Positions 1 through 64,000 of a DNA stretch of 64,000 nucleotides are shown in pieces. The notes beneath the pieces were generated by a model. The model saw only the letters and a list, made by a program, of their open reading frames with translations. It did no database searches and had not been told where the DNA came from. The stretch is from Callaeas wilsoni (lineage: Eukaryota > Chordata > Aves > Passeriformes > Callaeidae): contig VWPU01013448.1 in assembly GCA_013398955.1 (NCBI GenBank), forward strand, positions 1 through 64,000, read 5' to 3'. The position numbers were made by a program, and so were the translations under genes. Every line of letters starts with the position of its first letter. Positions within the stretch are counted from its first letter, which is position 1.

Positions 1-69
1 ATGAGGCTGAAGGTGCTGGGGTCCAAGTTGGCCACTGCGAGGGAGGTCAAGGGGTCAGTGGTGGCACCA

Positions 70-790
70 AAACCTCTGGTCAGATGTCCAGGAGTGGACA
101 TGAGAGGCTTGTAGCCACCAGGACCACCCAAAACCTCTGGTCAGATGCCCAGGGTTGGACACAAGGGGTTTGTAACCACAGGGACCACCCAAAATCTCTG
201 GTCAGGTGCCCAGGAAGGGTTGGTAGTCACCGGGGCCACCAAAACCTCTGGTCGGATGTCCAGGAAGGGTTGGTAGTCACCGGGGCCACCAAAACCTCTG
301 GTCGGATGTCCAGGAAGGGTTGGTAGTCACCGGGGCCACCAAAACCTCTGGTCGGATGTCCAGGAAGGGTTGGTAGTCACCGGGGCCACCAAAACCTCTG
401 GTCGGATGTCCAGGAAGGGTTGGTAGTCACCGGGGCCACCAAAACCTCTGGTCGGATGTCCAGGAAGGGTTGGTAGTCACCGGGGCCACCAAAACCTCTG
501 GTCGGATGTCCAGGAAGGGTTGGTAGTCACCGGGGCCACCAAAACCTCTGGTCGGATGTCCAGGAAGGGTTGGTAGTCACCGGGGCCACCAAAACCTCTG
601 GTCGGATGTCCAGGAAGGGTTGGTAGTCACCGGGGCCACCAAAACCTCTGGTCGGATGTCCAGGAAGGGTTGGTAGTCACCGGGGCCACCAAAACCTCTG
701 GTCGGATGTCCAGGAAGGGTTGGTAGTCACCGGGGCCACCAAAACCTCTGGTCGGATGTCCAGGAAGGGTTGGTAGCCACCAGGACCACC
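70..790. repeat. 50-bp minisatellite in the zinc-finger gene intron
   Basis: A tandem array with an almost perfect 50-bp unit. Units start with AAAACCTCTGGTC at 241, 291, 341 and so on every 50 bp to 741, giving about 11 near-identical copies. To the left, units starting at 70 and 131 are about 61 bp long and diverged (they contain GGACATGAGAGG or GGACACAAGGGG in place of the shorter middle). A transitional 50-bp unit starts at 192. Further decayed similarity runs to about 835. The layout suggests an older 61-bp repeat from which an 11-bp-shorter variant was homogenised and expanded recently. It lies downstream of the splice donor of the - strand zinc-finger exon, so it is intronic. Open frames across it are an artefact of the repeat. 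Confidence 0.97.
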
Positions 791-941
791 CAATATCTCT
801 TTTCAGACGCCCAGGACGGGCTTGTAGCCCTCCGAACGCTGTAGCCCACCCGCCGACGCCCCGCACGCCCCCGAGGCCGGGCGGGAGCAGAAGACCCTCC
901 CCGGCGCGAGCCCCGAGGAGCAGGAATTTGGTACAAACTAC

Positions 942-2646
942 CTTTTTTCTTCTTCTTTTGGAAGGAGAACTTCTGCTCGATGGCCTTGACCTCCTCGGCC
1001 GAGATGAAGTGGCGCACGTTGTAGCTGACCCCCACCCTGTTGAGGTGGCCGCGGACGTGGTTGGCCAGGCCGATGCCGTTGTGGAAGCGGTCGGGGCAGT
1101 AGGGACACTTCCTCTCCTCGTTCTTCAGCATGGTGGCCTCCGAGTCCAGGAGGTCATCGAGCTCCAGGGGACCCTCCAGGGGCGCGTCCAGCAGCAGCAC
1201 GTCCAGGGGAAGCGGCTCCTCCGTCAGGAAATCCCGCGGCGGCGCCGGCATCGGCACCGGCACCGGCGCCTTCTTCTTGAGGGGCTTCCCCCGCGGCCTC
1301 TTGGCGGCCTTGGGGTGCGGGGCCAGCTCCTCGAGGAGCACGACGGGCACCATCATCCTCAGCTGGTGCTGCTGCTCCTCCGAGGCCACCGCCGGGTCCG
1401 TGGCCCTCAGCGTGGCCCCGAAGCTCCTCTTGAGCTCCAGGGCGGCACGTGGGACGGCGCCGGCGGCATCGGCGTCGCCCAGCTCCATCTCGTCCTCGGC
1501 GTCGCCGGCCGGGGCCCACCCGTGCCGCAGCTCCTCCGGGCCGTGGCCCCGCGGGTCGTCGCCGTCGCCTTCCAGCTGCCGGGCGGCCGCTCTCCGCCTC
1601 AGCTGCTGCAGGGCCGAGTGGGAATAGGCCCCGGCCGAGGGAAATCCGGGAAACGCCAGGTTTTTGTGCGGGGCGGAATACGGCGCCGCCTTCCTGGCGT
1701 GGAAGCCGTGGAAGTCCTTCTTGGTGGCCCCGTTGCTCTTGTCCGGCCTGGGATGAGCCAGGCCGAAGCCAGGCGGGGCGGGGTCGTAGTGGGCCGAGCT
1801 CTCCCGGCACGGAGGCGGGAAAAGCCGCTCGGTTTTCCCGAAAAATTCCACGTCGGCGAAGCGGCCGGGCCGGGCGGGGCTGTAGGAATCCCGGCTGGTG
1901 CCGGGCTGGTTGGGATCGTCCTCGAAGGCCTCCGGCTCCCAGGAGAAGTGGGAATGGGCGTATCTCACGTGCTCCTTGAGGACGTGCTCGTTGGGCGCCG
2001 GGAAGCCGCAGAGGACGCAGGCGCCCAGCCCTTTGCCGGGTGCCGCCGCCGGCAGCTCGTCGGCCTTGAAGGGTTTGTAGAGGCCGTGCCCGGGGCTCTC
2101 GCGGAGCTCTCCGAAGAGGCCGGAGCTCTTGGCTCCGTGGTCCTTCCTCTCCTTGACGTGCATCTTGGCGTGCTGCACGAAGATCTTGGAGGAGTTGGTG
2201 CCGAAAACGCACTTGGGGCACTGCAGCCGCGCGTCGCGCCCCTCGTCCGGGAACTCGTTCAGCTTCTGGATCTCCTCGATGATCTTCTCCCGCGACTCCT
2301 GGTGGAGCCTCCTGTGCCGCTCCAGCGACGCCGGGTCCCCGAAGGCCCAGCCGCACTCGCCGCAGCAGAAGCGGCACCGCCCGGCCGGCGCGTCGCCGGC
2401 GCGGTCGGCGCCGCGGTTGTGCTGGAGCATGTGCTCCAGGAGGTGCTCCTTCTTCCGGAAGTAGATGCTGCACTCGATGCAGGTGAAGACGGCCGGATCC
2501 TCCTCGTGCTCCGGCCGCTCCTCCTTGTCCCGCTCCTCCACGAGCACCCCGCACACGTAGGGCCTCACCTCCACCTCGTAGGCGCCGCACGGCGCCGGCT
2601 CCAGCGACAGCAGCCGCTCCACCGAGTCCTCGGCGCTCACCGTCCA
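942..2646 (-). CDS. WIZ: Large C2H2 zinc-finger exon, WIZ-like (ZNF644/WIZ family), partial gene
   Basis: The - strand frame has no stop across about 1.7 kb. It encodes five separated C2H2 fingers at about 2481-2419, 2364-2302, 2220-2158, 2019-1954 and 1107-1045. Diagnostic pieces include FTCIECSIYF, LQCPKCVFGTNSSKIFVQH and CPYCPDRFHNGIGLANHVRG. They resemble ZNF644 (for example LQCPQCVFGTN) but, as I recall the sequences, fit its paralogue WIZ better. WIZ and ZNF644 recruit the G9a/GLP (EHMT2/EHMT1) H3K9 methyltransferase complex in the nucleus. The exon ends after five lysines at AAAAAAG|GTAGTT (donor GT at 941-940), leaving phase 1, as expected if the next codon is Val. Later exons would lie left of the window. 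The 5' border is uncertain: conserved-looking coding starts near SAEDSVERLL, and no strong acceptor is obvious. No ATG is assigned, because the open frame further upstream starts at GTG within GC-rich repeats. The family is secure; WIZ itself is likely. Confidence 0.75.
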
Positions 2647-3200
2647 CGACCGCTTGCCCACGCCCGGCGGCGGCGGCGGCGCCCGGTAAAGTTTGGCGGC
2701 GTTAGGAAGTGCCTCGCCGCTGCCCGCCGGCGGTGCCCGGAGCCTCGTCCCGCCGCCCCGTGCCGTGCCGTGCCGTGCCGTGCTGTGCCGTGCTGTGCCG
2801 TGCTGACCGGCCCCTGGGGCTTCTTTTTCGCCGGGGCAGCCGCAGCCCTTGCGGGCAGTGGCTGCCGGGGCAGCGCCGGACGCCCCGCTCCAGCCGTGCC
2901 CTGCCCCCGTCCTCGCCACGGTGAGCGCGGCCGAGGGGCGTGAGGGGGTGGTGCCCGGCGCCTCCCCTCTCCTCGCCGCCTCCCGTCAGTCCCCGGCGAA
3001 CTTGAGGGCAGGGTGTGATCGAGCCCCGTCTCCCGGTGAGGTCGGGCTCCGGGCTCTGGCACGGTTCCTGAGGGGCAGGGCTGCTCGGGGGCCGTGACCT
3101 GATGAGCCCTGGGCGGTCTCAAGGTGCGTGGCCGATGGCCTCGGGCTCAGCGTCCCGTAGCTGCCTATGGGCCCCCGGGACTGTGCGGGACCCAGCTCAG
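2600..3200. promoter_or_regulatory. CpG-island-like GC-rich block upstream of the zinc-finger exon
   Basis: The sequence is dense in CpG and GC (GCCG, CGCC and CCGG strings) and stands out sharply from the AT-rich DNA after about 3540. It could be a promoter island or just the high-GC intron or flank typical of genes on small avian chromosomes. Donor-like strings occur on the + strand (ACG|GTGAGC at 2920/2921 and AAG|GTGCGT near 3122), but none follows a DPYD-like first exon. No transcription start can be placed from sequence alone. Confidence 0.45.
2761..2805. repeat. TGCCG/TGCTG pentamer microsatellite
   Basis: Nine consecutive 5-mers, TGCCG with interspersed TGCTG, inside the GC-rich block. 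On the - strand they read as CGGCA/CAGCA, which accounts for the low-complexity Thr/Ala/Arg/His stretch in the open frame upstream of the zinc-finger exon. That argues that this part of the frame is not real protein. Confidence 0.9.
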
Positions 3201-3249
3201 CACTGTCCCGCAATGGGTCGAGCCGCGCTCACGGACTGCACCCAGTCTC

Positions 3250-6200
3250 TTCGGACCCAAACAATTGCATGGAAGGCTGAGCAGGCGGGCAGGGGTAGTA
3301 CCCTTGCTGGAAGTGGCTTTCTCACCTGTGGCACTTAAGGTTTTTGCATGACATTCCTTGCTGCAGGTCGTGCTGGGTGCTGGAAGTAGGGTCCGGACCT
3401 GGCCTTGGGAAGGCGGAGCTGAGGTGGAGTGTGACCAAGGCTGGTGCAGTGGCACACGGAGTGAGCTCCTGCTGATGTTGGCCAGGTTGCAGGGTTGGAC
3501 TTCAAGGTAGCGTTTTCCCACCTTTCACAGGACCTCACATTTGGCTGTAAACTTCAGCTCTTTATGAAGAGTCTAATAAAACAAAAGCAACGATAAACCA
3601 ACTTGTTGATAGTCTCGTTCTAGCCTGACACAACTTTTTGTTGTAAGTGTAAAATGTTAAATTTAGGGTGGGCTGTTGCAGCTCATTGAGGCCCAGACAT
3701 AATACATAAATATGCAGAGCAAAAACTTGAACACATCTCTAAGTCAGTTGTGACTGAATTTTGTCATTAGTTCTTGTATTGAGTTTTTGTGTGCAGTCCA
3801 TTTCCTAGCTGAGCTGCTGCTCAAACCATGACTAATGTCCAGAAACAGTCTTACAGATACTCTGATAAAACTGAAGCATGGAATGGATGAGAAGAATGAA
3901 CTATCACAGAAGTCTTCCTGGCAATTAGGGAGGCACTGTGGTATGAAATCAGCACTGTCTTTTACTAGCTCAGTGTTTTCAGAGCAGCCAATCTTGGATT
4001 TTTCTTCAAGTGTTAAAGTTTGTTTTTCTCTGACAAAGGTTTGATTTTAGTTGTACAGGTTTTTGAGTACTTTCCTTAAATTTTTAAAGCAGAATATTTC
4101 CTGTATTACATTGTTTTGCATTTCTAGATACGTATGACTCAGATTCAAAGAACAATGTTATGGTAGGATCCTGTGTTGGTAATAGTATGCAGTACTACAT
4201 GATTTAGGAGATGAATTGATGGATTTTGAAAACACTAGTGTTTGCTTTATTCTGAGGTTTCAGATAGAAACTTTGGTCAGTACCTTCCTGTATTTTTATT
4301 TTCAGCAGTCATTTAAACTAGCAAGGAAATCAATGCAGTCTCTTTCTAACCAAATGTATTGTCCTTCTCCCATCTGTTCGAATAAATTTAGTTGTTGTAT
4401 GGTTTGTCTCCCGGATGAATATATCAGTAATTACTGATAATCTAATTGCAGCATTTCAGTCCTGTGTGGTTTTTGTTGGTTGGTTGTTTTTTCTTTTTTC
4501 CCCCCCCCCGCATAGAACTTTATTTTTTGAGGGGAGGAAGTACTACATTTTCAAAAAATGTATTTTATCTTTGTCTTTGAAGTAGGGGCAGTGCCTGTTA
4601 GCTAATCCTATCATTGTGGATAAATATTCTCAGTAATTTGTTTGTTGAGTGGAGGAGTCTATCAACATGAGCACTGGCAGCACAGCTGGAATATTTTAGT
4701 CACTTTCTTGGCTATAGTATAAAAACAGAACTAATGATTTAATGGAACTTATCTCAATGGTTAGTGTCTCAAATTCGAGTTCATATAATTAAAATATTAA
4801 AAATGATCTCTGAAGTCCTAGTGCTACTTTACAATGTATTTAAATAGTTAAGACTGGATAAAAAGACATGTCATTGGTTAAAGAAGAGCCAAGAATCTGT
4901 GCTAGAAGTAGCTAAAATCACTGCTGGTTCTCCAAGTTATTTTACAAAAGAAAAATTCCAGGAAACTGTCCCTGAGGAATCTTGTCCCCCTTGTTTGGCT
5001 TAGCCAGCAGCTTCAGCCTCTGGACCTAACTACAGAAGATGAATAAATTACATAGATAGTTGTGTTCTAAAAATCTGCTTTCCAAATTGTGGAAGACTAG
5101 GTGTGTTGTGATTTAAATATATGCTTTTCTCCAATTTTATTTTTTTTAACACTAAAACAAAAATGACACCCAGAATACCAAAACAAAACAACAACTCCCT
5201 CGCCTTAACTACTGGCAACTCCACAAACCCCAAACACTGCCTTTTCTTGAATACAGTCAACTATCAAAGTGTGCTGCTGATATTCTGTGGACACAGATAC
5301 TCTAAGCAAAAGGAAAGAAAGCTTGTTGTGAAAGTACCTACCTTGGTTTTATGGTCTAAAGACTTCCTTGGATTTTTTTTTATTATCTCTCTAAATCTTT
5401 ACAAGAATTTTTGAAATCTACACTATGAGGGCAGCATTCCCTTTCTAACTTGTATTGTGAAATTATTAAATGTACATTCAAGCTCCAGAGAATGTTTACA
5501 TACTTCATGTAAACTTTCCAGTGATACTCTGGGAAAGAAAGTCTTCCATTGTTTTGCCTTCTCTTTAGTTTCACCTGATTCCTGACTATCATTGTGTGTA
5601 AAACATGTATAATTGCTTCTGTTGCAATCTTCAGGATTCTTTGAAGAATTAAAGTTGTCAAATCACGTACTCGGAAATTAATGAATCACAAAGTGGTTAA
5701 GTGTCAAATAGAATCTTGAATGACATTGTTTAGCGTTGTTCTCTGCGTGCTGTTTTCCTGACTGCTTCCCAGTGTTTCCCTGCAGTCTCTCTCATTTCAT
5801 GCGGTGATGTTTGGGTAGTGGGTACTTTCTATCTCTTTGCCACCCCGACTGCAGCTGGGGAGAAGAGTGGGTCTCCCCGCCTTCCTTGGTGAGGGCTTCG
5901 TGGCTGCAGGGTGGAGAGGCTGTGCCGCGCTGCTGCCACAAACCTGCAGCAGTCACACACAGTGAAAACCAGCGCCCCAGCGCAACTTGGTATGAAGCAG
6001 CGTTATCGTTCTCGCAGTGGGTAGGCAGTATGTTGGCACTTCACAGATCTATCCTTCCTTCTGAATCATGTGTTGCATATGTTTAAAGGGGAATTGGGTG
6101 TTGATGAATGGGTAATTCCCTGCTAGACCAGCAGCTGGGTACCTACAATGCTATCACAGCTGTTTCCACCCCAGCACTGATGCTTGACTTGTGAGAATAA

Positions 6201-9200
6201 AATGGAAGGTGTGAAGGGCTAGAGTCATGCTCTGAAATTGCAGTCAGGGAGTTGTCTGAGAATTATCAGGGTAAATTTGTGTCACTTTCACTTATAATGC
6301 AATGAACGTTGTCACTATAACTATGTTATAGTTTCTCTTCATTTAGCTTCAGAAGGTATAAATGGCTCTTAAATCACGTATTTTTATTTCAAAAGTTATG
6401 TAATTCATCCAAGTATTTCTTTGGTGTTACTTCAGGATTCAGAGGAATGTTTCTTCAGGGCCAGACTGTGCCCATTGGATGCTGACCTTAGTGAGAACAC
6501 AAGAGGCTCCAGGAGTTCTTCAATGCCCAACAGGCAGTGTGTTTGTTGATTTTGAGTTCCTTCAGCAGCAAATTCTACACTGCTGTCTGAAGGCCCTAAT
6601 GAATGTGGGATGAGGTCATGAGTTTGAGCAGCTTGCTGATGGTACAGACAGCACACCTGCACTCAAGGGCTGCAGCTAGTTCCAGAGTCAGCCAGGGGAA
6701 CAGAATCCCTCGTGCCATGCTTCCTGCTGCATGGAAGGGTCACTTGGGAAGTGCTCCTAAGCCTTGAGAAAGCATTATTGTACAATCTGCAAATTCCATA
6801 GTGTTTTCAGTGGCAGGTCTTCATTCCCTGGGATACACTTAGTAGCTGTTACCAAGCATGGGCTATGACAGCAAGGTAGGCAAGTTTCACTTGTTAGGTT
6901 TATTTTTCTCCCAAAGCAAATGGACAAGAACAGTGGAAAAACATCAGGTAGAAGGGTATGTCTGAGAGCTAAGCTTGGTGTGCTCACAGTGGGAAGCAGG
7001 GCAGGGATTGAAAAATAACAAATACTATAAAAACCAGGAAACCTCCAGCAAGATAGCAGGGAATTCTACTAGTCAGCATGGCTCACAAAGTTGTTAGGCA
7101 AAGGTTATGTGACTAAATAGCTGAAGCTAGCTTTCTTTGATCCAGGCTAAACTTTTAATTTTAAAAGCCCCTGTTATTACAGTGTCTCTCTGTTGTAGAT
7201 ACCTGTTAGTTTTTTGAAGTTCCATAATGAAGCTTTAATGTGTAGAATGTTTTTATACTACTGCTTTATAGCTTGTTGTGATGATCAGATGGCTGTTCCA
7301 GATTGATGGCTGTGTCTTCCTAGGGTCATTTGACAAGCAGACAGTGAGAAAACAAAATTTCCCATTTAGCTGTTTTTGCTTAATGAATTTCTCAAGCCTT
7401 TTCATTGTTTTAGTGATTTTATTGTAATAAACTCTTAGCTGAGTGGAACAGCAATTATAGCATGATTGCTTAGACCTCGTGGAAGATTATAGACCACAAT
7501 TATCATGTCTGTCTTAGAGAATTGAACAATGATTTACTCATCAGGTTAAAATTTGATCTTGCAAGTAGGAAGGAAAGTCTTCTGTATGAAACATTTTATC
7601 TTTTCACATTTTATATGCAAATCCTGTTGATGCTCAAGGAATTATGTATGGTCTTGCCTCTACTGCCGGTAGTCTGCTAGATTGTAGCAGTCAAGCCCTC
7701 CAAAATAATTACGTCAGGAAAAAAAATTGACTTGTGCTTTTCATTTTTCTTCAGCCTTCGAGTTTTAATGTTACTTGTGAGTTAAACTCCCATTTTTTCC
7801 CCCATCCTTAGAGTTTCTCTTTTTGTAAGGTCTTTCACGTAAGAACTGCTATTCCCACCCTTCTCGTGGCCGAGACTTACGAGTAGTCACTGCAGTTAGC
7901 AACTCTGAAAACAAGAAGGACTGAAATTCATTTTCTTTTAGTTACAGAAATGAATTTCATGATGATTTTATGTTGTAGACCAAACTGGAATTTTATTCTT
8001 TCCTCTGCTTAGTGTCACATCTTGTAAGAAAGTATAACTGCATGTCGATACAGGAAGCCGACATCCATGAGGCGGGATTTTGCCGATCAGCTGTGACAAG
8101 AGTGCAGCACTGCAGGGCAGGCATTTGAGAGGTGTTTGAAGGGGTGCAGTTTTAGCAGCAGGGCAGGGCTTGCCCAGTTTTCAGTGCAGCCCAGAGGATT
8201 GTGGCTGTGTCTGATGGACTGAGAATGGCTTGGACCCAAGATTGATTAGCTCTCGCCATCCTACTGGCCAGGGTACGTGCGTGGTGCAGTTTGTGCTACC
8301 CAAAGGCTCAAGCTGCTGCTTTTCAAATCAACACTTTGAAGAATTCTACCTTCTATCCTATCCTATACCATTTTGCCAGTGTCAGTAAAATGACCCAGGG
8401 AACACAAAAGTGACTGGCACTGGGTTGGGAACACACTTCTAGTTAAAATATTGAGAAAAGCTGAAATTCCTGGTGGCTGCAGACAAGCTGGATTGAATAT
8501 GTCCTGTTTGTTCTGGCTATGCTAACCCTTTGACAGCACCGAGTTCAAATCAAAAACTGCTTTCTCTCCCTCCCTGGTTGCCTGGCAACCTCCCTCCTCT
8601 TATTAGCATATGATTTCTATTCCTTTTTTTATTTCATCAGTACAGTGTTACACACTCTGCTCCCTGCCCTGTGCTGTCGCCTTTGAGAAGAGCAGGATTT
8701 GTGCCTTTATATGAGACTTCGGCAAGTATGTGATTTGGCAAAGAAATCAAACATTTGGGATTAGGAACCTTTGGCCATAAATGCCTTATCAGAAGCTCAG
8801 AGGGTGGTGTTTGTGTGGGCATGTTTTTCAAAGTCTTTTCATTTTCATTTGCTGTCATTTTTATACTAAGGGCAGAATTCTTGCAAATCAGCACAGCATA
8901 AATCTCTGGCATCTCTACATGTGCAGAGCATCAGTTTGTGAAACGTGCCAACAGAGATTGGCTACACAGATCTTGGGGGGCATTTTGTCCTCTTGGTCTG
9001 TATGGAGTTCCATAATGCAATATGCAATGCCATAATTCAAAATATAAATTTTTTAAAAAGTCATGTATATCCAGGTCAAATTATGATTGGGGAAGAAAGC
9101 AGCTAAAGTAGTAAGTGGAAGAATTGAACTAAATTCTCTGGTTTTATTCTCATAATAATGCTTTTTAGAAATAAGAACATTTTGCCTTTCAGTTGGCCGG

Positions 9201-12200
9201 GCATATTCTTTTATGAAATAACAGGTGTTTCAGACTGCGTCTATAGTTTTAAATTGCTTTTTTTCTACTCATAGACTCTTACAACTATAATATATACCCC
9301 AGGTTTTTTTTGCTGTTGCATATGGCAAAGTACATAAGATTCAAGTAGGAGTAGAAAAACCAACAGTAACAACAAAAATTAGAAGACACAGTGAGGAGGA
9401 AATGATAAAGCATGTCAGTTGGAGGAGTGTTTTTATCAAGATATGTGAAGGAGTTTTTTCTTGATATTATCCAAATCATAAATCACAAATGAAATAATCT
9501 ACTTTTTCAACATCCTTATTTTCTTATGCTGTGGTCTGAGTTTGACAATTTCACTTCTTTCCTCTGTCAAAATACTTAGACCTTCCTGTGAAACATCTGG
9601 CTTCTTGCCGTGGTCATAGATGTCTCCCTAAGCCAATGCTGAATTTTCAGTGGTTTTAGGTTTTGCAGAGACTGCACCATTTGAATTAAGAGTAAGCCCA
9701 CCTCTAAAAGTATTTTGTTTTTAATAATGCTTCCACTATTTAAAGACATTGTTTCAGAAAGCATTATTAGTTTGATAAATATTAATGTATGTGATGTTGG
9801 TATTTAATTTGTAGATTTAAAGTGATAAACACAATGAAGTCCTTGAAATGCCAAACCTTTCATCTCTGCTCCAGCCAAGGTTCAATTTTATTTTCAGTAT
9901 GACATTTGCTGCCTGAAGTGTTACAAGTGACTTGACCTTAAAATTACGTTTATTTTAGTTCATTGAAATGGTTGGCCTTTCCAGTTCAACTTGACACCAA
10001 CAGTGCAAATGGGAGAAGGCAGACATGCTTGCCTGTGACTCTATTCAAAAGCAAATTAAAAAGGTATCTAGGTGATGAATCTAAATATTTCCATTTAGAT
10101 GGGATAGTCATCAGTTAAAGGCAATCATGGTGCATTCTGACATTTTAATTTCAGGTTCAAAAACAATTATATATGTAATTAAGGAGCAGAGTGTCCAGGC
10201 AGCCAACCAACCTGTCTGATTTTCTGATTTACATGTCTTGTTGGTGTGTGTGGTTTTTTTTAATAGATGTACCTGTGCACACCACTTTGAGACTGTAGAA
10301 GGTGGAAAAATGGAAAGTTTGATGTCAGTTAATGTGTTCTTCCTAAGGACACTCTTCTTTCAAGTATTAGTCACACACTCAGTGTCATTAGGTTAATATT
10401 TATCATGGAGATTGGACTCCGTGCCATTTTCAGAGAGATTGTTGTGGTACCTACTTTATATATTAATATATTGCTGCAGACTTGCCTTGGTTTTTGGTGT
10501 CATTTTTTAAACTGTGCTCTGAGAGGCCTTATTTATACTGGGACGTCTGTTGGGATGAACTGTCCTGGCTGGGCCTTTCTCAGTCAATAAAACGCTTGGC
10601 CAATGTGGAGAGAACGAAGCAGGCTGCCGTGTGGGAGACGCACGTCTCTGAAGACAGGGATGTTTTGCTGTGCCGTGTGCTCTGCGCAGGGCTGCCTGCC
10701 CAGCCTCCAGAGAGGTCCTTGTACTGCCCCATTGCACCCCTGTCAGTCGATTAAGGAATGAGAATTCTGTGCTCTGAAGGGAGCCCTTTGCACTCTGGCC
10801 GTGAGAGGACAGAAGGCAGGGTGAGCTTCTGAGAGAGGAAAAAAGTGCTGATAAATATGTGGAGGGATCTGGGGGAAGGAGAAATAAAATATGCACTGAA
10901 AGCAAGCAGTGGCTGAGTTTAATAATCACAGCATTTTCCTGTCCAGCCATTGCACTGTTAGCATCTATACTAGCATCTTACTCATTATAAAATGCTTGGG
11001 TTTTTCACTGATTGTGAAGGGCACTCTATGAAACCCAACTCTATTCTGCTCTTAACAATAAGCTGGCTACCCTTCCATCCAGGCATGTCTAGCATCCATG
11101 CAAAACTCCAGAATTCATTTGTGAAAGTAGGTAGAAGTGCTAGAATAAGTTATTAAAAATGTAGAACCATAATGGGAGTAAAGAAGATTGGAAGTATAAA
11201 GAGAGGTTTTACACCTGGAAGTTATTACAGTTATTTAGATTGAGCGAGAATAATAACCAATTGTTTTCTAAGATGTATGACACATTTATGAAAAACCTTG
11301 AAGGATAAATGGATCTTTTCAGTATGCTACTTCCACAAAGGACTCTATGAATAAAATAATAGTGAGAGAACTCTCAGTGGATGCTGAATACTGCTAATTG
11401 ATGAAATTATTACTTATTACACTGCAACTGAACTCTGCTTAGAAACACTATTTTCAGTATGATTTTTTGAAAATGACAGCTGAAATGTAAGAGGCTTTGT
11501 ATTGAAAGTGAATAGTGATAATTTCTTGATATCTTTGAAATGAAGGATATTTCAATGACGGTTAAAACTGAAAAAAGTGTTTTTTCTAAAGTGCACAGAT
11601 CATGGACTATGACTATGAAAATAAAATGAACTTTCCTCAAATCAATAAAGTAGACTTAACGTGGATTTATGAGGCATTTTAAAAATAACTTCAAGTATTC
11701 TATTTATAATAAAGCAGTCAATTATTTGTGTCAGCAGTTTTCATATTATGTCACATTTTAAGGTTAAAAATTAGGTTTGTGAGATAAGAGTGCAGCCATC
11801 ATATTAAGGAAAACTCTTAATTCTAAATTAAATCAGTATTGAAGAATACTGCTGATTTACTGCTCAAGGCAAAAATGGGAATGAGTACCAGATTTGCCTT
11901 GGTTTTCTATTGATGAAATTAGAGCCTGCTGTCCTTCTTGGTGTATCTGGTTAGGTCTATATACTAACTCTCGTGAATTGTTATCAGTAATTGGTGTGAG
12001 CATTTGTGCTCAAAAGATCACTTGTAGTGCAACATTTTGGAATATGATTGCTGGTGAATACGAGATCTAATTTTAACCTTAAAAAATCTGTTCATCAGTG
12101 CTAAGATGAACCTCTCTGTTAATTTCAACAGACTAAAGAATCAGAGGGACAAAGTAGGCTTGTGCAAATTCATGCACACACTTGTGTGTGGATGTGTGTG

Positions 12201-13465
12201 TAAGCTACAGGAGCACAAGATGGGAGATTAGAAGTGGTTCCCAGACTTTTTCTGCTTCCATTTTAAAGCAGTGTTTGATATTGCCCTTTTTTCAGTTCCA
12301 ATTGAAAATGCAAAATTTGGAAGATTTTAGTAAGCATGAACATAGCTTTTCAAAACAGATGGAAGTGAGAAAGTGACAAAAGAGTTGGGAGGAAAAAAAA
12401 GCAGAGAAGATAACCACAACAGAAGCTGTTCTAGAATGTTGGTGATGAAATGCAGAAATAAAATGAATACAGAAAAGCAAATATGAAAATATTATCTCTT
12501 CTCAAAGTATCTATAGTCTGAGTAAAGTGTCAGTAGTCAGCAGTAACCAATACTATGCTGAAGGGCCAGTACTCTTTTGTTAGGATAGGAGATGATAAGA
12601 AAGAGTTTCTGAAAGACAGTAGAATAAGAACCGCTTCTTCAGTAAAGTAGAATAGCTTGCATGCTGCTAAATCTTGGCACTAGGTGAGGAGATAAGGTGT
12701 ATTGAATTAGGAACCCCAAGAAGTATTTAGCACAAAAGCAAAGTTAGACCATTTTTAACTCCCAGTGTAATGTTCTTTATGCACTTAATCAATGAGCCCT
12801 TAGTGCAAAATACATAAAAAGTCGTGAGAGTTGGGCTCAAACTCTTTTAGTGCTGGAACAGCATTCTTGTCATGTTTGCTCTCTGACTTGCTTTTATAAC
12901 CTTAGCTGAACAGCAAATCAGTTCAACTTCTCATCCAGGTTTGCTTCCATCCTGTGCAGGTCAAGGCAGGAACATGGGGATGGCGGCCTTCTTGTGCCAG
13001 GGGGGTGACTCCAGTAATGATTAGACTATTTTACAAAGGTGTCTGTTCTTGTAATTATTTGTGACACTTACCCAATTTTTGCTATTTCAAATGGAAGCAG
13101 GGAATAATGTATTTGAGTAGAGGTAAGTGTTTAAACTTAGGTCGAGTTTCAGGCTGAGAACCATCATCCTAGAGGCTGCTAGTTGGTGTGTGAGTCCAGG
13201 AGGGTGAGAGAGAACAGCTGTTATGGCTGCGTACCTCCTGTGTGTTTGGTGTTCTGCCACACTCAGCTAATGCGTCCTGCTTGGTGTACTGGCAGCTGTG
13301 AATCCCCTCCTCAGGTGCTGTAAGAAGCAGCTTAACTGGGCGTGCAACTTCCACTCCTGGAGTTAGTCACCTGCCCTACTCACAAAGCTTCCCTGTCTGT
13401 GAAGGTAGGCCCTGACTCAGGAAAAGGGAGCAAACAATAGCTTAAAGAAGAGCTGACCTGAAGTC
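3250..13465. other. Non-coding stretch, presumed DPYD intron 1
   Basis: GC content falls between about 3.3 and 3.6 kb and stays low. No conserved exon, RNA gene or confident transposon was recognised. Short open frames (for example 5811-6086 +, 8637-8912 - and 10507-10950 -) show no recognisable protein and no codon pattern beyond chance. A perfect X-box-like palindrome at 8577-8589 and a somewhat GC-richer patch at about 10540-10760 are the only notable spots. Confidence 0.6.
8577..8589. promoter_or_regulatory. Perfect X-box palindrome (RFX-type site)
   Basis: GTTGCCTGGCAAC is an exact inverted repeat matching the RFX X-box form GTNRCC-(0-3 N)-RGYAAC with a one-base spacer. It sits in a pyrimidine-rich context (CTCTCCCTCCCTG before, CTCCCTCCTC after). 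RFX factors bind such sites in ciliary and other genes. Whether this intronic copy is used is unknown. Confidence 0.5.
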
Positions 13466-13471
13466 AAGTGG

Positions 13472-14112
13472 AAAGAGCTCAACATGACTTGGCAACGTGA
13501 TTCGACCATATCCTGGGCTGCCTCTAAAGAAGTGTGGCCAGCAGGTCAGAGGAGGTGATGCTTCCACTCTACTTTGCCCTTGTAAGACCCCCACCTAGAG
13601 TACTGCACCCAGCTCTAGGGTCCCCATCATAAAAAAGATGTGGACTTTTTAGAGTGAGTTCAGAGGAGAGCCAGGAAAATGATCAGAGGGCTGAAATACC
13701 TCTCCTCTGAAGACAGGCTGAGAGAGTTGGGGTTGCTTGGAAAAGAAGGCTCAGGAGAAACCTTAGAGCAGCCTTCTGGTACCTAAAGAGGGCCTACAAG
13801 AAAGCTGGAGAGCTGTTTTCTTTTTTAACAAGGACATGTAGCAGTAGAACAAGGGGGATTGGCTTTCAACTGAAAGAGAGTGGGTTTAGAGAGAGATGTT
13901 TGGAAGAAATGCTATTCTGTGAGGGTGGTGAGGCACTGGAACAGGTTGCCCAGAGAAGTTGTGGATGCCTCATGCCTGGCAGTGTTCAAGTCCAGGTTGG
14001 ATAGGGTTTGAGCAACCTGATGTAGTGGAAGGTGTCCCTGCCCATGGCAGGGGGTTGGAACTGGATGAGCTTCGAGGTCCCTTCCAGCCCAAACCATTCT
14101 GTGATTCCATGA
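13472..14112 (+). mobile_element. CR1 LINE fragment, 3' portion, + orientation
   Basis: The sequence reads through the end of a CR1 ORF2 and its 3' region: 'gagctcaacatgac', 'atcctgggctgcctc', 'tagagtactgcacccagctct', 'gacaggctgagagagttgg', 'gcactggaacaggttgcc', then 'ggtcccttccagcccaaacc' and an ATTCTGTGATTCC tail. This is the standard avian CR1 order. It is 5'-truncated, as is usual for CR1, and carries many substitutions and small deletions, so it is old and inactive. It lies in the presumed DPYD intron 1 in the sense orientation. Confidence 0.93.
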
Positions 14113-17100
14113 GGTAAAGACTAAATCCACATTTCTGAAGCTGTCAGGCACAGAAGTGCAGGAAGATGGTACCTATAGAAGAGCAACTTGGGTACCTTTC
14201 CTTTGTATTGTTTCTAAAAAATGTTACTTCTGTTACAGCTTTTCCTGTAACTCTGCAGTATGTGCTCCTGCTCATAAGAAACAGCAAACAAAGGGGTGCT
14301 GCTCTGAGACAAATGGTTTTTAATACTTCCATCCTAATTGAATGATAGCTTCGTGGTCTTGTGTCTTCTGTTCTAGGAAATAGAACTTGGGCCTGTGAGC
14401 AAGATCGGAATTTTATTTTTTCAAAAGTCTAATGCTTTGATTTTGATGCATCTTGAAATCCACAGCCTTAGAATCATTACAGTATGTTTACAGGAGAAAT
14501 ACTTGACTGCAATTTTAGACAACCTTACAAATGATAAAAATAGTTCTTCCCTGTTCAGAGGTCTCAGAGCAGAGATGCAATTTTGCTTAATAAGTAGAAG
14601 AATTGGAAAATAATGCTCCTACATACAACACTCTTTAATGAGTATTTAAAAGTAAGTTTTCTCTATAAGCATGGGACAAAGTATAATAGATCAGAGTCCA
14701 AATGTTTGCTGGCATGTTTCTAGATTGGGCAGCCTTATCTCATTATTTTTTTTTTTTTAAGGATGTTACCTCTGCCTCCATCCCACACATTCATCAGTAT
14801 TTAATGTCAATAAGATTTGAAAATCAAAATTGTGAGAGTGAAGAACTCTAAGGAATTTTTTATATTTCCCATTACTGATATATGTTCCACTCTCATCTAT
14901 AACACGTGAATCCCTCTATACTTACAGAATGTCACTTTTTTTGGTTAAAGGTGTCAACATCACTGTGTGCTTCTGCAAAAGAAGACAATGACATTTTAAA
15001 ACAAAAAGGAGAAACTGGCAACAGTTTCCTCTTGCCTTACTTGCACAGGCTGTCAAATTTTGTTGCTTGAAAATTAGGTGTTGGTTTGGGCTTTTTTTTC
15101 AATTATCAGACATTTAATAATATTTTATAATATGACTTCACATATCCTTACTGTTTATAGGATACAATTAACAAATCCTTCACATTTCCATTTTATTTCT
15201 ACATGCTTATTTTTTTTTCCTTTTTGATTAGGATGCTGTGGTGTATACACAAAGTTAGTAGAAAATCAGTAGTTCCATTGTCAAGTTTGCGTTTTGCAAT
15301 TGTATTAAACAGTTGCCACTGAAATTTTTGTAGAAGTTTGCAGACTAGTTGCAAAAAGGTAGGTTTACTTGTTACTTCTTCATGTTGCAACAGATGTAGA
15401 AAATCAGTACTGATAGATAGTTGGCATGTTCTTGGAACAAGTACAAATGTTCACATTTGTTTCAAGCACTGAATGTACTAGATCTTTTGGATGTATATTG
15501 TTACTCTCATCCTTGCATTTCAAGTTCATTTATTGGACTTCGAAAATCACCTTTTAGCAAGGTTTTCAGAACATTGCTTTACTCAGCTAAAATTAGTTCC
15601 GCTGATTTTGCCAATGATTAAACTTAAGCAGTATTAACTTTGCTAATTTCTCTCCTCTGATCAAAAGTTAGTAGAGCATTCACTTGTCGTTAACAAACGT
15701 GTCTCTAATGCAGGTTTGGGTTTTGCTTAAGCAAACACTCACAATTGAGGGTCCAATTCAGAGATTCAGTAATGGGGATACAATGGCCTTTTTTTGATTC
15801 TGACAAAGTTTATTTTCAAAGGCAGCTGAGCTTTCTTTGTCTTGTGATCTCTTTGTCTTGTAGAAAAATAGAAGTGAGCTGTAAATGTATGTGTATGATA
15901 ACGATCCTTTTTGCTGTGATCCTTTCAATAAACGATTCTCCATGTGAGTGAGCAGTTACCAAATAACATTTTATTCCTCCTGTAACAGAGCAATTTAATG
16001 TGCAAGCATTTGAGACATAGATCAGTTTTATACTGAGGAAACCAAAAAGTTCTGATATACCTGTGATGCAAACCTAATATTTTTCCGAAGCTTTGAGTTG
16101 TAAAGGAGGAAGATGTTTTTGTTAGGAAGATGAAAAATGTGACTTCGGGTGTGGTATCACAGACTGGAGACCTTCTAAAGCACTTACTTCTAAAGTAACA
16201 GCAGTCATGCTGTGACATGAGTTGCTCTGTTTTTTTTATTTGCACTTTGCCAATTGGGTGGATGATTAAAGGCTGTCCAGTTAGGGAGCAAAATTACTAG
16301 AATGTTGACTGTATGTGTAGAAGGATAGCTGCACAAAATTTTAAAACCTTCTACTTTTAAAGGCTGTAAATTAAGTAATGTTTCATTCAACCAGATGAAT
16401 ACATATGGTGAATTCAACGCTGAATAAGTCGACTAGAGCTGTGCTCAGCTATGTCTTCTCTGAATTTGCTATGCAAAGGCTAATATTTTTTGGATGAGGT
16501 GTATTGTTTATAGTGTGAAAACATGATCTTATCACAGAGTAGGGTGTCCCTGGAGAAGCCTCAGAACTGATCCTGTGGTATGGTGAAATTTGAGCCTGCT
16601 TTAGGCTGTATGGTTTTGATGTAGATATGCTTGTGTTAAATGCATGAATAATTCACTGATACTGGTATACTCGGATACTTAAGTAAAGCCTGGAGGGTGA
16701 GTATTTGCTTTCGTTTTCCCTGTGAGGGTCAAGGTGCTTCTACAGAGATTAGTTGTGTCAAGGAGTTAGCATGCAGAGTTTCCAGCAGCATAATTTACCA
16801 CCCAGAGCTCTTCCCATAGAGGAGAGTGGTTGGTATCTACGAGAAACAAGTAACACTTTTTGGGTTTCATTTTAATAAATCCTTTAGAATTTACAGTAAT
16901 GCCTAGCACAAATGCATTGCTGAGTTAGAGAAATCAAGCTCTAAATCTGACAGTTAAGGTAACAGCACAATTATGTAAACCATGCTTGGGGTTGTGTAAT
17001 TTTGCTACTTTGTTAATGTGTAATGCATTAACAAATGCGTTACTTAATGTGTAATGCGTTAACGTTGTTTATATAACAGAAAGTGCATGAGGTATAACAC

Positions 17101-20100
17101 ACTTTTGTTAACATAGACATATTCATAACTAAGACTTTCCCGACTTTTGTGGGAGTGATTTAGAAAACTGCTCATTTTGTTAAGACGTAGTATTTACATA
17201 TTGCTGGAAAATCTGAGGACCAAGAAATTCTGTTGTGGTAAAATTGAAAATCCCACTCTCTAAGTATCTAGTAATGGATCTAATGGATCTAGGACTACAC
17301 CTCTAGGATACTGGTATGCTATGGGGGTGTTACAGGGTAAATTGTCTTACCCTCTCTGAGTATTAGAAGCTGTGCAAGGAGTGCTAGAAACCAGAAAGAT
17401 GCTTGATCTGCTATCAGCAATTCGTTTTACGGGGAGATCTAAAGCTATGTGGAAATGTAAAGATGAAGATACAGCACTTAAATGCTATGCTAACGGCATA
17501 TGGCAGTGCATATGCTTATCACTAGATCATCCATTGGCCTTAGCTCTTGCTCCTTTTTGAAACTATGAGCTTGTGTGGCTTGAAGAAGAAATTTGTCTTG
17601 TGATTAAAAGCTGAGTCTTTTTCCAGCTGGTTTTGAGCTCCCTGTGCCCATATGCACACTGGGCTGTGCATTCAGGGTCAGGCCACAGTCCCTTGGGCAG
17701 GCTGGGTTCTCCATCCCTGTCTCACAGGAGGCTGCAGCGCTCCTGCTCTTCTGGCACTGGTTCATAGGCTGCTTGTCTCTCCAGAGGAGTGGAGCCCCAT
17801 CTTCCAGCTTGCTGTACCTTGAGGATGGGTTTGTAGCTATCATAATAGTATAAAGGGCCAGTTCTCAGGCATGGGCAGGAGGCCACCTGGAGAATTTATT
17901 GTTACTGGAAGAGATGAGAGGGTTGCACCTTGTCACACTGTGGTATATTGGAATAAATATGTTCACAGTCAGCTTGTGACTTTGCTCACATGTGCAGCCG
18001 TTTGTCTCAGTAACAGAAAACATATCTGGTAATATACAAAAATAATTCCTTGGAGGTTTCCCTTGGATTTTCCAAAGGCTGACCACATTCTTCCCTTGAC
18101 ATTTGTGCTCATTTCACATTTCATCAAGCTTTCTCTGGCCTTTGTTGCTTCACAATTAAACCAGGCCTGAACTACTGTGAAAGCATGGTCTTTTCACCTT
18201 TTTGAAATTTTTGCATGAATTCATGAATGCCTGAGATACATTATCAGCCAAGTTACATAAATTGTTTGTAAAGGTTCTCATCAATTCTGATCTTCAGTAA
18301 GGAAATACGCATTTGACACAAGTATCAATTTGTGGGATATTCTGTCATAAATAAGCGTGTGGGAAAGACTGACAACACTATATTCTTTCAATAATGGAAA
18401 ATAACATAGAGCTAGCTTTGGGAAGACATGACACCATAGATACTTACTTTCTGAAATCTTGTGTTTATCTTCTAGTGCAACAAACTCTCCTATGACTAGA
18501 ACTCGCTCTTTCTGATTTGGCAATGAAACTTCCATGTATAGTGGGGATTTTACATGGCGTGTCAAGTCCTGCATCTGACTGCCAGTGCTTCATGCAGCTT
18601 TCCAAGAAGTAGAGTAGATGTGAGAAGTAAAATACGAATTAGGCAATTCAAATTAGATATTAATAGGAGTTCATGCCTTGGTCATCTTCTGCACTGATGG
18701 GATTTTTCAATGCAGTTCAGGTCATCTAATCTCATGAAAACAAATACTTTTGAGTTCTTTAGCCTTTGACGGAATAGCAATTATACAATTAGTTTCATAT
18801 TCAGATATACTAGAAAATATTAGTGAAAAAGCCCCAGGTATTTGTTTCTGTCAGTGAATTAACACTTGCATAGCGTTGAAATTAATTGTTTAGTATGCTC
18901 ATTACTCTTAGAAAAAATAAATATGTTCTCATTATGTTTACTTGGTGAACATATGTATCTTGCAGTACATTTAATGTTACTTGCTGTGAGGGAGATTACA
19001 ACTCTTTTTAAGGAAATTGGGTAGATTAATGGAATGGGGTGGGTTAAATTGCTCTCCACATGCATTCCCTAGCATGCCTAGCCTACTCCTGAATTTTAAT
19101 TGATGTATATAAAAGTGTTTAGCTGAGGCGGCTCTGCGAAGCAACTGGATTAAATCAGGATATAGCCTGTGTATTGCAGAGGCTGGGCTAGGGAAAAGAG
19201 CTGTATGCTAAAACAAAGACCGACACATGGCACCTTGTTTCATGCCCACAACCACAGTGTGCAGGTGAGCTGTTGCATTTTCTGCAGCTCCACTGTGACA
19301 GTACACGTATTGATCTGTGGTGATCTTCAGCGGGTGTTCAGGGGTCATTCATAGGAAACTTCCCCAACAAGCTACAGGAAGTGGACAGAATCCATGGAAT
19401 GAGCAAGTATTTACTTTGTCTTTTCAAGAAGTTTACATGGTTTTAATAGCACAACTTGTAACAGAGCCTGAAGATAGATTTTCTGATCATTATTCTGGCT
19501 TTGAATGAGCAGTAGCAAATATGAGAATTACTAAGTACTAAATACTCCTGGTGCAGCTCATTGGTTCCAGTAGGAGGCTCTCCAGAAGAGGAATAATCTT
19601 TAACTATTGAATTTTTCCGAATTTATTCTTTTGAATGAGAGATAAAGTCCACATAAGCAGGACACCTTGCTAAAGTTGTTACTTTTGGGGAGAAAAAAGA
19701 AAAGCCAAAGATTTCACATCAGGGTGCTTTAAAGAGAAGCTTTCAGAATTTGAATAAATGTCACATAATGCTGCTAGACTTGCAGGCCTTTTTAATGACT
19801 GTCTTAAAGTTACTGCGATCCCGCCTGTGTTCTAAATTGTACTTCTAAATTTTGTTAACAACATCCCCTCTGTCCCTTCCCCCCTGTCCCCACTGGTTTT
19901 GGAGCATTCCCAATGAGCATAGGGCTTCCATAACTTTATATTTTATTTTGCTGAATATGCGTTTAATTAAGAGTCGCATTTAATTGAAATAGCTTCTTCT
20001 GATTTCAGGAAAAGAGTGGCTTTATGAGATGAGAATAAAAAGTATGCGACACTTTTAATGACATTAAAAGCAAAATTAAATGTCTTTAGAAATTTATGTT

Positions 20101-23100
20101 GCATCACTGCAGAGCATGTGCCAAACCCGTCTTGATTTACCTGAAAGTGCTGTATCAGAGACAGGACTCCCAACTGGAGAGTGTATCCTATCCTGGATGA
20201 CTGCTTTGAAATCACTTATTTGGAGTAATATTAATTCAAATTCCTGATAAATTACTCACTGTGATATAACATGCTGTTTTAAAACTTTTACAGCCTTTTC
20301 ATTAATAGATGATAGTGAAAATTAGAGCTAGTATTTTTTGTGTAGACTTCTTAATCATGCCATTTAAAGTAGAAGCTAAGCAATAAACATCTAATGAATA
20401 GCTTATGGTAAGTTTAATCTCAGAAGCTATGTTGCTGTTGGCACAGATCAGCATAACCATCTATCACTAAATTCTCAAAATTTAAAAACTGTAGCTATGA
20501 CTTATACATGCTAGTCATTCTCAATGTACATTACATATGAGTAGTTTATTGCATTTTAGGATACTTGCAATCTAAATCAATATCTATTAGACGTAACAAA
20601 TATGTTCCTTTCTAGAAGAGGATGTATTCAGAAATGGAACCATTCTTCTCTATTTTGTAGCTTATAATAATTGTTGTCTTTTAAAAGACCTGAAAGAAGT
20701 CATTGTCATGGGTTATTATTAAAGGAATTCCTTAAGGTAATTATATTTGAGGGAGACATCTGCAAAATATGTTTGAGTTGCATTCCATGGAGACGGGCTA
20801 CTTGGCTTTTTTCCCCGAAGTGAAGTCTTCAAATTGATCTATGGAAATAGTGAAGGAAAGTATAATACTTTGGTGGTGCCCATAACCATCCGAGTTTAAC
20901 TCAACTGGGCATGTGGTGCTTCTGTGCCACGAGTCCCAAACTCAGCATGGGCTCAGTTCACTTCTGTGTCCTTACTCATAGCCCCATCTCTTTCTTCATC
21001 AACAGAGTACCACAATGGATTTCTACTGAAATAAAGCATCTTTATATCCTGAATTGCAGCCATTAATGATAATGGATTTATATCTACTGTTAATGAAATA
21101 AATGGAGCCATTTATGTAGAACTGTAAGGATATAATTCATAGGTTCTGCGTTACTATACAAATAGCATCTTAATGTGAAATTCAAAGTTCATAATACTTT
21201 GAAAAAGGATGTATTATGTACCCACATCCTCTATTGAGGAACTTGAGTCTTGCCCTTTCAACATCTGGAGAGATCAAACAACAGCTTATCTGGCAAGAAT
21301 GAGAATTTATGTAGCAGAATAAGCATGGTATTCAGACAAGCAAGATTGCATGTGCCCAAATAATTCTCACCAATGAACTCTCCCCCCTCTCAGATGACCA
21401 GTGTGTTTGAGAGACTGGAGGTCTCTGGTTTCCTTTCTTGCATGTCCAAGTGGTTTGGTTTTGTTTAGTTGTGTGTATTCATTGTTATTTGCAATACTTA
21501 CTCTAGAACTTTCTTCTCAGTAATTTTGCACTTACTGGCTGACCTATCTGAATTTATTTGTTAAATTTACTAAATATCTGACTAGCCATAAGCTCTGAAA
21601 AGCCAACCAGGGAACTGAAATGAATAGGAAGAAAACACCCTCACTAATTTCACTTCTGACAGTTCAACTGTCCCAAGAGCATTTACATTATTTTCCCATT
21701 TAAGCAGTTAACTTCTGAGTTGTTCTTAAACACCAGGGACCTCTAGCTAGAGCAGCCACTTCGGTCAGCAATCCACCATTTACGCAGGTAGTATATTATT
21801 TATGTAATGGAAATAGAAGCAATCTTTTGTTGTATATGTGATTTAGTATTTTCTGTGCCAGTTTCATTTCAGATTTAATTCTGGGACATGCTGTGCTACG
21901 TAGTCCTTTTGGATTTCTGCAACTGTTGCGCTTGGAGCCATGCTCCTGCTGCAGAATTCCAACAGGAGCAAACATATGGGGATTCTTCCGTCCTTGGCTT
22001 GCCCCACCATTTGTTCCATGTTTTAAACCAACTGGTGCTGTACCCAGTGGAGTACATCTGTTACAGTTTATTGCTAGAAATTTGCAATTCATTTCAGTTT
22101 GCTAAAATAATTATAATATTCATGGCCAAGCATTAAGCAATTACAAAAGAGAGTAGACAAAATTTTGCTGAAGTTTGTATGGGATTCAGAACCTACTGCC
22201 CAGCTTGGATAATTTGAGCAGTCAACAGTCAGATAATGCTCTGACAGTTGAGTTTGATCGTCCTGAGAAATTCAAGTATCCACTGAGATATCAGTTATGT
22301 GGATGTCCCTGCTCTGCTTTAATTAAGGGCAAAATAAATTGGCATAAATCACCACTGAATGCATTTGGTTGCCACATCTTGCCTGAGGTACTCATCTGGG
22401 GAACACCCTGAACTGGAGCAGAGTCTTTACTGCTGGAATTGCAGAGGCACATCCAGTAACGCTCTGTAACTCTTTCAGAAAAAGTCAACAGCGTGTAGGC
22501 TGCTAAATAGTCTGTACAGTTTTGAATGTTGTACCCCACTTTTTGTCTCTGTGCTTCAGGCAAGCTGGGAGTTACTGTGTTGGGCTATGTTGTTGTTTGC
22601 AGGTAGGACTTTCACAGAGGTGAGGTTTCTGGTTTGTAGGAAAATAGCATTACCAGTCAGTTCAGAGTAAGGCATTAAATAGTTGAATAGAAAGTGACTC
22701 CTTCACATTTCAAGTAAAGTCCCCATAATCAGCACAATAAAATCTTAGTACAAGAGATGACTATTTCATCATTATCACCCTCTGAAGCAGATTTTTAAAA
22801 TTAGGAAGAATCACAATATAATATTCATCACCCCATCACACTCATCATGTTTCCTAAGTGAGTCTGGCACATCTTTGACATATAGTAACAGAATAAACAC
22901 ACACGACTCACCACACTGGAGACATGTAGTGGTGAAGCCCAGCACTACATGTTTTATAGGTAAAGCACTACTAGTTTTATAGGTCAACTCGCAAACTAAT
23001 TCCACAAGTTACAACCAACAATGCGCCTGTTTTTGTTCTCCATCACAGACCTGAGTCTGAGTCTGTCTCTTGGATGCCTTTCACACTCATCCCTCGAAAT

Positions 23101-23784
23101 AAATGAGATCACTTTTGCTGTAGAAATATGTCGCTTGCCTGATTTGAAAAAGAGTTTTGGTTCCAAAAATCGGATTTAATTTGTTGAGTTACACTAGGAC
23201 AGTGAAAGACATTGCAAACTTCATTCTGCCTGTGTTGTCAGACCACCACTATGACTTAAAAGTACGGCTATATTCCTGAGATTTATTTTTGTCCTTGCAA
23301 ATAAAAGCATTTTAAGATAAATGAGTTAACTCATCAGCTCACTAGGCTTAGAAGAAGATTATTTTGACAGGGAAGTTGGAGTTTATACTGAAATAATGAA
23401 ACATTCAGAAATAACCCAGATCTTTTAAAATATTTTTCCTTGTTTTGCTCTACAAGTGTTACTTGGAGTGACATAATAAAGCAGAATTATGTGTTTCTAT
23501 ATGCTGTACATAAAAAATGTCTGGGAATGGCAACCATTATTAAAGCTACTAAATATAATTCTGTTTTCTAGTAATCCTAGAAATGTCCTTAAATATTCAT
23601 CATCTAAATGGTGTGGACAATACAAATCTAAACAAATTAGTGTGGAGTTGGGCTATAATGTTGAATAATTGCATTTGGTTTTACATGGTACTGTAAATAA
23701 ATGTGTAAAGTGTGATTGAAGAGGCTTTGAACCTTTATGGAAATTTTAATCTATATTTTAATATCTTTTGTTCTTTTTCTACAG
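14113..23784. other. Non-coding stretch, presumed DPYD intron 1
   Basis: AT-rich intron. No exon, RNA gene or confident transposon was recognised. Only short open frames occur. One - strand frame at 21796-22092 (98 codons) is slightly longer than its neighbours but matches nothing I know. A 20-bp repeated, partly palindromic motif lies at 17013-17063. The end of the stretch carries the polypyrimidine tract and AG acceptor of DPYD exon 2. Confidence 0.6.
17013..17063. repeat. Two-copy 20-bp repeat with palindromic core
   Basis: TTAATGTGTAATGCATTAAC at 17013-17032 recurs with one change (GCGTTAAC) at 17044-17063, 31 bp apart start to start. Between them is AAATGCGTTAC. Each copy ends in an ATTAAC- or GTTAAC-type half-site like those of HNF1 and related homeodomain factors, but a full GTTAATNATTAAC site is not present. 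Confidence 0.6.
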
Positions 23785-23895
23785 AACATTCTGGCTTTAA
23801 ATCCCCGAAAACAAACACATGCAACTCTTCACTCAACTGCAGCAAAGAAACAAGTCAAGAAGCAATGGAAAAGGAATTCTGACAAAAACTGTTCA
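23785..23895 (+). CDS. DPYD: DPYD exon 2 (dihydropyrimidine dehydrogenase)
   Basis: This 111-nt exon is flanked by a polypyrimidine tract ending in TTTTTCTACAG and by the donor GTAAGT. It encodes 37 residues including [15 protein letters not shown] and [13 protein letters not shown], which align without gaps to human residues 14-50 (SILALNPRTQTHATL...). Length and phase 0/0 match human exon 2. The enzyme is the cytosolic, NADPH-dependent first and rate-limiting step of uracil and thymine breakdown, and it also inactivates 5-fluorouracil. This exon is part of the N-terminal helical domain ahead of the iron-sulphur cluster cysteines. Residue 29 (codon CAC at 23830-23832) is His, where human has Cys29, the site of the common C29R variant. 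Numbering assumes a 13-codon exon 1, which was not found in the window. Confidence 0.97.
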
Positions 23896-23905
23896 GTAAG
23901 TGCAT

Positions 23906-23951
23906 GTTTATCATTGCATCTGGAACACGTTTATCATTGCATCTGGAACAA
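23906..23951. repeat. 23-bp tandem duplication just after the exon 2 donor
   Basis: GTTTATCATTGCATCTGGAA plus CAC/CAA occurs twice head to tail (23906-23928 and 23929-23951), beginning 11 bp after the last base of DPYD exon 2. The copies differ only at the final base, which implies a recent slippage or duplication. It leaves the GTAAGT donor intact. Confidence 0.9.
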
Positions 23952-26900
23952 TCATTGAGACTGCAATCACAGCTGTGGGAGAAATAAATAAGAGTTTCTT
24001 TTGTCACTCAGTAGCCACATTTGGCTTCCAGTTTGTTCCTGTAGATACAAAGTTACTTTGTGATGAGCTGTTTACTTTTCAGAACCTATTGCATTCCATA
24101 TTTTTTTCATTTTTGGTGATTTCAGTAAGTGTTTGATGCAACTTTTGTGCCTTTTGTTATGGAGTCTCATCCCTCTCAAGTATCGCATCCTGAGCCCCTT
24201 GATTTCCCTGGGTAGCCTCTTCTGCCACTTGCTCCTTTTCCTTCTGTTTTCCAAGAGTCACACTGGGCAGAGCAGCACTTCACTATTGTTTCTGAGACTT
24301 TTAAAGCTAATTTTATTTTGCTACAGAAGTAGGGGAGCCTGTCATACGTACCTATTTTATATATAAATAAATACATAAAGCTTAGATTAAAACATGACTC
24401 TGGATTTCAAATTTTGTGCACTGTATTTTTCAGGAAACAGTTGATTTTAGAATAATTCTTTTTTTTGCTGTAAACTGTCTATACTCTTCTGTATTTCTGC
24501 CATTAGATATCATTGTTTTCTCTCTAGGTATTTGAATTCTTAGTCTCAGTGTGATATTTAACTAATCATATCAGACTTTTTTTGTCTCTTTGGTCTCTCA
24601 TCTGATTAGAAGGTTTGTAGTGCTTTTACTATCTTCCTACAGGTTGTCTTACATTATCCTTTAAATTGAGAAATCTTTTAGGTAGACTACTATTTACCTT
24701 ATGGGTATAATGATATTGGTGTCTTTTCATAGTGTTGTCAAAACACGTTCTCCCACTAAACAGGAAAATTCAGGTAGGCAGTTGATTTTGTTTGTAATTA
24801 AAAATACGTCATCCAAAACCCAACAAGACACAAACCCAACCAGAAATGCCACAAGGAGTTCCTCAGTTTCTTAAAATCACAAAATCCAGTATGAGCAACA
24901 GATACTGGCTGGGAGGACCAACCCAGGATATCCTTAGGATTTCAGCAATGCTCTTAGTATAGTTTCCTGTTTTGTAGTATTGATTGTAAGAATCTCTTTC
25001 TTGTTATAGCTAATGTTCCTATTTTCTTGTATTTATTGGCTTAGATAATGTTATGTGAACTTGAAACTTACGTACACGAAAACCTTCTGTTTGTGAGCTT
25101 GGATGATTATTTTGGGATGTCTGATGCAGATTTTGCCCACAACTGTCTGTTCCTGCTGCACAGAATGTTGGGCTGCTCCTGGGCAGCTGCAGTTTACATT
25201 GTCGTGTTTTCAGGTGACCTGAAATCAATACCATGCTGTAAACTCCTCTGCTTTCAGAAACTGTTTGTTAGGAAGCTCAGGTGTTCATGCGGCAGGGCAG
25301 CTGGGTATCCGTGTAGTAACCTAATTAGCTGTTCCAATGTAAATTATCCTAGTTAGTTAAACTGTAACATACACAGAGCTATTTTACTAATGGATGTGTT
25401 AACACATTTTCTAAAGCATCTAGGCTTTTAAATCACTCTTTATCCCTGAGCTGTTCTCCATGTCAGCCTTGTTTGGTTTTTGCATTCAGTTTATTCATAA
25501 AGTGTTTGATATTCGCTGTTGGTTTTGAAAGTGCATCATTTTCTAGAAATTGTCTCTCTTCCTGTGTTCCTGCTGTTAGCTCTATGTGTGTACCTCGTGG
25601 TGTCTTAAGTGTTCCTGGATCCACAAGGGCTGAGCTTTTTGGGCTGTGCAAACACCACGGGCTTGGGTTCATTGCTAGCTCATGTGCCTTGTCTGGATTT
25701 TCAGTTGAAAGAAATTCTGAACATTGTCAAATATCGCAGGATGATGTTTTGGCATGGGCTTACAATCTAATAAACAACTTGGGTTTATAGTTCTGCTTGG
25801 AGATCTCTGCAGTTATTAGGACCCTGCCCTGACAGGAATCTGCTCATGTGGTACAGTTCACAGGATTAAACGTTAGAAAGAAACAAATGTGTACGTGGGC
25901 AGATACAACTACTTTCATCACAGACACTTCTTGTACTGCAAGCTATTATAAGAGATTTAAAGTGCTAGTAGGAACTGTAAAGGGATGGTCCTGGTTTTTA
26001 GATGGGTCATGATCCTAGTTTTTAAAACTGACAAACTATTTTTCACCACATAGCTTACTATTAGCTTACTGTAGCAGAAAAATCCTTGAAAAATGAAAAA
26101 ATCAAATATTCGTCTGGTCTCGCATTACATGAAAGACGTTAGTAAAAAATAAGAGCCCTTTTACATTCTCCAGATCATTGTTGTTGAGTGATTTTAATAA
26201 AAAAATAAAATAAAATGGTAGAATCCTTTCCTTGCCTCCTTAAATTAAGAAAGCTAATGTAGGAAAGGATTCATTGAGCACAGTTTTCTGTTTTGGTCTA
26301 AAGAGCCACTGGTGATAATGTTTAGGCCTTGCTAATGAATAGATCAAGCTCCATTTGAAGTCCGAATGAACTTTATTTGTTTCCATTTCCTTAAAATCTG
26401 AATTTGGCTTTTAGCTTTGCATTCTTTTAAAGCTGTTCTGATGCTGCCTTTGCAGAACTACTGTTGAAAGGAAGGTGGGAGTCTGCAAATACAAAACTAA
26501 TTAAATTAACAGCCCTCAAAACTCTGAACAAAAGCTGCATCTGCTGAGGCATGCACACAGTGACTTTGTAATGTCTAATACACTTCCAGATGGCAGACTT
26601 ACATATTTCTTCAGAATAATTACACAAGTGAAATTTTAACTCCTAGCCTACTCTGAGAGACTTTGGGTTACCCATTTAATGAGTTCTAAAGTAGAAACTG
26701 AATGTCAGTGTATTTCCTCAGCATTGGAAAAGTATTCTCCTAAAAGAAGGTTCAATTATGCTTTCAATGAGTGCTATTGTTTATTTACTATGTTAGCAAC
26801 TAAGTGTTGCTGTAAAAATGGTTTATAGCTGTAGGTGCAAGATTAGTCAGCTTTCCTTCAGAAATTTTAACTCAGAAATGTTAATTTATATCAGAGAAGG

Positions 26901-29900
26901 AAAACTCTTTATTGCTATGTCACCCTCAGTAACAGTGTTAGACCTAAGCATTAACACTCTTGTTCCTTATGAGTCATGCTGAAAAGGGTATAAACAGATG
27001 CCTCTAGTTATCTGGGGGAACAAAGATTTCTGTTGTCCAGAAAAAATTAAAAGAGTTTTGAAATGGCTGTTCTAATAGTAAGCATTAAAGAAGGCTGCAA
27101 AATTTAGGTCACATTAGGTCATCAATTTACAGATAAAACCAAAGCAAAGGGATCAACTGTGAAACTGTGAGGATTTGCTTTGATTTCAGGGCTTTCCTAA
27201 GTAGTTCAGGATTGTTTCGACTTCAGAAGAATGTTTTTATTTGTGTTTTCCAGCTCTTTATAATTCCATTTTTGTGTGTATTTTGTGCTTGCCTATGTTT
27301 AGATCACCAACTAGGGGGGCACACATTGTGTGCATTTGCCTTGCACCCAGCACACTGATTTCCTTGCTTTATGAATAGGGTTTCTAAGCATTAGGGGATG
27401 AGTTGTGCTTTTACCTTGTACATGTGCAGGTTTGTAATTTTAAATGAAATTCACCTCCACAAGTTTTATAAATTGACTTGTCACTGGAGAATTCAGTGGG
27501 CTGTTTTAGTCCAGGCTTCTTTTTGGTAATGCAATCTTGTAGTTACCTACTAAGGATAGGTAAGAAGTTGATGCAGATCCACCTATGTATTCAGACTGCC
27601 TTCAGTTTCTGCATTTAGAAATAATTGTAACATTTGCTCCAGATGGAAATGCTGGAAGTATTTCAACAAGACAAGAAGGTGAAAAGGAAATGGGGTTTAA
27701 ATTGGTTTGTAGCTAATTGCCATAGCCTGTAACAGTATTGATTTTCTGGCAGTAGTAGCATTGTTCTTTGTCCTTACATGTGCTAAGCCTGATCAGCATT
27801 GTGCAAAAAGAGCCTCTCTTCCATGAAAAAATAATTTTGATACTCACCTGTTTCTCCTTTTTTTTTTTTCCTAATTTTTTTTCTTTTTGGCAGGAGCATC
27901 ACTACTCTGGAAAAGAGACTTTAACTGTACTATAATTCTTTCCAGCCATTAGAGAAAACCAAATTCTTCACCTTGTCTTTTTCTGTGCAACATTAAGTTG
28001 CAACTACCAGATTGCTTTGTGCTAATGATGGAGTGTGAGATCTGCAATTCATTGCAAGATGTAGCAGCTCATGTTGCTCTTTACGTTCAGAGGACAAGGG
28101 TACTCCCTTTAAACAGTAGAAATAAGAGCTTGCTAAAGCTTCAAACTACTTTTCACTTTGACAGTATTTCTGTGTCTGTCACTGCTATATATAAACATCT
28201 GTAAAAAGGAATTATTTAAAAAAAGGTGTGTAAGTACCTCTTGATGTACAGATGTCCGAGCTTGCATAGAAAGATCTGTAAACAAGATGATCCTTTCTCA
28301 GTTATAATCATTTTGTTACTCTAAGTATTGCTTTCCAGTGAGGTGGAAAAAGCTCACGTGATTTTTGTGCCTAATCATGTATCGTGCTTACAGAATAATC
28401 AAGTTAGCATTTCACGAATAACTGCTAGATTGAAGCAAAAATAGTGCAAATTGTAAAGAAGTAGATATGAAACCCAGTGTACCCAAGGCCTGAAATCAGG
28501 AACCTTAATGAATAAACACTTTTTCAGTGAATAATTTGTCCATTTCTAGACATGTATTGATGAAAGATTCTATATTTATAAATAAAAAATAATCCCAAAT
28601 ATTGTAAAATAGAGAACACTCATTAAAGGAAATCAACTCAATTATATTTATAATCTAAACGTATAGTTTACCTTTGCAAATATTTATTTTTGTCTTCATT
28701 GCATATGAATATGCAAGTTTAGCTCTTTTCTGAATGGGTATACAATGGCAGATGTCTCTCTAATCGCTGCTCTATTCAAACATTAATTGGTAGAACATAT
28801 GTAGAATTCTACTAGTCTGAATAGGTATAGGATAGCAGCAGTCTTTTTAATCACATCACTATTCAACCACTAATTGGTGTGATGATTAAGGGACATTAGA
28901 GGGAGCACTTTGACATCTGATTCTTTGAACTGATGTCTGCTGGAGCTGCGCTGTATTCATCATGGCCAGACTGATTTCTTAAATAAAACGCTCTGATTCC
29001 CAAATGTGGAAAATATTGCGTTAGGATCTATTGAGGTGATTAGGGAATTTGAGAATGATTCTTTTATTTAACTAGTGATTGACTGTATATGCACAAACTA
29101 TTCATATGAATAATACATGTGTTACTGAGTATCAGAAAGAGCTGAGAAGTAACATCAAGAGATTTTCTCTTTTCTCATAGTGTCAATAATTAAATATTAA
29201 TACACATTTTAAAATGTACCAGTTTAATCATTTAGCAGTCAAATTCCTACTCATACATTTTTTAGATTAACTAATTACTCTGCATTTTCTCTTATCGATA
29301 GCATATGCTGGCATTTATAACCCTTTCACTGGAATAAAGTGGTTTACATGTTTATATATGATATTGCTTACACTTGCTCTAAGAAATGTGTATTATGAAT
29401 TTCCTTGAATTTTGTGTTTTACATTAGTTTCAATATCTTAAGGTGTTTTCATTAGAATATCTCAATAGCTCCTAACTTCCCTGGATGCAACAAATTAGTG
29501 GTTTTATGCACATTTTTGGTGTATTAAATTGTAAGTAGTAGATGAAGGCAAGTTGTGCCAGATGCTTTCTTAGTACTGCGCAAAAGGTTCCTTCTCATAT
29601 GGCACTTCTGGAGTGCTGTGCAAAACCATCTCTAACCTTTTAACTGCTGCTGTTCAGAGCTCTTCAGGTTTGGTATTCCCCTTGTTTGATGTTGGATGAT
29701 TCCTCTTCTGTAGAGCAGCATTCACCATTTAGTGAGCAGCATTTAGTTCCAGATGTATGTCTGATCTTAACCATTTCAAAACTGAAGTGTTTCAGAGTTG
29801 CAAATTGTTTAGTTTTGCACATACTTCTATGACAAAATGAAAAGTGCTTCTCTGCTTAAAGTGCTGAATTCTAGGTAAGTCCAGCTCATTCCCCTTCATT

Positions 29901-31758
29901 AAAGCTGAGCAAATCAGAGAAGAGATAGGATCATAAACCATCTTCACTGTCAACTTTCAACTTCTGCTTAGTATTATATTCTTTTAGATGTGGATTTCTG
30001 TATACTTTCCTGTGGTTACTGGATGGAGATAAAGGTGCCTTCTTACTCTGGTGTTTTGGGAAAACAGAAAAAATATCAAGACTAGCTTCTCTTTCTTCAG
30101 ACCCTCTACTCCCACCTGTGGTTGTTTTTTTTTTTTTTTTTTTTCTTTTGTAAGCTATTGCCTATGCTGAAACCAAAATTGCTCTTTTCTCTACTAGACT
30201 TTCCTCTTCTATAGTGAAGGGCGCTCTCCATTCTGTTTAGAAATGGTCATGAGCTTTAGGTTGAGAAATTGTGAATGCTTATACATTGTTTCTTGGAGAA
30301 TCCTGTGCCATTGTTAGCCTGTTTAGGAATTACTTCAGATCTATTTATAGTGTCTAAGTCCTGGATGACACCTGCTCAGTAGAAGTAAAAGGAGCTGGGA
30401 GACCAATTTTACTGTGAAGGAAGCAGGATAGCTTGCTGAATGCTGTATTTTAAGCAGGGCTCGTAGCACTGTCTGATACTACATTGCACTGAAGTGCTCA
30501 TTACAAGACTCTGCTTGTAGTTTGTCTGCAACTTTGCCATATATTTGGACAAAACTTTTGAGTACCAGTCCATTACTTCTTTTATGCAAATCATAAATGC
30601 AGTCATATATGCATATAAAAAGATTTGCTTAAGTATGAATGAACAGGGCTGGCAAAAAAAGCAGTGTCTTCTAAAAAATCATGATAGTGCTATATTAAAA
30701 AAAACCGCTGACATCCTCATGCTTTGAAGCAAGGAAGTGTAACAGACTGGAGATTGCAAAAGTATGTTACTGCAACAGAACTGTCCAGAAGCTTTAAAAA
30801 GCTTCTCTTGGTCAGCTTCTGTGGCGTTTTTATCATGATGTACAGTTCTCAAGTGCAGAGCAGGTAACTGCCTCATCACTTACAATATTCAGTATTCTTT
30901 ACTTACAGTACTGTCGTGATTTCAGGACCTCCTGCATTTTTGGTGGTGAATCTCAGGAATTATTTGAGATTTTCAAAATTATTTTTTGTTGGTTTGTAAA
31001 CTGGTAGATTGTTTGAATATAGTGTTGAAAATAGAAGTAGTATCCCACTGAGAATCAGTGATCAGAAATAATCTTTTGGGGATTTGTCAGTATGCAGAGA
31101 TGCCAAGAACTCCTTGTTGAGGCATATTCCCTCACAAGTCTTTCCGGCTATGTCCCCATTCTAGCAGTTCCAGCTGTCCTCAGAAAGTTACACGTGTGTG
31201 TTTTCTGCAGTTACTCCTTCCATCCTCAGTCACTCCTGATTGATCAGCAATTGTCTGGAACAATCATTCAGCAGAACTTTCTCCTTTAATACTGAGAACA
31301 GGACTACAATGTACTGTTGCTGAATTGCTAACTGAAGTGGAAGGTGATGTCTTCTGTAAAGCTAAAGACCCTACCACTTGCATTCCATCTGAAAATGATC
31401 AAGTTGGAATTCATGTCTTGTTTTTTCCTTAAAAAAATCAGTTGAATTATTGTTGTTCGTGTAGCATGTGAGAGGATCGTTATTAACATTGCTGATTCAA
31501 GTAAATAAATTAAGAAGCATCCAAATGACTTCCCATATAGGTGCTTTAAAGGATATGCACTCTTCAGAAAAGACTGGTAAAGTTTTTTATGTTAATAATG
31601 CAAGAGATGGTAAAAAATAGCAAGTGTAAAACTCAACCTTTATGATCAAAATCACTTAAGGGGAAGATAAACTCATTTCTCGTGTGCTAAGAATATGCTA
31701 TAGCATTTCCACACAGCAGGTTTAAGTTAGGCAGTGGCTGTAAATAGAAATCAATCTA
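23952..31758. other. DPYD intron 2, first part, no gene recognised
   Basis: AT-rich intron without a recognisable exon, RNA gene or clear transposon. A diverged 66-bp local duplication lies at 28731-28883, and a 20-base poly-T run at about 30125-30144. Short open frames such as 25048-25356 and 25473-25790 have no recognisable product. Confidence 0.6.
28731..28883. repeat. Diverged 66-bp tandem duplication
   Basis: The segment 28731-28796 (TGAATGGGTATACAATGGCA... CTATTCAAACATTAATTGG) recurs at 28818-28883 (TGAATAGGTATAGGATAGCA... CTATTCAACCACTAATTGG). The offset is 87 bp and similarity is clear along the whole unit, with no gap needed. Both copies end in a TTAATTGG or CTAATTGG homeodomain-like core. 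Confidence 0.8.
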
Positions 31759-31950
31759 ATCATAGAATCATAAAAATAAAGGTTTGGGAGGGGTAGTTAA
31801 GAGAATTTCTGGATTGAAATCCAGCTAGACATTTCTTGACAGGTATTTGTATAACCCATTTCTAATGGCACATGATGTAGGAGACTTCTCATTCTTGTTA
31901 GTGTTTAATCGATGCAACAATGTTTTTCCTAAAATATACTGTATTTTGTT
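31759..31950 (-). mobile_element. Old CR1 fragment, - orientation
   Basis: It begins with ATCATAGAATCATA followed by 'ggtttgggagggg', the reverse complement of the CR1 3' tail. It continues through 'gacaggtatttgtataaccc' and 'tgtttttcctaaaatata', which resemble the reverse complement of the CR1 3' region. It is heavily diverged and its right border is uncertain. Confidence 0.6.
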
Positions 31951-32067
31951 TGTTGAAGATCAAATTATCTTCTCCCACTGCTTTAAGAACAATTGATGAT
32001 TGTTGACTTTTTGTATAAATTCTGTTATAAAATCTTTAATAGATCTCTCTATATATCAATCTGTCTG

Positions 32068-32150
32068 TGGATGCCCCATCCAGGTTGGGGGTTTTTGGGA
32101 CTAGATTATCTTTAAGGTCCCTTCCAACGCAAAGCATTCTATGATTCTTT
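32068..32150 (+). mobile_element. CR1 3' tail, + orientation
   Basis: The string 'gtggatgccccatcc...aggttggggg' followed by 'ggactagattatctttaaggtcccttccaacgcaaa' and ATTCTATGATTC is the standard CR1 3' end. Together with the oppositely oriented fragment that starts at 31759, the two tails point outward from a shared 390-bp segment. Confidence 0.85.
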
Positions 32151-35094
32151 TATATTAGAAGATTCCTGTTAGATATGCCTCCAGTTCTCTATTTTCCTTC
32201 AGCTTTTCTTTGCTAGCCATGTCTTCTGAAACTGGTGGTTTTTTTTTTTTCCTTTTCCTTAGATTTTAATTTCCTACATCATGATGATGAAAAACTACAC
32301 AATCTTTCACCTGGGACCTAGTTAGCACCAATTAGAATGAAATAATTTCTTTGCCTCACCACTGAGCTATCAGACGTGTGCTGTTCCTTCTGCAAGAGTG
32401 TTGAGTTCTCTTGTATTTATGGCCTAAATTCTGACCCGTTAATTTGGTTTGATTTTGAAATTCTCTCTTGGCTTTTAAAGTGTTTAGTATCTCTTCCTTC
32501 TCTGTTTCCCTTATTCCACCAAACATTATGACAATAGGAACCATTCATACATCAATTTTTTCCAATTAACCAAGTCACCAAGATCTTGGGTGAATCATGA
32601 ATCATCTTGATCCGGGTTATTTTTTGGTGGTAGAAAACAACCTAGGGGTTGTTTTTCAGTTTTTGCACATTCACTGGATTTTTTTAAAATCTAGTCTACA
32701 TTTTTAGTTGGCTTATGAAAATGTGTGGTGTAATACTTAGGGGAAAAAAAAGTTTATTCTAGGTTTGCCACATCTACTCCGCCAGTTATTCTGGAGTTCA
32801 TTCATCCTCTGAAAGACAGAAAATAAGATTGATTTAACATTGATTTTACATGCCCATGTTGGTGCTTTTTATGTCACATTATAATTTTTAATACATGTAC
32901 TCAATTTTCTCTGCCTAGGGGTATGATTTCTATTTTTACTTTATTTTTTTTTTTTTTTTCCCCCTGCCCCTCAATCTCCTTCTGTAAAGGGAAGCATTAT
33001 GCCTGTTTCTTCTGATCTTTTGGAACCACAGGCCTTGTGGTGGGTGCAATTGATAATGGTCCGTGCATTGCTTCAGTTAGTTCCTTGGTGACTCAGTGGT
33101 ACATGAGCTGCATCAGTCTGATTAAAAAAAATAAATTCTCAAGCCTCTTTTTTTCTATGCTCAAGTCTGCAATCCCATGTTCTTGCTAAAAACATTTTTT
33201 TTTAGTTGTAGTTATGGCTGTACCATACTATCTTCATAAAGAGAGCAGGGAGGGCTGTTGATTCTGCATCACTTATTTCCTCTGTTGTACATAATCTGTA
33301 CTTCTCTTCATTTTCTTCTCGCTTCTCATTTATATAGAACAATTTTCTTACTATTATTTTACATTTTTTCATCTTCCTTTTTGACTTAAATTTGTTTAAC
33401 TTTCTGGTTTTGTTCACACTATGTTTATGCAGTTCATTTATACTTAGAAATTTATCTACTCTAGGTAGGTGTCATAGTTTCCCTGCTTTTCTGATTTTGA
33501 TTTCCAGGCCATGGGGGGAGGCATGATATGATCATAAAGGTGTGTTAAGAACACTTTTTTGGGCGAGTTTTCATTTTGTTCCTTTCTTGTTTATTTTGGT
33601 TTGATTGTTTGTTTGTGGTTTTGAGGGGATTTGGTTTTTTTTCATTTTATTTGCTTTGCTTAGGAACAGTTCCCCTTTGTGAATTTCTGTAGGGTTTGCC
33701 CTTTCTCCTGCTCTCCTTGATCAGTGTAACTCTCAGGAGACACACCAGAATGATCCCTGGCTCTATTGAAATTGTTTTCTGAAGTTCACCATCCTCATTC
33801 TTTTACCCTCACCGCTTTCTGTACTTGGAATTGATTATAATCTATGAAAGAGGTAAATCATTGATTGTAAGACACTTTGACTTTTTAAATGCAGCCTGTA
33901 AACCACAGATCCTAATAATGGTAGGGAGCAGGTATTCTTTGATGTGATAACTGACAAACTTTGTTAGTAACAGTCATGTAATCAGAAACACTAATACAGA
34001 ATTTTAAACAGTATCAACTCTTGCCAATTCTGGTATGAATCTGAACGGACTTTATCCCTAAATTTAGCAAATGGATGAAGTCATAGAATAAACACAGACT
34101 ATGATTTTCATTGATTTTTTTTTTTAGTTAGTTCAATACAAATTCTATAGAAAAATTGCCAAAATTTGTTTTCTAGACAAAGTCAGAAGTTAAGAAAACT
34201 ATTTAGATCTCTGAACTGAGCTAAACAGTTCAAAGACATTAATTTTGAGAAGATTATTATTAATTGAAATATAAAAAAGTTATTTGGAATTTGAATCACA
34301 ATTTGTAAAGAAGAGTTTCACACTGAACTGTAAAACAACTTCAAAAAGAATATTAAGACTATGAGGATTACCTACAAGGAGTTAAAAAAATGGGATTGAT
34401 TGGCAAAGCAGGAAAAAATGAGAACTTTCAAAAGTCAAGTTGAGTCACTCCGGGTGAAAGAAATTAAAACAAATAGTAAAAGGTTATCCAGCTATATAAA
34501 ACAAATAGTAGAAGATTCTTAAGCTATTTAAGCTAAAAGAAATAAAAGAACAAGCAGAGTCAGTGTGAAGATAGGATTAAACATCTTAGGTATTGTCTGA
34601 AGTCTTTGTAAATTGTTGTCCTAGGTTCAGTAAAACGGGAATAAAGCAAGAGGTGGCTAAATGGGCAGAGAAGTGCAGAAGTGGAAATTACCCCAGACAG
34701 GCCAGAAGCAAAACTTGGAGTGTTTTGTGTTTGAAGTCAAATGGACAGAACAACATCCATGAAAGTATCACAGAAAAACTGACATGTGAAATTACAAGCT
34801 TTGTAGTAGAGCAAGTTCTTGATTAAAGAATGGCCAATGCAGTTTGTGTGCGTTAAAAGAGAGAGAACTGATGGGCAGCACTCGCTCTGTTGGTCTCATA
34901 TTGGCAGCATGCAAAACTTTGAAAAAAAATTTTGAAGCAGAGATTTATTAACTGCATTAAGGTAAATGGAAGATAGAATAAGGCATATTGGGCTTTATTC
35001 TTAGGGATAAATTGTGACGCACTAACAAGGGTTTTGGGTTTTATTTTTGCCAATTAATAATGAAATGTCATCTGCTTAGATTAGAATAGTAGCA

Positions 35095-35560
35095 TGGATA
35101 AGGAACTGGCTGGAGAGGAAATGAGAGTGAGAAGTGCTTAAAAAAGATCTGCTGGGCTTTTAGCAGAGCTTTTTGAAGGATCAGTCTTCAGATTCATAAC
35201 ATTTAATATTTTCATTAATGAGCTTGACATAAATATTAGGAGCATGTTACAAGAAAGTTGACAGGCACTGTCAATACAGAAGGAACTAGAACATCATCAA
35301 GAACCTTGTGACACTGAAGTTTAGAACAAAAAAAAGATAAGAATAAATTTAATAGTGCAATTAGGAGGCTGTACAGCCAAGGGTTGAGGATGAGAATGAC
35401 AAGGAGCCTAATGGCTGGAATTAAGCAAGAAGAGGATTTAGAAATACCAGCTGATCAGAGGGTGATGGTTCCATCAGCTGGGTAAGAAAATCTGAATGTG
35501 AGCTGAATGTGAAAGCAGGAGATTTACTGTGATCATCCAGGTTGTCACTTTAGTCTCCTG
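35095..35560 (+). mobile_element. Probable ancient CR1 ORF2 relic
   Basis: The text 'aaggaactggctggag', 'catttaatattttcattaatgagcttgac', 'ggttgaggatgagaatgac' and 'tgaatgtgagctgaatgtgaaagcagg' follows the order of the CR1 reverse-transcriptase C-terminus and its downstream region (a decayed Asn-Ile-Phe-Ile-Asn-Glu-Leu motif is visible). It is very degraded, with stops and gaps, and no 3' tail was seen. Another old LINE is possible. Confidence 0.4.
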
Positions 35561-37347
35561 TATGCTTTAATGTTTTGGACTGTGGAGGTCGGACTGAGCG
35601 TGCTCAGGTATTTGACTCTTTATGCCGACTGCTACCTGTTAAAAGGGAAAATTAGTAGTATGTAGAATAAATTGCTTTTAAATCACATCAGATACATAGC
35701 GATGAGTGTCATTGAAATGTTCATGGGGGAAAATGGTTCTGCCTTCAAGTAAGGATTTGGATAGTGGCCAGTAAACAAGGCTGCACACTGAGCCCAAATG
35801 CTGAAAGGCTAATGATTAGGTGAGCCCTCTCTGTTGTGTATTCTGTGTCATGAAACACTTCTATGTAAAGTAGCATCTGACTGTATAATTAAAACTGGGT
35901 TTGCTGCATATATGTGAAGGAGCCAAAGAAAGTTTTGAAACCTTTTTTAGTCATTTTAAGTGCCTGACTGTGCAATGCCTGTGGTTTTTTTTATGGTCAG
36001 TGTGATCTAGGGGTTCTTCTGTGTTCTCTAGCCAAGTCTGTGTACCTCACTTCAGTCCTTTATTTTTATGAACATTACTTTGGGAGGTTAATTGTGTACC
36101 TGAATGTTAGTTTCTGTCCTTTGTTTATTTGTGTGGATCATTTGCAGCCTGTCTTTACTAAGTAACGAGTTGTAGCTGATAGATGTAGATTTATGCTGTT
36201 AAATATCTTTTTAAGGTATGTGCTCTCTGATCTGCTTTCTTTTCACTTGCTACTGATGCAAGTGCTATGCAGACATCAAATTGCTTTGAGGCTGATTTAG
36301 CTATATATAAAATTTCCAAGCGAGAATGCTGATTTTTGATGCCCTTCAGAAATACAGTGTTAACATTTTTGTCATTTTGTGGGGCTTCATCATGGGTTTG
36401 TCTTTAGCTAAATTACGTAGTTCTCTTCTGTTTTCGCATTTCTAGTTTTCAAGTCCTCTTCCAAGACTCCAAATGTCCTTAAAGTTTTAGTCCCTTGAAT
36501 AAGCATCATTTCATCCAACTTCTTTCTCAGAGGTAGTTGGTCGTTGAAAGGAGTCTTTCACTGCTGGGGAACAAAAAAAAAAAAGACTGTTGGTGAAACT
36601 AGCTTAGTGTCTTTGAAACTCAGTCTAGCTAATGCTGAATCATCAATATTTTGAGAAGTGTGGACTTAATGACCATTTGGTTCTAAATTTTGAAGACTGA
36701 GCCCACAAACTTGCATTTTAAAGAAAAGTGTCGGGGAGGATTCACTTTGCTTTCACTTCTGTCACATCTGAAATAATTAGAAGTAATAAATATTGACAAT
36801 CTTTTAATATTGAATCTATAAGTTTTGGGGACAAACTTTACTTTCTTTATAATTCCACTGCATTTTTGACCATGCTTGGACTATTTTTCCTACCCTCTAC
36901 AATCTGCAGGCTACCCATCTTTTTTTTTAGTGTAAAGCTTTCAGAAGAAGCCAATGAGTGTCAGCCAGTAATGCATCCACAGTAACTATTTAAGAATTGG
37001 TTGAATTTAACACATTTTAATTGCATAAGAAATCTTGTTTACATTCTGTTTCTCAAAGATTGTGGCAGTAGTAGTATTAGTGAACAGCAATAACACAGAA
37101 GTTGCACACGTTTTACAGAGTACATGAGAGACAAGAGGGCAGCGTGCATCGGAGTAGGTGGCCATTTCTTCTGCTGCTGCTGCTGCTTTCTCTGGAGTTT
37201 TTCTTTCTCATTTATGTTTTCCTCTGCATTTATTTGTCAGTGAATGGCCAAACAATGTGAGAAGGATCTTGCATATATTTGTAGCAATAAGTCTGAAAAG
37301 CTCTGTAGCCACCAGGGCTCTAGAAAAGCTGTGGAGAGGTACAGGGC

Positions 37348-37360
37348 GTTGCTAGGCAAC
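37348..37360. promoter_or_regulatory. X-box-like palindrome
   Basis: GTTGCTAGGCAAC is an inverted repeat (GTTGC-TAG-GCAAC) close to the RFX X-box, with T in place of C at the sixth base. It sits just downstream of a short CTG run (about 37173-37188) in a slightly GC-richer spot. Confidence 0.35.
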
Positions 37361-40300
37361 ACCGCATGGCCACAGATAGTATTTTTCTTTTAATTTATTT
37401 ATTCTTCAGTTTGAGTGTGTCCTGCTTGGAGCCATTTGGGTAATAGTTAAGCAAGCACATAGAAATCAGAGAGCTGCAGGAGTGGAATAAAGGAATGCAA
37501 TATGAAAATGTAAGAAAGGAAAAGCCATGACACATAATTAAATGACCAAGAGACATGAAATAATTAGTAAGGACTAGGAGAGTAAAAGTAAACAAGCATG
37601 AAGAAATAAGAGCAGGAGAGAAAAAAACAAGTTATGACAAAAAAAAAGACTAAAAAAGATAGGGCACTACTGAAGAAAAATTAAAAATTGGAAGCTCAAA
37701 CGGTGTATACACAAGGGAAACAGAGAAAATGCTGCGTAGGAATAAGAATTAAAAATCAGAGATAAAAATGACTTCAAGAAGAAAAGGGAGAAATTTGGTA
37801 ATGATGTTAAAAGAATGATGATTTTTGTTTCTTTTTGATTTGCATCATCCTGTTCATTCCTATTACTCTGTTTGCACATATGCAATAGTAGCAGTGACAC
37901 TCAGGAGCTGGGGACTGATTAATAAGTCCAATATGTTTCCCAGAGAGGAAAAATAATTTAAAGTAGGAGTTTCAGTGTTATTTAGAAATTATTCAGTCTG
38001 TCTGTTTGGAAATAGCATTTTCAAAACTAGGTTATTGCATTTTATTGAAAAAATGTGGGTGATTATACTAAGGGTGCTAGGTCAAGTGCTGGTTGCACAG
38101 AGGGAGTGGGTTGTTCATATTCTCCAAATTAAACACGATAAGCAGGGACAGGCCTGTCCTGTGCAGTGTTCAGGGAACTAAAAGGCCTTCACCTGCAATA
38201 GTTGGGGCCATTTATAGGCTTGAATAGCATAGCAGTGTGAGGAAAACTCTGTGACAGAGCCAGCCTGGCTGAGAGACCCATTTAATTAGCTCAGGAGCTG
38301 TGCTACCTGGCCCAAATGTCTTGAGCACTGTTTGTGGGACCCGAATTAGACTCTTCCAAAGAGTGCTAAGCCAAATTCAAATCAAGGAGTCTTGCATTGC
38401 AGTTCTCTTCTGGTGTGTCTTGGCTCCATATGGCCCTGATTGCTTGGGAATTGCTGGGAAGGTGCTTGGCTCGTGGTTTGAGGCGTGCTTGTATTGTTCA
38501 CCTCAGCTTGAACATAGCCATTTTCAAGAGACTGACAAGAAGGGCAGTACAGCAGCCTGAGCTGTCTGAGGCAGGCCAGAAGGTTTTGGGAGAAGACTAT
38601 TCAGATTGAGACACGAAAGCTTCCAAAGAAGTAAAAACCTTACAAAGAAGATAAATGAGGCACAGAACTAGAAGAGTGCATTGTGCCGCAGTGAGGTATT
38701 GAGTAGTTAGTGCTCTTCTCTCTAACATGGTAAATGGAGCAGAGACCTGAGGCAATATATTTATCGTGGATGTTGTTTTCAAGCTACATGTGAATAAACA
38801 AGCATTTCAGCAGCATTCTCTTAATGCTCTTTTGAATGCCTTGCTGAAAGATGTAGCTACACATAAGCCCTGTTCATTTCTGTGTAAAGGAAAGTTCTTG
38901 TTCCCGTAATTTCTTAAAGAAAATAAATCAATGCCACTTATTTTCTTAAATTTCTATTGGAAGATTCTAAAGCTTGTTAAACATGCATTCTATCTTCAAA
39001 GAAGATTGCACGTATTTGAGCAGTTTTCCCTAATTTTTGATTATGCCTGTGTGTCCGTATATAGATGGCACAACAGATGGTGATAATTTCATAGGCTCTG
39101 CAACCATTGTAATAGCCTCATACCTCTGATTTTCTGAATATTTTTTGAGAGGGAAAAAGCATTTTAAGTGTTTGTACTGTCCTACTTTGTTTTTCCTTTC
39201 CCACACCATACCCACCGAGACTTGACTTTCCACCTTCTTAGCAATGAATGTAAGCTTTTGTTTTGACTGACTTGGCTTGATGCATGATATTTAAAAATAG
39301 GTATTTGTGTTGACTCTTAAACAGCTTTGTGAGTCTTTCTGCATGCTTATTCATGCTTTCCTTTTTTTATTTTGCACTTCCATTTGTTTTTTCTGACTCT
39401 GTGTATATTACAGAGTCTGAGGTTGCTGTCTTGCTGTATCTTTTGCAGTAAGGTTTGAGATACCAGTCATTGCTAAGCACAGTAAAGAATGCATATAGTT
39501 ATAGTAGTCTTTGCACAATTTTTTTTCTATATGGTATTTCGAAAACAGAAAGACAAAGATAGGAAATTTTCCTCTGATTTAGCTATTTTATATGGCAGTT
39601 AATATAAAATATGCTTAAATACTTGGCTTTTGCGGACATCTTAACACAAGGACATGTCTTTTGAATCTTAAAGAAAATGGAAATAGATGAGAAATTACAG
39701 CCTATTTTTTTTTTCAAAGTTATGTGATTGGTCAACTCACTTATATATCATCTCCTGACATGTCTCCTGTCATCTACAGTTACTGCTGAGTCAACATATA
39801 GTTAAAAAAGTAAGAGCTGAGGTAACATTTTGTTGGGTGTTTGTATATGGTGTCCATAGTTCATGAATGAACTTCAGATTATTTAAAGTCAAATAATTAT
39901 TCAGGCTTTCATGAGCTATGATAGTGATGGAAAATCTGAAACAAAATGCCAGCATGTAACACAGCTGCACCAAGGTCTTGATACAAGGGTTGTGGTTTAC
40001 TGTCTGCAGCCTTTTTTCTAATACTTATTTCTTTGACTTGGATAGACACTTCTCAAGTGAATTGAATATTTCCAGTTATTCCTCTGAGGAAATTTAGTCT
40101 CAATTTCATATTTTGCTTTGTTTCATTGCTACTTAAGTAGCAATGTGATACTCATGCTAATTTTAGATAACAAGGTAGGCCAGAATAAAAGTGTATATAC
40201 TCTTCTCTGGATAATTCACCTGGTCAGATACCTGGTGATATCTTAGTAATATTTTTTGTGGAAGTTTTTCAGTCACAGCACTGAAGTATTTCACACATTG

Positions 40301-40679
40301 TGTTGTTTTCTTCTCCTAAGCCAAGCAGAGGATGGGATTTTTCCCATTCCTTCTGCCAGACAGAAACATTGGGTTGTTTGGAGCGCAGAAGTCACAAATC
40401 CTACACTGTTCACTGTATATGAGTCTAATCCCTTGCTACTGTGACCAGTTCCTCAGCTGCTGGCATTGTATTTAGCATCTTTTCAGGCTCTTTCCAGGGG
40501 AATTAAACACTATTTTATGTAAGTCTTTTAGATGTTGGAGAGAATTAGGATGACACGATTTAGTAAGTAGTATGTGGACGGGGGCAGTGCATGTGTCTCT
40601 GTAACTGGCCATAGAAGGACACGATCTAAGATGTGATCTGTACGACTGGGAGAGAAGGACCTTGGTATGACCTCGCTGG

Positions 40680-41328
40680 TGTGGTTTAACCCCAGCCGGC
40701 AGCTAAGCACCAACAGCCACTTCCTCTCCACCCCCCGGTGCGATTGGGGGGACAGTCAGGAGGGGAAAAGTGAGAAAACTTGTGGGTTGAGACACAGACA
40801 GTTCAGTAGGTAAAGCAAAAGCTGCACACGCAAGCAAAGCAAGGAACTGATTCAGTACTTCGCGTGGCAGGCAGGTGTTCAGCCACGCCCAGGAAAGCCG
40901 GGCTCCATTGCACATGATGGTGACTTGGGAAGACAAACACCAGCATAGAATCATTACCGTTGGAAAAGAACTCCCAAGATAATCAACCTTCAGCTAATTA
41001 CCAGCATGCCCACTAAACCATTTTGCAAAGAGTAACTGCTCTGAACCTCCCTCCTTCTTTTTCTTGCCCCATCTTTATGTGCTGAGCATGACTCCATATA
41101 TCTGGGATATGCCTGTGGTCAGTTGGGGTCAGCTGTCCTGGCTGTGTCCCCTCCCAACTCCTTGTGCTCTCCCAGCCTCCTTGCTTTGGGGCCTTGATGC
41201 TGTGTAAGTGCTGTTCAGCAATAGCTAAAACATCCCTGTGTTATCAACACTGTTTTCAGCAGAAATCCAAAACACAGCCCCAGAGCAGCTGCTATGAAGA
41301 AAATTAACTCTACCCCACCCAAACCCAG
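40680..41328 (-). mobile_element. Solo LTR, avian ERVL-type, - orientation, interrupted by CR1
   Basis: It starts 'tgtggtttaaccccagccggcagctaagcac' and ends 'gaaaattaactctaccccacccaaaccca', the reverse complement of a common avian ERVL-type LTR. Internal landmarks are 'acttgtgggttgagac' and 'ggtcagttggggtcagctgtcctggctgtgtcccctcc'. It lacks any gag, pol or env sequence, so it is a solo LTR. A CR1 tail fragment (about 40944-41036) splits it. It is the same family as the LTR at 59521-60048 but in the opposite orientation. The family name is from memory; the borders were judged by eye. Confidence 0.85.
40944..41036 (-). mobile_element. CR1 3' fragment nested inside the LTR
   Basis: 'catagaatcattaccgttggaaaagaactcccaagat' followed by 'accagcatgcccactaaacca' is the reverse complement of a CR1 3' end. 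LTR sequence resumes at 'ctctgaacctccctcc'. CR1 therefore inserted after the LTR, which orders the two events. Confidence 0.75.
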
Positions 41329-49741
<8,413 letters not shown>

Positions 49742-49750
49742 TAAGTCTGG

Positions 49751-49764
49751 GTCACCATAGCAAC
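49751..49764. promoter_or_regulatory. X-box match 11 bp downstream of exon 3
   Basis: GTCACCATAGCAAC fits the RFX X-box form GTNRCC-NN-RGYAAC exactly, with a two-base spacer, and begins 11 bp after the last base of DPYD exon 3. It may be conserved with the exon edge for splicing or DNA-binding reasons, or be a chance match. Confidence 0.4.
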
Positions 49765-52700
49765 AGTCACAGATGTGGTAAAGAAAGAGTCATTCTTCAT
49801 TATTGGGGGAACAAATGAGTTCATTGCCACCATTCAGCTCTATTCTCTAAGGTATTAATTTGTCAGTGGAGAGGCTTCCCTTGAGGCTGTACTTTGGTTT
49901 TGAAGCTGCATAAATGTTAAGCCTGACTGCACAGTAAAAAATGTAAATGTTTAATTTGTTATTTAAAATGCTTAAGGGGTGCCTTGCTTTATATTTATAC
50001 TAAACTGTGATTGAATGAAAATATTGTTCATCTAAATTCTGTAAGTGTTAAAGCAATTGTACAATGCTGTTTGAACAAACCTGTATTTGCTTTAAATTGA
50101 ATTTGATTTTTATGTATGTAGTTCCTGTGTACTCTAATTTTATCATCAGATTTACGTGATTTTGGTTTTGATAATGGAATGTAAAATCTGTCTGGTCCTT
50201 TATATGTTGTAGAGATGTATATTTTGCTTAATATCACCATATTGTTGCACTTAATACTTATTAGAGGAGGTTAAAATTAGTTAGAAGATTAATTTTCTGC
50301 CATCCTTACTTGCACTGCAGAGTATCTGGGTATAGGACTCCAAAGAAACTTGCCAGTTATAGTGTCTGGTAAGGGGAGTGATAACTATGCTGAAAGGTGG
50401 TGGAATTGAAGACAGATTTTCTTGAGTAACTCACCGAATAATCAGGAAGATGTTATTTATAGTATTATCTGTGAATCACAAAATTATATAAGCTGCACTT
50501 TTAAAGGTTTTGAAATTGGATAGTAAAATGTAATGATGCAAACATAGTGCTTCATTTCACTTGCCTGATATCAGAGTAACTTCTTACACTTGAACCAGTG
50601 CAGTAAAAAGTAAAAACAACAGCAACCCCTGTAAGAATCTGCTTGAAAAAATAAATATACCTATTTGCTTTGACTGTGTTTGTTATCCCTTTAAATTTAT
50701 GGATGTGTGTGAATGACTTGATTTGCATGACTTATGTTCATCATGCTCTTGTCTCATATATGCTGACTGTTTGAAAAGGTATTCTTACCTACAAGTCTTC
50801 CGAACATTTCAACTACCAGTGCTGCAAATAACTGTAAGAATAATGGCATTCATCTTCCTAATTGTGATTTTTGCTTATGCTTGTTTTGCTTCATATGTTT
50901 AGGGTTTTCTCCCAGCGTGGTCGACCATCTGTGTACATAAACTTGCATATAGTGTCAGTAAATGGAAAGTGATTTAAAGTAAAGATTTGGGGAGTTTTTG
51001 GCATGTGAAGCTACCTTTAGTATTTCCAACAAATTGGATTTCAAGTTGCTCCTGTCCTGTAACAGTGTTCAGGTTTGCGATGTTTTGCGATACATGACTC
51101 AGCAGGGATAATATTTTAAAAACTTGGGAGCTGACAGCTCTTTGGTGATCAACGTTGAACAGCAAGGGGAGCTTTGGCATTTCAAAGGTCATGTTTCTGT
51201 TACAAAGCCTGTTTAGAAGATTCTCGTGATTCTTTGCTGTGCAAAAGCACTTTACTATCTCATAAATTTGTATCCTGACTATTTCTGCTAGTGCAGAAGC
51301 CATTCTGAGAAATAGTTATTGATTGTGAAGAGTGACAGATATTGTGCAGTGCTGGAATTCTCTTAATTGCAGTCAGTATTATATAGTTGGTTGTTTCCTT
51401 AGTTGCTTTTTTATTTTGAGATAAAGAAAATACCTGACTCGCTAAATTTACACTGTAGTGTGTTTTTATAACATATTTGAGTGTCACATGAAAGATGCAA
51501 AATGTTAATTCAGAGAGGTATATGCATGTAGGTGTACATGTGTTTCTAAATGTTTGTAGAAGCACTTGTTATTTTAGGTTGTACAGTTCTTTCAACTGCT
51601 GCATAGTCACCTCATTTACTGGATGGCTGCATTTTTCTGTTTGGATCCCAAGATTATCTGTACATATGTAATTCAAATGGTACGTTTTTATAGATTTAAG
51701 TTCACTTTTCATCTCCATGACAAGAGTGGACATTGGACTAGGCATGGGAGGTCACAAATTTGCTGACCTCAGTATCATGAGGTACCTGCCTCCTTTCGGT
51801 AAGGGAAGCTTGTGGAGAGGGTTGCACATTGCACAAAAGCACTAAAATCATGTGGGCATGAAAGCAAGAGCAACAAAAAATCCTAGTTGGATAGCTAAGT
51901 GGATATATGTGGATCTCAGATGAGCCTTAAGTTGAGTGGGCAGTCTGCCCAAATCCTCTCTGATTTCCCAGAGTGGTACTACTGGTCTGCCAGATGAGAA
52001 ATACAATGAACATTTTTCCCCAGTGCTCCTGTTTGGAACAAGACCTTCCATTTTAACTTCATCTTTGAGAAAAATGGTCAATTTAATATGGGTTTCAGTA
52101 CTCTTCTAGTCTATGAGTATCACTGTGCTCTGCATAAACAAATACTAATATCCAAGAAGGGTCTTGTTCTGTTTCCAGCTCTTCAGTATTCAAATTAGGG
52201 ATTACATGAAAATTGTCTTTCTTGTTTATGTATATAGATGTATGCAAAATAAACTTTCTGAAGGGTTTCGAAATTATCACAAAGCCTATGAACTTTCTCT
52301 ACTTCTACTTTACATTTATTTTAGATTTTGAATGAGATAATGAGCTGATAGTAGTTTGCCATTATTCAGTATATAAAGAGTGGTATTGTAAGAATTTGAT
52401 TTACTTGTGATTGCACATAAAATCATAAAGCATTCAATTCAGTTAATGTTTTGCTTATTTTGTTAATGTACTCCAAATGTTTTATTTATTACTATATTTT
52501 AATGCAGCTGCAAAGCTGAAGTAAACAATAAAATTCCATTAGTTTTTTGAATTGGAGCTTATAAATGGATAGACTGTTGCTTTGCTTACCTTGAATGTGT
52601 ATATGATAAATTAATTGAGTATTTTATGTAGTAACTTGGCAGAAGAATATAGCTATATACCTATAATGTCAGGTTGCATAAGTAAGAGCAGTGATCTTTT

Positions 52701-53519
52701 GTTAAACAAAGCTCAATTTTTTTTCAGTATATAATCACTGAGAAAAATCTGGATCCAAGTCATCAATAAAGCTTTATCTAGAATTTTAAAGGAGCTTTTA
52801 GACTGGTTTGTCTGCTATGAGGACATAAGCATTTGAGGAGGAGGAAGTGGTGTAGCTGAGTGTTGACACTGGTAGTCTTTTCATAGGTGGTGAGACCAGA
52901 ATGTGGACTGCTACAGTAAGCATTCCTCTGGGAAAGTAGGGTACAGTAGCCTTCAGGAGTCTTAAAATTAAGCAAACAATGATGAACTCCCTGCTCCCTC
53001 AAATTATAAAGTAACTTTTAGGAGAAGTGTGGCAGAAATCCAAACTCATTTATTAATATCCAATTAGATATTAATAAATTACGAAGGTAAGGTTTAGTGA
53101 GTTACTGAGTTTAAAAAGGACAAATTTCAAAAAGCAGCAGACATCAGCTGACAGGAATTCTTTTTCCTGCTGAATCTGTTCACTCTGTGTACAGGCATTC
53201 ATTCTTGTCATCAAGAGAGAGAATCAGAATTGATGAAATTGGGAGGTTGAAGATGATCTAAACCTGTGGTCTCCACATTTTATTGATTGCATACCAGCAA
53301 AATAATTTTGAGCATGCATCCCCCATATTTGTATGTTTATATATGTATTACCACTATACTAATATTTTATGTGCATTATAGACACACCCAAGAATGGAAA
53401 TTAAAAAAAAAGAGATAAAGATAAAATAAAGACTACGTAATTTTTTAAAAAAATAATTTATTAATTGTACAGAAAATATTTTCTTCCCACATTGACGTGA
53501 CTTGTCCTGTACATACTCT
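49765..53519. other. DPYD intron 3, first part, no gene recognised
   Basis: AT-rich intron. Nothing coding was recognised. The stretch 53260-53400 ('aacctgtggtctccacattttattgattgcatacc') has a faint resemblance to the ends of hAT-type DNA transposons, too weak to call. Confidence 0.55.
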
Positions 53520-54260
53520 GTTTTGGAGATCGTTGATCTGGACCATCTTTCCTGCTCAGAGCAGGGTCAAGTAGAGCAGGTTGCTCAGGGCTGTGTCCAA
53601 CAAGGTTTTTTTATATCTTCAAGGATGGATGCTTCACAGACTGTCTAGGCAAACATCCTCACATTAAACAACAGCAAAACTCAAACAAAAAAGCCACCAA
53701 CGTCCCCTCCTCCCCCCTTTTTTTTAAACCGGAATTCCACTTCAGCTTGTGCCTGTTGTTTCTTGCCCTTTTGCTGAGGACTGCTAAGAACAGTCTAGCT
53801 CTGTTGTCTTTATTCCCTCCCATCAGGTATTTATACATTTTGATAAGATTCCCCCTGAGCCTTCTCTGCTCAAGGCTGCATGTCCCCAGGTCTGCCAGCC
53901 TCTCCTCGTATGACAGACACTCCAGTCCCTTAATCACCTCAGAGCCCTTTTGCTGGGCTCGCTCCTGTACATCCATATTTCCCCTGGCCTGGGGAACCCA
54001 GCACAGGACACAGTGCTCCAGGTCTGTCTCACCAGTACTGGGCAGAGGAGAAGAATCTCCACTCTCAACCTACAGGTAATGCTCTACCTGGCGCAGCCCA
54101 GGGTGCTGCTGGCCTTTGCTGCGAGGACTGTCTCATGCCTCATCTTCTCCTCCACGACCCTCAGGCCCTTTCCTGCAAAGCTGATTGCCAGCTGGCTGGT
54201 TGCAGCTTGTACTGGTGCCTGGGGTTGTTCCTCCCCAGGGGCAGGATTTCATGGTGGTGT
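53520..54260 (-). mobile_element. CR1 LINE fragment, - orientation
   Basis: It reads as the reverse complement of a CR1 3' half. It begins near 'ctgctcagagcagggtcaagtagagcaggttgctcagg', continues through 'tctgccagcctctcctcgtatgacagacactccagtccc' and 'acacagtgctccaggtctgtctcacc', and ends near 'ggttgttcctccccagg'. It contains insertions (a poly-T/C block at 53706-53727). The tail part 53593-53677 is almost identical, inverted, to 55256-55340. Confidence 0.88.
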
Positions 54261-55255
54261 TGTTTTTTTCGGTGGTTGTTGTTGTTTTTTAATGTGGTTT
54301 CTGTAGTCCTGTTCCTCCAGCCTGTCAAAGTCCCTCTGCACAGCAGCCCAACCCTTTGGAGTGTCACCACTCAGTAGGTGGTACATTGCTTTTGAGCACT
54401 GTATATATGTTACTATGCATTTTAGACCTGTCTAGTGTACATTTCATGAGCCTGGTGTCAGACAAACAATGACATAGCATTTGAAACGAAACTTTTTTCG
54501 ATTCTAGTGTTGCAATTTCTTTCTTATCAACTGAGTTGGTAAGCCACCATGGTGGGTTAAGGCAGTGAGCAGTCAGCAAGGCTGGTGAGGTGTTAATACG
54601 TAAATGGGTCCTACTCGTAGGTGGATATGGATGTGGTCTGTCTTGTGAACACTGAGTATGTGTGAAAGCTTTGCAAGTGAAAATTAAAGCTGAGTATTTT
54701 TGTATAGTCTTCTTGTCATTAAAGGAAAATTGAAACATATTTAGTCGTACTTTGAAATGGGAAAGTTTGCTTATCTGTTTGAATCAGTATAAAAGATACC
54801 AAAGTTCATTTAGAATTTTCTTTTGCATTCATATATTTGCATATGGTTTTGGATAATATGAACAAGGGAATGAAGCTTCAACTGTGATTTCCAGTTTGCT
54901 AGAAACAGTTTCTGTTAATGATGATATTCACTGTTGTCTTGACAACTGTGCAAGCTGGGGTTAGTAATAATCAGTCTTCTTTTAATATGGTCTAGACTCT
55001 CAGATGTATTTGACAAATAGTTTCTATGACTGGGCAAAACCCAAGAAAATTGCAGTGTAAGAAGTTCCAAGTTTTCACAAGTATTCATTAGTTTGCAGAG
55101 TAAAAGCTGGAAATTTAAACACGTAAACAAAACAAGTCTGCAGTACAAAATACAAAACACGTAGTAACCAGCTTGTTAGGGTTCCGGCCTGAAATGTGGC
55201 AAATATGGGTTCATATTCCGGTTCTGAGTCAGGCAACTTGGTTTGAGTTTTGCTA
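54261..55255. other. Intronic spacer between two CR1 copies
   Basis: AT-rich sequence with no recognised gene or repeat. It separates the - strand CR1 at 53520-54260 from the + strand CR1 starting near 55256, so the two copies are arranged head to head around it. Confidence 0.5.
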
Positions 55256-56340
55256 TTATTTAACGTGAGGATGTTTGCCTAGACAGTCTGTGAAGCATCC
55301 ATCCTTGAAGATATAAAAAACCTTGTTGGACACAGCCCAGAGTGTTGGGGAATGCTCTGCATCCAGCAGGCAGCCGGTCCCCAGTGGTGTCCCCCAGGGA
55401 TCAGACTGGGCCTGTTTATGATCTTTATAGATGATCTGCTCAAGGGCATAAAGTGCACCCCCAGTAAGTCTGCAAAAGACTCCCAAGTTGGATGGGAGTG
55501 TTGATCTGCTGGAGGACAGGAGGGCTCTGCAGAGGAATCTGGCCAGGCTGGATTGATGACCTGAGGCCAGTGCTGTGAGGTTCAATACAGTGGCGTGCCG
55601 GATCCTGCACTTGAGTCACAACAACCCCTGTGGTGCTGCTGCCTGGGGAAGAGTGTCTGGAAAGCTGCCCAGTGGGAAAAAGCCCAGGAGTGCTGGTTGA
55701 CAGCTGCTGAACATGAGCCAGTGTGTGCCCAGGTGGCCAAGAAGGCCAGTGGCATCCTGGCCCCTATCAGGAATAGTGTGGCCAGCAGGACCAGGGCAGG
55801 GCTTGTCCCCCTGTACCCGGCACTGGTGAGGCAGCACCTCGAGCTGCCACCAGCTGCGGGCCCGTCACCTCAGGGAAGACACTGAGGGGCTGGAGTGAGT
55901 CCGGAGAAGGGCAGCGGAGCTGGGGAGGGATCTGGAGAGCGAGTCCTGCGAGGAGTGGCTGAGGGAGCTGGGGTTTAGTCTGGAGAAGAGGAGGCTCACG
56001 GAGAATTTACCTTTCTCTACAACTGCCTGAGAGGAGGGTGTAGCAAGATGGGGGTTGGCCTCTTCTCCCAGGCAAACAGTGACAGGACAAGAGGGCACGG
56101 CCTCCAGCTGTGCCAGGGCAGGGTTCAGGTTGGACGTCAGGAGGAATTTTTTCACTCAAAGGGTTGTCAAGCATTGGAACAGGCTGCTCAGGGAGGTGGT
56201 GGAGTCACTATCCCTGGAAGTGTTTAAGAAACAACTGGATGTGGCACTTAGTGCTGTGGTTTAGTTGACAAGGTGGTGTTTGGTCAAAGGTTGGACTCAA
56301 TGATCTGAGGGATGTTTTCCAAACTTAATGATGCTATGAA
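55256..56340 (+). mobile_element. CR1 LINE fragment, ORF2 end plus 3' region, + orientation
   Basis: After a short segment inverted relative to 53593-53677, the sequence follows the end of a CR1 ORF2 ('ccagtggtgtcccccagggatcag', 'gggagtgttgatctgctggaggacagg', 'ggtggccaagaaggccagtggcatcctgg'). It then follows the 3' region ('aagggttgtcaagcattggaacaggctgctcagggaggtggtggagtcac', 'ggttggactcaatgatctgagg') to a diverged 'atgatgctatgaa' tail. Reverse-transcriptase C-terminal coding is broken by stops and indels, so it is dead. It belongs to a different CR1 subfamily from the 13.5-kb copy. Open frames in this stretch are remnants or shadows. Confidence 0.92.
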
Positions 56341-59300
56341 AGTAGCTACTAGCCTTGTGTTAGTGTGTTCATTTGGGACTGAGTGAGTAAGTCCAAGTTT
56401 CTCTTCTACCTTCTTCTATATTTACATTTATCTCCAGTGCAATCACTTGAATTCTGCTTGGGGCATGCTTTTTGGGGAGAAGCAATTGCTTCTTATGTAT
56501 TTAAGAAAAATGTTGTGCTGCTTCCAAACTGCAACACTTTGCTTCTTGGGTGACCAGCTCATGTTCCTCTGATGTATCTGTCTCAGCACCAAGAAACAAA
56601 CACCCCGTGCTACAGAGGACATATTAATGAGTTAAGCCACTGATTGGCTTATTGATTTAGACCCTTATTTAGACTGCATTTGACTTAGAGATATTCCCTA
56701 AAAAAATTAACTGCAGAGGTGTTCTCAGACTGAAAACAAAAAAATTCTGTAAAACCGTGGCGTTTAGGGAATGTTAAACTTGCTCCCTTTGGAATTTATT
56801 TTCGATACATGCATGTTCATAATTTTATAAATTTACCATATTATTATAGCATATGGAGAAGAGGAGATGCTGCAAAATGCTAGTGTTTCTAGTCACGTTT
56901 GGTGTTGCATAGAAATGCATGCAGAATGTTAGAAGCACTTGAGAACTTTTAATAGTACTTCCATTATTAAAACCCATGTGGCTAATATGAGTTTAATTTT
57001 GAGTGCCATTTTGAAATCAGAACTTCACTATCATTCTTAGTTTACATTACAGATCAAACAGATTGCCAACATCAGTTGCATTGACGGAGCATTAGCCATA
57101 TGCCTTTGCAGAGCAAGGCTGCCCTGGATAAGGATAGCTATGACTAACCAAGCTGCTTATGTGCTAGAAGCTGTTTAGTGGCATTAAGTAAGCACTCTTA
57201 AGCTGTGTTCATGCAATTTTACCATGCTCTTTGTTAGCTAACTAACTTCTGAGTCACCCACTAGCCACCCTTTGAGAGCCTGGGATGAATTGCTCAGATC
57301 TGGCCACGATGGAATAATTTCTGTCTACAGACAGATGCTGCAGAGCTGTAACACCAAGCACGTATAGAAACCCAGGACATTAATGTAATTATTTTTGTGA
57401 TAATTATTAGAACTTGCGTTGTCTTTGTGATTTCTATGGAGAATTTAAAAACTTCATATTTCATTTTGCAATTCAAAAGAATGTTCTGATATGTGTCAAG
57501 TCCATTGTTTCAAGTGTCAGGTATAACTCACTGAAAATTTTGTGAAACTAGTGATAATGCTTAGTTTCTGCACTATAGAATGTAACTGCATTGCCTTATA
57601 TATATTTTTCAAGTATAAATCAAGAAAATTATAAAGTGCCTTGTTTTGGACTTGATTGTGATATGAATTGTTCTGTTGAATATCAGCTTCATAATACTTC
57701 CCCCAGAAATTTTAAAACGGAAATGAATTTCCAAGTTTGTCAGCTGATTGCTGCACATACCTTGTTCAAAATGCTATATATAACTTCTTATTTTTAACTC
57801 ATAAGTTATAATTTTTTTTGGTCCAGTGATAGGCTGGTTTATTTAGATATTACAGGGGAGGACATCAAGATAAGTTAGATTTTTTCCTTTGAATGTTCCT
57901 TTTGTCACCTAGCCAGGATAAACTGACAAATACAACTTTTACTGACCTAAAATAGTGTATTGATGATGTTTCTGAATGGCAAATATGAAAGGATATCAAA
58001 TGTTTTTTGCTATTCCAATTGGCAATGTAGATTTGCAGTTATTTTATATCAGAGGATTGAATTATGCCTTGTAGTGTATATAACCAATACATGGATATAG
58101 AACAAAAGCATTGTGAGCAAAATAGCAAGCAATATAGTGAAATAGCAAAATAAATAATATTCATAGATTTGGAAACTGCAGTATAATTGCTACTTTTGTT
58201 GATATACTGAAATGTGCTGTAGGCAACATCTTACATGAACATTTTTGATAAAATCTTGTATGTTTCTCATATGCTCTTTTGTATGTATTGCTGTGACTGA
58301 AACATGCTTTGAGTCTGATCTGAGTATGGTAAATACATAATTTCTGTATTTGTGTAGCATTCCCAAGAAATATTTCAGAGGGGAGAGGAGAAAAAAAACC
58401 TGCTTTTTGTCACTTCTGCTGAGGAGAGCCTGGTTTTGGTTTTGAACCGTTTAGTTTTATGATTTAAAGAAAAGAATTGGATAACAGTCAAAATTTGGTT
58501 TTTAAGAAACTGCAGGAGATATTGTCTGATGTTGGTGGTGAAAGAGATTTTGAAAACCACTGTGACAGATGGCTTACCACAAAGACTCCAGAGGTGGCAT
58601 GCAGGGGGTGCAGCGTCGTACCTTTCTGTGACTAACAGCCACTCGTGTGCAAATAGAGTAGAAAATTGCACTACAGAATTTGAAGTTCACTCCATGGCTT
58701 CCCTCCGTGTTACTTTTTAAAATGCAAAGTTTGAAAATATTTCTGAAATTCATTCTTTGCTGCTATTAGCATTCAGGAAAAAGTGCTCTGGATTGCCAGA
58801 GAGACAATGTATACAATATGGACTGCCAGCCTATACACTTCTAAAAAGGTTTTGGTTCATGAAATATAAGTTTTTTTTAAAAGTACAGATATGAGTGAAG
58901 AAAATTTTCTGGTGGTATTGCAATGAGCCATGGCTTTTTGTAGGTTATTGGTGCTTGATTTTATGTTTCAGGGCTTTGGATGGTTTAGGTAGAAGGTGCA
59001 TTTTATAATTTTAAACCATCACGAAAATCTGGGATGTACGCAGAAGCTGGATGAGTTGCAGCTTTGGCAAAGAAGTCAGATGTTTTAGGGGAAGATGTTG
59101 AAGCTCACGCTGTTTTATTTAGAAGTCATTAGTTTAATCTGTAGCCAGCCTATTGAGAGTACCACATTCCACATGTATTTAACAAAGGCCATTTCCTACT
59201 GTTTTGTCTACAGTTGGAAACCAGTCTGTCTTTACAAATGCTGTTTTACATATATCTGTACTTGTTTCTTTTCAGACATTTACTGTAGTTCTCAAAAGCC

Positions 59301-59520
59301 TGAAAAAGTGTAATTTTTTTCCTCCTTTGTGTTGTCCTTGGACTTTCTGTTGCCATGGGTGTCTTTGAGTACATTCTTTTTGGAGTTCAGGATACAAAGC
59401 AAAGCTAAGGGTTTGAGGAAAACATACAATCTTCATTCAAAATTGCATTGTTAGGTAGTGTATCTTTCCATTGTATGTTCATTGTTGCCAGGTAATCATT
59501 ATCTTTTCTGATTATGGTGG
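56341..59520. other. DPYD intron 3, no gene recognised
   Basis: AT-rich intron with only short open frames (for example 58375-58671 -). No repeat, exon or RNA gene was recognised. Confidence 0.55.
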
Positions 59521-60048
59521 TGTGCTGATTGGGTGAGATGGAGTTAGCTTTCTGCACAGTAGCTGCTCTGGGGCTGTGTTTTGGGTTTGTGCTGAAAACA
59601 GGGTTGATGACACAGGGGTGTTTTAGCTATTGCGGAGCAGCACTTGCGCAGAGTCAAAGCCTTTCCTGTTCCTCACCTCGCCCCACCAGTGAGGAGATTG
59701 GGGATGCACAAGGAGTTGGGAGGGACACAGCCAGGACAGCTGACCCCAACTGACCCAAGGGATATCCCGGACCATACGGAGGGCGAAGAAGAAGGATGGG
59801 CTGGACATTCAGAGTTATGGTGTTTTGTCTCTTCCCAAGACGCTAGCCTGCCAATGTGACACAGTGAATGTGTTCCTTGGTTTGCTTTGCTTTCATGTGC
59901 AGCTTTTGCTTTACCTACTAAACTGTCTTTATCTCAACCCATGAGGTGTGTCACTGTTACCATTCCAGTTCTCTTCCTCATTCCATCAGGAGGGTGTCAA
60001 TGAGTGGCTTGGTGAGGCTTAGTTGCTGGCTGGGGTTAAACCATGACA
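59521..60048 (+). mobile_element. Solo LTR, avian ERVL-type, + orientation
   Basis: It runs from 'tgtgctgattgggtgagatggagttag' to 'ctggctggggttaaaccatgaca', the TG...CA form of the LTR also found inverted at 40680-41328. Landmarks are 'ttttgggtttgtgctgaaaacagggttgatgacacaggg', 'gacacagccaggacagctgaccccaactgaccc' and 'gctttacctactaaactgtctttatctcaaccc'. The usual ATTAAA polyadenylation signal is ACTAAA here (59917-59922). No internal retroviral genes flank it, so it is a solo LTR left by recombination. Confidence 0.88.
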
Positions 60049-62099
60049 TGTGTTTAGAACCCCTTGGTTATAATGACTATTATTAGCTACTGATACTTAG
60101 TTTTTTTGCTGCCTCTCAAGAGTTCTAGCTTTATATTATACTGGCTGTTGTGGTTTTTGGATGTAAGAGCAAACATCCATTTTCCTAGAAATGTTTTCTA
60201 TGTTGGGGTGAGGGTGTTTCAGAGATTAAACTGTGGGTCCAGCTGTGCCCTAAGATATTTACCTTCTATCAAAATTAATCTATCCTTCCCCTGTGGACGT
60301 CTGAATTTAAATCCTGTTTATTTACTTGAGGCTATTTGGGAGACCAAGAAAAGATTATCTAAATTTAATGTTCTAATGGAATCAACTTGTTTATTGAAAG
60401 TGAGACTGTAAGGTGTATTGGACTTTTTTCAGTAAGAGTGTTGTTAAGATATACTGGAATCAGTACCATACATTTAGCTAATTGGATACAAAATTTCCCA
60501 AAAACAGTTTTCCATCCTTATTTCTTCAGAACAAAGATACTTTACATAGGAATCTGTTTCAGTGGAGCTTGCTGTTGAAAAGTTGATGGGCAGCCATTTA
60601 AGCCCTAGACCACTTCAGGTTTTTCAGGACACCAGCCAGAGGCTTTCACTGCTAGTGCCTAAGGCAAGGCTACTAAATTTCGGCATCTCTAGGGCTGAGG
60701 AATGTTGGGATCTCAGGCAACAATTTGTACAAAGAAGCTGCTTGCAGAGTGAGACAAAGTAAGAGGTGTAATGGAGAATAAAAGAACAAGCTGTTCTGGA
60801 GTGATGTCTCCTGCCACCTTGAATGCCCACACTGCTCGTCTAGGGCGTGCTCTGTAGGGTGCACAGAGCACTGGCAGCGACCAGGTTCTTTGTGGAGCAG
60901 ATTTGCAGAAGGTTTCAATTTGTATGTGTTTAGTGTATTTAAGTTGTTCAGCATTTAGTTCCAGCTTGGTCCATCCAATACGAAAAGTCAAGGTGATTTG
61001 TGGTTTTTGTGGTTTGTTGGTTGCTTTGTTGTTTTTGTTTTTGGTTTTTTTTTGTCCCCGGGAAGAAAAAAAAAATGGTCTCTTCTTTAAAACAGACCCT
61101 GAAGTCTTCTAAATATCACCATAGAATTGCACCCATTCAAATGAGTTTTAATAATTGATCTGTATATGGAACAGAATGTAATGGAAAGAATTACAATGTG
61201 ATTTCCATCAGAATACAAAAGACTTGATTTATAATCTGATACCATTACAATACAATAATCTTTTAAAACAAGTAAGTTATTTTAAAATAGTATGACTAAT
61301 TTTTAAACTCCTATTTTTAATAGTATTTAATATTTCTACTATTGCCACATAAAAAATTAGTGATTACTATTACTATATATAATACTTTTTAAATTTAATA
61401 AAGTAATTATGGCTGCTATCTTTGTAAAAACTATTACTTTTATTACTACTATCAAATAGTAGTGGTGAATAGTACTGATTAATGCTACAAATACTTTCCT
61501 TACTGTTATTTTGCCTGCTGAAGATTTTTCCACGTTTGTGGTCATTAATTAGTATTAACCAAGCATTTGTTTTGTAAATGGTAATGTATCAAATGAAGAA
61601 AAATATTTTTAAATTGGTATCTGACAGTATTACCAAAAAGACAAGAAAACTCTTTGAGGAGCGTTTTAAAATAGAAAAAACTATATTTATATAATAATTT
61701 TTCTTCTTATCCTACCTGGTATATCTTCCTGTTTGAGCAAAAAGTGGCTTTCCTAGTGCCTCTACCTGCTTATCTGTGTTTTTCTAATGAAGAGAAGATG
61801 CACTTGAGCACGTGTAGAACAGTTTCAGTTCCCAGGGAGCCACAGATCCTTGCTTGGCTCGTGGCTGGCTGTTACACGTTGGGCTGTGCCTCAGTATCCA
61901 CCCCTCACTCTTCCCGTTCCAAATTTGCCTGCATGGCAACTGCTGGTGCTGTTAACCCTCTTCTGTCCTGAAGGGTATTCCCTCGTGGCTTCGCGGACTA
62001 AATATTTAATTGGGGTGGGAATTGTTCAGCTTGTAATTAAAGAACTATACAGAGCTGTTTAAAAGTACTTGAACAGGAGTGGTTATATATTTAAAAGAG
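60049..62099. other. DPYD intron 3, no gene recognised
   Basis: AT-rich intron, with a very AT-rich block around 61120-61700. Nothing coding was recognised. Short frames at 60562-60991 on both strands lack any known product. Confidence 0.55.
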
Positions 62100-62575
62100 A
62101 TTCTGGGCCCATTGAGTGTGGTCCACTGAAGAGAGCTGTGGCCCCATGGCTGGGAATCGCTGGCCCCGTGGCTGCAGTAGCCTAGGCAGAAGATGTTTCT
62201 TGAGTGCATCTTTCAGCCCGCACCGAGATGCAGCTGCACAAACAGCAGCATCTGGCATGACCTCCCTCTTTGGGCATCAGACGAGCGCAAATGGCTCCCG
62301 TGTGGAGTCACACGTTGAGTCGTGCCCTGCCTGTCGGGTGCCTCAGTGCCACCTCCCGGGTGCCTCGGTGCCACCTCCCGGGCGCCGCTGGCCGCTGTGC
62401 GGGGGCTGCGGGGCAGAGCGTGCCCGGCGGGGATGCGCTGCTGCTCCAGGGCCCCCTCCGGGCAGGTGAGCCCTTCCAGGCTGTCCCAGCACGGCTGGCC
62501 AGGGAGCTGTGCCGGGGAAGCCGCAGGGACACGCGTGTCCGTGGTGGTTGCTCGAGCCTACAGGACTAGGTTAGA
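62100..62575. other. GC/CpG-rich island inside DPYD intron 3
   Basis: An abrupt rise in GC and CpG (GGCGCCGCTGG, GCGGGGCAGAGCG, GGCGGGGATGCG and similar) in an otherwise AT-rich intron. It contains a two-copy 22-bp repeat at 62336-62379. Overlapping open frames occur on both strands but have no recognisable domain. It could be an intragenic CpG island or alternative promoter, or a GC-rich repeat remnant. Confidence 0.5.
62336..62379. repeat. Two-copy 22-bp tandem repeat
   Basis: GGGTGCCTCAGTGCCACCTC plus CC at 62336-62357 is followed directly by the same unit with one change (CTCGG for CTCAG) at 62358-62379, inside the CpG-rich patch. Confidence 0.9.
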
Positions 62576-64000
62576 AGTAAGCTGAAATAAGCACTTTTCA
62601 GGAAGGGTTATGTCAGGCTTAATGCCAGCTGTTTTGTTGTAGAAACCTTCTGCTTCTGGGCCACACTGCTCATAGACACGGTCATTTTAGAGTATCTTCT
62701 GCTATTAGAGATGTGGCCATTCTAGGCACAAATCCTTCTGTGGACAGAATCATAGGGAAAGGTTGGTTAACACCTCAGAAGAGAGAAACCCACTCTTTAC
62801 CCAATTGCAGATGAAATCCCTGATTTTGCTTTTATAGTGCAGGAAGGCATTTAACCAGCAGGGACTATACAGAATTATTTTTTTTTCTCTCATTCTTAAT
62901 TGAAATAGATCTGTTTCAGTAAGTATAAAACTAACTCCCTGCTTCTTTGATCAATTTTTATTCCTTTATTCTACTTTGCTACACTGGGTGAATGAAGACT
63001 TTACCTCTAATTTGGAAAGGCCTGAGTAATCTTTTTGCTATTGGCATTGCTAAATAGTCTTTCTCCTGCTAGTATAATAATGTCACAACATATAAAATTT
63101 ATTTCTTTTTAAAACTAAAACTGCAAACAGAGCCTTGAAATGCAACTTATCTTAATATTTTCTCTTCTATCATACTCATTTAATTCTTGATGTAAAACAA
63201 GAATTCATTGCTTTTGTGCTGGAAGCACAAAGCTACAAGTTGATAATGGTAACTCGATGTTTGTAATAGAAAGTGCTGTTCCTGTAGAGTGGTCCAATTA
63301 CACAATAGTAAAGCAGGGATGTAACACAGCAATGCTGCTTTCCTATTTGTTTCAGTAAGTTTAGCACAGCGGGAAACGTGGCATTCTTCCAAGGTAATGC
63401 GTCAAGCTTACAGTTGGATGGAAGTGCAATGGAAATTATTCCAAGACTTCGCATGCCAGCTAATAACTCCCACTGAATGTATGCGACAATTGTCTTCTGA
63501 AATGTATTTGATGTCGTTTCATTGCAAGGATTTTATATTTTAATTTTGAGATATTATGGTATTCTAGAGATATTTGAAAAAGTTTCTCTGTAGGTGCTAC
63601 ATTTACAGCATTGTAGTTTTAGTAATCAAATGCAACTTCTGTCTGGTTAGAGATCATGTACACTCTTTTTCAAAAATCCTACTGTATCTTGTGAAATCAG
63701 AAAGAAGTACTCCATTAATTAGATCAAATTATGTACATTGTTCCTCAAAAAAGGTCCTATTTTTTGAGGAAGAATATATCTAAAAATCTTAACTGAAAGT
63801 ATATGCACGATATCAACAGAATGTCTCCTTTCTTTTTGAAGTGTGGAATGTAATAATGTATCAGCCATTTGACAGCTGGGAAAAACCAGAAATGTCGAGG
63901 CATCTTTTTTGGTAGTCATGTTGCTGCAGAGACCTGGGTGTTGCATTAGGAATCAGAATTTTTGCAGTTGGTCTCATTCTTGACTAGTTTTCACATTGCT
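62576..64000. other. DPYD intron 3, end of window
   Basis: AT-rich. A short ATCATAGGGAAAGGTTGG at 62747-62764 may be a CR1 tail remnant in - orientation. No exon 4 of DPYD or other gene was recognised before the window ends. Confidence 0.5.

Follow-up and report, generated by a model that had tools for sequence, protein, structure and literature searches.

The window analysed here (the whole 64,000-nucleotide stretch, positions 1 to 64,000 of Callaeas wilsoni contig VWPU01013448.1) places part of a WIZ gene beside DPYD, an adjacency which, on sequence comparisons, is most probably an assembly misjoin and not biology. Two passerine-like contig ends, probably from one genome, would have been joined at about 2.66–2.70 kb via GC-rich simple repeats. 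The left end would be the interior of the zinc-finger exon of WIZ and the right end the CpG-island edge of DPYD intron 1, the missing parts of both genes presumably lying elsewhere in the same genome; the joining may have been brought about by the repeat or by low coverage of such GC-rich sequence. This reading is preferred because one point in GC-rich repeats appears to truncate two unrelated genes. WIZ is cut near 2661, and within the window DPYD exon 1 is absent upstream of exon 2, though it may be situated left of position 1. Three explanations had been offered for the adjacency (a lineage-specific translocation or segmental duplication, an antisense gene nested within intron 1 of DPYD, or a contig misjoin between a putative GC-rich small chromosome and the DPYD chromosome); the last is best supported, and the window holds no complete nested antisense gene.

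The WIZ (widely interspaced zinc finger) portion occupies positions 942–2661 on the minus strand and represents the 3′ part only of the zinc-finger exon, with an intact frame and a 5′ end that is cut off. A motif scan of minus-strand positions 2661–942 identified five encoded C2H2 fingers, and Pfam finger families matched the exon. When the open frame was used in a protein search (scoring the 7987 candidates with most shared words, of which 50 were listed at E ≤ 1e-5), the top match was a Wiz-like protein from Corvus hawaiiensis. Every row among these 50 that carried a gene name was Wiz or Wiz-like, while the remaining rows were either unnamed or described as 'hypothetical', 'uncharacterized' or 'C2H2-type domain-containing'. 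Identity to the window was 83.2% for Corvus hawaiiensis (476 of 572 aligned positions; 574 residues, GVGKRSW to KKKKK), 74.7% for Calidris, 64.2% for platypus and 56.0% for a mandrill, with 73.6% for Leiothrix Wiz over a shorter compared stretch. GC content by codon position was strongly periodic across 2661–943 (GC3 0.88–0.99 versus GC2 0.30–0.54), in blocks that were cut at 2661 only after the homology result had been seen. The frame is open across 574 codons, which is weak proof on its own because this GC-rich sequence also holds other open frames (738 aa on the plus strand and 515 aa on the minus strand); it is by homology that the gene is identified as WIZ. ZNF644, a WIZ relative located nearer to DPYD on human 1p, was considered as the source of the fragment and rejected, as the named matches were Wiz. 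The gene names given in the original prediction, WIZ and DPYD, were correct, with homology confirming both pieces, and the WIZ-derived reading frame that it placed on the minus strand is confirmed by the Wiz-like matches together with the five C2H2 motifs. Its description of the exon as frame-intact applies only to the part that remains; the exon itself is incomplete, as it lacks its 5′ part and WIZ stops at ~2661.

On its 3′ side, the exon ends in a splice donor at 942/941, with the GT at 941–940 on the minus strand. Translated residues across this boundary read KKKKKGSLYQI in the window versus KKKKKGSMYSI in all eight ORFs that we selected from the 50 matches (unnamed lgn rows), and the functional-looking donor that had been predicted was thus corroborated both by its GT and by an intron start similar to that of its relatives. 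Together, the exon end at 942, the donor and the intron-start residues identify positions 1–941 (minus strand) as the beginning of the intron downstream of the WIZ zinc-finger exon. Because the intron start is included in the eight ORFs, these are probably genomic; some could be partly spliced RNA. Most of 1–941 is filled by a 50-bp minisatellite at 166–790 (12.5 copies, 97% matches), and 61-bp units form a related array at 67–215. The next WIZ exon downstream in relatives (VANFDPSTFSLMRC...) would be expected left of position 1. The window shares with bird 'protein Wiz-like' sequences the five C2H2 fingers, the CPYCPDRF...KKKKK exon end, the donor position and the intron start. It differs from them in that the exon is represented by its 3′ part alone, the upstream coding sequence of the relatives being missing; these comparisons included an alignment of 8 of the 50 proteins.

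The point at which WIZ similarity stops was located in several ways. Searches by tblastn with WIZ proteins reached a match limit of 2661 for three of the four queries and of 2679 for the fourth, and GC content by codon position was flat in the adjoining interval 2985–2662 (0.75/0.81/0.81). A coding change-point score, calculated from base composition with no use of homology, also peaked at 2661 within a broad optimum of ~2640–2700; since the training stretch (2361–943) and the noncoding background (2800–3100) were both picked, this estimate is not free of choice. The tblastn end and the change-point together place the most likely junction at 2661–2700, with an outer limit of ~2770. When blastp was run without composition correction, 9 of the 50 proteins yielded a weak gapped extension that reached as far as frame residues 73–94 (window positions 2769–2706), so that the end of WIZ carries an uncertainty of ~100 bases and the join could lie as far as ~2770.

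In relatives, the coding sequence continues beyond this point. At least 12 residues precede the first aligned residue in 46 of the 50 WIZ relatives, while the other four (P0006, P0008, P0029 and P0039) start at or within this exon region, and some of these are labelled partial or might be other isoforms. All eight inspected ORFs have at least 195 residues upstream of the alignment start, with alignments beginning at residues 238, 224, 196, 225, 221, 259, 259 and 244 in P0002, P0003, P0005, P0017–P0020 and P0023, respectively. As these ORFs run through position 2661, an ordinary exon boundary there was rejected, and WIZ is taken to be cut in the middle of the exon. The two named passerine WIZ proteins, from Corvus hawaiiensis and Leiothrix lutea, likewise extend upstream of the 2661 point. 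Within the window, a query of the 108 residues on the upstream side of the join had no protein match at E ≤ 1 (3323 candidates), and a complete WIZ exon with in-frame upstream coding sequence was not found. Given the truncation and the missing 5′ part, the proposal that this is an intact copy, either recent or under selection, is not supported.

Simple repeats lie in and just to the right of the junction interval, with (GGC)5 at 2666–2680 beside the WIZ end and (CCGTG)9 at 2758–2803 to the right of the interval. The window contains zero N, and the join is therefore not a visible scaffold gap. From 2700 to 3550 (plus strand), the composition profile is that of CpG-island DNA in which GC content and CpG ratio decay rightwards: CpG observed/expected falls from 1.16 (2601–2800) to 0.32 (3401–3600) and GC from 0.77–0.78 to 0.51. 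The sharp GC drop that had been reported at 3.3–3.6 kb is real, spanning about 3.2 to 3.7 kb, but it is not the junction; because WIZ ends at ~2661, the fall lies 0.6–1 kb to the right of it. The step was rejected as a candidate junction on the basis of this earlier loss of WIZ signal and of its appearance, which resembles a CpG-island shore. The interval 2700–3550 is perhaps the right-hand half of a promoter island belonging to DPYD, with the start of DPYD intron 1, in which case DPYD exon 1 would be expected just beyond the join. A good-looking donor in the DPYD direction (CACG/GTGAGC, 2911–2930, plus strand) is present in the CpG island, and could belong to a noncoding first exon or have arisen by chance.

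DPYD itself is represented by two coding exons on the plus strand. Exon 2 (37 codons, 23785–23895) has an intact acceptor and an intact donor (TTCA/GTAAGT), is 100% identical to Erithacus rubecula and Corvus moneduloides across the 95% of the query that matched, and matches PDB chains of dihydropyrimidine dehydrogenase at E=1.8e-12; as predicted, it lies ~21 kb from the join. Exon 3 (28 codons, about 49658–49741) was located by tblastn with bird DPYD and is identical to Corvus moneduloides at 28 of 28 residues. The order and frame of the two exons are as expected. The locus thus agrees with known DPYD (dihydropyrimidine dehydrogenase) genes in exons 2 and 3, their order and strand, and the splice sites of exon 2, and differs from them in that a search upstream of exon 2 in the window found no exon 1.

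Exon 1 of DPYD comprises 13 codons, MARVLSRDPVDIE, in 10 of the 32 DPYD rows, including those of two passerines, Oenanthe melanoleuca and Pseudopipra pipra; further rows carry similar versions. In at least 12 bird DPYD rows the protein starts otherwise, so that evidence for exon 1 comes from the remaining rows; eight of those that start otherwise begin with the intron sequence immediately before exon 2, and look as if exon 1 had been missed. On the plus strand of 2661–23784, exon 1 was not found (best score 20 versus 17–27 for shuffled controls; one peptide, 30 shuffles). Likewise, when three exon-1 variants were compared with both strands of the whole window, the best scores were 23 of 63, 30 of 67 and 20 of 64, the second of which falls at 46321, downstream of exon 2. 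A diverged exon 1 was also sought in the window and none was found. A WIZ exon 'spliced onto the DPYD locus', as first described, is not supported, as the exon is truncated and the first exon of DPYD was not found. Separately, positions 17411–17470 (plus strand; single copy in the window) resemble an alternative DPYD first exon in isoform P0073 of the pigeon Patagioenas fasciata (55% over 20 aa, with E of about 1e-5 when 23.8 kb was searched). There is no GT donor following this segment, which was for this reason set aside as evidence of DPYD synteny; it might represent repeat sequence or a relict that is no longer spliced.

Both parts of the window are probably derived from a songbird, since the best matches of each are passerine. 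The degree of similarity is uneven. DPYD exon 2 together with 13 codons' worth of the preceding intron (23746–23895) matches Corvus moneduloides exactly in translated residues, whereas the WIZ part reaches just 83% identity with Corvus hawaiiensis. Rapid evolution of passerine WIZ would account for this difference, Leiothrix also being distant; other possible accounts are that the WIZ part is a paralog or that it comes from another bird.

Several alternatives to a misjoin retain some probability. A lineage-private rearrangement or an insertion, considered jointly, is unlikely. A real translocation or inversion, with breakpoints in the WIZ exon and in or near the DPYD promoter island and with the 5′ parts of both genes detached, would explain the lack of gap letters at the join and the intact frame and fingers of the WIZ remnant, and the simple repeats there could mediate genuine recombination. 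Such an event would have broken WIZ and DPYD together, yet the remaining parts of both lack decay; moreover, WIZ is continuous in two named passerines and DPYD exon 1 is kept in two others, and on balance we regard it as distinctly improbable. A more specific form, in which a recent, lineage-private songbird break via the GGC repeats fused the interior of the WIZ exon to the DPYD promoter island, is harder still to credit; were it true, the zinc-finger half of WIZ, a chromatin regulator, would have been placed under the promoter of DPYD, or facing against it. Alternatively, duplication of a segment or an insertion would have left an extra, truncated WIZ fragment in DPYD intron 1; DPYD exon 1 would then lie left of position 1, and a complete WIZ would exist elsewhere. 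That no exon 1 was found between the join and exon 2 is consistent with this, since exon 1 may be situated to the left of the window, leaving room for a genuine insertion. On the other hand, an intact 574-codon frame with a strong codon signature is unexpected in a promoterless fragment unless it is very recent, and the decay of the island looks as if a promoter lay at or left of the join; an insertion of this kind has, in our estimation, only a slim chance of being correct.

The two remaining alternatives are extremely improbable. A whole WIZ-like gene in normal use, lying antisense within intron 1 of DPYD, would fit the intact donor and the similarity of the intron start at the 3′ end, but hardly an exon without its 5′ part. 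Upstream of the exon, the nearest CAG (2722–2720) has no clear pyrimidine tract (judged by eye, unscored), and tblastn with four WIZ query proteins found no other WIZ parts in the window at E ≤ 1, including any further exon to the right. Songbird germline-restricted chromosomes unite gene copies from several chromosomes and carry mixed gene fragments. Derivation of the contig from such a chromosome, to which passerine best matches for both parts and the mixture of gene fragments would correspond, is scarcely to be expected given the identity of DPYD exons 2 and 3 to Corvus moneduloides, and the literature collection searched contains no paper with both 'germline-restricted chromosome' and 'DPYD'.

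A misjoin has partial parallels in published assemblies. According to passages of PMC9516821, GC-rich 5′ exons and promoters, as well as microchromosomes, are lost from earlier assemblies built from short or Sanger reads, and passages of PMC7757076 describe 43, then 76 misassembly corrections in a bird-of-paradise assembly. The passages of these two papers have in common with the present window the loss of a GC-rich first exon or promoter at a contig end, as suggested here for DPYD; the difference is that two damaged ends here appear to have been joined gaplessly, a case that those passages do not contain. In passages of PMC4015844, the gene block around WIZ is almost wholly missing from bird databases, with WIZ and LPAR2 themselves found in chicken and mallard. 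Among the matches listed in literature searches for a WIZ–DPYD neighbourhood, no title concerned such a neighbourhood, and searches on WIZ among missing bird genes, on DPYD on chicken chromosome 8 and on WIZ with dot chromosomes were unproductive. In PMC11394229, the words WIZ, DPYD and bird occur once each, under the title of a human breast-cancer methylation review; WIZ and DPYD are both absent from the main text of PMC12954441. If the join is an error, the contig would give false synteny and could yield a DPYD annotation without its first exon together with a broken WIZ, and it would exemplify GC-rich ends that were wrongly joined, beyond mere loss. If it is real, it represents an unusual break across two conserved genes.

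Rfam gave 0 matches at the gathering score. Several further repeats were observed elsewhere in the window. Two inverted copies of a dispersed repeat, possibly CR1, occur at 40682–41322 and 60043–59529 (two pieces, 76–77% identical). Downstream of DPYD exon 3, an inverted repeat pair (53584–53689 and 55342–55238) is 94% identical over 106 bp, and a 22-bp tandem repeat at 62335–62386 lies in the GC-rich kilobase 62001–63000 (GC 0.51).
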